Source: Nitrosospira sp. Nsp2 (GTDB taxonomy: Bacteria; Pseudomonadota; Gammaproteobacteria; Burkholderiales; Nitrosomonadaceae). From it: a stretch of DNA of 64,000 bases. Of this stretch, positions 1 to 64,000 are shown piece by piece. The notes beneath the pieces were generated by a model that was not told the origin of the DNA, did no database searches, and saw nothing but the letters and a program-made list of their open reading frames with translations. Position 1 is the stretch's first letter; every line of letters begins with the position of its first letter. The position numbers and the translations under genes were made by a program. The DNA lies in assembly GCF_003050965.1 (NCBI RefSeq), contig NZ_QAOU01000004.1:248001-312000 (forward strand), read 5' to 3'.

Positions 1-662
1 GGATGGGCCAGATGCAGGCGCAACTGTTGCGTCTTGATTCCGTAGGCGCGCGCTTGGCAGAGTTGTCCGGCATGAAGCCACAGGAATTCTTGTTCAATCA
101 AAGCCCGGGGCAGGGCGGAGCGCACCCCACTCTTCCGACTCAAGATCTGTCGTTTGTAGAGATGGGCAATAAAATCCAGGAGTTGTCTGCTATTTTAGAT
201 GACCGTAGCGACAAGCTCGGCGCACTGGATTCGGTCTTGATGCAGGACAGGCTCAAGAAGAAGATGCTTCCCTCCGTGATGCCGATCGAGGCAAAGTGGT
301 ACTCCTCCGGATTTGGAGTGCGCATCGATCCTTTCACAGGACGTAGCGCGTTTCATGAGGGGGTTGATTTTATGGCCACGACGGGAACTCCGATTGTGGT
401 TGCGGCGAGTGGCGTGGTGGTGTATTCCGACTACCATCCCGAATATGGTAATATGATCGATGTTGACCACGGTAATGAGTTCGTCAGTAGGTACGCGCAT
501 GCTTCCAGGCGCTTGGTCAAAGTCGGCCAGGTAGTGGTGCGGGGACAGAAAATTGCAGAGGTGGGCAGCACTGGCCGTTCTACCGGTCCGCATTTGCATT
601 TTGAAGTCAGGCACAGGGGCTTACCGCAAAATCCATCCCGATTCTTGAAGATGCCCGGTTGA
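1..662 (+). CDS. M23 family (LytM-type) peptidoglycan endopeptidase, 5' end outside window
   Basis: The visible 219 residues hold a polar, helix-rich N-terminal part (about 1-85, coiled-coil-like) followed by an M23 zinc endopeptidase domain (about 98-215). Metal and catalytic residues can be seen: His118 and Asp122 in FHEGVDF, His166 in RYAH, and His197/His199 in GPHLHFEV. By family knowledge such proteins cut peptide cross-bridges of murein, or act as activators of amidases in the periplasm. No signal peptide or membrane anchor is visible, and the reading frame is open to the left edge, so the gene very probably starts upstream of the window. It ends just before a strong intrinsic terminator and lies directly upstream of secA, a common arrangement in betaproteobacteria. 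The family call is secure; the exact physiological role is not. Confidence 0.85.
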   Translation, partial: MGQMQAQLLRLDSVGARLAELSGMKPQEFLFNQSPGQGGAHPTLPTQDLSFVEMGNKIQELSAILDDRSDKLGALDSVLMQDRLKKKMLPSVMPIEAKWYSSGFGVRIDPFTGRSAFHEGVDFMATTGTPIVVAASGVVVYSDYHPEYGNMIDVDHGNEFVSRYAHASRRLVKVGQVVVRGQKIAEVGSTGRSTGPHLHFEVRHRGLPQNPSRFLKMPG

Positions 663-681
663 GCCGGATGAATACTCTGCG

Positions 682-715
682 GGGGTGAGGCCAAAAACCT
701 CACCCCTTATTTTTT
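682..715 (+). terminator. Rho-independent terminator after the M23 peptidase gene
   Basis: A 9-bp perfect stem (GGGGTGAGG at 682-690 with CCTCACCCC at 698-706) closes a 7-nt loop and is followed by TTATTTTTT. It separates the peptidase gene from secA, so secA should have its own promoter in the remaining 30 bp or rely on readthrough. Confidence 0.9.
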
Positions 716-745
716 GGACGTCGTTTAATTGAATATTCCGATTTC

Positions 746-3487
746 ATGCTGAACAATTTGTTAAAGAAAGTCTTCGGAAGCCGTAACGATAGGCTGATCA
801 AACAATATTTCCAGTCTGTTGCAACAATCAACGCGCTGGAGGGCAAAACTGCGTCCCTTACGGATGCAGAGCTGCGCGCAAAGACCGAAGAGTTCAAACA
901 ACGCATCACCGACGGCACAAGCCTCGATGCTCTTTTGCCGGAAGCGTTCGCGGTCGTGCGCGAGGCGAGCAAACGTGTTTTAAACATGCGCCACTTCGAC
1001 GTGCAGTTGATCGGAGGCATGGTGCTACATAACGGCAGAATTGCCGAAATGAGAACAGGCGAAGGTAAGACATTGATGGCGACTTTGCCGGTATATCTCA
1101 ATGCGCTGGCTGGCAAGGGCGTTCACCTTGTCACGGTCAACGATTACCTCGCCAAGCGGGATGCGGAATGGATGGGGCGCATATACCAATTTCTTGGTAT
1201 CAGCGTTGGGGTAGTCCTTTCGCAGATGGACCATGGCGACAAGCAGGCTGCGTACTCCGCTGGCATTACCTACGGCACCAATAACGAATTTGGCTTCGAT
1301 TACCTGCGGGACAATATGGTCAGCCATCCTGTCGAGCGGGTGCAACGCATGCTCAACTACGCCATCGTTGATGAGGTAGATTCAATTTTGATTGACGAGG
1401 CGCGCACGCCCTTGATCATATCAGGCCAGGCGGAAGGCAATACCGACGTGTACGTGCGCATGAACACGCTCATTCCTAAACTTGTCCGGCAGGAAACCGA
1501 GAAAGGCGTCGGCGACTTCAGTGTCGACGAAAAGGCCCAGCAGGTGCTATTGAGCGAGGCAGGGTTCGAACACGCGGAGAAATTGCTTACCCAAAGCGGC
1601 TTGCTCGCGCGGGGCACCAGCCTGTACGACCCCGCAAACATCAACCTCGTCCATCATCTTTACGCCGCATTGCGCGCGCACGCATTGTTCCTGCGCGATC
1701 AGCATTACGTAGTACAGAATGGCGAAGTGGTGATCGTTGACGAATTTACTGGCCGGCTCATGTCGGGAAGGCGCTGGTCCGAAGGGTTGCATCAGGCAGT
1801 GGAAGCCAAAGAAGGGGTCCCGATCCAGAAAGAGAATCAGACCCTGGCCTCCATCACTTTCCAGAATTATTTTCGCATGTACCAGAAGTTGGCCGGCATG
1901 ACGGGAACGGCGGACACGGAGGCTTACGAATTCCAGCAGATTTATGGGCTGGAAACCGTCATTATTCCAACGCATCGTGACATGGTACGGATTGACAGGA
2001 TGGATCAGGTCTTCCGAACCATGGATGAGAAATACAACGCCATAATCGAAGACATCAAGGACTGCTATCAGAGAGGGCAGCCGGTTCTTGTTGGGACGAC
2101 CTCGATTGAGAACAATGAATTGCTGTCGAGTCTCCTGACGCGCGACAACTTGCCGCACCAGCTGCTAAATGCAAAGCAGCACGCGAGGGAAGCGGAGATC
2201 GTAACTCAGGCAGGACGTCCAAAGATGATCACGATTGCCACCAATATGGCCGGCCGGGGTACCGATATCGTGCTTGGGGGCAATCCGGAACCCGAGCTTG
2301 AGCGCCTTCGTTCTGACAGCGATTTGAGCGACGCGGATAAAGACGAGCGTATTGCAGAGGTGCAGGGGCAATGGGAGCTGCTGCACGAAGAGGTGCTGAA
2401 GCAGGGAGGCTTGCATATCATCGGCACAGAGCGGCACGAATCCCGTCGTGTGGATAATCAGCTCCGAGGCCGCGCCGGCCGTCAGGGCGATCCGGGTTCG
2501 AGCCGTTTTTACCTCTCCCTGGAAGACCCCCTTCTACGCATATTCGCATCCGATCGCGTTGCTGGCATCATGCAAAAGCTCAATATGCCACCAGGGGAAG
2601 CTATCGAACATCCATGGGTCACCCGCGCCATCGAAAACGCTCAGCGAAAGGTGGAAGCCCGCAATTTTGATATTCGCAAGCAACTGCTGGAATACGATGA
2701 TGTCGCCAATGATCAGCGCAAGGTGATCTATCAGCAGCGTAACGAGATTCTTGAGTCTCAGGATATTTCCGAGACCATCACCGCGATGCGTACGGATATG
2801 CTGCGCAATCTCATCGTTCTTCACGTGCCGTCGCAGAGCGTTGAAGAAGAATGGGATATTCCGGGGTTGGAGAAAGCTTTAACCGCCGAATATCAACTGT
2901 CGTTGCCGGTGCACGAGTGGCTGGAAAAAGACTCCGACCTGCATGAGGAGAACCTTCATGAGCGGATTATCGGCGCAGCCGACCAGCACTATTCGAGCAA
3001 GGTGGACCAGGTCGGGGTGGAAATCATGCATCAGTACGAGCGGGCTGTAATGCTGCAGAGCCTGGATACGCACTGGCGTGAGCATCTGGCTGCCCTGGAT
3101 CATTTGCGCCAGGGTATTCATTTGCGTGGATATGCGCAGAAAAACCCGAAACAGGAATACAAGCGCGAGGCGTTTGAGCTCTTTACGGGCATGCTTGAGG
3201 AGATCAAGGCAGAGGTTACCAGGATACTCATGACCGTCCAGATACGAAGCGAGCAACAAGTGGAAGCAGTGGCTGAGATGCAGTCGCCGCCGGTCAACGT
3301 GCAATACCATCACGCAGCCTACGAAGAGGCGCTGGGGGAAGAGGAGCCCCAGGAGGACAAAGAAGCTCAAGAGCGTCCTGAAAAGCTGCAACCATTTGTT
3401 CGTCAAGGCGGAAAAATCGGCCGTAACGATCCCTGCCCCTGCGGATCAGGAAAAAAATATAAACAATGCCACGGTAGGCTGAGCTGA
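746..3487 (+). CDS. secA: Preprotein translocase ATPase SecA
   Basis: SecA is the ATP-driven motor that pushes unfolded preproteins through SecYEG at the inner membrane. The 913-residue product has the expected length. Visible landmarks are the N-terminal helix [12 protein letters not shown], Walker A TGEGKT (104-109), the DEAD-like Walker [12 protein letters not shown], the motif [10 protein letters not shown] in the second ATPase domain, and the C-terminal zinc-binding tail [14 protein letters not shown] that also contacts SecB. The start ATG at 746 gives the standard MLNNLLKK N-terminus. The gene stands alone between a terminator on the left and a convergent cytochrome gene on the right. 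Nothing unusual is seen. Confidence 0.98.
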
Positions 3488-3664
3488 GAATGCCACTAAG
3501 GTCTCGTGCCACGCTCAGTCGCCAACTCGACTGGTAATCCGAGCACGGACACGCAGTCATCCGTCCGCTCCTGCGCAGTATCCATGCTGCGTTATCTATT
3601 CAAGAGGGTTTGACGGACGCCCCGGTGGGTGTTATCGCGGAGCGTATGCGAGAGGTCGCAGGCG

Positions 3665-3700
3665 CGTTACGCTTGCGATTGGCTTGCAGCAAGCGTAACG
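3665..3700. repeat. Perfect 12-bp inverted repeat between convergent genes
   Basis: CGTTACGCTTGC (3665-3676) is exactly complementary to GCAAGCGTAACG (3689-3700) across a 12-nt loop. It sits in the gap between the convergent ends of secA and the cytochrome P460-like gene. No T-run follows on either strand, so it is not a classical intrinsic terminator. It could be a transcript 3'-end stabiliser, a Rho-associated hairpin or a dispersed repeat. Confidence 0.6.
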
Positions 3701-3713
3701 AGCGATCACGATA

Positions 3714-4265
3714 TTATCCGCGCTTCTGAAAATACTCGTCGTAACGGAAGATATAATCCTTGTCCTTCAGCGGCAAGTGGCAGGCGCGGCATGTGGCAGT
3801 ATCATCTGGAGCCTTGGTTTTTCCATCGGCCATGTACATCGCGTAGATCCAGTCCCCATTTTTAAGTTCTGGAGGAGTAACGGTTTCACCCCATCCGGCA
3901 CCTTTCCCCATCACCGCTATTTTCAGCAATTCACCTTTTACAAATTTGCCATCTGGCCCCTTCAAGGGAGAACCATCGGCCGCTTCGCGCGCCTTGTAAA
4001 TTTCCATCACGGAAATGGTCCCGTTGGGGAAGGAATCGCCCATCTTGGTGCTGTGTCCAATCGGGTTAATATAGATTTCCCGGACTTGCTTGTTGTCTGC
4101 GCGCTGAATATCGGAAAGGAATTTCGGCCAACTCTTATACGCTGCGGGAAGGGGTAATTCCCCATCCTTGTATTTCTGAACCTGAGGAGCGGGAGGCACT
4201 TGCGCGCAACCCACCAGTATTGCTGTCAGCGCGACAGCCGAAAGAATCCCGTTGAAACATTTCAT
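3714..4265 (-). CDS. Cytochrome P460-family c-type haem lipoprotein
   Basis: The 183-residue protein starts with a lipoprotein signal (MKCFNGILSAVALTAILVGC; lipobox LVGC), so it should be periplasmic and lipid-anchored. A single c-type haem motif CRACH is at about 159-163, near the C-terminus, as in cytochrome P460 and cytochrome c'-beta. Family knowledge: in ammonia oxidisers cytochrome P460 oxidises hydroxylamine (with NO to N2O), and c'-beta binds NO. The P460 chromophore needs a lysine cross-linked to haem. A lysine in STKMGD, before the conserved NGT, is a candidate, but sequence alone does not decide between the two types. A GGAG precedes the start at about 11 nt. The gene is monocistronic and convergent with secA. 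Confidence 0.82.
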   Translation of the reverse strand: MKCFNGILSAVALTAILVGCAQVPPAPQVQKYKDGELPLPAAYKSWPKFLSDIQRADNKQVREIYINPIGHSTKMGDSFPNGTISVMEIYKAREAADGSPLKGPDGKFVKGELLKIAVMGKGAGWGETVTPPELKNGDWIYAMYMADGKTKAPDDTATCRACHLPLKDKDYIFRYDEYFQKRG

Positions 4266-4496
4266 TTGATTTTTTCTCCTTCCTTATTATCGACAGCGAT
4301 ATAAAATATTATCTGTTATGGCTTGCTTGTCACGCTGGAAGCGCCTGATTAATGTTGTATGAGTTCGGGATACCCTGATTCAACTCAAACGCGCTGCGTC
4401 AACTGTCATTCACAGATGTGCCTAGTTGACGGTCGCATTATTATACTTCCGCCAATCTATTGCCGTTTCCCCGATGCTAACCGGCTCACGCCAGTT

Positions 4497-6632
4497 TCAG
4501 ACCCGCATCATCCCATTGTGACGCAGGAGAGCATCGATCGTAGGTTCGCGTCCGCGGAAGGCTATAAATGACTCCAGTGCAGAGCGGCTTCCTCCCACCC
4601 CAAGGATCTCGTTCCGGAATCTCGTACCGGTATCAGCATTAATTACTTGGCCCGCGTGACTTTCCTCGAAAAGACTGTAGGCGTCCGCCGACAATACTTC
4701 TGCCCACTTATAGCTGTAATAGCCGGCGGCGTAGCCGCCGCCGAAAATATGCGAAAAACTGTTGGGGAAGCGATTGAATTCGGGGGGGATGATCACCGCT
4801 ACCTGTGCACGAATTTCGTCCAGTAATTGCTGCGCTGTTTTGCCTCTGCTCGGATCGAAATCATAGTGGAGGCGTATATCGAACAAGGCGAATTCCACTT
4901 GACGAAGCATTTGAAGGCCGCTCTGAAAGTTCTTGGCCGCCAGCATTTTTTCAAACAGCTCGCGGGGAATGGGCTTGCCGGTATCCACATGTCTGGTCAT
5001 ATTGCCCAGCACTTCCCATTCCCAGCAAAAATTTTCCATGAACTGACTGGGTAATTCCACCGCATCCCATTCCACTCCATGTATGCCGGAAACGCCCAGG
5101 TCTTCCACCTGGGTCAGCAGATGATGGAGACCATGCCCAAATTCATGGAATAACGTGATCACTTCATCATGGGTAAACAGGGCAGGGCGGACGTGGCCGT
5201 CAACTACGACAGGCCCTGAAAAATTGCAGTTGAGATAGGCGACAGGCGCCTGGATCCCTTGCTCGCTCGCATCCACGGCCTCAACGCGTCGACGGCTGAT
5301 CGCGTCATCCATCCATCCGCCACCGCGCTTGCCGGGCCGCGCATAAAGATCAAGATAGAATCGCCCGATCAGTTCTCCGTCGGTGGCGGTTATATTGAAA
5401 AGTTTTACATCCGCGTGCCACAGCTGAATCCCCGCTTCATCCGCCGGAGCGATGGTGATACCGTAAAGGTTCTCCACCAGTTTGAACATTCCGGGCAAGA
5501 CGCTTGTTTCGGGAAGATATTGCTTCACTTCTTGTTCGGAAAATGCGTACCGTTCAGCGCGAAGTTTTTCACTTGCGTAGGCCAGATCCCACGATTCCAG
5601 ATAATCTAGGTGCAGCTTGTCGGCGGCGAATTGCTGTAACTCTTTCAGGTCGCGCTCACCATAGGGTCTCGCCTTGGTCGCCAAGTCACCGAGGAACTCC
5701 AGAACCTGTTTTGGCGTCGAAGCCATTTTTGTTGCCAGCGACACTTCTGCGTAGCAATCGAACTCCAGCATCCTCGACTCTTCCTGGCGAAGTTCAAGTA
5801 TTTTCGCAATAAGAGGCGCATTATCGAGATTAGCCGCACTAGCCTTGACAGAACCCGATGGCACGATTTCGCTGGCGCGGGTGGAGTAGGCGCGATACAT
5901 CTTTTCCCGCAACGCCCGGTTGTCGGCATATTGCATGATGGCCATGTATGACGGGGCATGCAAGGTGAATTTCCAGCCCGCGGCATTATCCCGCTCCGCG
6001 AGTCCCCTTGCCGTTATGAGGGCATCCTCGGGTATGCCGGTAAGCTCGTCGGCGTTCTCCACGTGTAATACAAAGTTGTTGGTGGCATCCAGCAGGTTGT
6101 CATTGAACTTGGAAGCGAGCGCAGATAATTCCTCCTGAATCTGGAGGAATCGCGCTTTTTTCTCCTGCGGCAGCTCCGCGCCGCCTAGGCGGAAGTCCCG
6201 TAACTCGTTTTCTATAATCTTCTTCCGAGTGCTACTCAGATTCTCGAACTCTTTTCCGTTGTGCAGCTGTTTGAATTTTTCGAATAACGCCTGGTCCTGG
6301 CCCAGTTCGGCATAATATTGTGTGACTAGCGGTAGACTGGCGTTATAGGCCTCGCGTAGCTCCGGACTATTAACCACTGCATTCACGTGCGAAACCTGTC
6401 CCCAGGCGCGGGACAGGCGCTCGTTCGCATCAGTCATAGGCTGCACGAAATTGTCCCACGTCGGCGGAGCGGTATCCTCGCGTACCCTGGCAACGAGCGT
6501 GCGGTTCTCGGTTAGTAATTGCGCTACCGCGGGAGCGATGTGCTCGGTTCGAATGTCCGTAAAGCGCGGCAGTCCGGAAAAATCAAGCAGTGGATTCATC
6601 ATATTGTCGGGAATAGCCAGCCCAGTGTCCAT
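4497..6632 (-). CDS. prlC: Oligopeptidase A (M3 family zinc metallopeptidase)
   Basis: A cytosolic peptidase that degrades short peptides, including cleaved signal peptides. The 711-residue protein has the M3 fold and the zinc motif HEFGH (about residue 495, in TLFHEFGHGLHHLL), with a downstream Glu-rich segment providing the third ligand. The C-terminal GGGYAAGYYSYKWAEVLSAD block is typical of PrlC/thimet-type enzymes. The coding start is uncertain: MDTGLAIPD at 6632 has no good Shine-Dalgarno, and the Met at 6599 (MNPLLDFSGLP) aligns better with the N-terminus of E. coli PrlC. The gene is 29 bp downstream of pyrC' on the same strand, so readthrough from the pyr cluster is possible. Confidence 0.95.
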   Translation of the reverse strand: MDTGLAIPDNMMNPLLDFSGLPRFTDIRTEHIAPAVAQLLTENRTLVARVREDTAPPTWDNFVQPMTDANERLSRAWGQVSHVNAVVNSPELREAYNASLPLVTQYYAELGQDQALFEKFKQLHNGKEFENLSSTRKKIIENELRDFRLGGAELPQEKKARFLQIQEELSALASKFNDNLLDATNNFVLHVENADELTGIPEDALITARGLAERDNAAGWKFTLHAPSYMAIMQYADNRALREKMYRAYSTRASEIVPSGSVKASAANLDNAPLIAKILELRQEESRMLEFDCYAEVSLATKMASTPKQVLEFLGDLATKARPYGERDLKELQQFAADKLHLDYLESWDLAYASEKLRAERYAFSEQEVKQYLPETSVLPGMFKLVENLYGITIAPADEAGIQLWHADVKLFNITATDGELIGRFYLDLYARPGKRGGGWMDDAISRRRVEAVDASEQGIQAPVAYLNCNFSGPVVVDGHVRPALFTHDEVITLFHEFGHGLHHLLTQVEDLGVSGIHGVEWDAVELPSQFMENFCWEWEVLGNMTRHVDTGKPIPRELFEKMLAAKNFQSGLQMLRQVEFALFDIRLHYDFDPSRGKTAQQLLDEIRAQVAVIIPPEFNRFPNSFSHIFGGGYAAGYYSYKWAEVLSADAYSLFEESHAGQVINADTGTRFRNEILGVGGSRSALESFIAFRGREPTIDALLRHNGMMRV

Positions 6633-6661
6633 ATTTATGCATGCAATGCGTGTCCAGGGTC

Positions 6662-7936
6662 TTACCCCTCATACACAATGTTACCATCAACCACGGTGTA
6701 TTTTACCTTGCCTTGCAGTTCCATACCGAGGAACGGAGTATTCTTGCCTTGGCTTTTAAGTTCTGACGCCTGCACCGTCCAATATTGGCCTGGATCGAAG
6801 ATGCACAGATCAGCAAGTGCGCCTGGCGATAGATGGCCCGTCTCCAGACCGAGTATGCGTGCCGGTTCTACCGTAATTTTTGCCAGCGCGGCAGCCAGCG
6901 GAATCTTCATTTGCGTTGCCCACTTCAAGGTCAGCGGCAGTAGCAATTCCAGGCCTACCGCGCCAGCCTCGGCCTCAGCAAATGGCAGCAACTTGGCATC
7001 TTCGTCCACTGGCGCATGATCGGAGCAGATCGCGTTTATCGTGCCATCCAGCAATCCGGTACGAAGCGCATCCAGATCGCTTAACCCTCTCAGCGGGGGG
7101 ACAAGATGGCAATTGGAATCAAAGTAGCCGATATCCATTTCCGACAAATGGATGTGATTGACGGTTACATCACAGGTAATGGGCAACCCTTGCCCGCGGG
7201 CCGCCCGAACCATGGCGACACCCTCTGCGCTCGAGACTCGGCACAGGTGAACTTTGGCTCCCGTTTCGCGCGCCATCAAAATAATATTTGAAAGCGCTAC
7301 CGTCTCGGCGCATACCGAAATCGGCGCCAGACCCAACCGTGTCGCTACTTCACCGTCATGGGCCACCCCGCCGTCCGCGAGATGCGCATCCTGAGGACGC
7401 AACCATACGCTGAACCCGAACGTCGAAGCGTATTGCATTGCTTGCAACAGGACGCGCGTGTTGGGAAGCGGCATGTCCGATTGCCCGAACGCAATACACC
7501 CCGCATCGCGTAATTCGGCCATTTCTGTCAGCCATTCGCCTTTTAATCCTCGCGTAAGCGCCCCCAGAGGGTAGACGCGGGCCTGATGAAGACTACGGGC
7601 ACGGTGTTTGAGCATCTCCACCAGACCGGGTTCATCCAGTACGGGATCGGTGTCGGGCGAACACACCAGGCTGGTGATACCGCCGGCTACCGCGGCTGCC
7701 ATTTCAGATTCCAGCGTCGCCTTGTATTCAAAACCAGGTTCACGCAGTCTTGCTGATAAATCCACCAGGCCTGGGGAGACGATCAGTCCCTTCGCCTCGA
7801 TTTCGCAATCGGCCTTGAAATCGGCAGGGATGGGGCCCAAAGCAGCAACTTTTCCGGCGTCAATGGACACATCAATTACGATGTCTAAGCCGTTTTTCGG
7901 ATCGATGACGCGGCCATTCCTGATGACGAGCTTCAT
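6662..7936 (-). CDS. pyrC: Non-catalytic dihydroorotase homologue PyrC' (aspartate carbamoyltransferase partner)
   Basis: This 424-residue protein belongs to the class I dihydroorotase family. The metal-binding pattern normally read as DxHxHxRePG is here VDLSARLREPG: both zinc-binding histidines are replaced (Ser and Arg), while the later block SDHAP is kept. Loss of the HxH pair is the hallmark of the inactive PyrC' of Pseudomonas-type pyrBC' operons, where the protein serves as scaffold for a dodecameric aspartate transcarbamoylase. A catalytic dihydroorotase must then be encoded elsewhere. The chosen ATG at 7936 has GAGG 6 nt upstream and lies 8 bp after the pyrB stop; an alternative start at 7948 overlaps pyrB. 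Databases usually call it dihydroorotase. Family is certain; lack of activity is inference from residues. Confidence 0.9.
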   Translation of the reverse strand: MKLVIRNGRVIDPKNGLDIVIDVSIDAGKVAALGPIPADFKADCEIEAKGLIVSPGLVDLSARLREPGFEYKATLESEMAAAVAGGITSLVCSPDTDPVLDEPGLVEMLKHRARSLHQARVYPLGALTRGLKGEWLTEMAELRDAGCIAFGQSDMPLPNTRVLLQAMQYASTFGFSVWLRPQDAHLADGGVAHDGEVATRLGLAPISVCAETVALSNIILMARETGAKVHLCRVSSAEGVAMVRAARGQGLPITCDVTVNHIHLSEMDIGYFDSNCHLVPPLRGLSDLDALRTGLLDGTINAICSDHAPVDEDAKLLPFAEAEAGAVGLELLLPLTLKWATQMKIPLAAALAKITVEPARILGLETGHLSPGALADLCIFDPGQYWTVQASELKSQGKNTPFLGMELQGKVKYTVVDGNIVYEG

Positions 7937-7944
7937 ACCAGCCC

Positions 7945-8895
7945 TCAATTTCCCGCCAAAATCGACATGACCGCCATCCTTACCGCAATGCCGAAGGTCA
8001 CCTGCGGCAGAATAACGGATTGCCTGCCATCAGCAACGGCAGAATCGATTTCCACGCCGCGGTTCATTGGGCCCGGGTGCAGAACGATTGCATCTTGCCG
8101 CGCCAGCGCAAGTTTTTCCTGAGTCAACCCGTAATATTTGAAATATTCCTCCGTACTGGGGAGGCGTGCACTTAGCATCCGCTCATTTTGCAGACGCAAC
8201 ATCATGAGCACATCCACATCTTTCAGTCCCTGCGCCATATCATGGTAAACATGTACCCCTAGACGTTCAACCTTCGAGGGCAGCAATGTCTTTGGCGCGA
8301 TGACCCGCACTTCCGGGACGCCGAGCGTGGTAAGTGCGTGTATTTGCGAACGCGCCACACGTGAATGAAGAATGTCGCCTACTATGGCAATGCGCAGGCT
8401 GCGAAAATCACGTTTGTAACGACGAATAGTGAACACGTCCAACAATCCCTGGGTGGGGTGGGCGTGCCGTCCATCCCCGGCATTGATGACATGAATCTCG
8501 GGTCGCACATGGCGCGCTATCAAGTGTGCCGCTCCGCTCTGAGCGTGGCGCACGACGAACATGTCGGCATGCATCGCAGAAAGGTTATTCACCGTATCCA
8601 GCAGCGTCTCTCCTTTGGATTGAGAGGAGGCCGCGATGTTGAGATTGACTACATCGGCAGAGAGCCGCTTTGCCGCGATCTCGAAGGTAGTACGGGTCCG
8701 GGTACTGGGTTCGAAGAATAAATTGAAAATCGATTTGCCGCGTAGTAAGGGTACTTTTTTAACATCGCGCTCTGTAACCCCGACGAAGGATTCTGCGGTA
8801 TCGAGGATGTTGAGCAGGATGGGGGCAGGCAGCCCCTCAGTAGTGAGGAGGTGCTGCAGTTGCCCTGTCTTGTTCAGTTGCGGGTTGTTACCCAT
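7945..8895 (-). CDS. pyrB: Aspartate carbamoyltransferase catalytic chain
   Basis: PyrB joins carbamoyl phosphate and aspartate to carbamoyl aspartate, the committed step of pyrimidine synthesis. The 316-residue protein has the carbamoyl-phosphate loop [12 protein letters not shown] (about 60-71), a HPTQ block and the C-terminal [11 protein letters not shown]. Its start overlaps the end of pyrR by 8 nt, and its stop is followed within 8 bp by pyrC', which points to translational coupling in a yqgE-ruvX-pyrR-pyrB-pyrC' operon. No pyrI-type regulatory chain is present, consistent with a PyrB:PyrC' holoenzyme. Confidence 0.97.
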
Positions 8896-9397
8896 CGTTC
8901 CGAATCTTGCTATAGAGGCTCAGGCTTAATACTCCATCCGCGGCTTTTTCCAGCGCAAGCATTTTATCTGCGGGAATGTCGAGCATGGCGCCAACGTATT
9001 GAGCGGCTATGGGAAGTTCTCTGCCCCCGCGGTCGATCAGGGCGGCTAGCCGGACACTCGCGGGCCTGCCGTAATCGAATAATTCATTGATTGCCGCCCG
9101 GATGGTGCGACCGGTATAGAGGACGTCGTCTACCAGAATAATATGGCTGCCTTCCACCGTGAAGGGAATGTCCGAGGGCCTGACCTGTGGATGCAGGCCA
9201 ATCTGGGCAAAATCATCCCGATAAAACGACACATCCAGCGCGCCTGATGCAAGCGGAAGCTGCAAGTCCTGATGTAGCCGCTCAGCTAGCCATACCCCAC
9301 CGGTATGGATTCCCACCAGCGCGGTGCCCGGAGTAATATCATGCCGGATGCGATCGGTTAATTGGACCAGTAGTTGTTCTGCGTCAGGTAGCTGCAT
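8888..9397 (-). CDS. pyrR: PyrR bifunctional pyrimidine regulator / uracil phosphoribosyltransferase
   Basis: The roughly 169-residue protein has the PRPP-binding loop of type I phosphoribosyltransferases ([16 protein letters not shown], about 95-110). PyrR proteins bind pyr mRNA and attenuate transcription in Gram-positives, and have uracil phosphoribosyltransferase activity. In proteobacteria the RNA-binding role is less clear. I chose the ATG at 9397 (MQLPDAEQ); a TTG at 9409 would add four residues and lengthen the overlap with ruvX. The gene overlaps both ruvX (upstream) and pyrB (downstream), so it is co-translated with the cluster. Confidence 0.93.
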
Positions 9398-9866
9398 CTC
9401 GGTTGTCAAAATAGGTTTGCAATATCAGCTGGGCCGCCACCTGATCCATTACGCGTTTCTGTTTAATCCCGTTAACACCTGCTTCTCGTAACGCATTGCT
9501 CGCGCTGGTCGAGGTGTAGCGCTCATCCACCAGTAGTGTCTCGATCCCATAACGCCTTTCCAGTCGTTGCGCAAAGCGACGGCTTCTGCGGGTCAATTCG
9601 TGTTCCCCGCCATCGGGGTAGGTGGGCAGGCCAACCACCAGGAGGACCGGCTGCCATTCCTCAATGAGCTGGGCGATGCCCGCAAAACATGCGCGCTTGC
9701 TCTCGTTGCCAATGGTGGAAAGTGGATGCGCGAGGCTGAGCTCCAGGTTCCCCACTGCTGTGCCGATACGCTTTACCCCAAAATCGAATGCCAAAATCAT
9801 CCCGGCACGGCGAAACGCGCCGGTCTCATTAGGAACCGGTGGAAGTTGTTCGGCTTGATCCCGCAT
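9384..9866 (-). CDS. ruvX: Putative pre-16S rRNA nuclease RuvX/YqgF
   Basis: A RNase H-fold protein of 160 residues with the characteristic DFGVKRIGTAVG near its start and VDERYTSTSA in the C-terminal third; the acidic residues of these motifs form the expected catalytic site. YqgF trims the 5' end of 16S rRNA and is essential in many bacteria. The start at 9866 lacks a clear Shine-Dalgarno; the family N-terminus (MILAFDFG) corresponds to a Met at 9800, so a shorter form is possible. It follows yqgE by 29 bp and overlaps pyrR. Confidence 0.93.
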   Translation of the reverse strand: MRDQAEQLPPVPNETGAFRRAGMILAFDFGVKRIGTAVGNLELSLAHPLSTIGNESKRACFAGIAQLIEEWQPVLLVVGLPTYPDGGEHELTRRSRRFAQRLERRYGIETLLVDERYTSTSASNALREAGVNGIKQKRVMDQVAAQLILQTYFDNRDAAT

Positions 9867-9895
9867 GACTTAAGTATTATTGATGCCAGCGCGGT

Positions 9896-10456
9896 TTATG
9901 AATGCCCCACTTCATCCGATAAACTTGAGAAGTCTACGCCGAGCAACCGCATCGCGGCTGCTAGCCTCTCCTCAGCCGGCAGTTCGAAAATAATGCTGGG
10001 CGCAGCGGGCACCGTCAGCCAAGCGTTCAGTGATAATTCATGCTCTATCTGGCCCGGGGCCCATCCCGAATAGCCTAACGCCACCAGTAATCCTGTTGGG
10101 CTTTCGCCATCTGCTATTGCTCGCATAATGTCGAGCGAAGTTGTCAGTCCGACGTCTTCATTGACAACCATGGTCGACTGCCAGTTGCCCACCGGTTGGT
10201 GCAGCACAAAGCCCCGGTCCAGTTGGATCGGGCCACCGAACATGACAGGCACTGCCTGTGCGCCCTCGCCATCGGAAGAAATGCCAAGCTGATCGAAGAG
10301 GTCTTTCAGAGTAAGATCGATCGGGCGGTTGACAACGACACCCAATGCTCCCTGCTCGCTGTGCTCGCAAATATAAGTGAGGGTCCTGGAAAAAAACGGG
10401 TCTGCCATAGCCGGCATGGCAATCAGAAAATGATGGGTCAGGTCGACGCTTTGCAT
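9896..10456 (-). CDS. yqgE: YqgE/AlgH family protein (UPF0301)
   Basis: The 186-residue protein matches the AlgH/YqgE family: start [20 protein letters not shown], then [14 protein letters not shown] and PVMFGGP, and a late [16 protein letters not shown] block. The biochemical function is unknown; in Pseudomonas algH affects alginate expression. The yqgE-ruvX-pyrR-pyrB-pyrC' order is a recurrent proteobacterial arrangement, and this is the first gene of the run, so the operon promoter should lie just above 10456. Confidence 0.95.
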
Positions 10457-10847
10457 GAATGTGCGGATTGGCTATCACTGCAGTATATTGAATACAGCAT
10501 CCGATTTGAAAATCTCGCTTCCGGGTTCGTTTCTGGTGACACTTGAGATCATCCGACCCAGTGCGCTTCCCTAAGAATATGCAAGTTCGTACTCTCCTGG
10601 ATGAGTTCAGTATTTTTCTGATGTTTCCGGGCGTCTTATTAGGGCGCCAGGCTATCCTCCAACCACTGTTTTGCTATCATTGTAGAACGAATCGGGCCGA
10701 AGCAGCGGATTTTACAAGGCGATCCCCGCTCAAACTGGAAGGCCAACCCGTCTATACCGCCGACCGCTATACCCTCGTGCTGGTTCAAGACCTAGAGGGT
10801 CCCGTTTACTGTGTGACACTAGCGCAAATGGTTGAGACTTTCATTAC
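10457..10847. other. Intergenic region upstream of yqgE and the 154-aa membrane protein
   Basis: About 390 bp between divergent genes. It must carry the promoter of the yqgE-pyr operon and one for the + strand membrane protein. A + strand frame of about 104 codons (10543-10857) crosses it but has no recognisable domain or convincing ribosome site. I see no tRNA, repeat or riboswitch. Confidence 0.4.
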
Positions 10848-11312
10848 ATGTCTTTGAGCTGGATGCGAGCGGCCACCGCCGGCTTAATAGCCGGGGTAGT
10901 GGCTACGATTGCTCAGATCGTTTTGTGGTGGGCATTCACGGATGACCTGCCAAACATATTGTACCGGGATGCACGTTTGACCGCTGCGATCCTTATGGGA
11001 CCAGAAGTTCTGCCGCCACCCTCAACGTTTGATCTGAAGATAATGATCGTCGCGACTGTTATCCACGTTGGACTTTCCGTCGCATACAGTCTGATCCTGG
11101 TTCTTGCAATTCACCGGCTAAGCACGATACTCGCTCTTTTTTCCGGGCTTGTGTTCGGGCTGATTTTATATGTAATTAATATGTACGGCATCACTGCCGT
11201 ATTTCCCTGGTTTGCGGCGGTCCGTGACTGGATCACGATTGCGGCGCACGCTGTGTTTGGAGTATCCGTTGCCGCTGCCTACAAATTTATGCCGATAAAT
11301 CAATCGGCATAA
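10848..11312 (+). CDS. Small integral membrane protein, four predicted TM segments
   Basis: A 154-residue hydrophobic protein with about four membrane helices (roughly residues 7-29, 65-85, 92-112 and 125-145) and a short periplasmic or cytoplasmic loop containing LPNILYRDARLTAA. I recognise a pattern common in uncharacterised betaproteobacterial membrane proteins, but no functional motif. Its stop overlaps by 13 bp the stop of the convergent gene on the other strand. The ATG at 10848 has only a weak ribosome site. Function unknown. Confidence 0.75.
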   Translation: MSLSWMRAATAGLIAGVVATIAQIVLWWAFTDDLPNILYRDARLTAAILMGPEVLPPPSTFDLKIMIVATVIHVGLSVAYSLILVLAIHRLSTILALFSGLVFGLILYVINMYGITAVFPWFAAVRDWITIAAHAVFGVSVAAAYKFMPINQSA

Positions 11313-11743
11313 CGTAAAAGACTGGATACGAGGGCATGGAATTTTTTTTTGGGATCCGGCAAGCTGGGATTCGCCTCGGCCTCAACGCATTTATCGTCGG
11401 TCACCTCCGCGCAGAAGTCGTAATAATTGTCCCAATCGTTGTTGTATGCCGGAATATCCTTCTGCGGGACACTGGGCCGAAAGCTTTCGATGATTTCATG
11501 CATTACCGGCAACCTGGCAGATAGATACATATCGATACTTTTAGGCCATCTGGTGGGCTCGGGATACAAGCCCGAAAGCGTTGAGAGAATAGCTGCACGA
11601 AATTCATCGGCTGCGTCTGCGCGTCGCTTGCGGGTGAACAGCTCATAGATGCCAGCGAAAACGATGCCAATGGCAAGCAACACCAGTGGCCACATGGGTA
11701 CGCGGTCGAAGTAGCCAGCTATTTGGTCTGTCCATTCATTCAT
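11300..11743 (-). CDS. Hypothetical protein with one N-terminal membrane anchor
   Basis: The 147-residue protein starts with a short polar stretch and one TM helix (about 17-36, MWPLVLLAIGIVFAGIYELF), followed by a basic stop-transfer segment (TRKRRAD) and a soluble acidic domain of about 105 residues. No known domain is recognised. Topology by the positive-inside rule puts the soluble domain in the cytoplasm. It is convergent with and slightly overlaps the preceding + strand membrane gene. Confidence 0.65.
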   Translation of the reverse strand: MNEWTDQIAGYFDRVPMWPLVLLAIGIVFAGIYELFTRKRRADAADEFRAAILSTLSGLYPEPTRWPKSIDMYLSARLPVMHEIIESFRPSVPQKDIPAYNNDWDNYYDFCAEVTDDKCVEAEANPSLPDPKKKFHALVSSLLRYAD

Positions 11744-11859
11744 ATTTTGAGTTCCGGTTATCTTATTTTTTGATAAGAGAGCGGATTGCCCGCCTTCACC
11801 ACTATAAGGGGCCTGCGGTCCGTAGCGGTGCGGTAATGCTGAGGCAAGCCACCTTCATG

Positions 11860-12354
11860 TTACTTGCAGGACGCGGGGCGGTGTTGCGGCAGCAGGGTGC
11901 CCGGACGCAGGCCCGGGACCCCTGCTGCAGGGTCGTTGCTGTCGTTGCAGACCCATTTGACGCCATCCGTTGTGGCTAACACCAGGGTTCGGCCACTGTC
12001 ATTATTTAGAAGCCCGGGGCTGACACCGCTATTCTTGAAGGTCGCCGTTACCTGGAAGCCGGAAGGCAAGGTTACAGGCGTCAGGCTTGCAACATACTTT
12101 CCGCTACGATCCGTTATCAGACCGTCAAACTCCGATTGTGTGGGCCATCTTCCGTTTTCGGAGTAGAACCCCGTTATAGGGGATTTTACGCTATCCAGAA
12201 GATTAACTGCCTCCGTCACCTGTGCACGAGCCTGGGAATCCTCGTAAAGCTGGTAAGCTGGGGGAATGGCAATGGTTGCCAGGATGCCGACGACCGCCAA
12301 CATCATCATTGTTTCGATTAACGTTAAGCCCCGCTGATCCTGCTTCGTCCTCAT
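11860..12354 (-). CDS. Type IV pilin-like protein
   Basis: The 164-residue product carries a classic prepilin signature: a short basic leader MRTKQDQRG, then the processed helix LTLIETMMMLAVVGILATIA with Glu5, which is cut by PilD at Gly/Leu and N-methylated. Two cysteines near the C-terminus (VCNDSND and PASCK) could form the pilin D-loop disulfide. The ATG at 12354 is preferred over an upstream in-frame Met because AAGGAG lies directly before it. No pilus assembly gene is nearby, so it is an orphan pilin or pseudopilin whose machinery must be elsewhere. Confidence 0.88.
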   Translation of the reverse strand: MRTKQDQRGLTLIETMMMLAVVGILATIAIPPAYQLYEDSQARAQVTEAVNLLDSVKSPITGFYSENGRWPTQSEFDGLITDRSGKYVASLTPVTLPSGFQVTATFKNSGVSPGLLNNDSGRTLVLATTDGVKWVCNDSNDPAAGVPGLRPGTLLPQHRPASCK

Positions 12355-12404
12355 AAAACTCCTTCGGTTAAAACGCATACTGTTCCGTTACTTCGCCATG
12401 CGGT

Positions 12405-12830
12405 TTATCTGATAAGCAATACTGGTATGGTCGAAAGCTCAATAACCTTGCTCGCCACAGAGCCCAGCAATATTCTCTTAACTGCGCCAAGGCCACGCGG
12501 CCCCATCACTATTTGATCACAGCCCATTTCTTTCCCATACTGCATAATCACGTCCGGCGGATTTCCCACGGCAATGTGGTAATGGCAGACGAGCCCGGCC
12601 CGATCGAGTAATTCACGTGCCGCCTGCAGCTCTTTCAGCCCCTCCTCCCGATGATACCTGTCGATACTTTCCTTATCGATGAAAAGGGGTACGTTTCCGC
12701 GCTGAGGAAATTGCACGTTCAACAGGTGTATTTCGGGGATGTGCCTATACCAATCCAACCGTGCGATGAATTCCGTAATTGCTCTATTGGAAGCATCGGA
12801 ACCATCAACCGGAAAAAGGAATCTCAACAT
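12405..12830 (-). CDS. Universal stress protein (UspA family)
   Basis: A 141-residue single-domain Usp. It begins MLRFLFPVDGSDASN and has the nucleotide-binding pattern GxxGxxxxxxxxxGS in MGPRGLGAVKRILLGSVA at about 112-129, so it probably binds ATP. AGGAG lies 6 nt before the ATG. It is 30 bp downstream of the TerC-family gene on the same strand, so the two are likely cotranscribed. Role in the stress response is inferred from the family only. Confidence 0.92.
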   Translation of the reverse strand: MLRFLFPVDGSDASNRAITEFIARLDWYRHIPEIHLLNVQFPQRGNVPLFIDKESIDRYHREEGLKELQAARELLDRAGLVCHYHIAVGNPPDVIMQYGKEMGCDQIVMGPRGLGAVKRILLGSVASKVIELSTIPVLLIR

Positions 12831-12860
12831 CTTGTCTCCTTTCCGCGAGCGGTTGACGCA

Positions 12861-13586
12861 CTACAAAGGTTTATCTGCGTCATCTGCCAGATCGACAATA
12901 CGTGCCGTTTTTTCCCGCGTCCTTGCCGCCAGCCACTTGCCGGTAGCGATCACCAGTAATGCGCCAATAGCAGGCGCCCCCCAATTCAGAAAAGCTGCAT
13001 TTGCGTTCACCCATTCCTTACTGGCCGCGTCGGTTACGCTCATCCCCCCCGCGATCCAGCCGAGCAATCCCGCGCCTATTACCACGATCACCGGGAAGCG
13101 ATCCATGAGTTTCATGACCACCTTACTACCCCAAACGATGATGGGCACACTAACGATCAGTCCGATAACCACCAGGGTTATACTGTCCCGCGAGGCGCCA
13201 GCGATGGCAACGACGTTATCGAGACTCATCACCGCGTCGGCAATAATAATAGTCCTGATAGCACCGAGCAGTGTTGTGTTCGCGGCAATTGCGTGTCCGT
13301 CATGTTCAGGCTCGGTCTTAAGCAGGTTAGTTCCAATCCACACGAGCAGCATCGCCGCCACAATTTTCAGGAAGGGAATCGCCAGCAAATTCAACGCAAA
13401 AAATACCAGGACTACCCTCAGCGCGATCGCGCCGAATACCCCCCAGAAAATGCCTAGGTTCCGTTGTTTCTCCGGCAAGTGCCTGCAAGCAAGCGCAATA
13501 ACTACCGCGTTATCACCACCCAGAACAATGTCGATCGCGATGATTTGAAGTACCGCGACCCAAAACTCCGGACTGGCAAAGTCCAT
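12861..13586 (-). CDS. TerC/YjbE family integral membrane protein
   Basis: The 241-residue protein has about seven hydrophobic segments and the TerC-family intramembrane acidic motifs IDIVLGGDNAVVIA (about 18-31) and DAVMSLDNVVAIAG (about 116-129). TerC-family proteins such as Alx and MntP-like exporters move Mn2+ or help load exported metalloproteins. In some bacteria they sit under yybP-ykoY riboswitches, but I could not recognise one in the 95 bp upstream. Likely operon with the UspA gene. Confidence 0.9.
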   Translation of the reverse strand: MDFASPEFWVAVLQIIAIDIVLGGDNAVVIALACRHLPEKQRNLGIFWGVFGAIALRVVLVFFALNLLAIPFLKIVAAMLLVWIGTNLLKTEPEHDGHAIAANTTLLGAIRTIIIADAVMSLDNVVAIAGASRDSITLVVIGLIVSVPIIVWGSKVVMKLMDRFPVIVVIGAGLLGWIAGGMSVTDAASKEWVNANAAFLNWGAPAIGALLVIATGKWLAARTREKTARIVDLADDADKPL

Positions 13587-13681
13587 ACGTGATCTCTGAA
13601 ATGATGTGGACGCGAAATGAAGGCTGGATCGTCACGCCCCAAAACCCGGGGGAGCGCAACCACGATTATACCAGCGTCCAG

Positions 13682-14842
13682 TCAATCCTCCGCCTCGGCG
13701 CCAATAAACCGCAGAATTTGATCACGTTTTGGAACGGTGTCGTGATAACCCAATTCGATTAAGGCGCGACAGAAGGGTTCCTCGAACAAAATGTAGCTCA
13801 ACAGTGCCGAGCCATCGCGTCTCATCGCCCCGATGGCCCGAGAGAAAAGTCGCATCGTGCCCGGTAGCGCGTGAGAGTGCCGTTCAGCAATCTCGTTAAT
13901 TTCCACGCTTGGCGATATCACCATCGATTCTATGGGCCGCAGCGCATGATTCTTCAGACTCGCCTCCGGGATCATGCGAAGCGTATTATTAATGCGCTGC
14001 AAGCGCTCCAGGTCGACTTCCAGACTGTCGAGGAAAATGCTTCCCATGATGTGACCGCCGATTTGCGCCAAGGTCGGATAACTGTCCACCTTAACGCGTT
14101 CGGGTTGCGTATCGACAGCCTTCCGCACCCCAATCACCAGCACTCGGTCCGCGCCGAGATGCAGGGCGGGACTGATCGGTGCAAGCTGCCGCATGGAGCC
14201 GTCGCCAAAATATTCCCGGTTGAGCCTTACGGCTGGAAAGAGAAGTGGAATAGCCGACGATGCTAGAAGATGATCAACCTTTATGCGCGCTGAGATACCA
14301 ATGCGGCGATGCCGTTTCCATGGAGCGATGCTGTCCACCCCCTGGTAGAAGGTCACCGATTGTCCCGAAGTGTAGCCCCAGGCCGTGATCCCCAGTGCGT
14401 GCAGAGCGCCTGCATCAATACTTTTCCGAATCCCCCCAAGCGGGAAACTTTGGTTGAGTAGTTGAGCCAGAGGTGAATTGTCCAAGATGGAAACAGCCGT
14501 GCGTTTTCCCAGACCACCAAATAGCAAGGATGCAAACCATCGAGCGGCGTTTCCGTATGCGCCAACGGGATCAGAGCGATAGGCCTGGTTTACATGCGCG
14601 TTTTCCCACACCGAGGCAAGACGTCTCACGCCTTCATGAAAATTACGTGCCGAAAGCGCTAAACTGACGGCATTAATTGCGCCGGCGGAGGTTCCGCAAA
14701 TGACAGGAAAGGGATTCGGCGCCTTATCCGGCAGCATTTCCGCGATGGCGCGTATTACCCCTACCTGATACGCCGCACGCGCGCCACCGCCGGTTAGGAC
14801 AAGACCGACCTTAGGACGCGCTGACTGCAGCACGAAACTCAT
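13682..14842 (-). CDS. Patatin-like phospholipase family protein
   Basis: The 386-residue protein shows the patatin pattern: oxyanion-hole GGGARAAYQVGV near residue 18, nucleophile elbow GTSAG (about 49-53), and the dyad Asp in YFGDGSMRQ about 170 residues later. These acyl hydrolases cleave phospholipids or other esters using a Ser-Asp dyad. No signal peptide is present, so it should be cytoplasmic or peripheral at the inner membrane. It is probably a separate transcription unit from the TerC gene. Confidence 0.92.
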   Translation of the reverse strand: MSFVLQSARPKVGLVLTGGGARAAYQVGVIRAIAEMLPDKAPNPFPVICGTSAGAINAVSLALSARNFHEGVRRLASVWENAHVNQAYRSDPVGAYGNAARWFASLLFGGLGKRTAVSILDNSPLAQLLNQSFPLGGIRKSIDAGALHALGITAWGYTSGQSVTFYQGVDSIAPWKRHRRIGISARIKVDHLLASSAIPLLFPAVRLNREYFGDGSMRQLAPISPALHLGADRVLVIGVRKAVDTQPERVKVDSYPTLAQIGGHIMGSIFLDSLEVDLERLQRINNTLRMIPEASLKNHALRPIESMVISPSVEINEIAERHSHALPGTMRLFSRAIGAMRRDGSALLSYILFEEPFCRALIELGYHDTVPKRDQILRFIGAEAED

Positions 14843-14975
14843 TCTCAGCAGCCAATCGCTTTCCGGTTGTCGGGTACGCCGGGTTGATGAAAAAAACGTT
14901 CAAACAACGGCGGCGTCTTGGCAAGCGGAGATATGGACGCATCATTGGGAAAAAAAAGATGCCGAACAACATTAC

Positions 14976-16373
14976 TCATGTTTGTTTGGAAGTTCCCACC
15001 ATGTTCTCCGGCTTTACCCACTGTTCGAATTGCTCCGCTGTGACATATCCCAGCTCCGTTGCGGCCTGTTTCAGGCTGGTACCGTCACGGTGCGCTTTCT
15101 TGGCTATTTCTGCTGCCTTGTCATAGCCGATGTGGGGTGTAAGTGCGGTAACCAGCATCAGCGAATTGCGCGTCAACTCTTCGATATGCTCGACGTTGGC
15201 CGTGATCCCTCTCACGCAATGCTCGTCGAAGCTCATCATTCCATCAGCGAGTAGGCGCACGCTTTGCAGGAAATTGTGGATGATGAGGGGCTTCATCACG
15301 TTGAGCTCGAAATTTCCCATGGCTCCCCCCATGTTAATCGCGACATCATTACCCATTACCTGGCAACACAGCATGATCATTGCCTCGGACTGGGTGGGGT
15401 TAACCTTGCCGGGCATGATGGAACTGCCCGGCTCATTTTCCGGAATCTTAAGCTCGCCGATGCCACAACGAGGTCCCGAAGCGAGCCAGCGGACATCGTT
15501 GGCGATTTTTATCAAGGAGGCTGCCAGGGTTTTCAGTGCGCCATGGGAATACACGAGCGCGTCATTGGACGCAAGAGCCTCAAATTTATTGCGTGCGGTA
15601 ACAAAAGGCAGGCCCGTCAGGCGTGCCAGTTCGTCCGCAACGCGCGCCGCAAATTGAGGGTGGGCATTCAATCCCGTGCCCACCGCCGTTCCACCCAGCG
15701 CCAGCTCGTACAGATGCGGAAGTGTTGCTTGCACGTGCTCAAGCCCATGTTCCAGCTGCGAGACGTAACCCGAAAACTCCTGCCCCAATGTCAGGGGCGT
15801 CGCATCCTGTAAATGGGTCCGCCCAATTTTGACAATATGCGCGAATTCCTCTGCCTTGGCGGCCAACGACGCCGTCAGCGTCGTAAGCGCGGGTATCAAT
15901 TGCTGATGGATGGCGCGTACCGACGCGACATGCATCGCTGATGGAAACACGTCGTTGGAAGACTGCCCCTTGTTCACATCGTCGTTGGGATGAATCTTGC
16001 GTTCCGTCCCTCTCCCTCCTCCGAGCAACTCGCATGCGCGGTTTGCCAACACCTCATTCATGTTCATGTTGGTCTGCGTGCCTGAGCCGGTCTGCCAGAC
16101 CACCAGCGGAAATTCTGCATCATGACAGCCGGAGATGACCTCATCGGCAGCTTGCATGATGACATTGGCGCGTTCCGCCTCAAGCAGGCCAAGGTCGCAA
16201 TTCACCTTCGCTGCTGCGCGTTTCACCATCGCAAGCGCGTGGATCAATGCGATCGGCATACGTTCGCCGGAGATTCGGAAATTTTGCAAGGAACGCTGGG
16301 TCTGGGCACCCCAAAGCGCGTCTGCGGGTACCTGCATCGTGCCCATGGTGTCCCGCTCTTCGCGGTAGTTCAT
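14976..16373 (-). CDS. fumC: Fumarate hydratase, class II
   Basis: FumC interconverts fumarate and malate in the TCA cycle and is the iron-independent, heat-stable type. The roughly 465-residue protein has the superfamily signature [13 protein letters not shown] at about 315, SSNDVFPSA and [17 protein letters not shown] chose the Met at 16373 ([11 protein letters not shown]) because it matches the N-terminus of E. coli FumC; an in-frame ATG at 16391 adds six residues. Neither has a strong Shine-Dalgarno. Flanked by intergenic DNA, so monocistronic. Confidence 0.96.
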
Positions 16374-16641
16374 GCGGGCTGGAAAAAACACATGAGGTGG
16401 CTCACACGCTGACTCAACGCTTCGGTGAATTCGACCTCGCCAATCAGTTCCGCGCGAGGGAAAGTGGACGAGTCATTCGCGTTCACGGAGGACGCGAGGA
16501 GTTATCCTTCCCATTACTCGAGGCTCTGGTTGCCTGGTCGTGTGGCTTTTCCTTCGCACAATTCAGGTAGACAGCGATGGAGGACGCCCAGGGTTTGGAA
16601 AAGGAGATCGAGCGATAAACTGCGGGCCCGACAGGTGATGC

Positions 16642-16920
16642 TCAGTTCTCGAGTCGGAAGGACTCTTCACCGGGTTGCCCCGTTTCAGGGTCTATCCAGT
16701 CGGAGATTCCGATCTCATTCTCCGCCTGCTCCAGGGTTTCACCCGGTTCATAATCCGATTCAGCGTTGTATTCCATGTCCTGAACGGCTTCAAGCAGCGT
16801 GGGGAAGGGACCGAAAACCTTCTCGCTCTCCGTCTCATCAAGCCAGTAAAACCCATCGGGACGTTCGATAATACGCGTGGTGTCGTAATCGCGCGACGTT
16901 TGTGGAATTGTATGAACCAT
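16642..16920 (-). CDS. Small acidic protein of unknown function
   Basis: A 92-residue, strongly acidic protein (many Glu/Asp, predicted low pI) with aromatic patch RPDGFYWLDETE near residue 25. No named domain is recognised; similar small acidic proteins are common in betaproteobacteria. The ATG at 16920 has GGAGG at 5-nt spacing; an in-frame GTG at 16932 would overlap that ribosome site and is less likely. Cytoplasmic, single gene. Confidence 0.72.
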   Translation of the reverse strand: MVHTIPQTSRDYDTTRIIERPDGFYWLDETESEKVFGPFPTLLEAVQDMEYNAESDYEPGETLEQAENEIGISDWIDPETGQPGEESFRLEN

Positions 16921-17485
16921 GTCTACCTCCACTACGATTTAGGGATTGAACTCAGGTGAATGTTAACCTCGTCCGTAAAATTTTACCAGCGTAAATTTGT
17001 TATATAGTTAAACGATATCTGCGTTTATTTGTTCTATATTGTCATGTGTTGTTATGCGTTTATCGAACAGATAAGGTGCATCGTCTATTTTCAGGAATAT
17101 TTTTTAGAGAGGGTCTTTGTATTTTCGAGGAGCTATGGTGGAGAAAGAGGAATGGTAATTTGTGAGATCTTAAAAGAAGAAAGAGCAACAGGCGAACCTC
17201 CAAAACCGCTAGCTCGGCTGATCCAATAAAAACGAGTTTGGTATGCCGCGCGAGCCAGAGGCCCGCGCGGCAAAACCCAGGTTAGCTAAAAGTAGTATCT
17301 TGATGGGAACGCCAAGGCTGGCGTACATTCTCCGTTGGGCCCGTGAAAGACAAGTTGTAGGTGACATGGGCGCTTTCACCACCACGTCACAAAAAAAAAC
17401 GATAGAGTGTCAATGCTATCGTTTTTTTATGGTTTTTTTAATTGCAAAAGGTTGGCATTGGTGCTTGGCCAGTTGAGCCGCCGAC
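16921..17485. other. 565-bp intergenic region with two hairpins
   Basis: AT-rich DNA upstream of the acidic-protein gene (promoter probably within 16940-17030). It holds a GC hairpin, GCCGCGCG (17245-17252) with CGCGCGGC (17264-17271), and the bidirectional terminator at 17393-17428. A 66-codon + strand frame (17029-17229) has no family resemblance and an ill-placed ribosome site, so I do not call it. Confidence 0.45.
17393..17428. terminator. Bidirectional intrinsic terminator
   Basis: AAAAAAACGATAG (17393-17405) pairs perfectly with CTATCGTTTTTTT (17416-17428) around a 10-nt loop, giving an A/T-tailed hairpin usable on both strands. On the - strand it lies about 60 bp after the Lys/Ala-rich protein gene and should end that transcript. 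Confidence 0.88.
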
Positions 17486-17836
17486 TCAAGATTCCGAGTC
17501 TGAAGAGGGAAGCGGCCACGCCGAGGTTGGGCGATCGGCCCGAGGGGATTCGGTTTTCGTTGCAGTTCTTTTTCCCGCCGGTTCTGTGGCTGCTGTTTTC
17601 TTCGCCGGGGCCTTTTTATTATCCAATGGCTTCGCCGCAGGCTTAGCCGTTTTTGTCCCTTTCGCCGTGGAAGCAGAAGCCGGTGCTTTCTTTTCGGATG
17701 TTTTCTCTGTTTTTTTCTCGGCAGATCCCTTTGCTACCGTTTTTTGAGTCGTAACTCCCTTCTTGTCCGCCTTTTCTCCCAGGGACTTGGGTTTGTCAGC
17801 GGACCTGGCTGCTGCAGGTTTTCTGCTGGTCACCAT
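17486..17836 (-). CDS. Lys/Ala-rich histone H1-like protein
   Basis: A 116-residue low-complexity basic protein rich in Lys, Ala, Pro, Ser and Thr with PAAK/KKAP/EKKT-type repeats, resembling the C-terminal domain of histone H1 and bacterial AlgP/HctB-like DNA-binding tails. It is intrinsically disordered and probably binds DNA or RNA non-specifically; that function is inference from composition. The ATG at 17836 has GGAGG at 5-nt spacing and is preferred over an upstream Met at 17863. It is followed by an intrinsic terminator. Confidence 0.7.
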   Translation of the reverse strand: MVTSRKPAAARSADKPKSLGEKADKKGVTTQKTVAKGSAEKKTEKTSEKKAPASASTAKGTKTAKPAAKPLDNKKAPAKKTAATEPAGKRTATKTESPRADRPTSAWPLPSSDSES

Positions 17837-17967
17837 TTCAACCTCCGGATTAAATGTCCGCAATTCTGACTTCTACGGATTTTCAACCTCTACCTTGATT
17901 CGCATGCGCCGAAATAAAAGAATTTCACGTGATCTAGGCCAACGGACAAGCGGATGAAGGCACACCC

Positions 17968-17990
17968 GGCGCCCCGTCGTCGGGGGCGCT
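17968..17990. repeat. GC-rich hairpin downstream of nrdB
   Basis: GCGCCCC and GGGGCGC can pair across a short GTCGTCG loop about 45-65 bp beyond the nrdB stop. There is no T-run, so it may act as a Rho-linked or weak terminator for the nrdAB transcript. Confidence 0.4.
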
Positions 17991-18031
17991 CCTTTCCCGA
18001 TCCTGAGTTTTGGGGCGTAGACCGCGTCAAT

Positions 18032-19234
18032 TTAGTCCCAACTGAGCGCGCCGCCAGTTTGATATTCGATGACCCGGGTTTCAAAAAAGTTTTTTTCCTT
18101 TTTCAGGTCAATCATTTCCGACATCCACGGAAACGGATTGCTGGCCCCCGGGTAGAGAATATCCAGGCCGATCTGTTGACAGCGGCGGTTGGCGATATAG
18201 CGCAGGTATTCCTTGAACATGGGCGCATTCAGGCCCAATACGCCACGCGGCAGCGTATCCTCGGCATAACGGTATTCCAGTTCCACCGCTTTTTGCATCA
18301 GCGCGCTGATTTCCTCCCGAAACGCCTTGGTCCACAAATGCGGGTTTTCCATTTTTATCTGGTTGATGAGGTCGATGCCGAAATTGCAGTGCATCGACTC
18401 GTCCCGCAAGATATATTGATATTGTTCCGCGGCACCCGTCATCTTGTTCTGCCTTCCCAGCGCCAGTATCTGCGTGAAACCCACATAAAAGAACAGGCCT
18501 TCCATGATGCAGGCGAATACGATCAAGCTTCTCAGCAATTGCTGATCGGTTTCGGGGGTCCCGGTTTTAAATGTCGGGTTGGTGAGCGTATCGATGAACG
18601 GAATCAGAAACTCGTCCTTATCGCGGATCGATTTCACCTCATGATAGGCATTGAAAATTTCACCCTCGTCCAGTCCGAGCGACTCTACGATGTACTGATA
18701 AGCATGCGTATGAATCGCCTCCTCGAATGCCTGGCGCAACAAGTATTGCCGGCACTCCGGATTGGTAATGTGCCGGTAGGTACCGAGCACAATATTATTG
18801 GCAGCCAGCGAATCCGCGGTAACGAAGAATCCCAGGTTACGTTTAATCAGGCGTCGCTCATCCTCAGTCAGTCCATTTGGATCTTTCCAAAGAGCGATGT
18901 CGCGGCTCATGTTGATTTCCTGCGGCATCCAGTGGTTGGCGCAAGCAGCAAGATACTTGTCCCATGCCCACTTGTATTTGAACGGCACCAACTGGTTCAC
19001 ATCGGCCTGGCAATTGATGATCCGCTTATCCTCTACGGATACGCGGCGGACGGTATTCCCGACCGGAGCGGAATGCTGTCCCGCGTTCGCGCCATTTTCC
19101 GATCCGGTATTCTTCATGCCAGTCAGGCCGCCCTCCGCATCCAGGCCCAGCCGGGATGCGTTTTGTAACTCGTTTACTCGCACATCTATTCGGGGCATTC
19201 CCGGCTGTACTGCTTCATCCTCGAATGTCAGCAT
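18032..19234 (-). CDS. nrdB: Ribonucleoside-diphosphate reductase class Ia, beta (radical) subunit
   Basis: NrdB holds the diiron-tyrosyl radical cofactor that NrdA uses to reduce ribonucleotides aerobically. The 400-residue protein shows the iron ligands in FFVTADS (Asp141) and [13 protein letters not shown] (Glu172, His175), with the radical Tyr179 at the position of E. coli Tyr122. The later EGLFFYVGF and DESMHCNFG blocks give the remaining ligands. The first 55 residues are a variable extension. AGGAGA precedes the ATG. It lies 46 bp after nrdA on the same strand and is surely cotranscribed. Confidence 0.97.
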
Positions 19235-19280
19235 TCGCTATCTCCTTTTCCTTAATTGATCACGTTCCTGTTGTTTCTGT

Positions 19281-22145
19281 TTATTGACATGACTCGCACC
19301 CTGGGTCATCGATAGCGCAAAGCTTCACATCGGTGGCCGGCACCATCGCGCTCATGCCAGCCATGTTCCCCTCCGCCGACACTGCATTCAAGGAACCGGC
19401 CTCGATAGTCGATTTTTCCGCTGACGTTGCTGCCAAGGAGCGCAGGTAATAGGTGGTTTTCAGGCCGCGCAACCAGGCCAGTTTATAAGTCTCATCGATT
19501 TTCTTCCCGGAAACGCCCGCCATATAAATATTCAGCGACTGCGCCTGATCGATCCATTTCTGCCGCCGTGCAGCTGCTTCAATCAGCCATTGCGGTTCGA
19601 TCTCGAAGGCGGTGGCATATAGAGTGCGGATATCGGCGGGTACCCGGTCTATCCTGCTTAACGAGCCATCAAAATACTTGAGATCAGAAAGCATCACCTC
19701 GTCCCAGAGCCCCAGCTTTTTCAGATCGTATACCAGATATTTGTGTACGGTGGTGAAATCACCGGACAAATTGGCTTTGACGTACAGATTGGTGAAGGAA
19801 GGTTCGATGCTCGCGGAAACACCCACGATGTTCGAGATGGTTGCGGTTGGCGCAATCGCCAGGCAATTGGAATTACGCATGCCGTACTGCCTGATGCGCT
19901 CGCGCAGCGCGTCCCATTCCAGAGTGGATGTGCGGTCTACCTCGACATATCCGCCCCGTTCTTCAAGCAGCAGATCGATACTATCCTGAGGCAGAATGCC
20001 GCGATCCCATAAACTGCCCCGGTAAGAGGCGTAACGGCCGCGCTCTTCGGCCAGTTCGGTCGAAGCCCAATAGGCGTGGTAGGCGACCGCTTCCATTGCG
20101 TGATCGGCAAATTCCACCGCCTCGTTAGAAGCGTAGGGGATGCGCATCATGTGCAGGCAGTCCTGAAAACCCATGATCCCCAGTCCTACCGGACGATGCT
20201 TGAGATTCGAATTGCGCGCCTTCGGCACGGCGTAGAAGTTGATATCGATCACGTTGTCCAGCATGCGCATGGCGGTGCGTACTGTCCGCTTGAGCTTGCC
20301 TGCGTCCAGTTCACCTCCATCATTGATGTGGGCGGCCAGATTGACGGAACCCAAATTGCACACGGCTATTTCATGCTCGTTTGTATTCAGTGTGATCTCG
20401 GTGCAGAGATTGGAGCTGTGCACCACGCCAACATGGTTTTGAGGGGAGCGAACATTGCAGGCGTCCTTGAACGTGATCCAGGGATGGCCGGTCTCGAAGA
20501 GCATGCTGAGCATCTTGCGCCATAACTGTTGCGCGGGAATCTTTTTGTGCAGGCTTAGCTCGCCCCGCGCCACTTTCTCCTCATAGGCAAGATAAGATTT
20601 TTCAAACTCCTTGCCGTATTTATCATGGAGATCGGGTACATCGGATGGAGAAAACAGCGTCCATTCACCTCCTTCCATCACTCGTTTCATGAACAAATCG
20701 GGAACCCAGGTGGCCGTATCCATATCATGAGTACGGCGGCGGTCATCGCCGGTGTTCTTGCGCAGCTCCAGGAATTCCTCGATGTCCAGATGCCATGATT
20801 CCAGATAGGCGCAGACCGCGCCCTTGCGCTTTCCCCCCTGGTTCACCGCGACCGCGGTGTCGGATACCACTTTCAGAAACGGTACGATGCCTTGCGATTT
20901 ACCGTTGGTGCCCTTAATGCGCGCGCCCATTGCGCGGACTGGCGTCCAGTCGTTCCCCAGCCCCCCGGCGTACTTTGCCAGCAGCGCGTTTTCCTTGATG
21001 GATTCGTAAATACCATCCAGATTATCAGGCACTGTCGTGAGATAGCACGAAGATAACTGCGAGCGTCGGGTGCCGGAATTGAACAAGGTCGGCGTGGAGC
21101 TCATGAAATCGAAGCTCGACAGCACGTGGTAGAACTCGATGGCGCGCCCTTCCCGGTCGATTTCGTTCAACGCCAGCCCCATCGCCACACGCATGAAGAA
21201 CGTCTGCGGCAGTTCAATGCGGTGTTCGCGCACGTGCAGGAAATACCGGTCATACAGGTTTTGCAGGCCCAGATAGCCGAATTTGAGGTCGCGGCTTGAA
21301 TCCAGCACCTTCGCCAGACGTGGCAGATCGAATTGGGCCAGACGCTCATCCAGCAACTCGGCCTCGATCCCGCGCTTGATGAATTCGGGGAAATATGTCT
21401 CATAGCGCTCCGCCATTTCCTGCTGCAGAGCCTCTTCGCCGAGCACCTCAAAACGGAGACTGTGCAGCAGCAACCTCGCCGTGACGTAGCTGTACGCAGG
21501 CTCTTTTTCGATTAACGCGCGCGCCGACAGGACAAGCGATCTGCGAACCTCATCCATCGGGACACCGTCGTACAAATCCTTCAAAGTGGCCTTGAGTATC
21601 AAGGGAGCGTTCACCACGTCCCCCAGGTCTTCGCAGCAGGACTCGATCAGCGTCAGCAGCCGGTTTGTATCCAGCTGAGTTTTATGGCCGTTTTCCAGTA
21701 CATTCAGAACGTTGGCTGCTTCCGCGGCCGCCATTTCTTTCTGTTGCGCCCGCTTCCGCGCGCGATCCTCGCGGTAAAGCACATAAGCGCGGGCGACATC
21801 GTGTTCTCCCGAACGCATCAATGCCAGCTCGACCTGATCCTGGATATCCTCGATATGGAAGGTTCCACCCGAGGGTTGGCGGCGAATCAATGCGTTCACC
21901 ACATCATCGGTCAGTCGCGCCACTACCTCGCGCACTCTGGCGGAAGCCGCACCTTGGCCGCCATTAACGGCTATGAATGCTTTAGTCATGGCAATGGAAA
22001 TCTTGCTGGGCTCGAACGCGGCCACGGAGCCATTGCGGCGGATAATCTTGTATTGGGAATAGCGCGAATCCTGGCCGGAGAGGGCTGAAGAAAACTCATA
22101 TCCGGTGACCGTCGGGCGGGCTGTATGATCTGTAGCAAGCTGCAT
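19281..22145 (-). CDS. nrdA: Ribonucleoside-diphosphate reductase class Ia, alpha (catalytic) subunit
   Basis: NrdA reduces NDPs to dNDPs. The roughly 954-residue protein has an N-terminal ATP-cone (about 25-115, from YKIIRRNG), the dATP/ATP overall-activity switch, then the ten-stranded barrel with the active-site Cys in LSSCYL, radical-site NLCTEI and the PTATISNI block, and a C-terminal redox pair CESCQ that is re-reduced by thioredoxin. The ATG at 22145 has AGGAGG at 7-nt spacing; the frame is open further upstream but crosses the promoter, so the longer form is rejected. Regulation is by two NrdR boxes upstream (see separate entries). Confidence 0.97.
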   Translation of the reverse strand: MQLATDHTARPTVTGYEFSSALSGQDSRYSQYKIIRRNGSVAAFEPSKISIAMTKAFIAVNGGQGAASARVREVVARLTDDVVNALIRRQPSGGTFHIEDIQDQVELALMRSGEHDVARAYVLYREDRARKRAQQKEMAAAEAANVLNVLENGHKTQLDTNRLLTLIESCCEDLGDVVNAPLILKATLKDLYDGVPMDEVRRSLVLSARALIEKEPAYSYVTARLLLHSLRFEVLGEEALQQEMAERYETYFPEFIKRGIEAELLDERLAQFDLPRLAKVLDSSRDLKFGYLGLQNLYDRYFLHVREHRIELPQTFFMRVAMGLALNEIDREGRAIEFYHVLSSFDFMSSTPTLFNSGTRRSQLSSCYLTTVPDNLDGIYESIKENALLAKYAGGLGNDWTPVRAMGARIKGTNGKSQGIVPFLKVVSDTAVAVNQGGKRKGAVCAYLESWHLDIEEFLELRKNTGDDRRRTHDMDTATWVPDLFMKRVMEGGEWTLFSPSDVPDLHDKYGKEFEKSYLAYEEKVARGELSLHKKIPAQQLWRKMLSMLFETGHPWITFKDACNVRSPQNHVGVVHSSNLCTEITLNTNEHEIAVCNLGSVNLAAHINDGGELDAGKLKRTVRTAMRMLDNVIDINFYAVPKARNSNLKHRPVGLGIMGFQDCLHMMRIPYASNEAVEFADHAMEAVAYHAYWASTELAEERGRYASYRGSLWDRGILPQDSIDLLLEERGGYVEVDRTSTLEWDALRERIRQYGMRNSNCLAIAPTATISNIVGVSASIEPSFTNLYVKANLSGDFTTVHKYLVYDLKKLGLWDEVMLSDLKYFDGSLSRIDRVPADIRTLYATAFEIEPQWLIEAAARRQKWIDQAQSLNIYMAGVSGKKIDETYKLAWLRGLKTTYYLRSLAATSAEKSTIEAGSLNAVSAEGNMAGMSAMVPATDVKLCAIDDPGCESCQ

Positions 22146-22220
22146 CTTGGAACCTCCTAATCTATATGGGAAAGGGCGATTTCCCGGCGGTTGAAGCTGA
22201 ACGATGTTTATCGTCCAACC

Positions 22221-22232
22221 ACTACATCTAGT
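22221..22232. promoter_or_regulatory. NrdR box, promoter-proximal
   Basis: ACTA-N4-TAGT palindrome (ACTACATCTAGT on +). On the - strand the 16-mer fits the NrdR consensus ACACWATATATWGTGT at 12 of 16 positions. It lies downstream of the predicted nrdA start point. Its centre is 32 bp from the second box, about three helical turns, as required for cooperative NrdR-dATP/ATP repression. Confidence 0.8.
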
Positions 22233-22252
22233 ATTAAAATTGCTCAACGTTT

Positions 22253-22264
22253 ACTAATAGTAGT
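22253..22264. promoter_or_regulatory. NrdR box overlapping the nrdA -10 element
   Basis: Second ACTA-N4-TAGT palindrome (ACTAATAGTAGT), overlapping the predicted -10 hexamer at 22257-22262, so bound NrdR would block RNA polymerase. It is inside the 46-bp segment duplicated in the integrative element at 47941-47986. Confidence 0.75.
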
Positions 22265-22285
22265 ACTGTGAGCAGATTAGTGCAA
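22257..22285 (-). promoter_or_regulatory. Predicted sigma70 promoter of nrdAB
   Basis: On the - strand, -35 TTGCAC (22285-22280) and -10 TACTAT (22262-22257) are separated by exactly 17 bp, giving a start near 22250 and a roughly 105-nt leader before the nrdA ATG. The leader contains the proximal NrdR box. Confidence 0.72.
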
Positions 22286-22427
22286 CCATTTTGTTACCAG
22301 CGGCAAGAGGTTTTTTGCGGGAGTGAGACCGACTATTAGCTGGCGTGATTTGCTACTTCTGCGCGGTAATTCAGCGTGTAATTAATTACCGCCCATGGAG
22401 GAACGGGGCCATACGCGACTCTTCCTA

Positions 22428-23558
22428 TTAGCGCTTGACCTTGCCCGGCACGCTGCGGTCGGAGAGTTCACCAGTATCATCGGGCTTGGACTGCGGCGGT
22501 TCTCGTGCCATCTCCAGGGCATCGCGAATTTGTTGCGGATTATGGGCGCGTAACCCTTCAACCAGTATCCTCGATGCATCCAGCCGGTGTTCGGCATAAT
22601 CGCGCAGCTTTTCCGCCATCGCTGCGGAAGGCAGCGCCGGATTGACCGGAAGCTGGGAAAGCTGCTCAAAGCTTTCTTCGTAACGATCGCTTACAGCGGC
22701 GTCGATCCGTCCCGCCAGTTCCTCGAAGGAAACTTTCCCCGCTTTGCCCTCATCCAGTATCTTCTGCCAGGCCTGACTGATCGTGCGGTCGTCGCGCAGG
22801 AATTCCCGAATTTCCTTGCGCGTCAGCAGCTCTTCGCTCCATCGGTAAGCAGGGGCGGGGATCTGGCTAGTGAGGGCAACGATCGCTATCGCGAGGGCGG
22901 CCCCTGCAGCCAAACGGTTGCGATGGGATACATGCCCGGTTGCCTCAGCAGCAGGCGCAAACAGTACGCCGCCCAGCGTACCAGTCAGAAAACCACCGAT
23001 ATGTGCGGCATTATCGATGCCGGTGATCAAAAAGCCGAGAACGAGGCTCGCGGTTGCAAAACCGGCCGCTCCCCAGAAGAACCAGCGAAAATCGTGGGGA
23101 TGGATGTTGCGGCGCTCGAGCCAGAGAAATACCAGCAGGGCACCATATATTCCGAAAATTGCCCCCGACGCGCCGCCCGATATGGCTAATCCCTTATTCG
23201 CCACCAGCGACAGAAGATTGCCCGCCAGACCGCTGGCGAAGTAGATGGCAGTGAAGCGGACAGGCCCATACATCCGCTCGACCAGCTGGCCCCCATCCCA
23301 GAGAGCCCAAAGGTTCAGCCCCAGGTGGATAACGCCAAAGTGAAGAAACATGGCCGTACCCAGACGCCACCACTCTCCATCCTGAGTAGCCGGGCCAAAG
23401 TTCGCGCCCCACGCCAATTGCACGCTGTTCGATGAATGCCATAAGCCGGCGCCGCCGACCAGCATGGCCAGGAAGACAACCAGATTGATAACTACCAGCA
23501 GCCTGGTTACGGGTACGCCCCGTGCCCGACGGTAAAGAAGATCGTGGAGAGAAAGCAT
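22428..23558 (-). CDS. Rhomboid family intramembrane serine protease
   Basis: The roughly 376-residue protein has a six-to-seven-helix rhomboid core (about residues 10-215): WR motif region EWWRLGTAMFLH, catalytic Ser in GGASGAIFG, and the dyad His in DNAAHIGGFLTG. A C-terminal soluble extension of about 150 charged residues follows the membrane core. Rhomboids cut membrane-embedded substrates; the target here is unknown. I chose the ATG at 23558 (MLSLHDLLYRR); a TTG ten codons upstream is also open. It is convergent with nothing and divergent from the TIGR03790 gene. Confidence 0.9.
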   Translation of the reverse strand: MLSLHDLLYRRARGVPVTRLLVVINLVVFLAMLVGGAGLWHSSNSVQLAWGANFGPATQDGEWWRLGTAMFLHFGVIHLGLNLWALWDGGQLVERMYGPVRFTAIYFASGLAGNLLSLVANKGLAISGGASGAIFGIYGALLVFLWLERRNIHPHDFRWFFWGAAGFATASLVLGFLITGIDNAAHIGGFLTGTLGGVLFAPAAEATGHVSHRNRLAAGAALAIAIVALTSQIPAPAYRWSEELLTRKEIREFLRDDRTISQAWQKILDEGKAGKVSFEELAGRIDAAVSDRYEESFEQLSQLPVNPALPSAAMAEKLRDYAEHRLDASRILVEGLRAHNPQQIRDALEMAREPPQSKPDDTGELSDRSVPGKVKR

Positions 23559-23684
23559 GGGCGTGGTGGGTGGACCGTTGTCCGGCAAGCATTATGATGC
23601 ATAACGACAAAAGCTGCAGACGCTAAATGGAACGAGAACACCTCTCTATTCCAGTTTCAGGCATCAGTTGACGATGCCTCAAGC

Positions 23685-24995
23685 GTGGCGCAATATCAGT
23701 ATATGGCCGCAGTAAATGTTCAGATGGCGCTATGCGGATTTGGTTGCAGAAACCCGATCGGGGCAGGATTCCTGGCACAGCTTGGCGTCGCACTGCTGCT
23801 AGTGCTGATGTTTGCGCCCGTTGCGGCCGACCCTCAAGCGCGAATTCAGCTGCCACGCACCGGGCTGACCGCGGATGACCTTGCCGTTATCGTCAACGAT
23901 AGCGACCCGTTATCCAGGCAAATCGCGGATTATTACCAGAAGGTGCGTCATATCCCGCCAGGAAACATTATTCATTTGCGGTTCCCCCCGGGCCGCGACA
24001 CGCTTTCCAGCGACGAGTTTCAGCAATTAAAGGTGGAGATTGACCGGGCGACGCCTGCTCACGTCCAGGCCTATGCCGTAGCGTGGACCGTTCCCTACCG
24101 GGTCGCCTGCATGTCTCTGACCTCGGCACTGGCGTTTGGTTTTGATGAACGCTACTGCTCATCCAGTTGTGGCCCGACTCAACCCAGCCGCTATTTCAAC
24201 TCCCCCAGCCATTATCCTGCCAGCGATTATGAATTGCGGCCAGCCATGATGCTGGCAGGTATTGATTTTCAACAGGTCAAGACACTCATCGACCGCGGCG
24301 TTGCCGCCGACCACAGCTTCCCTGCTGGACGTGCCTATCTGGTCATTACGGCTGACAAGGCACGTAGCGTTCGGGCGGTCAACTTCGACCTTGCCGCGAA
24401 AGAACTGGACGGTGTTTTTCCCATCGAAATAGTCGAAAGCGAAGCAATTGCGGACCGCCGCGATATTCTCTTTTACTTTACCGGCCGGGTACATGTGCCG
24501 CAGCTTGATACACTAGCGTTCCTGCCCGGAGCGCTGGCGGATCACTTGACGTCTACTGGCGGTCAGTTGACGGGCTTCGGCCAGATGAGCAGCTTGCGTT
24601 GGCTGGAGGCCGGTGCGACCGCCAGTTACGGCACCGTGGTAGAGCCGTGCAACCATATGCAGAAGTTTCCGTTTCCGGGCATTGCCATGTTTCACTACGC
24701 GCTTGGCGCAAGCGCAATTGAAGCTTACTGGAAAAGCGTCGCCTGGCCGGGCGAAGGCGTTTTCGTGGGAGAACCCCTATCTCAGCCGTTTGCGCCTTAT
24801 TTGCGGGAAATTCGCCCTGGGCAATTCGAGCTCCATATTTTTTCGCCACGCGAAACGCGTTTGCGTATCGAACGATCCCGTTCCGCTGCCGGCCCATTCC
24901 AACCATTTGCGCAGCAGCCGCGAATACGCCGTGGCGCGAATCGCGTGCGTTTTAAGTTTTCTGAATCGGAAGGCTACCTGCAATTGCGCTGGTAA
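23685..24995 (+). CDS. TIGR03790 family exported protein
   Basis: A 436-residue protein with an N-terminal signal or anchor (FLAQLGVALLLVLMFAPVAA ends near residue 48) and the family hallmark LAVIVNDSDPLSRQIADYYQ, followed by HIPPGNIIHL. The family is uncharacterised; members are secreted proteins of unknown function found in proteobacteria and planctomycetes. The start is not certain: GTG at 23685, ATG at 23703 or ATG at 23724 all keep the signal sequence, and none has a good ribosome site. Monocistronic. Confidence 0.78.
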   Translation: MAQYQYMAAVNVQMALCGFGCRNPIGAGFLAQLGVALLLVLMFAPVAADPQARIQLPRTGLTADDLAVIVNDSDPLSRQIADYYQKVRHIPPGNIIHLRFPPGRDTLSSDEFQQLKVEIDRATPAHVQAYAVAWTVPYRVACMSLTSALAFGFDERYCSSSCGPTQPSRYFNSPSHYPASDYELRPAMMLAGIDFQQVKTLIDRGVAADHSFPAGRAYLVITADKARSVRAVNFDLAAKELDGVFPIEIVESEAIADRRDILFYFTGRVHVPQLDTLAFLPGALADHLTSTGGQLTGFGQMSSLRWLEAGATASYGTVVEPCNHMQKFPFPGIAMFHYALGASAIEAYWKSVAWPGEGVFVGEPLSQPFAPYLREIRPGQFELHIFSPRETRLRIERSRSAAGPFQPFAQQPRIRRGANRVRFKFSESEGYLQLRW

Positions 24996-25251
24996 ACGGC
25001 TACTTTCCGCAAAGCTCGGCTGAGCAATAGTATTCTAGAAACTCTGAAGCCTGTTCGTGATGTGTAAACGTTGCAAACTCAAGTGACTGCTCTGATCGTT
25101 CGAGCGAAACCACTCTGGTTTCGTTCTCTGTCGGCTTTATCACCCTTTGTTTCTGGAAGATTGCTTCACCTGCGATCAAACTCCGTGTAACGGATACGAT
25201 GTCGTTATAATAACGGCTGCATAAATCTGAGCGCCCCCGCAAGACGCAGCC

Positions 25252-26994
25252 ATGAATTCATCACTCCAGCCAAACTTCAAGTACCACTTTACCGAACTCC
25301 TGCGCCCTGTATTGAGCGGCATGGCGCCGTCCAGCCCTGACATTGAAATTGAATTCTCCCGTCCCAAGCAGGCAAGTCATGGCGACTATTCCTGTAATCT
25401 CGCCCTGCAGCTTGCCAAGTCGCTACGCCGCAGTCCGCGTGACGTGGCCGCATCCTTTGTCGAAGCGCTTTCGGCTTCGCCTTATCTGGAAAAAATCGAG
25501 ATCGCGGGAGCGGGTTTTATCAACTTGTTTCTTACTACGTCCGTGAAACAGCAGTTTCCACGGTACGTCCTGCGCGCCGGTGAGACTTTTGGTCATGGCA
25601 ACATCGGTGCCGGAAAAAAAATCCAGGTGGAGTTCGTGTCGGCCAACCCCACCGGGCCGCTGCACGTGGGGCATGGACGAGGGGCGGCATTTGGGGCCAG
25701 CCTTGCCAATGTACTCGCCGCCGCCGGTTACTCCGTCGCCCGCGAGTACTACGTTAACGATGCGGGCCGGCAGATGGATATTCTGGCGCTCTCGACATGG
25801 CTGCGTTATCTGGAACTAAACAGTCTCGCCATCCACTTTCCCGGAAACGCGTACCAGGGCGAATACGTGCGCGACATGGCGCGGTTGATTCATAAGGCGC
25901 ACGCGGGTCGATATATACATGCGCCCGCTTTGCTGTATGAAGGCATTTCCGCGGAAGAGGATTCCGAGGAAATGCTCGATGCCTTGATCGCCAACGCCAA
26001 AAAATTGCTGGGACAGGACTATGCTTATATACACAATTTCGTGCTGACCGAGCAATTAGGCGATTGCAGCAACGACCTGCTTGAATTCGGCGTAGTTTTC
26101 GACACATGGTTTTCAGAGCAATCGTTGTTCGATAGCGGTGCGGTTACAAACACGGTTCAACTACTCGAACAAGGAAATTACCTGTACGAACAGGATGGCG
26201 CGAAGTGGTTCCGTTCCGCCGATTTTGGCGATGAAAAGGACCGGGTGGTTCAGCGCGAAAACGGACAGTTCACCTACTTTGCTTCCGATATCGCCTACCA
26301 TCTCAACAAGTTCCAGCGGGGGTTTGAACGTGTCATCGACGTTTGGGGAGCCGATCATCACGGCTACATCGCTCGTGTAAAAGGCGCGTTGCAGGCAATG
26401 GCGTTCGACCCGAGCAAGCTCGAGATCGCTTTGGTGCAGTTCGCGGTACTTTACCGAGACGGGAAAAAGGCCCCGATGTCGACGCGCGCCGGCGAGTTTG
26501 TCACCTTGCGGGAGTTGCGCCAGGAGGTGGGCAACGATGCAGCGCGTTTTTTTTATGTGTTGCGAAAAAGCGATCAGCACCTGGATTTCGATCTCGACCT
26601 GGCCAAGTCGCAAAGCAACGATAACCCTGTCTATTACGTGCAATACGCCCACGCCAGAGTTTGCAGCGTGCTGGAGCAGTGGGGCGAAGACACTGCCATT
26701 CTGGCTGGGGCGGATATGTCCCCGTTAGCGAGCGTCGTGGAGCTGTCACTGTTGCAAAAGCTGATCGATTATCCGGAAATGGTGGAAGCGGCGGCGAGGG
26801 AGCTTTCCCCACATCTGATAGCGTTCTATCTTAGAGAACTGGCAGGTGAGTTTCACAGTTACTATAATTCAACACGTTTCCTTGTTCCGGACATACCGCT
26901 CCGGCTCGCTCGGCTGGGACTCGTGGCCGCCGTACGACGGGTGTTGAGCAACGGGTTGAAACTGCTCGGTGTAAGCGCACCCGCGAAAATGTAG
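25252..26994 (+). CDS. argS: Arginyl-tRNA synthetase
   Basis: ArgS charges tRNA-Arg. The 580-residue class I enzyme has the N-terminal Arg-tRNA synthetase domain (about 1-90), the HIGH-type motif HVGH in SANPTGPLHVGHGRG (about 125-139), the KMSKS equivalent PMSTR, and a C-terminal DALR anticodon-binding domain (about 460-580). It precedes a SPOR protein by 22 bp, and the pairing argS then SPOR protein then dsbA is a common betaproteobacterial order. Confidence 0.98.
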   Translation: MNSSLQPNFKYHFTELLRPVLSGMAPSSPDIEIEFSRPKQASHGDYSCNLALQLAKSLRRSPRDVAASFVEALSASPYLEKIEIAGAGFINLFLTTSVKQQFPRYVLRAGETFGHGNIGAGKKIQVEFVSANPTGPLHVGHGRGAAFGASLANVLAAAGYSVAREYYVNDAGRQMDILALSTWLRYLELNSLAIHFPGNAYQGEYVRDMARLIHKAHAGRYIHAPALLYEGISAEEDSEEMLDALIANAKKLLGQDYAYIHNFVLTEQLGDCSNDLLEFGVVFDTWFSEQSLFDSGAVTNTVQLLEQGNYLYEQDGAKWFRSADFGDEKDRVVQRENGQFTYFASDIAYHLNKFQRGFERVIDVWGADHHGYIARVKGALQAMAFDPSKLEIALVQFAVLYRDGKKAPMSTRAGEFVTLRELRQEVGNDAARFFYVLRKSDQHLDFDLDLAKSQSNDNPVYYVQYAHARVCSVLEQWGEDTAILAGADMSPLASVVELSLLQKLIDYPEMVEAAARELSPHLIAFYLRELAGEFHSYYNSTRFLVPDIPLRLARLGLVAAVRRVLSNGLKLLGVSAPAKM

Positions 26995-27016
26995 GATGCC
27001 CCATGATTGACTTTTT

Positions 27017-27613
27017 ATGAGTCGCGATTACAAAACGCGCCCAAACTCTTCGGTTTTCGGCAAAGATAAGAATGCGTTGCTCCTGGGGGTGTTTATCGGT
27101 TATGCGCTGGGTCTTCTCAGCGCGATCGGGACGTGGATGTATATCAATAAGAGCCCCAGCCCATTTATTTCCCACGAAAGGCCGCGCAGCACCGAGACGA
27201 TGGGCGCCGTGAATCAACCCGAGAAGAAAGTCGCCGGAGGTGAAGAAGGCGGCGTCAAAGCCCCGGATGGCAAGCCCCGATTTGAATTCTACAAAATACT
27301 GCCCGGCAGCGAGGAACCTGTAACGGATCAGCAACTCAAGCAACCGGCGCAGCGGCCCTCTGTCCACGAAAAGTATTTCCTGCAGGCTGGCTCGTTCCAA
27401 AAGTCCGAGGATGCGGATAATCTGAAAGCGAAACTTGCAATGATGGGGGTCGAAGCAACCGTTCAAGCTGCGGACTTGGCAGGGAAAGGCATGTGGCACC
27501 GGGTGCGCGTGGGACCCTTTTCCAGCACCGACGACATGAACAAGGTGCGCGCTTCCCTTCAACAAAATGGCGTTCCGAGCAGTATTATCAAAGTAAACGA
27601 CGCAGTGCAGTAG
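27017..27613 (+). CDS. SPOR-domain membrane protein (FtsN-like)
   Basis: The 198-residue bitopic protein has a short cytoplasmic start, one TM helix (about 21-43, LLGVFIGYALGLLSAIGTWM), a periplasmic Pro/Lys linker, and a C-terminal SPOR domain (about 118-195, YFLQAGSFQKSEDADNLK to VRVGPFSSTDDMNKV). SPOR domains bind glycan strands stripped of stem peptides at the division septum, so a cell-division or murein role is likely. It is 22 bp after argS and probably cotranscribed with it. Confidence 0.9.
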   Translation: MSRDYKTRPNSSVFGKDKNALLLGVFIGYALGLLSAIGTWMYINKSPSPFISHERPRSTETMGAVNQPEKKVAGGEEGGVKAPDGKPRFEFYKILPGSEEPVTDQQLKQPAQRPSVHEKYFLQAGSFQKSEDADNLKAKLAMMGVEATVQAADLAGKGMWHRVRVGPFSSTDDMNKVRASLQQNGVPSSIIKVNDAVQ

Positions 27614-27938
27614 CAGGAGTACCCCAATCGCAGCCGGGCAATACCAGCATGTTTAACTCTCGGAGCGAGTGCGCCACCAAACCACGATGCTGGTAGAATC
27701 TGGATGAGCATCAGGTGCGGCGGGCTGCTGGCTTATGATCCACGCGATACCACGAAATGCCAGCTGACTTGTCCACCCCGAGAGACCGGCTGCGGATTTG
27801 CTACTTGCTCTTGGCAGGTACGCAGCGAAGGACGGTATCGCATTCTTGTAGCCGAATTTTGTGCATTTCATCCCGGACTTCGCTCAGGCGCATATGGTTT
27901 TCAGGTTCAGGGTCCTGTTTATCTCAAGGAGAAAAACG
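27614..27938. other. Intergenic region before dsbA
   Basis: About 325 bp. The dsbA frame is open upstream to 27861, but the ribosome site fixes the start at 27939. I see no other gene, terminator or repeat; it presumably holds the dsbA promoter. Confidence 0.4.
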
Positions 27939-28580
27939 ATGAATTTATTGCGGATTCTAGCGGCAATTCTTTTACTGACAGGCATGAGCTTGACGACTAT
28001 TTCCAGCGCTCGCGCTGAAATTGTCGAAGGCAGGGATTACACGACCCTGTCTCATCCTCAGCCGGCGGATGAAAAAAGCATCGAAGTTATCGAGTTCTTC
28101 TGGTACGGCTGCCCGCATTGCTATGAACTCCACCCGCGGATCAAGGCCTGGCTTAAGCGGATGCCTGGCGATGTAAGCTTCCGTTATGTTCCCGCTGTCT
28201 TTCGCGCAAACTGGATCCCGGGCGCAAAAACCTTTTACGCGCTCGAAGCGCTTGGAATGAGTGATAAATTGCACGACAAAGTCTACGATGCCATTCACCG
28301 TGACAAGATCGATCTGACCAGGGACGAGATACTGTTCGACTGGATAGCCAAACAAGGGGTCGACCGGCAGAAATTCATCGATGCCTACAACTCGTTCGCG
28401 GTTCAGAACCAGGTCACACGCGTCACGCGCATGTCCAAGGATTACGTATTGACGGGGGTTCCGGCCGTGGTGGTGGATGGAAAATACCTTACCAGCGGAA
28501 GGATGGGCAGCACGCCGGAAGACACGATCCGGACAATGGAAGAATTGATCGAAAAAGTGGGCAAGGAAAGGAAGAAATAG
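27939..28580 (+). CDS. dsbA: Thiol:disulfide interchange protein DsbA
   Basis: Periplasmic oxidase that introduces disulfides into exported proteins and is re-oxidised by DsbB. The 213-residue precursor has a signal peptide (MNLLRILAAILLLTG to SSARA, cut near residue 26) and the active site CPHC in FFWYGCPHCYELHP, followed by the cis-Pro loop TGVPAVVVDGKY. AAGGAG lies 7 nt before the ATG at 27939, which excludes the longer open frame. Likely to support maturation of the many periplasmic c-type cytochromes of this lineage. Confidence 0.96.
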   Translation: MNLLRILAAILLLTGMSLTTISSARAEIVEGRDYTTLSHPQPADEKSIEVIEFFWYGCPHCYELHPRIKAWLKRMPGDVSFRYVPAVFRANWIPGAKTFYALEALGMSDKLHDKVYDAIHRDKIDLTRDEILFDWIAKQGVDRQKFIDAYNSFAVQNQVTRVTRMSKDYVLTGVPAVVVDGKYLTSGRMGSTPEDTIRTMEELIEKVGKERKK

Positions 28581-28665
28581 AAGACGTACGGGTAGGATCG
28601 ATTGAGCATTTTTGTCAATCGGCCAGCAATACCTTCCATAGAGAATCTGTTGGTTAATTCGGCGA

Positions 28666-29418
28666 GTGCCATTGAAGGTCATCATTAGCGGTGCGACAAG
28701 CGGGCTGGGCAGGGCACTGACACAACATTACACCGAAGCGGGCGCCACGCTTGGCCTGATTGCAAGGCGGCGTGACTTGCTGGAGACATTGGCCGCGGAA
28801 TCATCGCGTGCGTCAATCTATGCGGCTGATGTTCGCGATGCGGGAGCAATCCGGGCAGCAGGGGAGGATTTCATGCACCGCTACGGTTGTCCCGACGTCG
28901 TTATCGCCAATGCCGGTATCAGCCGGGGGACCTTAACCGCCTATGCCGAGGATAATGAAGTGTTCGAGGACATCGTGGCGACTAACGTCCTGGGCATGGT
29001 CAACCTATTCCAGCCGTTTCTTGCCGCGATGCAGGCAGCCGGACGCGGCAGCCTGGTTGGCATTGCGAGTGTGGCCGGCTATCGAGGTCTTCCGGGAGGC
29101 GGCGCTTACTCGGCTTCCAAAGCCGCCGCCATCAGCTATCTTGAGAGCCTGCGGGTGGAGATGTACGGTAGCGGTGTGTCCGTCATTACTATTTGCCCTG
29201 GCTATATCGTAACCCCCATGACGGCAAATAATCCCTACCGCATGCCCTTTATCCTGACAGCGGAAGTCGCCGCTGAAAAAATCATCACCATTGTTGAGAA
29301 CAAGGTATCGTTTGCGGTGATTCCCTGGCAGATGGCAATCGTGGCGCGTGTTCTGAAACTGCTGCCCGATTTTCTTTATGATCGCCTCTTTGCAAATGCT
29401 CCGCGCAAGCCCCGGTGA
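28666..29418 (+). CDS. SDR family NAD(P)-dependent oxidoreductase
   Basis: The 250-residue protein starts at a GTG and has the Rossmann motif SGATSGLGRAL (about 8-18), the NAG block VIANAGIS, and the catalytic YSASKAA (Tyr/Lys, about 147-153). Substrate cannot be read from the sequence; C-terminal LPDFLYDRLFANAPRK resembles membrane-associated SDRs acting on lipid-like substrates. It lies 85 bp after dsbA on the same strand. Confidence 0.9.
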   Translation: MPLKVIISGATSGLGRALTQHYTEAGATLGLIARRRDLLETLAAESSRASIYAADVRDAGAIRAAGEDFMHRYGCPDVVIANAGISRGTLTAYAEDNEVFEDIVATNVLGMVNLFQPFLAAMQAAGRGSLVGIASVAGYRGLPGGGAYSASKAAAISYLESLRVEMYGSGVSVITICPGYIVTPMTANNPYRMPFILTAEVAAEKIITIVENKVSFAVIPWQMAIVARVLKLLPDFLYDRLFANAPRKPR

Positions 29419-29539
29419 CAGCAAAACGAATTACCGGGGTTCGGTTTGGGGTGGGCGATGGGCTGGTAATGGGCCGGAGCAGAGGGAGTGAGCTTAATGT
29501 TGAACGTCACGTAAAAATACACTTAAAGAGGTGTTACCG

Positions 29540-30016
29540 ATGACAGAAAAAGCGATTTTTGGTGCGGGCTGTTTCTGGGGCGTGGAGGCTGCGTTTCGGG
29601 CAGTCGAGGGTGTGCACGAGGCAATATGCGGCTATTCCGGAGGGCGCTGGAAAAACGCGACCTATCATGATGTCTGCACTGGAGATACCGGCCACGCGGA
29701 AGTTGTGCAGGTGGAATACGATCCGTCTCGGGTCAGTTACGACGCTTTGCTCGCTGCGTTCTGGAATAGCCACAATCCAACCACGCTCAACCGTCAGGGC
29801 CCGGATATCGGCACTCAGTATCGTTCGGCCATATTCTTTTATACGCCCGAGCAGGAGGCTGCGGCGCGACTTTCCAAAGAGAAGCAGGAGCAAAGCGGGC
29901 GTTGGCAGGGCTCGATCGTGACGGAAATCTCGCCCGCCGGCGAATTTTACCGCGCTGAGGAATACCATCAACGCTATTTTGAGAAGCGCGGCATATCCGG
30001 ATATTGCCACACTTGA
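29540..30016 (+). CDS. msrA: Peptide methionine-S-sulfoxide reductase MsrA
   Basis: MsrA repairs oxidised methionine (S-epimer). The 158-residue protein has the catalytic GAGCFWG at the N-terminus and the substrate-binding GTQYRSAIF block; the C-terminal ISGYCHT carries a Cys that could resolve the sulfenic acid. The ATG at 29540 has AGAGG 8 nt upstream; an in-frame GTG at 29531 overlaps that ribosome site and is rejected. Convergent with cca. Confidence 0.96.
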
Positions 30017-30112
30017 GAAACATCTGAACAAGTCGTCGCGGGCGCGACAGTGGGTTTGGAATGCGGATAATGGGGTGCGCTCTACTCCAGCTGTCGCAAG
30101 CCTGCAGAATCC

Positions 30113-31366
30113 TCAAGATCCTTCGGGCAGCGGTGTGCCTAACCGGTTGCGGATTTCGGCGATGCGCGTTTCGCTTACCTTGGCATTGATCGCTGCCGGC
30201 AAACGGGCGGGGTCGGAGATGGTTCTGTTCAGGTGTGCGGCAATGGAGCCTGCATCAACCCTCCTGGCTGCCTCGAATGCCTGTTGCAGACGCTCCGTCT
30301 GAGGATATGGACGTTCGGCATAGCCGGGGCGGCCATGGAAATCGCATGAGCAAGCTTGCAGAAATTCTTCGAAGCGGTCGGGCTTGCGATATGCATCCAC
30401 CCTTTGGAGCATGTCGGCGATAGTAGCCGCGCGTAATTCAGCTGCGCGGTGCACGTCGCCATGGTAGCGCGCCACCAACAACGCCAGATCGCGCGCATCG
30501 TTAGGTACACGGACGCGCTCACATAAACCCGCCACCAGTTTTACGCTGCGCGCTTCGTGACCGATATGACGAGGCCACTCCGCAGGTGGCGTGGTGCCTT
30601 TGCCGAGATCATGGGTAAGCGAAGCAAACCGCACCGGTAGAGTATAATTTTTCGCCGCTGCATGATCGATTACCATCATGACATGCACCCCGGTATCGAT
30701 TTCGGGGTGATATTTCGCCGGTTGGGGCACACCGAAGAGTTCATCGACCTCGGGCATGATCCGGGTTAATGCACTGCACTCGCGCAGCGCATAGAACATG
30801 CGCGAAGGTCGCCGTTCCATCAAGCCGCGCGCAAACTCCTGCCAAACCCTCTCGGGTACCAGGGCATCCACTTCGCCGTTGTGAACCATCTCGCTCATCA
30901 GCGCGAGCGTTTCGGGCGCAATACGGAAACCGAAACGAGCGGCAAAACGGGCTGTTCGGAGTACCCGCACGGGATCTTCGGTGAAAGCCGGACTGATGTG
31001 GCGCAGCACGCCAGCTTCGAGATCGGCGACTCCTCCAAAAGGATCGATGATATTGCCATCCTGATCCTTGGCCATGGCATTGATAGTGAGGTCGCGTCGC
31101 GCCAGGTCCTCCTGCAATGTCACTTCGGGCGAAGCGTAAACTTCGAAGCCCTTGTATCCGCGCGAAACCTTGCGCTCGGTGCGGGCAAGGGCATATTGTT
31201 CCTGTGTTACCGGATGGAGGAAAACCGGAAAATCCTTTCCTACCGGCCGGTAGCCAAGCCGCACCATTTCGTCAGGCGACGAACCCACCACGACATGATC
31301 GTGATCGAAAACCGGCAGGCCAAGAATCTCGTCACGTACCGAGCCGCCAACAAGGTAAGTTTTCAT
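30113..31366 (-). CDS. cca: Multifunctional CCA tRNA nucleotidyltransferase
   Basis: Adds or repairs the 3' CCA of tRNAs. The 417-residue protein has the class II nucleotidyltransferase head ([11 protein letters not shown] at the start, catalytic DHDHVVVG), the neck signature [10 protein letters not shown], and a C-terminal HD domain ([17 protein letters not shown]) that in E. coli carries phosphohydrolase activity. Length fits the bacterial multifunctional type. Convergent with msrA. Confidence 0.96.
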
Positions 31367-31561
31367 TATTGGGCTACATCAATCCTAATCTAGTCTAATC
31401 TCGTCAGCGAAACGAGGTACTCAAGAAATTTTACCAGCGCTAACAATCTGAGGTGGCGAGTGTAATTTTTTCTTCTGCGCGTTCAGCTGGGGCTCTATGG
31501 CGTACTCGGAAACCTCTTGTAATGGAAATTCTCAGGACGCGTTTTTCCCAATGGACGTGGG

Positions 31562-32503
31562 TTAACGTCCGGCTGACCAGTGACGGAGGCAATCGAGCCT
31601 TTCACGCGGGGTCTGATGAGCCAGATATATCGGCGCCACTTCCTCCAGCGTCGTCGGATGGATGCCCCATATTTCCATGAAATTGCTGGGTTTGGCGCAA
31701 TCACATACGTTGTCAATTTTCATGGAATAGTAGTTGTCCACACTCATGAGTTTGCCCGGCAGGATTTCCATCACTGCCGCTTCCAGATGGGAGAGCACGT
31801 CATTGAGGCCGACAATTGCAGGGTCATGTCCGGTGACGTGCGCCGAATATTCGACCAATTCCCGCAGGCTGTAGCACCTCGGACCGCACAAATCGTAACT
31901 CTGGCCAAAAGTCTTCGGATCATCAAGACTCAACGTAAATGCTTGAACCACATTCTCGACAAAGATCGGCTGGAATTTCGCATCCGGTAATGCCAGGGGC
32001 AATACCGGCAGCCGACCCAGCCTCGCAAACAGGTTAATTGAAGAATCCCCCGGCCCGAATATGACCGAGGGCCTGAAACTCGTGGCAGCCAAGCCGGATG
32101 TCATGACGATCCGTTCGCCCTCGGCTTTGGAGCGAAGATAGGCGCTGGGCTGGTTTGGGCCGGCATTCAGGGCGCTCATCTGCAGTATCCGCCCGATGCC
32201 GTTGCGTCTGCACGCGGCCACGATTTTCTGCGGCATCTCCACGTGCGCGTTATGAAAATCGTCGTGGACAACGCCCACCAGGTTGATGACCGCATCCATG
32301 CCCATCAGGAGCAGGTCGAGTTGGTCGTCGTCGTAAGCTGTCACCTCCACCAAATCCACGGTAGGGATAGCCAGGAGGTCCTTGGCCCGCTCATAATTGC
32401 GGGTGGGAACACGCAACTGGATTTGCTGGTCCGTCAGAACGTTGGCGAGGTGACGGCCTACAAAACCGCTGCCGCCAAAAATGCACACATTATTGATGAT
32501 CAT
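31562..32503 (-). CDS. NDUFA9-like NAD-dependent epimerase (complex I-associated family)
   Basis: A 313-residue atypical SDR with the N-terminal nucleotide motif IFGGSGFVGRHLAN and the family pattern of NDUFA9-like proteins (LIGAVINLVGV equivalent AVINLVGVVHDDF; LRPSVIFGPGD equivalent FRPSVIFGPGDSS). The active-site YxxxK is in AYLRSKAEGE. Such proteins are linked to complex I or to quinone metabolism in proteobacteria, but the reaction is unknown. Its ATG overlaps the stop of slt by 4 nt, so the two are translationally coupled. Confidence 0.88.
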   Translation of the reverse strand: MIINNVCIFGGSGFVGRHLANVLTDQQIQLRVPTRNYERAKDLLAIPTVDLVEVTAYDDDQLDLLLMGMDAVINLVGVVHDDFHNAHVEMPQKIVAACRRNGIGRILQMSALNAGPNQPSAYLRSKAEGERIVMTSGLAATSFRPSVIFGPGDSSINLFARLGRLPVLPLALPDAKFQPIFVENVVQAFTLSLDDPKTFGQSYDLCGPRCYSLRELVEYSAHVTGHDPAIVGLNDVLSHLEAAVMEILPGKLMSVDNYYSMKIDNVCDCAKPSNFMEIWGIHPTTLEEVAPIYLAHQTPRERLDCLRHWSAGR

Positions 32504-34449
32504 GGCGTGTTTTCACCCTCCGCGAGTTTTTCAACACCGGAACGGGACGCGACGATGCCTAGTCGGTTCTTCAGGGCCGTTATCTGATGTCCCAAGGTTC
32601 GGGCGTAATACATCGAGTTGCTCATGACCTTTTTTACATAATCACGGGTCTCGCTGAAGGGGATGGTTTCCGCGTAAATGGCTCCCTCAAGCGGTTTTTC
32701 ATCCCGCCATTGCCACGCGCGACTGGGGCCGGCGTTATAGGCCGCGGATGCGAGCAGCGGCTGGTCTCCGGACAGGGTCAGGACGTGCTTGAGATAATAG
32801 GTGCCCAACATTAAATTGGTGTTGACCTCGGTGACGCGTGCAGCCTGAAATTTCCTTATTCCCACCTTTTTTGAGGCCCATTTTGCCGTGGCTGGCATCA
32901 GCTGCATCAGGCCCATCGCTCCGGCGCTGGATCGTGCATCGCTCACAAAGCGGCTTTCCTGGCGGATAAGGCCATAAACCCAGGCTTCGTCCAGTTCCTG
33001 TTGTTTCAGGATGTTGCGCAGGGTATCGCGATGAGGAGCAAGAAAACGCAGGCTGAAATCGTGATACTCCACGGTCCTGTCCGCCGTATAAATAGCGCGG
33101 TCGTAAATCCCGTTCCGGCTGGCCACTTCGGCCGCCGCCAGCAGGCGGCGATCATCGAAATTGCGTATTACCCAGGTCCATTCGCGTGCGGCCTCCGTCC
33201 GCAGGTTCAGGCGGTACAGCGCAAGCGCCCGGCGGATTCCGGGCAATCGCTCGACTGCGGCCATCTCCTGCCGCGTGGCCTTGTATGACTCTGCCGGAGC
33301 GCCGATCGTTAATCCCAAATCCTCTTCCGCAAGTTGACCATAGAAATTATGTTCGTTGCTTAAAGGAGCAAGAATCTCGTTCGCCTCGGGTGTTCTGCCC
33401 TTCGCCTTCAAGGCGCGTGCTTTCCAGTAACGCCATACTCCGGCCTGTTGTTCCTGGGTTGACATGGCTTCAATAGTGTCCAGTACCAAGTCCCAGTCGC
33501 CTGCGCGCAGAGCCGCGCGGGTTTTCCAGCCGAGCTGCGCATCGGATAACGCAACGGGTGTACTACTGCTCGCCGACTCCATAAACCAGCTTAAGGCACG
33601 GGGGTTCAATCTCCGTGCCGCCTGATCTGCGAGCTGGGCCATGAAATAAGCATGTTCCGCTTCATCGAACTGTTCCCGTATCCTTGGCCAATAGGCGTAA
33701 GCCTGGTCGGGACCGCTACGGGTCAACCGCAGCAGTGCGAATATTGCAACTTCGCGGTCAGCGCGAGTCTTTAAGTTCTTTCCATGTGTTTCAAGGTAGC
33801 GCAGGGGATTGTCTGTGGCCGCGGCAAGCTTGCGTTCATTGAGCCCTTGATCTTCGGGAAGGTACAGATTGATGCGCTTTGCCACGCTTACGTTGCCTGC
33901 TTCCAGCGCCAGTCTCAGTCGAGCCCATACGTCGTCTATGGTTAGCACTCCGTTGTCTACAAGCGCTTCGAATACAGGGGTGCAGCTTTCCGGCAGGTCG
34001 CGGGGGTTAAACCACAGGGGACGGCCTTGGGTGTGTGCGCTGGCATCGTATGCAGCCAGGCGCTGCTGCAGGGAATAGCAGGTCAGTTCCATATCCGTGC
34101 TCGTCAAACCCGGGTACTCTTCTGCAAACAAAGCCCATTGCTGTGTTTTGCCCAATGTCTTCAGCCATTCGGCTTTCAGCCGATCACTCAGCGGCGTATC
34201 CTTGTAGCGTTCCAGAAACGTTTTGATCGCGCCGGGGTCCACTAATGGGTTCTCAAGCTGGGGACGCAACTGGTAATAGGCGGCATATGGTTCAAGTACA
34301 TGCCCTTTCAGACGTTGAGCATATGTCGCTACCCGCACGGAATTACCCGCCTGGAACGCCTGCCGCAGGGCAAGGAAGTCGTCGTCCTGCCCAGCTGTCA
34401 GGGTTCCGGCGCAAACTGCCAACCATAAACCTGCAAACAACTTTTTCAT
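32500..34449 (-). CDS. slt: Soluble lytic murein transglycosylase
   Basis: A periplasmic enzyme that cleaves murein glycan with formation of 1,6-anhydroMurNAc. The 649-residue precursor has a signal peptide (MKKLFAGLWLAVCAGTLTAG), a long alpha-superhelical U/L region (about 25-470), and the C-terminal SLT domain (about 480-620) with catalytic Glu in RQESRF and the motif AGAMGLMQLMPATAKW. It is the upstream gene of a two-gene operon with the NDUFA9-like epimerase. Confidence 0.95.
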   Translation of the reverse strand: MKKLFAGLWLAVCAGTLTAGQDDDFLALRQAFQAGNSVRVATYAQRLKGHVLEPYAAYYQLRPQLENPLVDPGAIKTFLERYKDTPLSDRLKAEWLKTLGKTQQWALFAEEYPGLTSTDMELTCYSLQQRLAAYDASAHTQGRPLWFNPRDLPESCTPVFEALVDNGVLTIDDVWARLRLALEAGNVSVAKRINLYLPEDQGLNERKLAAATDNPLRYLETHGKNLKTRADREVAIFALLRLTRSGPDQAYAYWPRIREQFDEAEHAYFMAQLADQAARRLNPRALSWFMESASSSTPVALSDAQLGWKTRAALRAGDWDLVLDTIEAMSTQEQQAGVWRYWKARALKAKGRTPEANEILAPLSNEHNFYGQLAEEDLGLTIGAPAESYKATRQEMAAVERLPGIRRALALYRLNLRTEAAREWTWVIRNFDDRRLLAAAEVASRNGIYDRAIYTADRTVEYHDFSLRFLAPHRDTLRNILKQQELDEAWVYGLIRQESRFVSDARSSAGAMGLMQLMPATAKWASKKVGIRKFQAARVTEVNTNLMLGTYYLKHVLTLSGDQPLLASAAYNAGPSRAWQWRDEKPLEGAIYAETIPFSETRDYVKKVMSNSMYYARTLGHQITALKNRLGIVASRSGVEKLAEGENTP

Positions 34450-34536
34450 AACCTGCTATATCTAAGTGAAGTGAAGATTCAACCGTCCCGCTCTTGCCCC
34501 TTCAACTTTAAAACGTCCGTTAAAGAATAGCACATC

Positions 34537-35901
34537 ATGCCGTATATCAGCTTAAACCCCGCCACCAATGAGACGCTCAAGACCTACGCGAGTTGGGACA
34601 GCCGTCATCTCGCATCTGTTCTGGAGCAGACGGACGGTGTGCAACGGACCTGGGCGCTGACCACATTACCCGAACGGGCGGACCGCATGAATCGCGCCGC
34701 CATGCTGCTGCACGAGCGGGTCAATGAGTATGCCGTGCTGATGGCCGCCGAAATGGGCAAGCCATTGCGCGAGGGGCGGGCCGAGGTGGAGAAGTGCGCA
34801 CTTGCGTGTGATTATTATGCGGTGCATGCGGAGCACTTCATGCAGATCGAGAGGGTCCAGACTGACGCCGGCAAAAGCTATGTTTCCTACGAACCGCTAG
34901 GCGTCGTACTTGGCATAATGCCCTGGAATTTTCCTTTTTTTCAGGTCATGCGTTTCGCTGCTCCCAGCCTGATGGCGGGCAATGCCTGCGTCCTGAAACA
35001 CGCGTCCAACGTTCCGCAATGCGCCCAGGCGCTGGAACAGCTGTTCCGTGACGCCGGATTTCCTCCGCATCTTTTTACCACGCTCATGATCGAAGCTTCC
35101 GATGTGGCGGATGCTATCGCGAGCCCCTTTGTGCACGGGGTAACGCTTACCGGCTCAGAGGCAGCAGGGCGTAAAGTTGCTTCCCATGCCGGTCAGCATT
35201 TAAAGAAATGCGTATTGGAACTCGGCGGTTCGGACGCGTTTATTATATTAAAAGATGCGGATCTGGATATCGCTGCCAGCTTTGCGGTGAAATCGCGCTT
35301 CCAGAACTGTGGTCAATCCTGCATTGCCGCCAAGCGCATCATCCCGGTGGCGGAAATAGCCGAGGAGTTCTTGTCGCTGTTCATTAAGAAAACGGCGGAA
35401 CTGAAGATGGGCGACCCGATGAGTGACGCAACGCAGCTCGGTCCAATGGCAAGGCTTGATCTGCGGAAAGACTTGCATGAGCAAGTCGTCGATTCAATTG
35501 CGCAAGGTGCGGAGCCAATTCTTGGATGCGAGCCGGTCCACGGAAACGGGGCGTTTTACCCGCCATCGATACTCTCCCGGGTAACCGCGAAAACACGGGC
35601 TTATAATGAAGAATTATTCGGGCCCGTGGCTACTGTAATCCCTGCAGCAAATGAAGAGGAAGCCATCCATATTGCCAACGACACCCGTTTCGGACTTGGT
35701 TCAAGTATTTGGGGCCGAGACTCTGACCATGCCGAACAAGTCGCGCGCCAAATTCAAGCCGGATGCAGTTTTGTCAACGGTATGGTCCGGTCCGACCCCC
35801 GCCTGCCATTTGGGGGCATCAAGGATTCGGGCTTTGGCCGCGAGTTGTCGTACCATGGCATACGAGAGTTCGTTAACATCAAAACGGTCTGGATACGGTA
35901 A
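34537..35901 (+). CDS. NAD(P)-dependent aldehyde dehydrogenase (succinate-semialdehyde dehydrogenase-like)
   Basis: The 454-residue protein is a complete ALDH: cofactor block [11 protein letters not shown], general base Glu in LELGGSD and catalytic Cys in [11 protein letters not shown] (about 255), with [10 protein letters not shown] and the C-terminal [13 protein letters not shown]. The absence of an N-terminal extension and overall pattern fit the GabD/Sad group that oxidises succinate semialdehyde; the exact substrate is inferred. Divergent from slt, with a 87-bp gap for both promoters. Confidence 0.92.
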
Positions 35902-36018
35902 TTTTAACGCTTATGCTGGCAGCAAAAAGGCTGGCCGAAGTATGGGGAGTTTCGGCTCGGGCAGACCGGGATACGTCCAGAGACACCTCGGACGCTCTAT
36001 CCCGGTAATCAGGATCGT

Positions 36019-37362
36019 TTAGACCACACCCTGACCGATCATCGCATCGGCGACCTTTACGAAACCGGCCACGTTCGCACCGTTGACATAACTGACCGTC
36101 CCGTCCGTGCGCCGGCCATATTGCAGGCAAGAGCGATGTATCGCCTGCATGATTTCAAGCAATCGAGCGTCCACCTCTTCCCTGGGCCAGGAAAGCCGCA
36201 TGGCGTTCTGGCTCATTTCCAGACCGGAGGTGGCTACGCCGCCCGCATTGCTGGCTTTGCCAGGTGCAAAAAGAATTCCGCTGCGTTCAAAGCATTTCAC
36301 AGCCTCGGCGGTCGATGGCATGTTGGCGCCCTCGGCAACGCAGATAACTCCGTTTTTAATCAGGGTTGCGGCATCCTCCTCATTCAGTTCGTTCTGTGTC
36401 GCGCAGGGTAAGGCGACATCCACCGGCACATGCCACGGGCTCATATCGGGCAAGAATTCCGCTTTCACACGTTCGGCGTAGTGGGTTATCCGGGCATAAA
36501 GGCGATTCTTGACTTCCATCAACTCAGCCAGTTTTTCAGGGGTGAAGCCCTCCTTATCCACCACTGTGCCGCTGGAATCCGAGACGGTGACGACTTTGGC
36601 GCCAAGCGCCATCGCCTTTTCCACCGCATATTGCGCCACGTTTCCCGAGCCCGACACCGAAACCCGCATCCCGTCGAGAGAACGGCCGGATTGCTTGAGC
36701 ATCTCCTCGGCGAAATAAACCGTTCCGTACCCGGTGGCTTCCGGGCGGATCAGCGATCCGCCGAAGCTCAGACCCTTTCCGGTAAATACACAGTCCGCCC
36801 GATTGGACAGCTTTTTCATCATCCCGGCCATGAATCCCACTTCGCGCCCGCCCACGCCGATATCACCGGCGGGGACGTCGGTATCGGAACCGATATGGCG
36901 GAACAGTTCGCTCATGTAAGCTTGACAGAAACGCATCACTTCGCCTTGGCTGCGGCCTTTGGGATCGAAATCCGCGCCGCCCTTGCCGCCCCCCATGGGA
37001 AGCGTGGTGAGCGCATTTTTGAAGGTCTGCTCGAATGCGAGAAATTTCAGAATAGAGAGATTTACGGAAGGATGAAAACGCGTGCCTCCCTTGTAAGGAC
37101 CGATGGATGAGCTATGCTGAATTCGGTAGCCACGGTTGACATTGACATCGCCGTGATCATCTACCCACGCAACCCTGAAAATGATTACTCGCTCCGGTTC
37201 TGTCAGGCGATCCAGAAGACCATGCTCGGCATACCGGGGATGTTCCGTGATGAAAGGCCAAAGACTTTCAATCACTTCGGCAACCGCCTGCAGATATTCA
37301 GGCTGGCCGGGATTGCGTTTCGCAATATAAGTGCAGAATTCTTGAAAACTTTGATACTTCAT
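36019..37362 (-). CDS. gdhA: NADP-specific glutamate dehydrogenase
   Basis: GdhA fixes ammonium onto 2-oxoglutarate, the direct assimilation route expected in an ammonia-rich cell. The 447-residue protein starts MKYQSFQEFCTYIAKRNP and has the catalytic-lysine block LPMGGGKGGADFDPKG (about 110-125), GDIGVGGREVGFM, and the Rossmann motif SGSGNVAQYA. The ATG at 37362 has GGGGA at 5-nt spacing and is preferred over an open frame reaching 37413. Convergent with the ALDH gene. Confidence 0.97.
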   Translation of the reverse strand: MKYQSFQEFCTYIAKRNPGQPEYLQAVAEVIESLWPFITEHPRYAEHGLLDRLTEPERVIIFRVAWVDDHGDVNVNRGYRIQHSSSIGPYKGGTRFHPSVNLSILKFLAFEQTFKNALTTLPMGGGKGGADFDPKGRSQGEVMRFCQAYMSELFRHIGSDTDVPAGDIGVGGREVGFMAGMMKKLSNRADCVFTGKGLSFGGSLIRPEATGYGTVYFAEEMLKQSGRSLDGMRVSVSGSGNVAQYAVEKAMALGAKVVTVSDSSGTVVDKEGFTPEKLAELMEVKNRLYARITHYAERVKAEFLPDMSPWHVPVDVALPCATQNELNEEDAATLIKNGVICVAEGANMPSTAEAVKCFERSGILFAPGKASNAGGVATSGLEMSQNAMRLSWPREEVDARLLEIMQAIHRSCLQYGRRTDGTVSYVNGANVAGFVKVADAMIGQGVV

Positions 37363-37650
37363 TGGATTCCCCTGTGTGACAAAACCATTTTCCCAAGGTG
37401 AGCATTCTGCCAAATTACTCGCCGACTCGCACTGTATTTATGAGGAAAGTCAGGAACAACGGGTTTGAACGGGGTTACGTGGCGGCTTCCGATGTTTCAC
37501 AATCCATCGAACCGTTGCCGGATAACTGCCGCTGGAATCGCGACCACAACATCCTTGCGTCGCGTTATCCGCGCTTTTTTTGAGGGGAAGTCGCGTCTAC
37601 TTCCAGCTTAGCCCAGCCAGAGTCATCGAGGTGTTAGTGTGCGACGGGCG

Positions 37651-37779
37651 CTACTTGGGCTCCGCATCATTCTTATCATTTTCATCTTCATTTTTGCGCG
37701 CCCTCGGGGGTCTAGTCCACCAGACAATGAGAATCAGCAGCGACAGGGCCACGGCCGCTTCGAGGAGTAAAATCCACAT
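37651..37779 (-). CDS. Predicted 42-residue single-TM membrane protein
   Basis: A short frame starting MWILLLEAAVALSLLILIVW: one hydrophobic helix (about 2-20) with a flanking WW, then a basic TRPPRARK stop-transfer segment and a highly charged Glu/Asp/Lys/Asn tail ending AEPK. This amphipathic layout, with codons that make one clean TM plus charged tail, is unlikely by chance. No clear Shine-Dalgarno is seen. It is divergent from mltA (51 bp between starts). Function unknown; it resembles small accessory subunits in shape only. Confidence 0.55.
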   Translation of the reverse strand: MWILLLEAAVALSLLILIVWWTRPPRARKNEDENDKNDAEPK

Positions 37780-37829
37780 GATTTCGAGGTTGCTGTATAT
37801 TTATGAGATGCCACTTTAAACAAAACGGG

Positions 37830-39044
37830 ATGAAAAACCAATTAACTTTATTCGCTATCGCCTCGCTGCTGTTGCTCCAGGCTTGTACAATGGCGCCGAA
37901 GAGAACCACTGAGGCACCCCAGCCCGTTCCGCCGTTGCCGGTTGAAACCGCGCCGGTGGTCGTGCTCCAACCAACCGATTGGAATTCGGTGACCGGCTGG
38001 GCGGAGGACGATATTCGTCCGGCATGGGATGCGTTTCTCCGCAGCTGCGCGGTTCTGAAAAACAAGCCGCTGTGGCAGGAAACCTGTGTCCAGGCTGAAT
38101 CACTGCAAGCGCAGGATGGCGTTACTTTGAGGCAATTCATCGAGAGCCGCTTTGTTCCGCATCAGGTGTTGAATTCGGACGGTAGCGGGGAAGGACTCAT
38201 CACGGGCTATTATGAACCCCTGCTGAAGGGCAGCCGCAAGCAGTCAAAGCGTTACAGGTATCCGATATATACCACCCCTGATGAGCTCCTGGTGATCGAT
38301 TTGGGAGAAGTATACCCGGAGCTAAAAAACATGCGGTTGCGCGGACGCTTGCAGGGACGCAAAGTGGTGCCTTACTACAGCCGGGCTGAAATAGAAGGTG
38401 GTCCGGGGCAGCCGAAGGGGAAGGAGTTGCTATGGGTAGATGACGAAGTCGATTTGTTTTTCCTGCAAATCCAAGGTTCGGGCCGCGTGGAGCTTGAAAA
38501 TGGTGAAATCGTGAGGGTGGGCTACTCCGATCAGAATGGCCATCCCTACAAATCCGTTGGAAGATTGCTCGTGGAGCGCGGTGAACTGGCGCTGGACAAG
38601 GCGTCGATGCAGGGAATCAAGGCGTGGGGGCAAAAAAATCCGCGAAAATTGCCCGAGCTGCTGCAGCAGAACTCGAGCTTTGTTTTTTTTAGAGAGCTGC
38701 CCGCTAACGTGACAGGTCCGCTGGGCTCCCTCGGCGTACCGCTCACCCCGGGTCGAAGCCTTGCTATTGATCCTCGCGTGGTACCGCAGGGCGCACCTGT
38801 TTTTCTCGCTACGACCTGGCCCAATACCGATAAGCGCCTTCATCGGTTGATGGTGGCCCAGGATACAGGCGGCGCGATCAAGGGTAACGTGCGGGCCGAT
38901 TTCTTCTGGGGCTTTGGGCCGGATGCGGCGAATCAGGCAGGAAAGATGAGACAAACGGGCAAGATGTGGGTATTAATGCCCGCCAGTTATGTGTCGCAGG
39001 GAGACTTGCCGCTGGTGCCGGTAGCGCAAAAAACCTGTTGTTGA
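37830..39044 (+). CDS. mltA: Membrane-bound lytic murein transglycosylase A
   Basis: MltA cleaves glycan strands at the inner face of the outer membrane. The roughly 404-residue lipoprotein has the signal MKNQLTLFAIASLLLLQAC (lipobox LLQAC), the MltA domain (LITGYYEPLL to FLQIQGSGRVEL), and the C-terminal 3D domain with catalytic Asp in AQDTGGAIKGNVRADFFWGFG. The ATG at 37830 gives a proper lipoprotein signal, so the longer open frame from 37803 is rejected. Confidence 0.95.
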   Translation: MKNQLTLFAIASLLLLQACTMAPKRTTEAPQPVPPLPVETAPVVVLQPTDWNSVTGWAEDDIRPAWDAFLRSCAVLKNKPLWQETCVQAESLQAQDGVTLRQFIESRFVPHQVLNSDGSGEGLITGYYEPLLKGSRKQSKRYRYPIYTTPDELLVIDLGEVYPELKNMRLRGRLQGRKVVPYYSRAEIEGGPGQPKGKELLWVDDEVDLFFLQIQGSGRVELENGEIVRVGYSDQNGHPYKSVGRLLVERGELALDKASMQGIKAWGQKNPRKLPELLQQNSSFVFFRELPANVTGPLGSLGVPLTPGRSLAIDPRVVPQGAPVFLATTWPNTDKRLHRLMVAQDTGGAIKGNVRADFFWGFGPDAANQAGKMRQTGKMWVLMPASYVSQGDLPLVPVAQKTCC

Positions 39045-39070
39045 ACTCATTGGGCATGACATCGCCACGG

Positions 39071-39784
39071 TTATTTTGTGCCTGCGGCATTCAGTTTCTT
39101 TTCGATGGTATCGGAGGGGATCATTCCAGGGATTACTGACCCATCCGCGAATATAAGCGTGGGTGTACCGTTTATCCCATTCTTCCGGCCCGCCTGAAGA
39201 ATCGTTTCAATCGGCGTATCACAATCCTTTCCGGTGGGAGCGGCACCTTTCAGCATAAAGTCATCCCAGGCCTTAAGCCGATTGGGAGAACACCAGATAG
39301 CCGTGGCCGTTGGCAGCGAACCGTTGAGCACCGGATAAAGCAGGGTGTAGATCGTCACATCCTTCACATTAGCCAATTCTTTTTCCAGCCGCTTGCAGTA
39401 AGGGCAATTCGGATCCGAGAAAACGACCAGCTTGCGCTTCCCGTTGCCCCTTACCGCTTTAATCGCCTGATCCAGCGGAAGCGTGTCCATGCTGATGCGG
39501 CGCGTGTCCTTGATCTGTTGCAGACGCTCGCTGGTCAGGCTTTGCTTCGTCTGGGGATCAATCACATGCCCGAAAAACAGGTAAGTTGCTTTTTCGTCTG
39601 TATAAAAAAGTTCTCCTCCCACCACAACCTCATACAGTCCCAAAAAAGGCGTTTTTTTAACGCTCTCTATCTTTTCGCCGGAGAAAGTTGTCTGCAGGGC
39701 TTTTTTTACAGCTTCTTCATCAGCAGCAGCCGAACCCGCGAGTAAGCACAATATCAGGGCAGTGAAAACGAGTTTCAAACGCAT
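39071..39784 (-). CDS. dsbC: DsbC-type thiol:disulfide isomerase
   Basis: Periplasmic disulfide isomerase/reductant. The 237-residue precursor has a signal peptide (MRLKLVFTALILCLLAGSAAA), an N-terminal dimerisation domain (about 22-75) and a thioredoxin fold with active site CPYC in FSDPNCPYCKRLEKEL, and the cis-Pro loop INGTPTLIFADGSVIPG. GGAG lies 8 nt before the ATG at 39784; the Met at 39790 is too close to it. It is 58 bp downstream of the UbiH-type gene on the same strand and may share its transcript. Confidence 0.95.
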   Translation of the reverse strand: MRLKLVFTALILCLLAGSAAADEEAVKKALQTTFSGEKIESVKKTPFLGLYEVVVGGELFYTDEKATYLFFGHVIDPQTKQSLTSERLQQIKDTRRISMDTLPLDQAIKAVRGNGKRKLVVFSDPNCPYCKRLEKELANVKDVTIYTLLYPVLNGSLPTATAIWCSPNRLKAWDDFMLKGAAPTGKDCDTPIETILQAGRKNGINGTPTLIFADGSVIPGMIPSDTIEKKLNAAGTK

Positions 39785-39842
39785 GACCATCGCTCCGGTT
39801 AAGTGGATATTTTGAGGTTGTTATTGCGTTGCTACTTCGGCG

Positions 39843-41012
39843 TCAACTCAACGCATGCTGCATCAACCGGTCTTTTATTACCGGGAGGCGGTTCGTAATT
39901 CCCAACCCTAGATTACGCAAACGGACGAGTGTTGGATTGGAATTTGCGAATAACTTCTGCAGGCCGTCGGTGACCAGTGCCAGCGCGAGAATGTCTTCTT
40001 TACGGGCGCGCTCATACCGGCGCAGCAGCAGGTAATCCCCACAGTCCGGCTCCAACCCGCGCGTCCCGAGAGTGTTGGCGAGTTCGCGCGCATCGCGCAA
40101 GCCGAGATTGACGCCCTGCCCTGCAAGTGGATGGATACCGTGGGCGGCGTCGCCAATAAGCGCAAGCCGCGACCGTACAAGTTGCTTCACATGCACAAAA
40201 TCCAGCGGAAATCCGGCTGGCCGGGTCACAAGCTGCATCTCCCCCAGCACCCTACTTGCGGCATTCCTGACCTGAGTGCATACCTCCGCCTCAGGCGCAT
40301 CGAGCAACGGTCGGGCCTGCTCTTCCTGCAACGACCACACCATGGATACCATCTTCCCCGGCAGTGGCAGCAGGGCCAGCACGCCATCCCGCCGGAACCA
40401 TTGATGAGCAATGTTATGGTGACGCCGTTCCGTGCTGAAATTCGCCACCACGCCTATCTGCTGGTAGGGATGGCGCGAAACTTCGATTTTTCCCTGTTCT
40501 CGCACCCAGGAATTCAAACCATCGGCGCCGACAACCAGGGAACCTTGTAACAGGGTGCCGTCTTCCAAATGTAACTCGGCGTGTGATTCGGTCCATTCCA
40601 GCGATGCGCATCGGGCCGGGCAGAACATCTTGATATGTTTTTTCTGGCGCTTCAGTGCGTCCCATACTGCCGTTTGGAGCTGGCGATTTTCCACAATGAA
40701 TGCAAGTTCCGGATAGCCGATATCGTAGGCGCTGAAATCAAGACGAGCGGCATTGTCATCGCCAAACACAGCCATTTTATAAACAGGGGTAATCCGGGCC
40801 TCGTCCAGCACTTGCCACACGCCGAGATCCTGCAAAAAACTGGCGCTGCCCGGGCTGATAGCGTAAATTCTGCTGTCCCAGCTTTCGTCCTCAGGGAGCG
40901 GCATCGGTGGACGAGATTCCACCAACGCAATTTTTAGCCCGCTGTTTTTGAGAGCCAGCGCCAAGCTTGCCCCAACCAGGCCGCCGCCAATAATAACGAC
41001 ATCGAATTTCAT
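39843..41012 (-). CDS. UbiH/UbiF/VisC/COQ6-family FAD-dependent hydroxylase
   Basis: A flavoprotein monooxygenase of ubiquinone synthesis. The 389-residue protein has the FAD-binding GxGxxG in VVIIGGGLVGASLALAL, the DG motif VVGADGLNSWVRE, and the GD motif IGDAAHGIHPLAGQGVNLG, all in the expected order. Which ring position it hydroxylates cannot be told. The ATG at 41012 gives the standard family N-terminus; a frame open to 41081 adds a non-homologous extension. A perfect TATAAT lies 6 bp upstream of the ATG (see findings). Confidence 0.93.
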   Translation of the reverse strand: MKFDVVIIGGGLVGASLALALKNSGLKIALVESRPPMPLPEDESWDSRIYAISPGSASFLQDLGVWQVLDEARITPVYKMAVFGDDNAARLDFSAYDIGYPELAFIVENRQLQTAVWDALKRQKKHIKMFCPARCASLEWTESHAELHLEDGTLLQGSLVVGADGLNSWVREQGKIEVSRHPYQQIGVVANFSTERRHHNIAHQWFRRDGVLALLPLPGKMVSMVWSLQEEQARPLLDAPEAEVCTQVRNAASRVLGEMQLVTRPAGFPLDFVHVKQLVRSRLALIGDAAHGIHPLAGQGVNLGLRDARELANTLGTRGLEPDCGDYLLLRRYERARKEDILALALVTDGLQKLFANSNPTLVRLRNLGLGITNRLPVIKDRLMQHALS

Positions 41013-41156
41013 AAAAGCATTATACCCGGCTTTGAATCCAGGGGATGAAGAGTGGCAGATTTCGCGACGGAGGTTCCTCATACGGACGAAGCTCAGTCTA
41101 AATTTGAATTTTTCTTCATATCGTCATAAGGATACGAAGCTAACCCGGTGTTAATC

Positions 41157-41185
41157 TTGACATGATGCCTTGCTAAAGGCAGAAT
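41157..41185 (+). promoter_or_regulatory. Native tRNA promoter, now cut off from its tRNA
   Basis: TTGACA (41157-41162), 17-bp spacer, CAGAAT (41180-41185), 23 bp before the 5' end of the tRNA fragment. In the uninterrupted chromosome it would drive the tRNA; since integration it points at the integrase gene. Confidence 0.6.
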
Positions 41186-41200
41186 TTCGCCTCCTTAGCG

Positions 41201-41246
41201 AATACGTGGCGAATTAGCTCAGTGGTTAGAGCAGCGGAATCATAAT
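41201..41246 (+). repeat. Left attachment site (attL), 46-bp direct repeat
   Basis: Identical to 48593-48638. It contains 7 bp upstream of the tRNA and tRNA positions 1-39 (acceptor 5' strand, D-arm, anticodon 5' stem and CAT loop). After 41246 the sequence diverges (AGGCAGGCTG instead of the tRNA 3' half), so this copy is a 39-nt tRNA fragment and cannot be functional. Confidence 0.95.
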
Positions 41247-41310
41247 AGGCAGGCTGCTCATAACTTCCACCTTATTCATCAATCAGTTACATTCAAATCC
41301 TTTCTTGCTG

Positions 41311-41333
41311 TTCACATCTCATTCACATTCACA
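41311..41333 (+). promoter_or_regulatory. Three TTCACA repeats near attL (candidate integrase arm sites)
   Basis: TTCACA at 41311, 41322 and 41328, just inside the left end and 18 bp before the integrase ATG. Four more copies are near the right end (48484-48527). The 11-bp step is about one helical turn. Confidence 0.5.
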
Positions 41334-41351
41334 TGGATATGAGGTGTTTAA

Positions 41352-42386
41352 ATGGCAACAGTTCGTAAGCTATCTTCCGGTAAATGGAATGCCCAGGTAC
41401 GTCGCAAAGGGCATCCTTCTATATCCAAGTCATTCACCTATGAGAAAGATGCTCATGTCTGGGTTCGTTCTATCGAATCTGATATGGATAGGGGGTCGTA
41501 TGTAAACCGATCTTCCGCAGACAACACTACATTAGGTGAAGCCCTTATTAGATATAGGGATGAGATTACCCCTAAGAAGAAAGGGAAGGATCAGGAACTA
41601 AGACGCATTTCACAATGGCTTAAGCATCCCTTAGCTAAAAGATCATTGTCTTCTTTAAAAGGGAAGGACTTTGCGAAGCATAGGGATGACCGACTATTGA
41701 AAAGATGTTCCGCTGGGACTTTGAGATTAGAACTGGCACTGATAAGCCACGTCTATACCATCGCATTGAAAGAATGGGGCATACCCGTCACTAACCCTGT
41801 TTCCTTAATTAGGAAGCCAACAGCCAATAATGCTAGGACAAGAAGACTAGAAGATGATGAGGAAGATAGATTATTAAATGCCTGTCGGCTGTCTAAGAAC
41901 ATCCTTCTATATCCAATAGTAGTATTAGCTATAGAAACTGCTATGAGACTGTCTGAGCTACTCAATATGGAATGGACAGACATTGATATTAAGAAACGTA
42001 TCATAGTCCTGTCGGACACTAAGAATGGAACAGCTAGAACCATTCCATTATCACTAAGGGCAATAGAAGTCCTTTCATCTATCCCTAAGCATATTGCCGA
42101 TAGGCGTGTCTTCTATAAATGGAAGCCTAGAAGTGATGCAATGAATGGCGCATTTAAAACTGCTGTGAAGAAAGCAGGTATGGATAACTTTCATTTCCAT
42201 GACCTACGCCATGAAGCTACATCTAGATTATTTGAGTTAGGGATGAATGTAATCGAAACTTCTGCTGTGACTGGACATAAAAGCCTTCAGATGTTGAGAA
42301 GATATACTCATATCAGTCCTAATGTCCTTATTAATAAATTAGATGGTCAATCTGACCGTCCTTTAAGATATTCTGATATAGGGTAG
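41352..42386 (+). CDS. Tyrosine recombinase / phage integrase
   Basis: The 344-residue protein mediates site-specific integration. Residues 1-50 look like an arm-binding domain, about 58-150 a core-binding SAM-like domain, and about 165-330 the catalytic domain with Arg199 (ETAMRLSELL), His283/Arg286 (HDLRHE), His309 (GHKS) and nucleophile Tyr318 (LRRYTH). It is adjacent to and transcribed away from attL, the usual place for an integrase. Codon use is AT-rich compared with the flanking chromosome. It has no close operon partner and ends at a strong terminator. Confidence 0.95.
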   Translation: MATVRKLSSGKWNAQVRRKGHPSISKSFTYEKDAHVWVRSIESDMDRGSYVNRSSADNTTLGEALIRYRDEITPKKKGKDQELRRISQWLKHPLAKRSLSSLKGKDFAKHRDDRLLKRCSAGTLRLELALISHVYTIALKEWGIPVTNPVSLIRKPTANNARTRRLEDDEEDRLLNACRLSKNILLYPIVVLAIETAMRLSELLNMEWTDIDIKKRIIVLSDTKNGTARTIPLSLRAIEVLSSIPKHIADRRVFYKWKPRSDAMNGAFKTAVKKAGMDNFHFHDLRHEATSRLFELGMNVIETSAVTGHKSLQMLRRYTHISPNVLINKLDGQSDRPLRYSDIG

Positions 42387-42451
42387 GGCGCTGAGATGCC
42401 CCTACCAGCATAAATATCACATGCCAATCTTCTGAAAGGTAATAGGGATAA

Positions 42452-42478
42452 GGGTTATAGCAATATAGCCCTTTTTTT
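42452..42478 (+). terminator. Intrinsic terminator after the integrase gene
   Basis: GGGTTATA (42452-42459) pairs with TATAGCCC (42464-42471; one G-U) around a GCAA tetraloop and is followed by seven T. It isolates the integrase from the downstream gene block. Confidence 0.88.
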
Positions 42479-42616
42479 ATTATTTATTTTCATCTTTACT
42501 GCATCAATAGCGTATTACATATGCATCTTCAATCGTATGTGATACCGCATCAGAACAATAACTATCCTTTTAATTCAATAATTTATATAACCGCATGATT
42601 AGGACGTGCTAGTTCC

Positions 42617-42646
42617 TTGCAAGTCAAGCACTTTTTGTGATATACT
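42617..42646 (+). promoter_or_regulatory. Predicted promoter of the element's main operon
   Basis: TTGCAA (42617-42622), 18-bp spacer, TATACT (42641-42646), about 80 bp before the first gene of the + strand block. An overlapping partial palindrome (GATATACTATAT) could bind a repressor. Confidence 0.6.
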
Positions 42647-42726
42647 ATATGCATAAGATGTCAATATAGTTATCCAATAATAGTAATAGTATCACAGTAA
42701 ACTTTAAATGTAAAAGGAGTAAGTAA

Positions 42727-43173
42727 ATGGAAGACGATTCAATATTCAATCAAGAACATCACAGCAACGAAGCAACTGCTTTCCTAGCTAAAAAGCACAA
42801 CAGCGTAATGGAACAAGTGAAGGGTATGCGGAATGCCTTTCATGATCTTCATAAAGAAGCTACTGCTGAGCCGGATTGGTCGCGGATGCTTATGCAGGCT
42901 CAATCCCAGCAGGCCAAGATGCAGATACGTGCCGCACGTGAAACTTACGAAGAAGAAGCCAAATACAAGGCGTGGGAGGCTATTCAGAAAGTTCAGGATG
43001 GGAAAGTAACCCAAATTCTATCGAAGCCATTACATGAACGTAACAAGCAATTTTATGATGAGCTAAGACGAAGCGACGTCCAGTCCTATTACGATACGAA
43101 AGTACAAGCGCAACGTCGCCGCGACATTCAGACCTTAGGACTTGCATATCACCTGAAGAATGGGGGTAAGTAA
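42727..43173 (+). CDS. Element protein of unknown function (148 aa, helical)
   Basis: First gene of the element's operon. Charged, largely alpha-helical protein (Gln/Lys/Glu-rich, e.g. QAQSQQAKMQIRAARETYEE), no Cys, no TM. No family is recognised; a small DNA-packaging or scaffold-like helical protein is conceivable but unproven. AAGGAG lies 7 nt before the ATG. Its TAA overlaps the next ATG (TAATG), so the two are translationally coupled. Confidence 0.7.
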   Translation: MEDDSIFNQEHHSNEATAFLAKKHNSVMEQVKGMRNAFHDLHKEATAEPDWSRMLMQAQSQQAKMQIRAARETYEEEAKYKAWEAIQKVQDGKVTQILSKPLHERNKQFYDELRRSDVQSYYDTKVQAQRRRDIQTLGLAYHLKNGGK

Positions 43174-43484
43174 TGGATGACATTCAGGGAGTAAGGAAGG
43201 ATGGGCAATACCTACGATTAGTCACAGGACGAGATGAGGATAACTTCCACAAGAAGTCCAGCCTGCAAGTTAATGAGTCTGTAGCTGCTTTGATCCGCAA
43301 GTTAGGTGAGACGTACAGTCAGGGAGCTATTGCAGCCATCCTAAATGAGAAAGGAATCCTTCGGAATGGTAAAGACGTTTGGTCTCAGTATCACATCAGT
43401 CGATGGATGAAAAAGCATCACATCAAAGCGGTTCACGCATGGCGCGGCAATCGGAACGTAGCCCATGAACGTCAAAGCGTATAA
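43173..43484 (+). CDS. Recombinase-like helix-turn-helix protein
   Basis: The 103-residue protein contains a segment (about 35-78) of the form LGETYSQGAIAAILNEKG .. WSQYHISRWMKKHHI. This resembles the helical DNA-binding part found after the catalytic domain in large serine recombinases (IAxxLNxxG .. W....V..il). The catalytic domain itself is absent, so this may be a free-standing DNA-binding regulator or excisionase-like factor. It starts within the TAATG overlap and its end overlaps the next gene by 20 bp. Confidence 0.65.
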   Translation: MDDIQGVRKDGQYLRLVTGRDEDNFHKKSSLQVNESVAALIRKLGETYSQGAIAAILNEKGILRNGKDVWSQYHISRWMKKHHIKAVHAWRGNRNVAHERQSV

Positions 43485-43668
43485 AGACGCGATCCACGCC
43501 AAATGTAAAAGTTGTGTTGGGGAGGAATCAGTTAAATATAAAGCTGATTCTGCTGAGCTTATAGAAGTCTGTTCCAGGGTGAGTTGTAGTCTTCATAGGT
43601 TCAGACCCCGGCCGCAAAGGAAGGAACTAACAGAAGTAGAAAAGATGATGAGGGACCTATTAGGATGA
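43465..43668 (+). CDS. Phage-type Cys-cluster (zinc-ribbon-like) small protein
   Basis: A 67-residue protein beginning with AYKDAIHAKCKSCVGEE and then VCSRVSCSLHRFRPRP. The order CxxC .. CxxxxC followed by LHRFRP matches a small protein widespread in phages and prophages (aIrakCldCsgG .. VreC.v..CpLypyR), probably zinc-binding. Its function is unknown. Good support that the element is phage-derived. Overlaps the genes on both sides; its TGA overlaps the next ATG (ATGA). Confidence 0.75.
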   Translation: MNVKAYKDAIHAKCKSCVGEESVKYKADSAELIEVCSRVSCSLHRFRPRPQRKELTEVEKMMRDLLG

Positions 43669-44222
43669 GTAACACACTTTCGTTACACAACAAACGCTAT
43701 TTGAATCAGCGGGAGTTTTCAGATCAGTACGACAGTCACATGTCGCAAGTAGCGTGCAATATTCTGTTCAGTGATCCAAAGCTTCTATCGGTTTACTTTA
43801 AGACCCCATCTTTAAGTGAGGATCGTAAGCTGGGAATCGATCAGTGGATTGATGTGGAGAGGATGAAAATCTCCTACAGAATCCGTGACGCTAAATTCAA
43901 ACCTTATTTCCTTGAAGGTTTCACTATAAGGAATGTGAGCAGGTTTGGACCAACCGAACTGGAGAAGATACAGACGGATGATTATGCGGACTGGCTTTTG
44001 TACGCTGTGGCTCACCCTTCTGAATATGGTGTGGTTGACTGTGGCGTATTGATCGACCTAAAAAGTGTTGGAAGCCAATTGGTTACTTATCCCCATCTAA
44101 TTGAACAGGCAACGAAAGGAAATGGATTTCTAGAATTCTCATATGACGCCTTCCCTTCTGATCCGGTGGTGGGTACGTATGGGGTTAAACGTAAGGAGGC
44201 AGTGCCATGCCCATCGCTGTAG
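43665..44222 (+). CDS. Element protein of unknown function (185 aa)
   Basis: No known family recognised. The C-terminal half contains DDYADWLLYAVAHPSEY and VVDCGVLIDLKSVGSQ. The latter (D-x5-DLK after a hydrophobic strand) is vaguely like the E/DxK half of PD-(D/E)XK nucleases, but the second acidic residue cannot be placed with confidence. The start ATG overlaps the previous stop, and its own end overlaps the next gene by 16 bp. Confidence 0.65.
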   Translation: MSNTLSLHNKRYLNQREFSDQYDSHMSQVACNILFSDPKLLSVYFKTPSLSEDRKLGIDQWIDVERMKISYRIRDAKFKPYFLEGFTIRNVSRFGPTELEKIQTDDYADWLLYAVAHPSEYGVVDCGVLIDLKSVGSQLVTYPHLIEQATKGNGFLEFSYDAFPSDPVVGTYGVKRKEAVPCPSL

Positions 44223-44872
44223 TTGCCGGCTTAGCAAGCATCGGGGCCACAATAGGTAGCACCATGATGGGTATGGCTGCTACCAAGAAACAGAAGAAGG
44301 CCGTACAACGGCAAGTAGCAGCACAGCAGGAAATGAATCAATTAGAAACAGCTAGACAAGCTGTATTGAACCAACGTGAAAGGGTACAGCAAGTACGTGA
44401 AGCAAGAATAAGACGCGCGAATGTCGTCGCTGGTGCTAGTAATGCCGGGGTAGGATTTACTGGTGGTACTAGTGGTTTATCTGGTGCTACTTCTAGCATC
44501 ACTTCAGGATTGGGGGCTAATTTAGGAACTTTGGGGCAGATGTCCTCATTCTCTCAACAGTTATCAATGATTAATCAACGGTCTGCACAAGCCGAAGCTG
44601 ACTTCTTTAATGCCGGACAGAAAGGCCAAATGTGGCAGTCCATATTTGGTGCTGTAGGTCAGGTTGCCGGTGGTGTTAATAGCTTTATGGGAGGTACTAA
44701 GCAAGCTGCTACTTCGTGGGCAGGGGGTAATACCATAGGGGAAGTTAAAGGTGGCAGTGGTGGCTTCACATTTAAAGACCTAATCAGTAACCCACTAAAA
44801 CAGACCAACATCTTCGATACATTAATTGAATCACCAATGAAAGGTGCAACTCGTAATCCGATCTTTAATTAA
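44207..44872 (+). CDS. Internal-virion-protein-like phage structural protein
   Basis: The 221-residue protein starts with a Gly/Ala/Met-rich hydrophobic segment (MPIAVVAGLASIGATIGSTM), followed by a Gln/Arg/Ala helix (about 26-80) and a Gly/Ser/Ala-rich region (ANVVAGASNAGVGFTGGTSG ..). This layout is that of T7 gp14-type internal core proteins of podoviruses, which are ejected and cross membranes. AAGGAGG lies 6 nt before the ATG. No other head or tail gene is present, so it would be an orphan structural protein. The resemblance is by composition and order, so family assignment is tentative. Confidence 0.6.
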   Translation: MPIAVVAGLASIGATIGSTMMGMAATKKQKKAVQRQVAAQQEMNQLETARQAVLNQRERVQQVREARIRRANVVAGASNAGVGFTGGTSGLSGATSSITSGLGANLGTLGQMSSFSQQLSMINQRSAQAEADFFNAGQKGQMWQSIFGAVGQVAGGVNSFMGGTKQAATSWAGGNTIGEVKGGSGGFTFKDLISNPLKQTNIFDTLIESPMKGATRNPIFN

Positions 44873-44884
44873 AGGGATAATTAA

Positions 44885-45037
44885 TTGGACAATCAGCGGG
44901 ACGATGACAAGCTAAGGGGCTTGTTAGAAACACTTAGGGAAGTAAGAGAAGTTCTAGAAAGCGTACCAACGATATGTGATAAATGGCTAAAAGATGACCG
45001 TCTCATTAGCAGAAGCACAACAATTCCAAGTTCATAG
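44885..45037 (+). CDS. Predicted 50-residue coiled-coil protein (TTG start)
   Basis: Between two genes a TTG-started frame encodes MDNQRDDDKLRGLLETLREV and continues as an amphipathic helix (heptad Leu/Val) to SVPTICDKWLKDD. AAAGG lies 9 nt upstream. It overlaps the start of the next gene by 44 bp in another frame. Small helical proteins of this type occur in phage genomes; no function can be stated. Confidence 0.45.
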   Translation: MDNQRDDDKLRGLLETLREVREVLESVPTICDKWLKDDRLISRSTTIPSS

Positions 45038-46166
45038 GAAATCAGACTATCCGCCAATGGCTGACCAGCTAAAGGCGGTATTCAATGAAGTCCTAGAATT
45101 ACGAAGAAGTAAACAACAGCAAGTCAGGAAAGCAGGAAGGGTGCGACAACACCTAGACGGATTGATCCTAGACCTATGGATCGCTTCAACGTATTCCAAT
45201 AATCCATGGCGGGCTATTAGTAGACGAAAAGAAGACTACCAAAAGGGGACGCGCTACCGGAAGTTGTTCCTGAAGCATTCGTTGCTGATGGGAGTCTTAG
45301 ATGACTTAGTTGAAATGGGTTACATAGACCAGAAGATTGGTTTTCATGATCGAACGACGAACAAGGGCTACCAGACCCGGATTAAATGCAGCGACAAACT
45401 GCTTAGTCTTATTTCTAAGTTCGATGTGAGGCAGATAACTAGAAATCCAGAAGTACCGGAAGAGGAGACCATTATTAAGAAGGATGCTTCTGGAAGGCTA
45501 GTAGATTACGTAGATGATCGTTTCACCAACGGAATGCGGGAAGATTTAACGGAATATAACAATATGGTACGCACTGCTGCAATTAATACAGATGATGTAG
45601 AACTGAGGTATGAAGTTGATCCGACTGCTACGACGATGCGACGTGTCTTTAATGAGGAAGGGGGTGGTAGGTTCTATGGGGGCTTCTGGCAACAGCTATC
45701 TAAAGAAGATAGATTGAAGTTGAAATTAGATGGGGAGGCTGTAGTTGAGAAGGATTATGTGGCGTTACATCCAGCCATAGCATATTCATTAGTGGGTTGG
45801 GGACTTGCCTTTGATCCTTACACAATTGAGGGGTGTGAACGGGGGGATGTGAAGAAGGCATTCCTGTGTCTATTCAATTGTAAATCTAGGAAGCAGGCTA
45901 TCAATACGATTAGGAGTGAGTTCCATTTGAAAGGTGCGGCTGATCTGTTACATCGGATTGAACAAGAACACCCGTTAATATCTGACTTCTTTTATAACCC
46001 TCCTTTTGGTCTGATGCTACAGAACACGGATTCTTGGCTGTGTGAAAAGGTATTGAAGAATCTGATGAAACAAAACATATTGGCTTTGCCCGTTCATGAC
46101 AGCTTTCTGGTTAAGAAGACTTACGAGCAACACTTACACGACGCGATGAGTGACAGTGCTATTTAA
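44994..46166 (+). CDS. Polymerase-like (palm-motif) element protein
   Basis: The 390-residue protein has an N-terminal helical region (about 1-150) and a C-terminal half with three ordered blocks: GGGRFYGGFWQQL (223-235); VVEKDYVALHPAIAYSL (250-266), like motif A (Asp254) of single-subunit polymerases; RGDVKKAFLCLFN (283-295), in the position of motif B (Arg/Lys); and ALPVHDSFLV (364-373), like motif C HDS (His368, Asp369) of T7-type RNA polymerase and family A DNA polymerases. I recall uncharacterised proteins with an E-x-DY-xx-LHP .. VHDS pattern. A replicase or primer-synthesising role is inference; the size is far below PolA. ATG with weak ribosome site. Confidence 0.6.
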   Translation: MTVSLAEAQQFQVHRKSDYPPMADQLKAVFNEVLELRRSKQQQVRKAGRVRQHLDGLILDLWIASTYSNNPWRAISRRKEDYQKGTRYRKLFLKHSLLMGVLDDLVEMGYIDQKIGFHDRTTNKGYQTRIKCSDKLLSLISKFDVRQITRNPEVPEEETIIKKDASGRLVDYVDDRFTNGMREDLTEYNNMVRTAAINTDDVELRYEVDPTATTMRRVFNEEGGGRFYGGFWQQLSKEDRLKLKLDGEAVVEKDYVALHPAIAYSLVGWGLAFDPYTIEGCERGDVKKAFLCLFNCKSRKQAINTIRSEFHLKGAADLLHRIEQEHPLISDFFYNPPFGLMLQNTDSWLCEKVLKNLMKQNILALPVHDSFLVKKTYEQHLHDAMSDSAI

Positions 46167-46276
46167 ATCGATTGTAGGGCTTCCTGATGCGTTTCAGTAA
46201 GATGTATTAACAGCTCCTATGCGGGGGTACAGGATCACGTTAAGAACACTGGCACCGGAAAGACTCTACAAATCTA

Positions 46277-47062
46277 TCAGGCAGGCACTGGCGCGTATTG
46301 CTCAACAATATCTTTGTAATGTCTACGCATAAATTTTACAATTTCTTTCATTCGCAATACTTCAGTCGCTACACTGCCCGCCAGGTCAGGATCAGATCGC
46401 AAGATTAAAGCACGAAAACTTTCCGTTTTGAGTTCATCTTCCCACGGCACGCTTGCAGGAAACTTTTCCAGTTCTTCAAGCAGTCCAGCGGAAATACAAG
46501 CCTTTGACTCCTCACTTTCCAATTTAGTGATCATGTTTGCTGCCTTGTTATGCCAACTATATAACCGGTTAACTAGACTATGGAAATCTTCCAACACTGC
46601 GGGGGTAGGTATACCGTACCGGCTTATTGAATTGCGTATGAAATCCAACTCAGCAAGCAAGTCATTGGTTTTGCCAAATACACCTCGTCGCTTTTCTACG
46701 GAAATCTTTTCGCAATAAGCAGCTTTAGTTCTAAATGCCAGTTCAAAGTTTGCGTTTTGTGCAAGAACTGTTGACTCCTTAGCCAGCTGGCCAACTGTTT
46801 GAGTAAATCCTCCGAAGTCTGCCATCAACCCATAAATTATCAGCGCTGCGCTACCGACAATTTTTATTTTGGTTCGAAGACTTCCTTCCTCAAATTCTAT
46901 TTCAACTCTCACCCCTTTCCCAAACACATACTCAGCACGTTCCAAAAAATAAGACGTTAAATCTTTTTCTAATTTGGCTAGCGCCTCCTTGTCGTTAAAT
47001 ATGTCTATTTCAAAATGGGAATATGCTTCAGATAATATTTCTTTATCAATATAGTTCGCCAT
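46277..47062 (-). CDS. Element accessory protein of unknown function
   Basis: About 261 residues from the ATG at 47062 (MANYIDKEIL); a TTG further upstream would add 21 residues. It has one hydrophobic stretch (KIKIVGSAALIIYGLMADFG) near residue 70 and is otherwise charged and helical. No recognised domain. It is - strand, opposite to the main block, a position typical of accessory or anti-phage genes in phage satellites; that role is speculation. Confidence 0.65.
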   Translation of the reverse strand: MANYIDKEILSEAYSHFEIDIFNDKEALAKLEKDLTSYFLERAEYVFGKGVRVEIEFEEGSLRTKIKIVGSAALIIYGLMADFGGFTQTVGQLAKESTVLAQNANFELAFRTKAAYCEKISVEKRRGVFGKTNDLLAELDFIRNSISRYGIPTPAVLEDFHSLVNRLYSWHNKAANMITKLESEESKACISAGLLEELEKFPASVPWEDELKTESFRALILRSDPDLAGSVATEVLRMKEIVKFMRRHYKDIVEQYAPVPA

Positions 47063-47295
47063 ATGGATACCAGTGCAATTATTCGTACTTGTTATGTGCA
47101 GGCGTATGAAGCAGCCGCTATGCAAAAGCTTTTAACTGAAAATCCAGTGCCTTGTTGTCTTGCCGGTCTTGTGGCATCAATCAAAGCCGTATCTTCAGTA
47201 ATCTCATACTTCCAACACCGGTCAAAAATCAGATTCGCGAAGGGGGAGGTTATTAGATTCCCCCTCCATTATCCAGTCGGTACTTATTAACATTA

Positions 47296-47565
47296 TTACC
47301 AAGATCGACTTGGTTCATTAAGCCATGTCATGCAAGGATAATTAACGGATGCGCCTTGTTTCATAAGACGCACAACTAATACCACATCATTCGTGTCAAT
47401 TAGCCTTCGTAATGCGTCACGTATCTCTTCAATAGGTAATCCCGTTTCGATAAGCCAGACTGACTCAAGTTTCTTACAGTGCGTGAAGCGTTTCAGGTAA
47501 ACATGGACTGGGTCATAATTCCTGCCGGGGGCATTCAAGTCATACGTCACTAGATAGATCGACAA
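47296..47565 (-). CDS. Cas2-like / SinR-family small protein
   Basis: The 89-residue protein starts at TTG (47565) with GGAGA 8 nt upstream. MSIYLVTYDLNAPGRNYDPV followed by the second strand SVWLIETGLPIEEIRDALRR and DTNDVVLVVRL gives the ferredoxin-like fold shared by Cas2, VapD and SinR-type proteins. The SinR-type pattern (YLVTYDLN.P..Y .. SVWL..T..) fits best. No cas1, repeat array or toxin partner is visible, so it is not part of a CRISPR system. Possibly a nuclease or toxin-like regulator; catalytic role not shown. Confidence 0.78.
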   Translation of the reverse strand: MSIYLVTYDLNAPGRNYDPVHVYLKRFTHCKKLESVWLIETGLPIEEIRDALRRLIDTNDVVLVVRLMKQGASVNYPCMTWLNEPSRSW

Positions 47566-47940
47566 GGTATTTCTCCTATTAGGAAAAAGTACTAGACGGC
47601 CTATTGACTGTGAAAAGTGTTTGGGTCACTATTCGATTGCCAATAGACATGTTTGTATTAGGGCTGTTGGCCCCTACCGGCCTTTGATTAGTGACCCCGC
47701 CAAGGATATGCTAATCAAGGGCCTTATCTATGCTCACTTGACCGAAGGGCTTGTGTCAAATGAGCAGATTATCTTCTCATGGCTTTCTCCCCATTCTTTC
47801 CGCCAAGTCGGCTATTTGATGTGCAGGAAGTCCCATCTTCTTATTTCCTCATCTATATGCGAAATGGCTATACCCATGCGTTAGATGCTCAATAATAGAT
47901 ATACAATGTACCAGATTTAGTATTTTTATCCTTCTGGTGA

Positions 47941-47986
47941 ACTAATAGTAGTACTGTGAGCAGATTAGTGCAACCATTTTGTTACC
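47941..47986. repeat. 46-bp repeat, copy 2 (nrdA promoter and NrdR box inside the element)
   Basis: Perfect copy of 22253-22298. It preserves, on the - strand, -35 TTGCAC (47973-47968), 17-bp spacer, -10 TACTAT (47950-47945) and the ACTA-N4-TAGT NrdR box (47941-47952). It points toward the Cas2-like gene, 376 bp away. The proximal NrdR box of nrdA is not included. Confidence 0.95.
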
Positions 47987-48483
47987 CAGTGCAAAAATAT
48001 TTTACCGAATGACTTCAGCCGGTTATCACCTGATATAAAGATTCATCAATTTCATATGATGCGGATCGCATCAAATTCGCCATCGCCAGCAAACAGGTTG
48101 ATAGGCCAGACAATAGACGCGGCTCATCCTTCTAAAACTACATGTGGTATCTGCTGCGAACCGGAAGGTGAAGGGATGAAAGAAGGTTGATTAAGGCAAG
48201 TAGAAGTCTTGCCTCACAGAAAGAAGGGTAGCGCCACAGGCCTGACTGATCTGACGGTCGCTATAAAAATATCGATCCTGTTCGTCTGGTTCCTGATTCT
48301 ATAACACGTCATCCGTAGAAGGTTTCAGACAAGCTGATAGTTATATCAGCCCTGATAGCTAGGCAAGCTAGCCTTGATTCTCAACATTTCTGCTAGAAAA
48401 TATTTAGGTGCAATGCACTATATAAAGTGACCCCCTCACCCCCTTCTACCCCTTGCTATACATCTAATACACCTTACTTTCCA

Positions 48484-48527
48484 TTCACATTCCATTCACA
48501 ATCGTTCACACTTCCATCTAGTTCACA
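48484..48527 (+). promoter_or_regulatory. Four TTCACA repeats near attR (candidate integrase arm sites)
   Basis: TTCACA at 48484, 48495, 48505 and 48522; the first three are 10-11 bp apart. They match the three copies next to attL, in the same orientation, as expected for arm-type binding sites of a tyrosine integrase. Confidence 0.5.
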
Positions 48528-48542
48528 ACTTTGCTTTAATGT

Positions 48543-48548
48543 TATAAT
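48543..48548 (+). promoter_or_regulatory. Element-supplied -10 element for the tRNA
   Basis: TATAAT 51 bp before the tRNA 5' end, inside the element. A -35 is not clear (TTCACA 15 bp upstream is the best). It may replace the native promoter stranded at the left end. Confidence 0.5.
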
Positions 48549-48592
48549 ACACCTTGCTTCACACAGTAAGATGTTGATAGTAAGAAGGATTT

Positions 48593-48638
48593 AATACGTG
48601 GCGAATTAGCTCAGTGGTTAGAGCAGCGGAATCATAAT
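48593..48638 (+). repeat. Right attachment site (attR), 46-bp direct repeat
   Basis: Identical to 41201-41246. It ends at tRNA position 39, in the anticodon arm, so the strand exchange lies within the anticodon-loop half of the gene. Confidence 0.95.
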
Positions 48639-48675
48639 CCGTTGGTCCCCAGTTCGAATCTGGGATTCGCTACCA
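48600..48675 (+). tRNA. tRNA with CAT anticodon (tRNA-Met or lysidine-type tRNA-Ile2)
   Basis: A 76-nt cloverleaf: acceptor GGCGAAT with ATTCGCT (G1-U72 wobble), D-arm GCTCAGTGGTTAGAGC, anticodon stem GCGGA/TCCGT with loop ATCATAA (anticodon CAT), T-arm CCCAG TTCGAAT CTGGG, and encoded CCA. CAT can be elongator Met or, when C34 is modified by TilS, Ile2; I cannot separate them by eye. Positions 1-39 are also the attB sequence of the element. Confidence 0.95.
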
Positions 48676-48812
48676 ACGAATCAGGCGATTGCGTTAAAGT
48701 GCGTAAGCCTTTTGTCTTCTGTGGGCCACAAGCCTTCCGCAAAAAGCCTTAACTCTAGCCCAGAGCAATAGGTCTTAGTTAATGCTTCCCGTTGTTGCCA
48801 GGATCAGGCCGA

Positions 48813-49353
48813 TTTACTGCCCTGTCCACTTTCCACACATGAACTCTTGTGTAGGTATTGATCTTGTTCGCGCTATACGCGCGGCTTCCTCAACTGGCGT
48901 TTCTGAGTTCATCCACCGCCACACATCCTCCGGCGTTAGCACAACCGGCCTACGGTTATGAATATCTACCATTCCCGCCCCTGAAACTTCTGTAACGATA
49001 ACGAACCAACCTCAACGGTCTGGTGGATATATGGTCTTAAGTTATTCAACCCTGCCATGAAAATAGGCTTATTCACTTTGCACGTAATGTACCAAGGCTG
49101 CTTCTTTCCATTCTCAACGGTCCGTTCATACCACCCCCCGGCAGGAATGATTGCTCGCCCTTCCCGAAACAAGTGCCGGAAATATCGTCCTGTTAGCGAT
49201 TTCTCTACCCATGCGCATATCCACGGTTTCTTTTTCTCAGCCGCCTCTTTAGAGGTCCTATAGCCCCGGGTCACACCGATGAATAGTAATTCGCAGTCGT
49301 GAAGCAAATCATCCATGGACATTGACCGGGGCGGTATTGTAGAAGGGATGCGT
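48813..49353 (-). pseudogene. SRAP (YedK/HMCES-type) domain gene, frameshifted
   Basis: Family: proteins that cross-link to abasic sites in single-stranded DNA through an N-terminal Cys2. Pieces of the domain are clear but lie in different frames. FYNTAP (about 49344-49330) is followed by a stop; the central part GRAIIPAGGWYERTVENGKK .. PIFMAGLNNL is open in another frame (48966-49322); then FVIVTEVSGAGMVDIHNRRPV, with the conserved His, continues in a third frame to a stop at 48813. Thus at least two frameshifts, and the N-terminal MCGR active-site Cys is not seen. It should be inactive. It lies 138 bp beyond the tRNA, in the same accessory strip. Confidence 0.8.
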
Positions 49354-49446
49354 CTCCTAACCGCTCAACATGCTCGCTGGTTCGGCACCTAGGGGGCTAG
49401 CGTAGTACCGCCGCGTTTCCGATTGTTTAAGTCTGCCGCACATGAA

Positions 49447-49938
49447 TTACATTTGTCTACGTTGGTGTCGCCACGCCGAAGGTGGGATGGGGGACGGGTC
49501 ACTCCACAGGCCACGTTTTGCTACCTTTGCATGGTGCTGCAAGACGTAAAGTTTATTATCCCTCGCGTATTTTCGATATACCCAAGCCATGCCGCGATTA
49601 ACCTGTTCTGCATTAGCATCTAAGCCAGCACATTTAACACGGGCGACCGTTCGTTTATCGCGGTCTGATGCTCGTGGAATGACTTCTGCCTCCTTGCCGA
49701 AACACAGGTTTGTGAGTGACTGCTTGGAGTTGGTACCGAAGGGCTGATCTTTCTCAGGCGCATCAATCTCGGCTAACCGGATTTTGTGCTGCTGCCTTGA
49801 TGCGGTAAGAACTGTCAAGGTGTCGCCATCTGCTATGCCCACAACCTTTCCGCTAAACGTTTCCGCCTGTGCTACGGACACGTAGAAAGTGCATGTTGCG
49901 ATGATTGCGAATCGAAATGCTGAGTTGAAGTCTTGCAT
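49447..49938 (-). CDS. Secreted thermonuclease (SNase-like)
   Basis: The roughly 163-residue protein has a signal peptide (MQDFNSAFRFAIIATCTFYV .. VAQA, cut after AQA) and the SNase fold: GIADGDTLTV, the catalytic Arg/Asp block IRLAEIDAPEKDQPFG, and RGMAWVYRKY near the C-terminus. Such nucleases cleave DNA and RNA at phosphodiester bonds with Ca2+. Predicted periplasmic or exported. Two upstream in-frame Met are possible (49938 or 49968); 49938 best fits the signal peptide. Confidence 0.85.
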   Translation of the reverse strand: MQDFNSAFRFAIIATCTFYVSVAQAETFSGKVVGIADGDTLTVLTASRQQHKIRLAEIDAPEKDQPFGTNSKQSLTNLCFGKEAEVIPRASDRDKRTVARVKCAGLDANAEQVNRGMAWVYRKYARDNKLYVLQHHAKVAKRGLWSDPSPIPPSAWRHQRRQM

Positions 49939-50368
49939 TTGAGCAGAGCTCGATATGGCTGATCTCAATTTTGAAACGATACTACAAATCTTCAGGGATT
50001 ATTAGCGTCGATGTCAGGTCTTCCCCGATATACCCCTACTTATAGGATTATCGTTCTTATACCCCCTTACAGTGTCAGAGTTAGAGGCAATGCTGTAGGG
50101 CGGAAGAACGGAACTTTTAATCCTCTATGTGAATAAATGAAAGGGAAAGCCGCGTAGTGCCAGATGAAGCACCTACGGATTCAACAATGCCGTTTTGGAA
50201 CCCTTTCTCGGGGTTTATCCGCTAACTACCATTCGAGTAGCCCGCTACCTCATCAGGTAGCCATAAGATTCGTGTGGTGTTTAGCACAGATCATCCTGCG
50301 AGCCGGAGTTATCGTGGGTTCGCGTCGTAATTGAACGCTGTCTTTAATCTCAAATGAGGAGAATTATC
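49939..50368. other. Intergenic region upstream of the RTX gene
   Basis: 430 bp without a gene. It includes the hairpin GCTACCT-CATC-AGGTAGC (50244-50261) and otherwise no recognisable element; it should carry the promoter of the RTX gene, about 100 bp upstream of its ATG. Confidence 0.4.
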
Positions 50369-51124
50369 ATGGCAACAATACATGGGACAAAATATAACGA
50401 TAATGACACGTGGCAGTGGGTAAAGGATGGGCCCATCATCCCGCCCCGCCCCATCGACCCCTTGCCCCCCATCGACCCCTTGCCCCCCATCGACCTCGGC
50501 CCCTCCGATCCCCGGCCCCTCGTCGAACTCTTCCGCCCCATCGACCCCTTGCCCCCCATCGACCCCTGGCCCCCCTTTCGCCACAAGGAATTCTTTCCGT
50601 CATTAAAGGGCACAAAAAACGATGACACCATCTCCGGTTACAAGGGAAATGACAAACTTTACGGTTATGGTGGAAATGACACTCTTTACGGTGGTCCCGG
50701 CAACGATGATCTCTACGGTGGGACCGGGAACGATACCCTGGCTGGCGGGCCGGGAAAAGACACTCTTAAAGGGGGGGATGGAGCAGACAAGTTTGATTTC
50801 GATTCAGTCAGTGAGAGCCCTGCGGGAGGGCAGTACGATACCATCACTGATTTTAGTAAAGACAGATGGGAGTGGGACCCTCTGGTCCGACCGCTTCGTC
50901 ACCTAATCCCAGGGGATAAGATCGACCTTTCCACAATTGATGCAAATGTGAACTTGTTGGCGGCAGGGAATCAAAGCTTCCGTTCGGGCCAGTTGTCATA
51001 TGATGCTTTCACGGGAGTTCTAACCGCGAACGTATATGGTGGCGATGACGTTCAAGTAAAAGTGGTCGGTGTCGACGGCTTGCCCGTCTCGGGATTCAAT
51101 CCTAGCTTAGACGTGATTGCGTGA
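50369..51124 (+). CDS. RTX-type Ca2+-binding protein with proline-rich repeats
   Basis: The 251-residue acidic protein has two parts. Residues about 22-75 are a Pro/Asp/Ile-rich repeat (PIDPLPPIDPLPPIDLGPSD..) encoded by near-identical 18-bp DNA repeats. Residues about 85-140 contain the RTX nonapeptides GGxGxDxLx (e.g. GYGGNDTLYGGPGNDDLYGG). The rest resembles the C-terminal part of serralysin-type and other type-1-secreted proteins (DTITDFSKD .. GDKIDLSTID .. GQLSYDAFTGVL). Secretion by a type I system is likely, but no ABC exporter gene is adjacent. GAGGAG precedes the ATG at 50369. Confidence 0.85.
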   Translation: MATIHGTKYNDNDTWQWVKDGPIIPPRPIDPLPPIDPLPPIDLGPSDPRPLVELFRPIDPLPPIDPWPPFRHKEFFPSLKGTKNDDTISGYKGNDKLYGYGGNDTLYGGPGNDDLYGGTGNDTLAGGPGKDTLKGGDGADKFDFDSVSESPAGGQYDTITDFSKDRWEWDPLVRPLRHLIPGDKIDLSTIDANVNLLAAGNQSFRSGQLSYDAFTGVLTANVYGGDDVQVKVVGVDGLPVSGFNPSLDVIA

Positions 51125-51490
51125 GTGGAGCACCGCCTGTTGTTGTCCCCTCGCAATGTGTCATTACCTCCTCTAGCAGATTCCACCATTGTTGGAGCGT
51201 CGCCGTAAAAACCCACTTGATGCTGGGCCACGGTTGTTGCCGCCGAGCAGGGCGTCGGCGGCTCCTCGTGCAGATCTGCTATGACGCGAGAATTATCGTA
51301 GAAGAAGATTAAACAAAGTTCCGCTGCGCCTTCGGAGGCGGTGCCTATTAAATAATCACAGCAATATCGCTACATAGCGAAAGGAAAAAGCCATGAAAAC
51401 CTCTATATGGTGGGTTACCGCACCGAAGCGTGGGAGGGGAATCAATAATCTCATGACAAGCAATATTGCTGGATGAAAAAAGGAACAATC
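51125..51490. other. Intergenic region after the RTX gene
   Basis: 366 bp. A 27-codon peptide with AAAGG-type ribosome site begins at about 51392 (MKTSIWWVTAPK), ahead of the next gene, and might be a leader peptide, but support is weak. No other feature is seen. Confidence 0.3.
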
Positions 51491-51877
51491 ATGAAATTCT
51501 CATCTATATGCACTACGCGATCGTCCGCATCCATGCTGATTCTTGCCTGTACCGTGTTTTTGGGAGTTTCTGGCATTGCGCATGCCCAAAGTAGCAGTTC
51601 TTCCGGGCAAAGCGGCCATGCTAAGGAGAACCCCGCCGACCATAGCGACAAGGACGACCCAATCAAAGGTCACACCGGGGAAGGCTACACCGAAAAAAGC
51701 TCCACCGAAAAGAGTAAGGCGGGTTCAACAAAACGAATCGGTAAGGAGAACCCCGCCGACCATAGCGACAAGGACGACCCAATCAAAGGCCACACGGGGG
51801 AAGGCTACACCGAAAAAAGCTCCACCGAAAAGGGTAAGGATGGGTCAAAAAGAATGGGTCCAAAAGATAAATATTAG
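51491..51877 (+). CDS. Secreted hydrophilic protein with a duplicated 40-residue repeat
   Basis: A roughly 128-residue protein with a signal peptide (MKFSSICTTRSSASMLILAC .. AHA) and a highly charged, Gly/Lys/Asp/Glu-rich mature part. The block KENPADHSDKDDPIKGHTGE then GYTEKSSTEK occurs twice (DNA period 120 bp, 51622-51720 and 51742-51840, nearly identical). This resembles small hydrophilin-like or stress-induced periplasmic proteins. AGGAA precedes the ATG. Function unknown. Confidence 0.75.
   Translation: MKFSSICTTRSSASMLILACTVFLGVSGIAHAQSSSSSGQSGHAKENPADHSDKDDPIKGHTGEGYTEKSSTEKSKAGSTKRIGKENPADHSDKDDPIKGHTGEGYTEKSSTEKGKDGSKRMGPKDKY
51622..51840 (+). repeat. Tandem 120-bp duplication inside the hydrophilic protein gene
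   Basis: The 99-bp segment 51622-51720 recurs at 51742-51840 with only a handful of mismatches (e.g. GGTCACACC versus GGCCACACG). The high identity points to a recent in-frame duplication. Confidence 0.9.
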
Positions 51878-52488
51878 GGCATGTCCCAAAGAGAAAGAAG
51901 AGATGGGGACCGGGTACATAGATCAAAAGAAAAAAGGGGGCGAGTCCAGACCCGGGATGACCCAGCCCCGACCCTCATGGAGCAGCGTTTCTCAAAGATA
52001 AAAACAGGGAAAATCAATGAAAGACCTGGAGGATGAGCAACGCGGTCCATCTGTCCGCGTTAGAGCGGTAATTATCGTGACACAACCGGCGAACCTTTAA
52101 ATCAATTACCGAGTTTCAGACCTGCAGTAACTTAACGGTGGCCTGTTCAGAGGCTTCCAAATAGCCCGGTGGGCATCTTCTGCTCTTATCCTATCTCCCG
52201 GCGTTACATTTCCGTTATTGTTACCGTTACTCCCCCCGTTGGGGCGATATAGCGCCCTAACATGGATGCCTTGCATCAGCCCCGAGTTTCCGATAGATCC
52301 CCCTCTTTCTCTTTGCAAATTCCTTTTTTCCTGATTCGTTAACTTATTTCACGACACATATTTTTCCCACGCTAAAAGCTAGTAGCGTCGGGTAGGGCAC
52401 GAGATGGGGCCCCTGTGTATGTAACCGTACAGACAGAGCTTGAGAAAAATTGCATCCTAGGCACTCCATCATCTATAAGGATAAGAAA
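51878..52488. other. Intergenic region before the BON-domain gene
   Basis: 611 bp. Two short frames (about 52106-52318, - strand; others) show no domain or ribosome site. No tRNA, terminator or repeat recognised. It probably contains the promoter of the BON gene near 52340-52440. Confidence 0.35.
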
Positions 52489-52818
52489 ATGAAAACAGTT
52501 AAACTTTTGGCGAGTGTGTTTATGATCGGGACGTTATTAGCGCCTGTTGCGGGCTTTGCCGCAGATCACGACTCTGATTCAAGTGTGGGCGAATTTGTCA
52601 AGGATTCGGTGATTACCAGCAAGATCAAAACCAAGCTGGCCGCCGAAAAGGATGTCAGCGCGACGAGTATCAGTGTTGATACAGATCGGAACGGTGTAGT
52701 AGTGCTGAGCGGCACAGCCAGAAGCCAAGCGGAAATTGATAAAGCGCATTCGATCGCGCACTCTGTTGAAGGTGTCACGAAGGTCAAGAATCACATAAAG
52801 ATTAAGAAAGACCATTAG
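52489..52818 (+). CDS. BON-domain periplasmic protein (OsmY-like)
   Basis: The 109-residue precursor has a signal peptide (MKTVKLLASVFMIGTLLAPV .. GFA) and one BON domain (about 45-108: DSVITSKIKTKLAAEKD .. GVVVLSGTARSQAEIDKA .. VEGVTKVKNHIKI). BON proteins bind phospholipid or peptidoglycan-associated surfaces and are often osmotically induced. AAGGA lies 7 nt before the ATG; the longer frame at 52450 has no signal peptide. A strong terminator follows. Confidence 0.9.
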   Translation: MKTVKLLASVFMIGTLLAPVAGFAADHDSDSSVGEFVKDSVITSKIKTKLAAEKDVSATSISVDTDRNGVVVLSGTARSQAEIDKAHSIAHSVEGVTKVKNHIKIKKDH

Positions 52819-52850
52819 GCCCAGTGACTCGCGTCCTAGGCCCAAAACGA

Positions 52851-52882
52851 AACGGCCGGGGTTATCTCCGGCCGTTTTTTTT
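52851..52882 (+). terminator. Intrinsic terminator after the BON-domain gene
   Basis: AACGGCCGG (52851-52859) pairs with CCGGCCGTT (52868-52876) around an 8-nt loop, followed by TTTTTT. Confidence 0.92.
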
Positions 52883-53229
52883 GTTATTTTGTCATGTAGG
52901 GGAGGCAAAAAGACAAAAATGCAAAACGCAAGTAGCGGCAGGTCATCGTCATCCCTCGAATCGTCGGTAACTTCGTACCCCCGGTGCCCGAAATGCTGGG
53001 TTTACCCCAGCACTGAAATTAACCGTCGTAACAGGAACTCTTGCCACTACGCAAGCGGAAACATTTATTAGACGTTCGTCGGTATAGCCGACAGCGACAG
53101 GCTGATAGTTCTGAATTGGGCAAGAGAAACAGCATGACAGTCGTTTGCTTGAGGGACGAAACCCCCGCGTGCCTTAAGCAAATCGCCAGAAGTATCGACG
53201 GCCTCATCTGGTCGGGGTATTCGACGCTT
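52883..53229. other. Intergenic region between BON gene and glycosyltransferase gene
   Basis: About 350 bp between the + strand BON gene and the - strand cluster, so it is a convergent gap. No gene is supported: a + strand frame reaching 53388 overlaps the glycosyltransferase gene and has no ribosome site or domain. Confidence 0.35.
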
Positions 53230-55101
53230 TCATGCCAGTCTCCGGCCCCGCTCCGTTTTACTGGATGCGGAACCGATCACTCCGCGGAAGAAATCAACCA
53301 GTTTTGGCACATGGTAGTCGAACGTGAAAAGGTCGCGTTGCTGCCAAACCCGCTCGCGGATGATTTGCAACTGCTCACGATCTCGTAGCTGCGTGGCAAG
53401 GTCATCCATCGTGTCAAAAAAAATTCCGGTGCCAAGCTGCTTCGCCAATGTTTGTGTAGCGACGACTGCGCCGTCATTTGCCTTCTGCAGCATCGGCAAC
53501 CCGGCTGCCGCGAGGGTACTGAGTCGGGCCGGGTAGTTCAGGTCATCCCAGTTTGCCCTCCTGATTTCACCTCCATTGCCGCTGTCAAAAAGGTGTAGCC
53601 ATCCCGCATCATATTGCGAAAACTCCGTGGTCCAACGGCTTTGGTCTACGTTGGGATGCAAATGCAGATACCCAGGCGCCATGGCCTGAGTTTTTTCTAT
53701 CCACTGGAGCCACTGTCCATGGGTTATCTCTCCGTAAAAATGCAGATGAATGCCCTGTCTTGCGAGCTCCACCACATGATGCGGGTGGAGGCCGATTGGC
53801 CGGCCGGGCGACACGGTATGAATCTCGCTGGCGGTTGAGGAACGCAGTGGTGTGCGCGGCCAATCGAACCAGTCGCGCTTTGGCAAGTCGCCATCCAGCA
53901 CGTGGGTTGGTTTGCTCAGCGACAGGCCGGGAACGATGGTATCGAACCAGTCTCGCATTTCCGGGCTTGAGAAGATCTGCCCATCCGAATACTGATGCAG
54001 GTCGATCAATTGGGGCCAAGTTCCTTTTTCGAGACAAATGAATGGCCCTTCCTTGAAATGCCAGATGAATGGAATGCCAGGGGTCGCCATCAATACCTCA
54101 TGTGCGAACGGCACGGCCTGCCAGTTGAGCAACGCATAAATAACATCCGGCTGGAGCTGCTTTATCGCTCCGCGCCAGTTGTCTCGCGGCAAATCCTCGA
54201 CATGTCCGAAAGGCACCGGTCCCACGGTGTTATACCAGTGCGGATTCTGCATCCACAAGCCATACAGCCTGTGCCCCTGCTCTTCCAGTGCAAGTACGCG
54301 GTCGGCGTTATACGCCAGTTCGCCGACCAGAAGTATTTTCAGTCCATCGCAGGCCGGGGGCGTATCCGGCCTTTCGCGCATCCTTCGATAGTGGTCCACC
54401 TCATCAATCGAATGGCCTACCGAAGTATGAAAGCGCAGCGGTTCTTCGACCCGGTAGTGCGAGCGAAAGGGATTGATGCCGCCTTCAGGCTCTTGCATGA
54501 TCTTGTGCCGTTGCATCGGATGGGATACCCACTCGCAGGTAATGCTGTTACTGGCGGCAAAAGCGCCGAGGGGCCGCAGCAGCCCCCAGTAGAGTCGCTC
54601 CAGGTCATCCGATTCCACTTCCGGGCGTTCCAACCAGCGCGCTGCCGTTTTACGGTGCATGCACTGGACCAGTTGCAAGGAAAATCCGGCAATCTGCCCG
54701 CTCGCTTGCCGATTGTAATGGTGGCGGATACCGGAATAAGCTAACACGGCTTCCGGCTGTATCTCGATGCATGTCTTCAGACTATGCAGATGTTCGCGGT
54801 AATAGACATCATCGCTCGGCAAGTAAGCGATAAGCGGCGCTTTCGCTTTGGTAATGCCTTCATTCAAGGCATGGCCCAGCCCCTGGTTTTTTGCCAATCG
54901 GTAATAACGGATGCGCACGTCGCCCAAGTATTTGGAGACTACCTCCGCGGTTGCATCCCGCGAGCCGTCGTCGATTACGCTCGCTTCCCAATCAGTGAGG
55001 ACTTGCGCCTGCAAGCTGTCAAGCGCGCGGCGAATGAACCCTGCTTGTTCGTAAGTGGGAATCACTACGCTGACCGATGGAGAGTATGGTGGCTGCATCA
55101 T
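53230..55101 (-). CDS. Glycosyltransferase (GT2 N-terminal domain plus second GT-like domain)
   Basis: The 623-residue protein begins with a GT-A family 2 domain (about 8-235: VSVVIPTYEQAGFIRRALDS, then VIDDGSRDAT and the Asp pair in PSDDVYYREH). The C-terminal part (about 255-600) looks like a GT-B-type glycosyltransferase (ILLVGELAYNADRVLALEEQ .. PFIWHFKEGP .. VHLHPNVDQSRWTTEFSQYD). This fits a two-domain sugar transferase acting on a polysaccharide or a secondary metabolite; substrate unknown. AAGGA lies 5 nt before the ATG. It is the downstream end of a - strand cluster with 260 bp to the next gene. Confidence 0.82.
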   Translation of the reverse strand: MMQPPYSPSVSVVIPTYEQAGFIRRALDSLQAQVLTDWEASVIDDGSRDATAEVVSKYLGDVRIRYYRLAKNQGLGHALNEGITKAKAPLIAYLPSDDVYYREHLHSLKTCIEIQPEAVLAYSGIRHHYNRQASGQIAGFSLQLVQCMHRKTAARWLERPEVESDDLERLYWGLLRPLGAFAASNSITCEWVSHPMQRHKIMQEPEGGINPFRSHYRVEEPLRFHTSVGHSIDEVDHYRRMRERPDTPPACDGLKILLVGELAYNADRVLALEEQGHRLYGLWMQNPHWYNTVGPVPFGHVEDLPRDNWRGAIKQLQPDVIYALLNWQAVPFAHEVLMATPGIPFIWHFKEGPFICLEKGTWPQLIDLHQYSDGQIFSSPEMRDWFDTIVPGLSLSKPTHVLDGDLPKRDWFDWPRTPLRSSTASEIHTVSPGRPIGLHPHHVVELARQGIHLHFYGEITHGQWLQWIEKTQAMAPGYLHLHPNVDQSRWTTEFSQYDAGWLHLFDSGNGGEIRRANWDDLNYPARLSTLAAAGLPMLQKANDGAVVATQTLAKQLGTGIFFDTMDDLATQLRDREQLQIIRERVWQQRDLFTFDYHVPKLVDFFRGVIGSASSKTERGRRLA

Positions 55102-55361
55102 TTTTCCTTCTTATGGTTGTGTACCGAGCCCGGGCTGTTGTAGTAAGTATAGTAATAAGGGGACTATCCAGTGAGGTTTTGATACGTCTGAAATCGGACG
55201 GAACAGGTACGTTCTGATTCGAAGAGGCGGCCACGTTGCCCAGCCGTGAGCTGCTTTAAACCGATCTACCCAGAGGAATCCCTGGTCACCCCGTATCGAC
55301 TTGCTTCTTCGCTCGAATCGGAGCAGATGCAGAAATACTTTCGTCGTGCGGGGGCCGGAGC

Positions 55362-56717
55362 TCACTTGTCGAGCAACCGATTAATGACGTTGCGTGTGAT
55401 CTTGTCGACGTGAGGATCTTGGGCATTCTCGAGCACCTGCGCCCAGTCGGTCGTTCCGGCGGTGAACACGGTTCCGTTTCGCGCGAAAATCCCCATGGTT
55501 GCCGCGTGAATGCCAGCACCTGCCGGGTACATTTCACGCGGTGGGCGTTCCTGCCAGTCGCCATCGAGCAAGCTTGCGGCCAGGACGCGAAACCCGGATG
55601 GCGTTCCTGTGAGGTGCGCGTTTGAAGAAAGAACGGCAAGTCCGGCTGTCCCGTCGAAGCTCTCTAATGGTGCACCGTCGCATTCGTATCCGACCAGCGG
55701 CGGCGAGGTATTGCTGCCGAATGAATTACCGTGGGACAGCCCGGTCCCGGCGAATACCCAGTGCTCGGGATCCTGCACGATAAATCCCTCCGTATGGCGT
55801 GGGCCGTCCCACCAGCCGCCCCCATTCCGGTAACTGACTCCAGTGAGCGCATCCTCAGGACGCGCCGCGCCCGTCTGCGGCCACCAGTGATCGAAGGCGC
55901 CATGAGGGCCCCCCTGATGGCACACGATCGCAGTTCCGTCGTCGACGACATGAATGCGCCACCAGCAGAGATTGGCTCCGAAGAAGGCGACGTTCCCGCC
56001 TTTCGATACGAAATCTTCCACCCGGTCGCGCGCCGGCTCGCTCCAGTATTCGTCGTGCCCAACGCTGAGCAGAAGGCGATAACGATTACACAGATCGCGA
56101 TCCGCATGGATATCGAAATCGGTACAGAATTCCGGTGAATATCCGTTCCGCAGGAGCCAGCGAATGAAACGTGCATCCCAATGCGCAAAGGTCTGGCGCG
56201 GCGAACTCATGTCGTAGTAGTCGAGAGCGCCCCAGGTCTCGCCCCCAATGCCTCCGCCCGGACGGTGCAGCGATAGTTTCGCCCCCGCCGGGTCCTGAGA
56301 CCGCGGCGGATTGATGTAAAAACAGCCTCCGCCGGTGCAGTTGTAAGCGTGGTAGGTAGCAAGCGGAATCTTGTAGAGCAGCTTGCTGCGTCGCTTGCCA
56401 CTCACGATGAACAGGGCTGAAGCGCTTTTGTTTGCCAGATCGATACCGCCCCCGCCGGATTCCTCCAGATGGGCGATATACACCGCTGAAGGCCAATGAT
56501 GCGGAATCTTGAACTCATACGGCGGCCATTGCCAGTCGTCCGCCGCACTTTGCGGTAACGCGTATTTGCCCGCCAGCCAGCTCGTTTCATGCACGAGCAG
56601 CAAGCGCTCGCCCCAACGGTAGAAGAGCACGCGAAAGCGAGCCGCGTCGGTTGAGATGTGCAGCACCAAAGATTCTCCGGGCGCCACGCCTGCGCGGGCA
56701 GGATAGCCATGGATCAC
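55362..56717 (-). CDS. N,N-dimethylformamidase beta-subunit-like protein
   Basis: The 451-residue protein starts at GTG with GAGGAG 6 nt upstream. It has a beta-sandwich-like start (PARAGVAPGESLVLHISTDA), then the marker blocks YHAYNCTGGGCFY, RNGYSPEFCTDFDIH and the Rossmann/GATase-like LLLSVGHDEYWSEPARDRVE, as in the large subunit of dimethylformamidase. Whether it hydrolyses amides is not known, since most homologues are uncharacterised. It lies 14 bp downstream of the carbamoyltransferase gene and is surely cotranscribed with it. Confidence 0.8.
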   Translation of the reverse strand: MIHGYPARAGVAPGESLVLHISTDAARFRVLFYRWGERLLLVHETSWLAGKYALPQSAADDWQWPPYEFKIPHHWPSAVYIAHLEESGGGGIDLANKSASALFIVSGKRRSKLLYKIPLATYHAYNCTGGGCFYINPPRSQDPAGAKLSLHRPGGGIGGETWGALDYYDMSSPRQTFAHWDARFIRWLLRNGYSPEFCTDFDIHADRDLCNRYRLLLSVGHDEYWSEPARDRVEDFVSKGGNVAFFGANLCWWRIHVVDDGTAIVCHQGGPHGAFDHWWPQTGAARPEDALTGVSYRNGGGWWDGPRHTEGFIVQDPEHWVFAGTGLSHGNSFGSNTSPPLVGYECDGAPLESFDGTAGLAVLSSNAHLTGTPSGFRVLAASLLDGDWQERPPREMYPAGAGIHAATMGIFARNGTVFTAGTTDWAQVLENAQDPHVDKITRNVINRLLDK

Positions 56718-56731
56718 ACGTGCTCTCCTCG

Positions 56732-58423
56732 TTACGGGATAGGGGCGACCGGCTCTGGTTCGACACGCTTACGTATCAGATAGGGTGGCATCGCAAGCGC
56801 ATGCATGGGCGTCCGCCGAAACGAGTCCAGCGCCTGAGCCGGTGTTTCAACGATGGGTTCCTCCTTGCGGTTAAAGGATGTGTTGAGTACTACCGGAACG
56901 CCGGTGCGTGCATCGAATGCCTGGAGCAACGAGCGCAGGAATGGATCGTCGTGCTCGCCCACGGTCTGCAGCCGCGCCGTGCAGTCGACATGCGTGACAG
57001 CAGGGATGATATGCGCTGCCTGCGGCTGGACCGGCGCCGCGAATTGCATGAAGGGGGAGGGCCGGCGGATGTCGAAGAATTCCTCCGCGCGTTCAAGCAG
57101 CACTACCGGCGCCAGCGGGCGGAACCACTCGCGCTCCTTGACTTTGGAGTTGATCCAGTCGCGAACATGGCCGTGGCGCGGGTCTCCGAGAATGCTGCGA
57201 TGGCCAAGCGCACGGGGCCCGAACTCGCTACGCCCATGGTACAGCGCAACCACCTTGGGGACGCACAGCAGGTCGACCATTCGGGTGCACAGGTCGGCAG
57301 GTCCTTCGATGTGCTCGACGATGAGGTCATCGGCCTCGCTTAAAGCAGCCTCGATGTCCGCTAGTTGCGGCTCAGGTCCGAGATAGTCATTTTCCCAACG
57401 ATAGTCGCAGCGCATGCCCGCAAGCTCATTCAGTCCATATACTGCACACCCAAGCGACGTCCCGGCATCGCTCGGCGCTGGTGGAATGAAGACGCGCTGA
57501 AAAGGCGTCTCCCGCAGCAGCCGGTCATTGGTTGAACAGTTAAGCCCGGTACCTCCGGCAAAACAAAGATTCTCCGCACCGGTTTGGTGGTGAAGCCAAC
57601 GGGCGACTTCCAGCACGGCCTCTTCGAACGCCCGCTGCCCTGCGGCAGAAAGATTGGCAGCATCCGTAAAGCGAGAACGATCGCCGCCGGTATAGCGGAA
57701 GCGTTCGCGCTCTCGCAGGGTTTCCATCCAACGCATGGGAATGGTCACTTGCGCACCGTCTACATCGAGTGGTGGCAGGCCAAGCACATCCGGATCGCCG
57801 TGCGGGGCGAGGCCCATTACCTTGCCTTCGTTGCCTTCCCCCGGAAAAATCGTTTGTGTCAGCAGGAAGTAAAACATGCCCAGCCCGACCAGGCGTCGCT
57901 CGTTGCGATCCCACAATTGCTTGCCGATGCATTCGACGTGTTGGCGATCAGATCGGTAGAACGAGGACACCTCCCGCCAGTTCGAGGGTACGTCTTTGGC
58001 GCCGCTCCATTTCTCGGTGAACTCGGAAACCGGGCTGCCTTGGCCATCGATGATCATTACTGCCGCCTCCTCGAATGGGGAGGGGTGGAATACGCTATAG
58101 ACGTGTGCGAGATGGTGCGAGATGCGAGCCCGGCGGCAGTCGGGAGAGATGGTCAACGTTTCAGCCAGCTCCTGCTCGTAGGCGGAAAGATTTTTTATCT
58201 CCGTGTCCGAAGAATAACACTCAACGAGGACATCAATCGGCCTCTTCAGATCGGGAAGATGCGGCATGTATATATTACGGAAGTCGTCGAGCTTGCCCCA
58301 GTGGTGTTTCTCCCGCGTAAGCCGTTCTTTTTGTATCGCATACACCACCTGTGATCCGCGCATCAGGCATATGCTTGCATCCTGCGTGCGATTCACGCCA
58401 AGTACTACTGGTGCATCGGTCAT
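56732..58423 (-). CDS. Carbamoyltransferase (NodU/CmcH family)
   Basis: The 563-residue protein transfers the carbamoyl group from carbamoyl phosphate to a hydroxyl of an acceptor, via carbamoyl-AMP. Visible family features: N-terminal GVNRTQDASICLMRGSQVVY, His-rich ISHHLAHVYSVFHPSPFEEA, LCFAGGTGLNCSTNDRLL and the C-terminal VVLNTSFNRKEEPIVETPAQAL. The Kae1-like N-terminal and carbamoyl C-terminal domains are both intact. AAGGAGG lies 6 nt before the ATG. Likely acts on a sugar or a small molecule made with neighbouring genes. Confidence 0.9.
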   Translation of the reverse strand: MTDAPVVLGVNRTQDASICLMRGSQVVYAIQKERLTREKHHWGKLDDFRNIYMPHLPDLKRPIDVLVECYSSDTEIKNLSAYEQELAETLTISPDCRRARISHHLAHVYSVFHPSPFEEAAVMIIDGQGSPVSEFTEKWSGAKDVPSNWREVSSFYRSDRQHVECIGKQLWDRNERRLVGLGMFYFLLTQTIFPGEGNEGKVMGLAPHGDPDVLGLPPLDVDGAQVTIPMRWMETLRERERFRYTGGDRSRFTDAANLSAAGQRAFEEAVLEVARWLHHQTGAENLCFAGGTGLNCSTNDRLLRETPFQRVFIPPAPSDAGTSLGCAVYGLNELAGMRCDYRWENDYLGPEPQLADIEAALSEADDLIVEHIEGPADLCTRMVDLLCVPKVVALYHGRSEFGPRALGHRSILGDPRHGHVRDWINSKVKEREWFRPLAPVVLLERAEEFFDIRRPSPFMQFAAPVQPQAAHIIPAVTHVDCTARLQTVGEHDDPFLRSLLQAFDARTGVPVVLNTSFNRKEEPIVETPAQALDSFRRTPMHALAMPPYLIRKRVEPEPVAPIP

Positions 58424-58523
58424 CGGATCCTCCTTTAGATCTGGTGCGGCGTTAGTACACGTTTCCGTATCGAGTTCCCATTTCGGATATTGGATTCGTT
58501 ACAGAAACCGGTGGAAGCGCACG

Positions 58524-59750
58524 TTAAGAAATTCTGTCTTTTGGCCTTACGTTCTGCACCTCATTGCCGCTACCAAATAAAATTTGCCGCCAGCCCGAGA
58601 GCGTCAATAAGAAGGCCGGGTCAGTGGTTTCGTTGAACAATCCTTCAACCTTGGTGCGGATATAGAGACTGTTATCTGCGTGCGTCACCAGTTTATTGGT
58701 CAGGTACGGCCAGCTAAACATGAACTCGGCTTTACGATAAACGTCATACTTGGGCTGTAGACCGGCTATGCCTTGAGTATAGGCTTCCGCCACCGCCCCG
58801 CGGCCCGAAGAGGATTGGGCGATGATTGCACTGGCGGCAAGCATTCCTGTTTCCATTGCCTTCCCAATTCCCTCGCCCGTCAGCGGGAAAGTCGCACCGA
58901 TGCATTCTCCAATACCCATCAGGCCGCCTTTAGCGAAGCGCGCCCCAGCCAAGCCGGTGCGAAGCGGCGCGCCTGTAAGAGGACTCAGGATTGTGCCATC
59001 TCGAATCAAGTCCCGTGCCAGGGGCAATTGGGCTACGAATCCCTCATAGGCTCGGCGGGGGTTGCTGTGCTTGTGCGCTGAACCAAAGAAGCCGATACCG
59101 ATGTTGAATATCGCATCCGGACCGGGAAAAACCCAGCCATAGCCACCCTTTACGGTACGGTCAAAGGCAAATACCAGTTCATTGAAATCCTTTGCCAAGC
59201 GTTCGTTGCGCACATACTGACGAACGGCAACGCTTCGGCTCTCAGCTCGAAGCAACAGGCCAGCTTGTTGGATGGGCTTGATAGCGGCGCCTGTTGCCAG
59301 CAAAACCCACGCTGATCGGGCAATGACCGAATCGTTGCCGTTAAAAAATTCGACACAGTAAGTTTTTCCATCCTCGTCAGCGATACGAGCGAACTCATGC
59401 CCAGACAAAAACTCCGCGCCTGCTTCAATCGCGCTCTTCAACAGTAACTCATCCAGTTTCAGACGAGGCACGCACGCGCCTGCTGCCCGGACCAGCACGT
59501 TGCTGCCGTCGAAGCCGGTCAGACGCATTCCTCGGACGGGGCAAGAGATATCGATCACACGTTCAATGAGACCGAGTTTTTTTAGTGCATGGTAAGCGTC
59601 GGGGATAAGCGCGTCCCCGCAGACTTTGTCGCGTGGGAAAACCGCTTTATCCAACAGGCCAACGGATAAGTTGGATTTGGCCAAGGTGCGTGCTGCCGCG
59701 CAACCGGCAGGCCCCGCGCCAATGACAATCACATCGTAAACCCGACTCAT
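58524..59750 (-). CDS. Geranylgeranyl-reductase-family FAD-dependent oxidoreductase
   Basis: The 408-residue flavoprotein has the FAD motif VIVIGAGPAGCAAARTLAK, the family box DKVCGDALIPDAYHALKKLG, the middle block GGYGWVFPG, and GIGECIGATFPLTGEGIGKAM, which is typical of the GGR/halogenase-like branch. It could reduce prenyl double bonds or otherwise modify a hydrophobic substrate. It lies 100 bp upstream of the carbamoyltransferase gene on the same strand. Confidence 0.88.
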   Translation of the reverse strand: MSRVYDVIVIGAGPAGCAAARTLAKSNLSVGLLDKAVFPRDKVCGDALIPDAYHALKKLGLIERVIDISCPVRGMRLTGFDGSNVLVRAAGACVPRLKLDELLLKSAIEAGAEFLSGHEFARIADEDGKTYCVEFFNGNDSVIARSAWVLLATGAAIKPIQQAGLLLRAESRSVAVRQYVRNERLAKDFNELVFAFDRTVKGGYGWVFPGPDAIFNIGIGFFGSAHKHSNPRRAYEGFVAQLPLARDLIRDGTILSPLTGAPLRTGLAGARFAKGGLMGIGECIGATFPLTGEGIGKAMETGMLAASAIIAQSSSGRGAVAEAYTQGIAGLQPKYDVYRKAEFMFSWPYLTNKLVTHADNSLYIRTKVEGLFNETTDPAFLLTLSGWRQILFGSGNEVQNVRPKDRIS

Positions 59751-59813
59751 GCCGATTTACTGTTCAAGCCAGGACCGGGCCGGAGCGCCATATTCCCTGT
59801 GAACGCTGCGCAG

Positions 59814-60605
59814 CTACCTGGCCTCAGGCGAGCTGACGCAAATTCCGCTGCAGTCGGCTCCGCCCTTAGTGGGGTCGCAATCATCCGCGGGATCATTCAC
59901 GCACGTTTTGCCGGCAGGGCATTTAAACCCGGCGATTCCGCCGCACATTTGCTTGGGTTCCTTATCCCCGTATGCGGAGCTGCCCTTGGGCGGGTAGTCG
60001 ACGCGTTTTCCACCCCCGGGTTTGGTGGGCTCTGCCGCTCCAATATTGACCGTCTCTCGAATTTGCCGCGGCTGTACCGTTTCCACGTCGATGGATTCCA
60101 CTTCTCCATCGGTATGCCGGGCGGTGTAAACCCCTACAACGTCCAATGGGACCGGACTTTTAATGACCAGAAATCCTTCGAGGAAGGCAAAATCGACGCA
60201 GACCCCATCAATCGGACAAAAATAGCCCGCGATATCAAAGCAGCTTACCCCCACCGCGCCGTCCGGCTGTAGCACTGCTTCCTTGAATGGCGTGACGCCG
60301 AATGGACCGGGGTCCGAACCAAACTGCGTCGCCAGCGCCACCTTGGCGGCTACGGCGACTTTCTTGTCCGTCGGGTTGTGTATATTGACCGTGGTGCGAT
60401 ACGTCCCCCGTGCCAACGTGCCATCCTGATGTGGCAGCAGAAGCGAACAAGCAACTTTGGCCGCGTACTGGTATTCCGTTTTAATTGTCTTTGAGGGCTG
60501 AACGGGCTCTGCCTGGGATACAGGAATAATCCCGGTAGGACCGACCATGGCCCACGAACCCATCAATGCGGCGAAAACGCCGAGCACGCGCAGCTGCTGT
60601 TTCAT
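59814..60605 (-). CDS. Exported cysteine-rich-tail protein of unknown function
   Basis: The 263-residue precursor has a signal peptide (MKQQLRVLGVFAALMGSWAM, cut near 38 after VSQAEP), a beta-rich central domain (about 40-190: YRTTVNIHNPTDKKVAVAAK ..) and a C-terminal Cys-rich motif CGGIAGFKCPAGKTCVNDP with DDCDPTKGGADCSGICV. This last block occurs in many bacterial and eukaryotic extracellular proteins. AGGAGG lies 5 nt before the ATG at 60605, which excludes the longer frame. It lies 63 bp upstream of the oxidoreductase gene; cotranscription is possible. Confidence 0.82.
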   Translation of the reverse strand: MKQQLRVLGVFAALMGSWAMVGPTGIIPVSQAEPVQPSKTIKTEYQYAAKVACSLLLPHQDGTLARGTYRTTVNIHNPTDKKVAVAAKVALATQFGSDPGPFGVTPFKEAVLQPDGAVGVSCFDIAGYFCPIDGVCVDFAFLEGFLVIKSPVPLDVVGVYTARHTDGEVESIDVETVQPRQIRETVNIGAAEPTKPGGGKRVDYPPKGSSAYGDKEPKQMCGGIAGFKCPAGKTCVNDPADDCDPTKGGADCSGICVSSPEAR

Positions 60606-60985
60606 GGTTCCCTCCTTACAGTATTGAGGACGGCAAGAGCGAATTCCTGCAATCATTGTTTTGCAGTGAAAAAAGGCTCAGCTTCTGTGAGCCCCCGATC
60701 TATTCATAGCAGCGTTTCTTTTATAGTCAAATCGTTTTGAAATTTACGAGCCACTGCGGGATCCAGACTGATGCGAGGCAGAGAGCTGGTGGGAACAAAC
60801 GGAGGTGCTGCCGATACTTACGAGCTAGTGAACAGCAGGGGCAAAGGAAGAATCAGGCGGGTTTGGAAACAGGGCAGTTGTAAGGATGGGAATCGCGTTC
60901 CCGGCAACTGATTCGATCAGCCAGGCAAAAAGATTAGATATTGGTCACGCGAGCTGTTCTCATGCGCGGTGCGCTAATACTCGAC
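60606..60985. other. Intergenic region upstream of the cysteine-rich protein gene
   Basis: 380 bp. The left part contains the - strand terminator at 60669-60693, about 65 bp before the ATG of the next gene; the rest probably holds its promoter. No gene seen. Confidence 0.4.
60669..60693 (-). terminator. Intrinsic terminator, - strand
   Basis: GGCTCA (60675-60680) pairs with TGAGCC (60688-60693) around a 7-nt loop; on the - strand a run of six T follows. It should end the transcript of the zinc-ribbon gene upstream at 60986-61216. Confidence 0.78.
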
Positions 60986-61216
60986 TTAGTTTTTACCGTT
61001 GGGGCGGCTAACCAGCTTTTTGAGGAGATCATCACTGGATTTTTTAACCGACTCCAGAACGATATGCAGTTCGAGAAGATTCACGCCCAGATGGTGTTTG
61101 CAATGAGGGCAGCTAAGCTTCGGTTCGTACTTCAGCCGCGAGATCGTTTCCTCAAAATTAGCCGAACACTGAGGGCATGCGATTGTTATCTTCTCTAAAT
61201 CCAGATCGAGCGACAC
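60986..61216 (-). CDS. Small zinc-ribbon protein
   Basis: A 76-residue protein starting at GTG. It has two CxxC knuckles, ACPQC (about 14-18) and SCPHC (about 35-39), separated by 17 residues, followed by a helical tail (LLELHIVLESVKKSSDDLLK). This is a zinc-ribbon layout; the fold may bind nucleic acid or protein. AAAGG lies about 6 nt before the GTG. Monocistronic, with a terminator about 300 bp downstream. Confidence 0.75.
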   Translation of the reverse strand: MSLDLDLEKITIACPQCSANFEETISRLKYEPKLSCPHCKHHLGVNLLELHIVLESVKKSSDDLLKKLVSRPNGKN

Positions 61217-61562
61217 GCGATGCCTTTTGTAATCCAGGTTGTGACCAAGCTTTGGAATCTTATCATATTAGCTAAATCTAACTAGAAGTTAACTAAGGTT
61301 CAGCTAAACGTCGGGTCACCCTGCACGCTTACCACACCGGTTTTCAATTTGACCTGTACGATTTGATTACCGGGTGATGACGGTATATGAATAAAAACAT
61401 CCGTCTCTGGTACGGGCGCACAAGCACAACTTAGTAACTTTTGTGCTTTCTTATAAATTCGTATGCCAACGGTATCAATTACCCTGGTATGAGTACGCTG
61501 CACGCCAAGAACTGACGGATGAAAATGGGTTGGATTATCTTATCGAGCGCAGCACCCTGAAC
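61217..61562. other. Intergenic region between the zinc-ribbon and porin-like genes
   Basis: About 345 bp, divergent, so two promoters are expected. The frame of the next gene is open back to 61443 but without a signal peptide; nothing else is seen. Confidence 0.4.
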
Positions 61563-62504
61563 ATGTGCGACTGCTTCTTAAGATTCGCGCAAGTGCGGTT
61601 TGGCAAGCTATTAATAGCGGCGACTTTCACAGCGATAGCGCCGAAGGTGGGTGCAGCCGATCTCGAACCCAGAGCCTATTCCAATATTCCTGTCGGGCAG
61701 AACTTTATCGTTGCAGGTTACGCCTTTATGAACGGCGGCGTGGGATTCTCTCCGGCGGTGCCGATTAAAGATGCTCAACTACAAGTTCATACCTCCATCT
61801 TCGCTTATGCAAGGTCGCTTGATATCTGGGGGAAATCGGGTAAGTTCGACATCATCGTTCCTCATGCCTGGTTCTCTGGCGAGGCTTTAGTAGCAGGGGA
61901 GCCGCGAAGCAGGGCAGTCGGTGGATTTAGCGATCCTGTTGTTCGCCTTTACGTGAACCTCCTTGGAGCCCCGGCTCTTTCAGTCAAAGAATTCGCTAAT
62001 TACAAACAGGACACCATCTTGGGAGTAAGTCTGGCGGTTTCAGCACCAGGAGGGCAATACGATGATCAAAGGCTCGTGAATATCGGCACTAACCGCTGGT
62101 ATTTCAAACCGGAAATTGGCCTGTCCAAGAGGTTGGGGCCCGTCACACTTGAGCTTGCTGCAAGCGCATATATTTTTACTGATAACAATCAACCTTTCCA
62201 GGGTAGAAACCTGGAGCGGGATCCGCTCTATGCTGCGCGGGGCCATCTGATCTACAGTTTCGGATCCTCCGGCATCTGGGGTTCTCTCGATGCGACGTTT
62301 TTTACCGGTGCCCGCTCCACGATGGACGGCAGGAGAAACGATGATATGCAGCAGACCTCGCGCTTGGGTGCGAGCCTGGCGTTTCCAATCAATCGTCAGA
62401 ATTCTATCAAGCTCTACGGCAGCTCGGTTGTTTCGGCCCAAAGCGGAGCTAACCTCGATATTATCGGGATCGCTTACCAGCACCGGTGGGGGAGCGGTTT
62501 TTAA
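61563..62504 (+). CDS. Outer-membrane transporter-like protein (phenol MetA-pathway family)
   Basis: The roughly 313-residue protein starts with a hydrophobic signal (MCDCFLRFAQVRFGKLLIAA .. VGA, cut near residue 28) and then DLEPRAYSNIPVGQNFIVAG. The rest alternates short strands with turns and ends in an aromatic-terminated strand (YQHRWGSGF), typical for a beta-barrel. This pattern matches the uncharacterised 'MetA-pathway of phenol degradation' transporter family. The function is unknown; the phenol link is historical. The ATG at 61563 gives the proper signal peptide. Confidence 0.82.
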   Translation: MCDCFLRFAQVRFGKLLIAATFTAIAPKVGAADLEPRAYSNIPVGQNFIVAGYAFMNGGVGFSPAVPIKDAQLQVHTSIFAYARSLDIWGKSGKFDIIVPHAWFSGEALVAGEPRSRAVGGFSDPVVRLYVNLLGAPALSVKEFANYKQDTILGVSLAVSAPGGQYDDQRLVNIGTNRWYFKPEIGLSKRLGPVTLELAASAYIFTDNNQPFQGRNLERDPLYAARGHLIYSFGSSGIWGSLDATFFTGARSTMDGRRNDDMQQTSRLGASLAFPINRQNSIKLYGSSVVSAQSGANLDIIGIAYQHRWGSGF

Positions 62505-62743
62505 ATGCTTCAAATGCCGGTATTTTGAAGTATTAACCCACATTGGACTAGATGAACCAAGGTTCTACTCTTTCACTGATGACGCGGTATTAGTTGGGTT
62601 CGGGTTCAATACCTGCCGCCTTCACCCATTAAAGGGCACCCAGCAGGAGGCTTTTGTTGAGATGCCTGGAATTAGGAGCTGCCATCCGGTTAGGGCTGAG
62701 CGAGCCTTGCTTACCTGGACGCACAGAGCTGTCCACCCGCACA
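62505..62743. other. Gap between the porin-like gene and the pyk-like pseudogene
   Basis: About 240 bp; the decayed C-terminal part of the pseudogene may extend here, but I could not recognise any conserved pyruvate kinase motif in it. Confidence 0.3.
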
Positions 62744-63802
62744 TCAGCAAAGTTTGCCCGCATAGCCTGCCGCTCGGGGATGCCCCGGTACGGGCACTCG
62801 CAGCAGAAAAAGCTTCAGGCCGGGTTTGACATAGGTGGTCTGGATGGATTCCGCCCAGTAGCCGGGGCCGACCTGTCCGACGAGGTGAAGGCGGCGCAGT
62901 GCGCCCCTGGCATCGGTGAATTCGATTTTGTCATGCGCCGTTACCTGTTCCAGCCAGTCCCCTTTGACCGGGAAATAGGCATGCGCATGTGCGGGGCAGG
63001 AGGATGCATCGCCTTCTGGGTATACCCAGGTACGTGCGGGCTCCGTCGCTTTTCCATAGGCGTCGCGTTTCGGCCGCCATTTAAGTACTGCCGGGCCAAG
63101 CCCGATTTCCCCGGTGCGCAGTTTGGGGCCGCCCAGATCCACCAGAATACGACAGGGGCGCCCTGTTTCACGACGTGCGCGTTTGATTTGAACGGATCAA
63201 GCGCGACCAGACGGCAGGGTCATCGTGCGCACAATTGATACGCGCGCAATCCATGCCCTGAAAAAGCAGTCCTTGATTAAGAGGTAGTCATTCGCGGCGG
63301 CGCCTGGCAACGTGACCAAAATACGCACGCGCCTTTGCGCTGGGGGCTTGCCAAGCAAGTCGTTGGTGTTGGTCTCCAGCAGTGCGGGGCCCATCGCCGA
63401 AGAATCCATGATGGAAGAAAGCGTTGGCTGTCCCTGCTGTCTAAGCGCCTGCTCCAGCAGAATAATAATTGCCTTGAGGTTGCTTAGAACATGGAACTCC
63501 GCGTGCCCCATTGACGACAATCCAGCCGCTGCAAGTTTTTCCTGCAGGGGGCGCACGTCGCGCCGGCTTAAGCCGAGATAATGAATCAGATTTGCCGCAC
63601 TGACGCGATGGCGCGGATCTACCTTCCCCAGCGTTTCGCTGGCTTCGCTTTCCATTATCGTCAGATAGTGGAGCAATTCGGCTAGTTCGCTTAATAAGTC
63701 AGTATAAGGGTCTTTTTTACGCCGCACGGATGAGGTGGTTTTACTGACCTTGCCAAGCGGTTTTTGCCTGTTTTCCATGGTTAACGAAGATTGACATGAC
63801 AC
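62744..63802 (-). pseudogene. Pyruvate-kinase-like gene, broken by frameshifts
   Basis: The start is an open frame of about 200 residues (63802-63197) with helical HYLTIMESEASETLGKVDPR, LSNLKAIIILLEQ and RVRILVTLPGAAANDYLLIK. In the next frame the conserved pyruvate-kinase text continues (QGMDCARINCAHDDPAVWSR), and in a third frame comes CRILVDLGGPKLRTGEI (from about 63160), the substrate/metal-binding hallmark, open to 62744. So two frameshifts occur within about 130 bp (near 63260 and 63190). The C-terminal catalytic and allosteric domains are absent. It looks like a remnant of a pyruvate-kinase-related fusion protein. Confidence 0.82.
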
Positions 63803-63843
63803 CTACAAGTGTGACAACGATCGAAGGAAGGTTTCTGTAGCTG

Positions 63844-64000
63844 ATGTGGCAAGAATTTTTAAGTGTTTCAGACATTGTAGTGGACATGCCGCGTCGAAAG
63901 GAAAAGTTGGCTTTTGCCGCCCACCTTAATGGCAAGATCGAGTTCGATTGTATTGGGGGTTTATTCCAGGAGTTGGGAAAGGGCAAGTTCGAATATCGAT
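63844..64000 (+). CDS. Start of an unknown protein, cut by the right window edge
   Basis: An ATG at 63844 opens a frame to the window end (52 codons). The product begins MWQEFLSVSDIVVDMPRRKE and continues with KLAFAAHLNGKIEFD and GLFQELGKGKFEYR. It is divergent from the pyk-like pseudogene, 41 bp apart. No domain is recognised and the ribosome site is weak, so the call rests on an uninterrupted frame only. Confidence 0.35.
   Translation, partial: MWQEFLSVSDIVVDMPRRKEKLAFAAHLNGKIEFDCIGGLFQELGKGKFEYR

Follow-up and report, generated by a model that had tools for sequence, protein, structure and literature searches.

Phage satellites and tRNA islands such as the P4-like elements and the PICI carry an integrase, attachment repeats at a tRNA gene and interchangeable cargo near the attachment site. 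The element described here is alike in these features and in its size of approximately 7.4 kb, and differs in that its marker family (phrog_4756) is without an assigned function, in that a dependence on a helper phage would be hypothetical, and in that its cargo promoter appears to come from a housekeeping gene of the host. Gene conversion is known to occur where a host and a mobile element carry copies of one sequence. The locus has in common with gene conversion in general a short perfect tract within diverged homologues, whereas here a promoter and operator would be affected and the promoter tracks the host lineage across genera.

NrdR sites consist of two boxes with a spacer of 15-16 bp, and spacers of 14-17 bp bind, according to the accessible part of PMC12051234. 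The NrdR-controlled ribonucleotide reductase promoters treated in the accessible parts of PMC12051234 and PMC12176259 share with this locus a box pair at 31-32 bp and an NrdR gene in the genome, but the promoter here heads the cargo of an element and not an nrd operon; behind it lie a hairpin module and Cas2-like cargo, with no ribonucleotide reductase gene. A literature search of titles and abstract openings, with most subscription journals outside its scope, gave no description among the matches listed of NrdR, an nrdA promoter or host-promoter capture in phages, satellites or mobile elements, none among the matches listed that linked NrdR, dNTP and anti-phage defence, and nothing on point among the matches listed on Nitrosospira islands.

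The integrated element and its nrdA leader

The window (the whole stretch of 64,000 nucleotides of Nitrosospira sp. Nsp2 that was analysed) contained an island of approximately 7.4 kb in tRNA-Met, between 46-bp attachment repeats that were located by repeat comparison at 41201..41246 (left) and 48593..48638 (right, overlapping the intact tRNA-Met at 48600-48675). Its order was a tyrosine integrase (41352..42386, + strand, from protein family matches), several small genes, a 390-aa protein that marks the element family (44994..46166, + strand; phrog_4756, no function given in PHROGs), two cargo genes on the minus strand, a hairpin module and the promoter, which is followed by the attachment site. 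The integrase and the flanking attachment repeats at a tRNA are as in a tRNA-integrated satellite-like element, and four relatives had 5-6.5 kb between direct repeats. The 390-aa marker was found in 11 of the 125 family genomes and at 35 loci in named genomes, including Nitrosospira, Nitrosomonas, Thiobacillus and alphaproteobacteria. Distant relatives of this protein were observed in 128 phage records and no match was obtained in viral contigs; its motifs DYSALHP and LPVHDSF are presumably reminiscent of polymerases. In the same-species genome G101 this tRNA-Met site was also occupied by a relative of the element, of which the middle including the promoter was missing beside a transposase (IS3 type by reading of the sequence).

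Of the two cargo genes, the one nearer to the captured promoter encodes an 89-aa Cas2-like protein (47296..47565, − strand; phrog_1090, 9e-23; PADLOC Cas2b, 4e-4) and the second a 282-aa protein (46277..47125, − strand; no Pfam match; phrog_31894, 4e-19). The Cas2-like protein scored 15.4 bits with Pfam PF09827, under the curated cut-off of 23.8, and its 27 matches to solved structures were SUMO matches with E values of at least 0.24 which were taken as noise. No Cas1 was found among the element proteins scanned. A second Cas2-like gene, 31% identical, was observed elsewhere in the window's own genome (G000, contig C1, 875986-876243) and also in G101.

The host nrdA was located at 19281..22145 (− strand) with its ATG at 22145 behind AGGAGG; the ORF caller gave a longer open frame from a TTG at 22247, upstream of this likely start. 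The gene was identified as nrdA (PRK07207 equivalog, 1763 bits) and adjoins nrdB. By alignment, its promoter and leader, the source sequence, extend over 22146..22345 (− strand). Searching the NrdA frame in 23 genomes of the genus returned one nrdA in each and two leader-only places in G001.

As the earlier note had reported, the element sequence at 47941..47986 (− strand) was identical base for base to 22253-22298 (− strand) of the host nrdA promoter, in equal orientation, and the block includes NrdR box 1 and the hexamers TTGCAC and TACTAT. The 46-mer occurred at exactly two sites in its own 3.46-Mb genome with up to 3 mismatches allowed (reversed-pattern control, 0), and its 33-bp core in none of 100 other genomes at the same tolerance, a set outside of which stands the same-species G101. 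That the 46-mer is a repeat dispersed over many unrelated places, which had been named beforehand as the finding that would speak against the reading, was therefore rejected. The nrdA leader of G101 also had the 46-mer, which shows that the host form extends beyond the strain of the window. Outside the block, 104 of 189 aligned columns of the element and host leaders agreed (55%), compared with 46 of 46 inside. For a run of 46 bases at 55% identity the rough probability is 1e-10; chance had rightly been called negligible and was ruled out as the origin of the match.

The 46-bp identity is one patch inside a longer homology, and the element carries the whole nrdA leader (47780..48003, − strand, by alignment; diverged outside the block). 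The alignment covered the promoter, two NrdR boxes, the 5'UTR, the ribosome site, the start codon and approximately 10 codons. An ORF of 19 codons on the retained nrdA start codon (47777..47836, − strand) ends in GRKP-stop, as in one of the two G001 copies described below (G001a). The single ACTA-N4-TAGT box that had been described was present in the block as the predicted core of box 1 (47941..47952, − strand, 8/8), but a second NrdR box lies just outside of it, with its predicted core at 47910..47921 (− strand, 7/8), 31 bp start to start from box 1, which gives a spacer of 15 bp taking boxes as 16 bp. The host boxes at 22253-22264 and 22221-22232 (the second also 8/8) are 32 bp apart start to start; by comparison, box 2 of the window lacks one matching core position and stands one base closer to box 1. 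The spacing of 31 bp in the window, or of 32 bp in four other copies, fits the rule of a 15-16-bp spacer in the accessible part of PMC12051234. No box pair of at least 15/16 was found in 100 base-shuffled windows, compared with two in the real window. A gene for NrdR (TIGR00244 above cut-off) was present in six of the seven genomes scanned, the window's own among them, G040 (80% complete) being the one without.

The hexamers previously proposed as −35 (TTGCAC) and −10 (TACTAT) were present, but their assignment is uncertain because TTGCAC-N17-TACTAT occurred in just 3 of the 23 nrdA leaders of the genus, while 17 of the 23 use TTGACA-N17-(C/G)AC(T/C)AT, with the second hexamer ending approximately 10 bp upstream of box 1. 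A simple sigma-70 scan, confined to 47200-48400 of the window, gave 0 promoter-like sites compared with a mean of 3.1 in shuffles. No minus-strand terminator-like site was found by a simple scan between the window promoter and the cargo.

Histories of promoters and downstream modules

A total of seven copies of the leader were identified, the window copy and six more. Besides the window, both boxes were kept on contigs C33 and C20 of G001, C1 of G012 and C3 of G034, with varied cargo, while the copies on C75 of G025 and C44 of G040 were decayed relics (6 of 16 box core positions changed in each) around which no cargo or backbone was recognised. An element backbone was recognisable for three of the seven copies (window, G001 C20 and G012) and none was recognised for the G034 copy, which was 90% identical to the G034 nrdA leader over 177 bp. 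One of the G001 places is a nearly whole sister element beside tRNA-Lys, with its integrase cut by the contig end and a cargo of a 47-aa and a 393-aa protein. At the other were a Cas2-like protein, 64% identical to that of the window, and a KAP-type NTPase (PF07693, 1.1e-12; PADLOC PDC-S20, 1e-25), of which only the first part remained because it was cut short near the contig end. The G012 element at tRNA-Lys was partly broken, and its copy of the nrdA promoter was of the type found in the species group of G012. It was also observed that similar lysine-rich proteins of 47 and 49 aa (SGN...TGQF...TTV.ET...KKK; locus L039, 6075-6215, and locus L065, 7306-7452) head the cargo of two elements; they matched nothing in Pfam or PADLOC.

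In the window and both G001 copies the homology ran from the promoter to the start codon with the same 3' junction, and in the G012 and G034 copies the nrdA similarity ended right after box 2. The statement that the promoter aims at the Cas2-like gene is true for the window, but the cargo differs among the relatives, so the conserved unit is the promoter with a hairpin module and not the promoter with Cas2. Two conserved kinds of module, R1 and R2, were found downstream of the promoter, each common to different genera. Module R1 (47566..47791, − strand) was common to the window, the two G001 places, G025 and G040, and its fold in the window has arms at 47765-47755/47742-47732, 47723-47711/47691-47679 and 47645-47639/47608-47602 (− strand). 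A covariance search with R1 in 125 genomes gave hits in G025 (E 5e-16) and G040 (E 1e-14) and one weak extra match (E 0.009), which was the opposite strand of a G001 place, while the only matches to R2 were in G012 and G034, the two genomes its model came from. Within R2 (L065, 6998-7176; L114, 9727-9904) a short ORF with a near-identical hydrophobic LINLRLVxFAALIL was observed in the two genera. Both modules searched by DNA in 399 genomes of the order, few of them of the family, matched only the window's own genome, and two module strings had no match in viral contigs.

The loop of helix 2 of R1 (window 47710-47692, with counterparts in L039 and L129) was reverse-complemented in the second G001 copy (G001b) and in G040 relative to the window, G001a and G025, and the loops of G001a and G025 were identical (18/18). 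The inversion speaks for a function of at least the helix 2 hairpin as DNA and not as RNA. The loop has the appearance of a segment between inverted repeats that flips.

Promoters were compared over approximately 104 bp around the boxes with 33 host leaders, those of the G025 and G040 elements being anchored by hand on one string. The copies resembled the nrdA leaders of three different host lineages. Both G001 copies were closest to the G001 nrdA (87% and 93%), the G034 copy was closest to that of G034 (86%), and the G012 copy was closest to those of G012, G021 and G015 (84, 83 and 83%), although by a second measure its own host ranked third of 31 (70/86 vs 73 and 72). The decayed copies were weakly closest to G025 (67%) and G034 (66-67%), the G040 copy having 67% identity to the G034 leader compared with 60% to its own host. 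For the window copy the G001 host (74%) was slightly above its own (G000, 72%) and G101 (72%). Inside the 46-bp patch the window agreed with its own host at 46 of 46 positions and with the G001 host at 41 of 46, and was thus exactly G000/G101-like.

A promoter tree was built from 26 host and 7 element promoters, and seven Nitrosomonas leaders were left out because of their poor box pairs. A single clade of element promoters was rejected (p-AU 8.5e-7), as was a grouping of G012 with G034 (p-AU 2.5e-93). The tree placed the window copy with the G001 copies, and the likeness of the window to its own host was confined to the 46-bp patch. In contrast to the promoters, the sequences downstream were alike between copies, with 82% identity between the G012 and G034 copies (57% in the promoter) and 95% between the window and G001a (68% in the promoter). 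Since the promoters are like those of the host lineage and the modules are alike across genera, promoter and module have different histories, and a module common to genera behind a promoter of the local nrdA lineage suggests that the promoter was either replaced through homologous recombination (gene conversion) or captured anew. The short perfect patch would be best explained by conversion with the resident nrdA as donor, and recapture could be the origin of the G012 and G034 copies, in which the similarity ends right after box 2.

Proposed regulation and alternative explanations

Capture from the host nrdA region, one of the origins offered in the earlier note, was supported by the leader homology, the mosaic structure and the lineage-specific promoters, and the option of the element promoter as a control switch plausibly belongs together with it. 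With the copies, their mosaic structure and lineage-specific promoters, the box pairs and the co-directional cargo established, we infer that gene conversion was the mechanism, that NrdR controls the promoter, that the cargo is expressed and that it may have a role in defence. On balance it is probable, judging from the sequence, that an nrdA promoter was captured, was brought back into line with the host lineage through recombination or a new capture, and puts the cargo under NrdR/dATP control. The captured host promoter and leader at the cargo end of the element would be oriented to transcribe the hairpin module and then the cargo (the Cas2-like and the 282-aa gene). With both boxes kept, the host NrdR would hold the cargo down when dATP is ample, and a fall in dATP through replication demand, damage or phage takeover would release it. 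The promoter would be exchanged by gene conversion or recaptured, the last exchange in the window being the 46-bp patch.

Over all seven copies the NrdR box cores differed from those of their own host at 14 of 112 positions compared with 136 of 608 elsewhere (p 0.016). The corresponding figures for the five copies with both boxes were 2 of 80 and 77 of 437 (p 1.4e-4), which is partly circular, and without the G034 copy, which was found through its boxes, 2 of 64 and 63 of 350 (p 0.0012). The seven-copy figure is the fairer one because keeping the boxes defines the five. Regulated expression of the cargo is favoured because the boxes were kept and spared, NrdR is encoded, the cargo lies on the same strand and no terminator was seen.

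A neutral relic, with an nrdA leader acquired by accident, patched since by ordinary gene conversion and of no use to the cargo, is an unlikely account. It would agree with the divergence of the window copy at 45% of the columns outside the patch, with the damage to its box 2, with the decay of copies seen in the G025 and G040 relics and with the modest sparing of the boxes over seven copies, but not with two different downstream modules that each have a local nrdA promoter at different junctions, nor with box cores that are somewhat spared and cargo that lies downstream on the same strand in all five copies with both boxes. Still less likely is a leader that is itself the product, as hairpin RNA, short leader peptide or replication primer or origin, with the cargo genes as passengers. 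The inverted loop of hairpin 2 in two of the five copies points to a function at the DNA level, and helix 1 hardly varies and is uninformative; no family in Rfam 15 was above the gathering score for the modules except tRNA, and a known RNA family was rejected on this result. Helix 2 does have three pairs changed on both sides among the five sequences, a number that 87 of 500 shuffles reach, although its covariation score was reached in 1 of 500. A product in the leader would further agree with the R1 fold (z −5.0; 0 of 200 shuffles as good), with cargo that varies between elements and with R1 DNA at 95% between the window and G001a when the Cas2-like proteins are at 64%.

The box cores, being better kept than their surroundings, could also have served as an operator decoy, the NrdR sites of a replicating element titrating NrdR and thereby raising the host ribonucleotide reductase; we give this little credence, as the promoter, ribosome site and start codon that three copies have retained would be superfluous in a decoy. 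The earlier note had also considered that an nrd gene was once on the element and was then lost. The nrdA promoter and first codons are present as such a loss would leave them, but the promoters are of three different nrdA lineages, two copies (G012 and G034) lose the similarity right after box 2, no copy matches beyond approximately the first 17 nrdA codons, and the eight element proteins of the window had no nrd match in Pfam or NCBIfam, so this origin was rejected as barely credible.

If the captured and re-matched promoter does control the cargo, mobile elements would adapt to a new host by taking up that host's version of a housekeeping promoter. Such elements would read the DNA-precursor pool of the cell via NrdR, which would connect accessory genes, and perhaps genes against phage, with the sensing of dNTP; a host-matched operator before element-specific DNA would be a signature for finding other captured switches. 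A role of the cargo in defence against phage is a guess, drawn from family matches that are weak or partial. More doubtful than the capture, although conceivable, is that the element family repeatedly installs the local nrdA promoter in place of the one before its accessory and possibly defensive cargo, and so maintains a self-updating, host-tuned NrdR/dATP switch for infection or replication stress.

Distribution among relatives and neighbouring sequences

Box pairs were scanned with up to 1 mismatch in all 125 family genomes. Within the genus, 22 of the 23 genomes had a site at nrdA, and the only genomes with extra sites were G001 (2) and G012 (1); because of its spacing of 31, the copy in the window escaped the scan. 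The reversed-pattern control had hits in 3 of the 23 genus genomes and 37 of the 125 family genomes, so single box-pair matches elsewhere can be chance. One match in the sister genera was near-identical in G034, G028 and G031, and in G034 lies between a TetR-like and an efflux gene (names by reading); further sister-genus matches were on C71 of G039 and C90 of G164.

When the nrdA leader of each host was compared by BLAST with the element locus in that host, no copy was found in the Nitrosomonas loci of G103, G151, G048, G057, G160, G156 and G136 (the leader start of G103 was extrapolated), nor was the G034 leader found in the G034 element on C9. A scan for NrdR pairs in 46 loci (653,932 bases) gave only the two pairs already known, at L114 and at L140 (identical with locus L039), and would miss boxes of the Nitrosomonas type because the pair was found in only 2 of 7 Nitrosomonas nrdA leaders. 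The non-coding DNA in the corresponding slot of five relatives (four Nitrosomonas and one Thiobacillus), searched in their own genomes, gave 5 self and 6 partial matches, the latter on element-bearing contigs (4) or elsewhere in G103 (2), and no match was traced to nrdA. On these results for the Nitrosomonas loci and the slots, the habit is so far found only in Nitrosospira and one sister genus.

In the window, a C-rich stretch near the attachment site (48428-48470) resembles, by eye, stretches in the slots of the Nitrosomonas and Thiobacillus relatives. To the right of tRNA-Met lie a SRAP-like gene (48966-49322, PF02586) and a gene of a phage endonuclease family (49447-49968, phrog_452), in this order. 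Finally, two tandem arrays were observed, of 18 bp × 7.2 at 50449-50575 and of 120 bp × 1.8 at 51622-51839.
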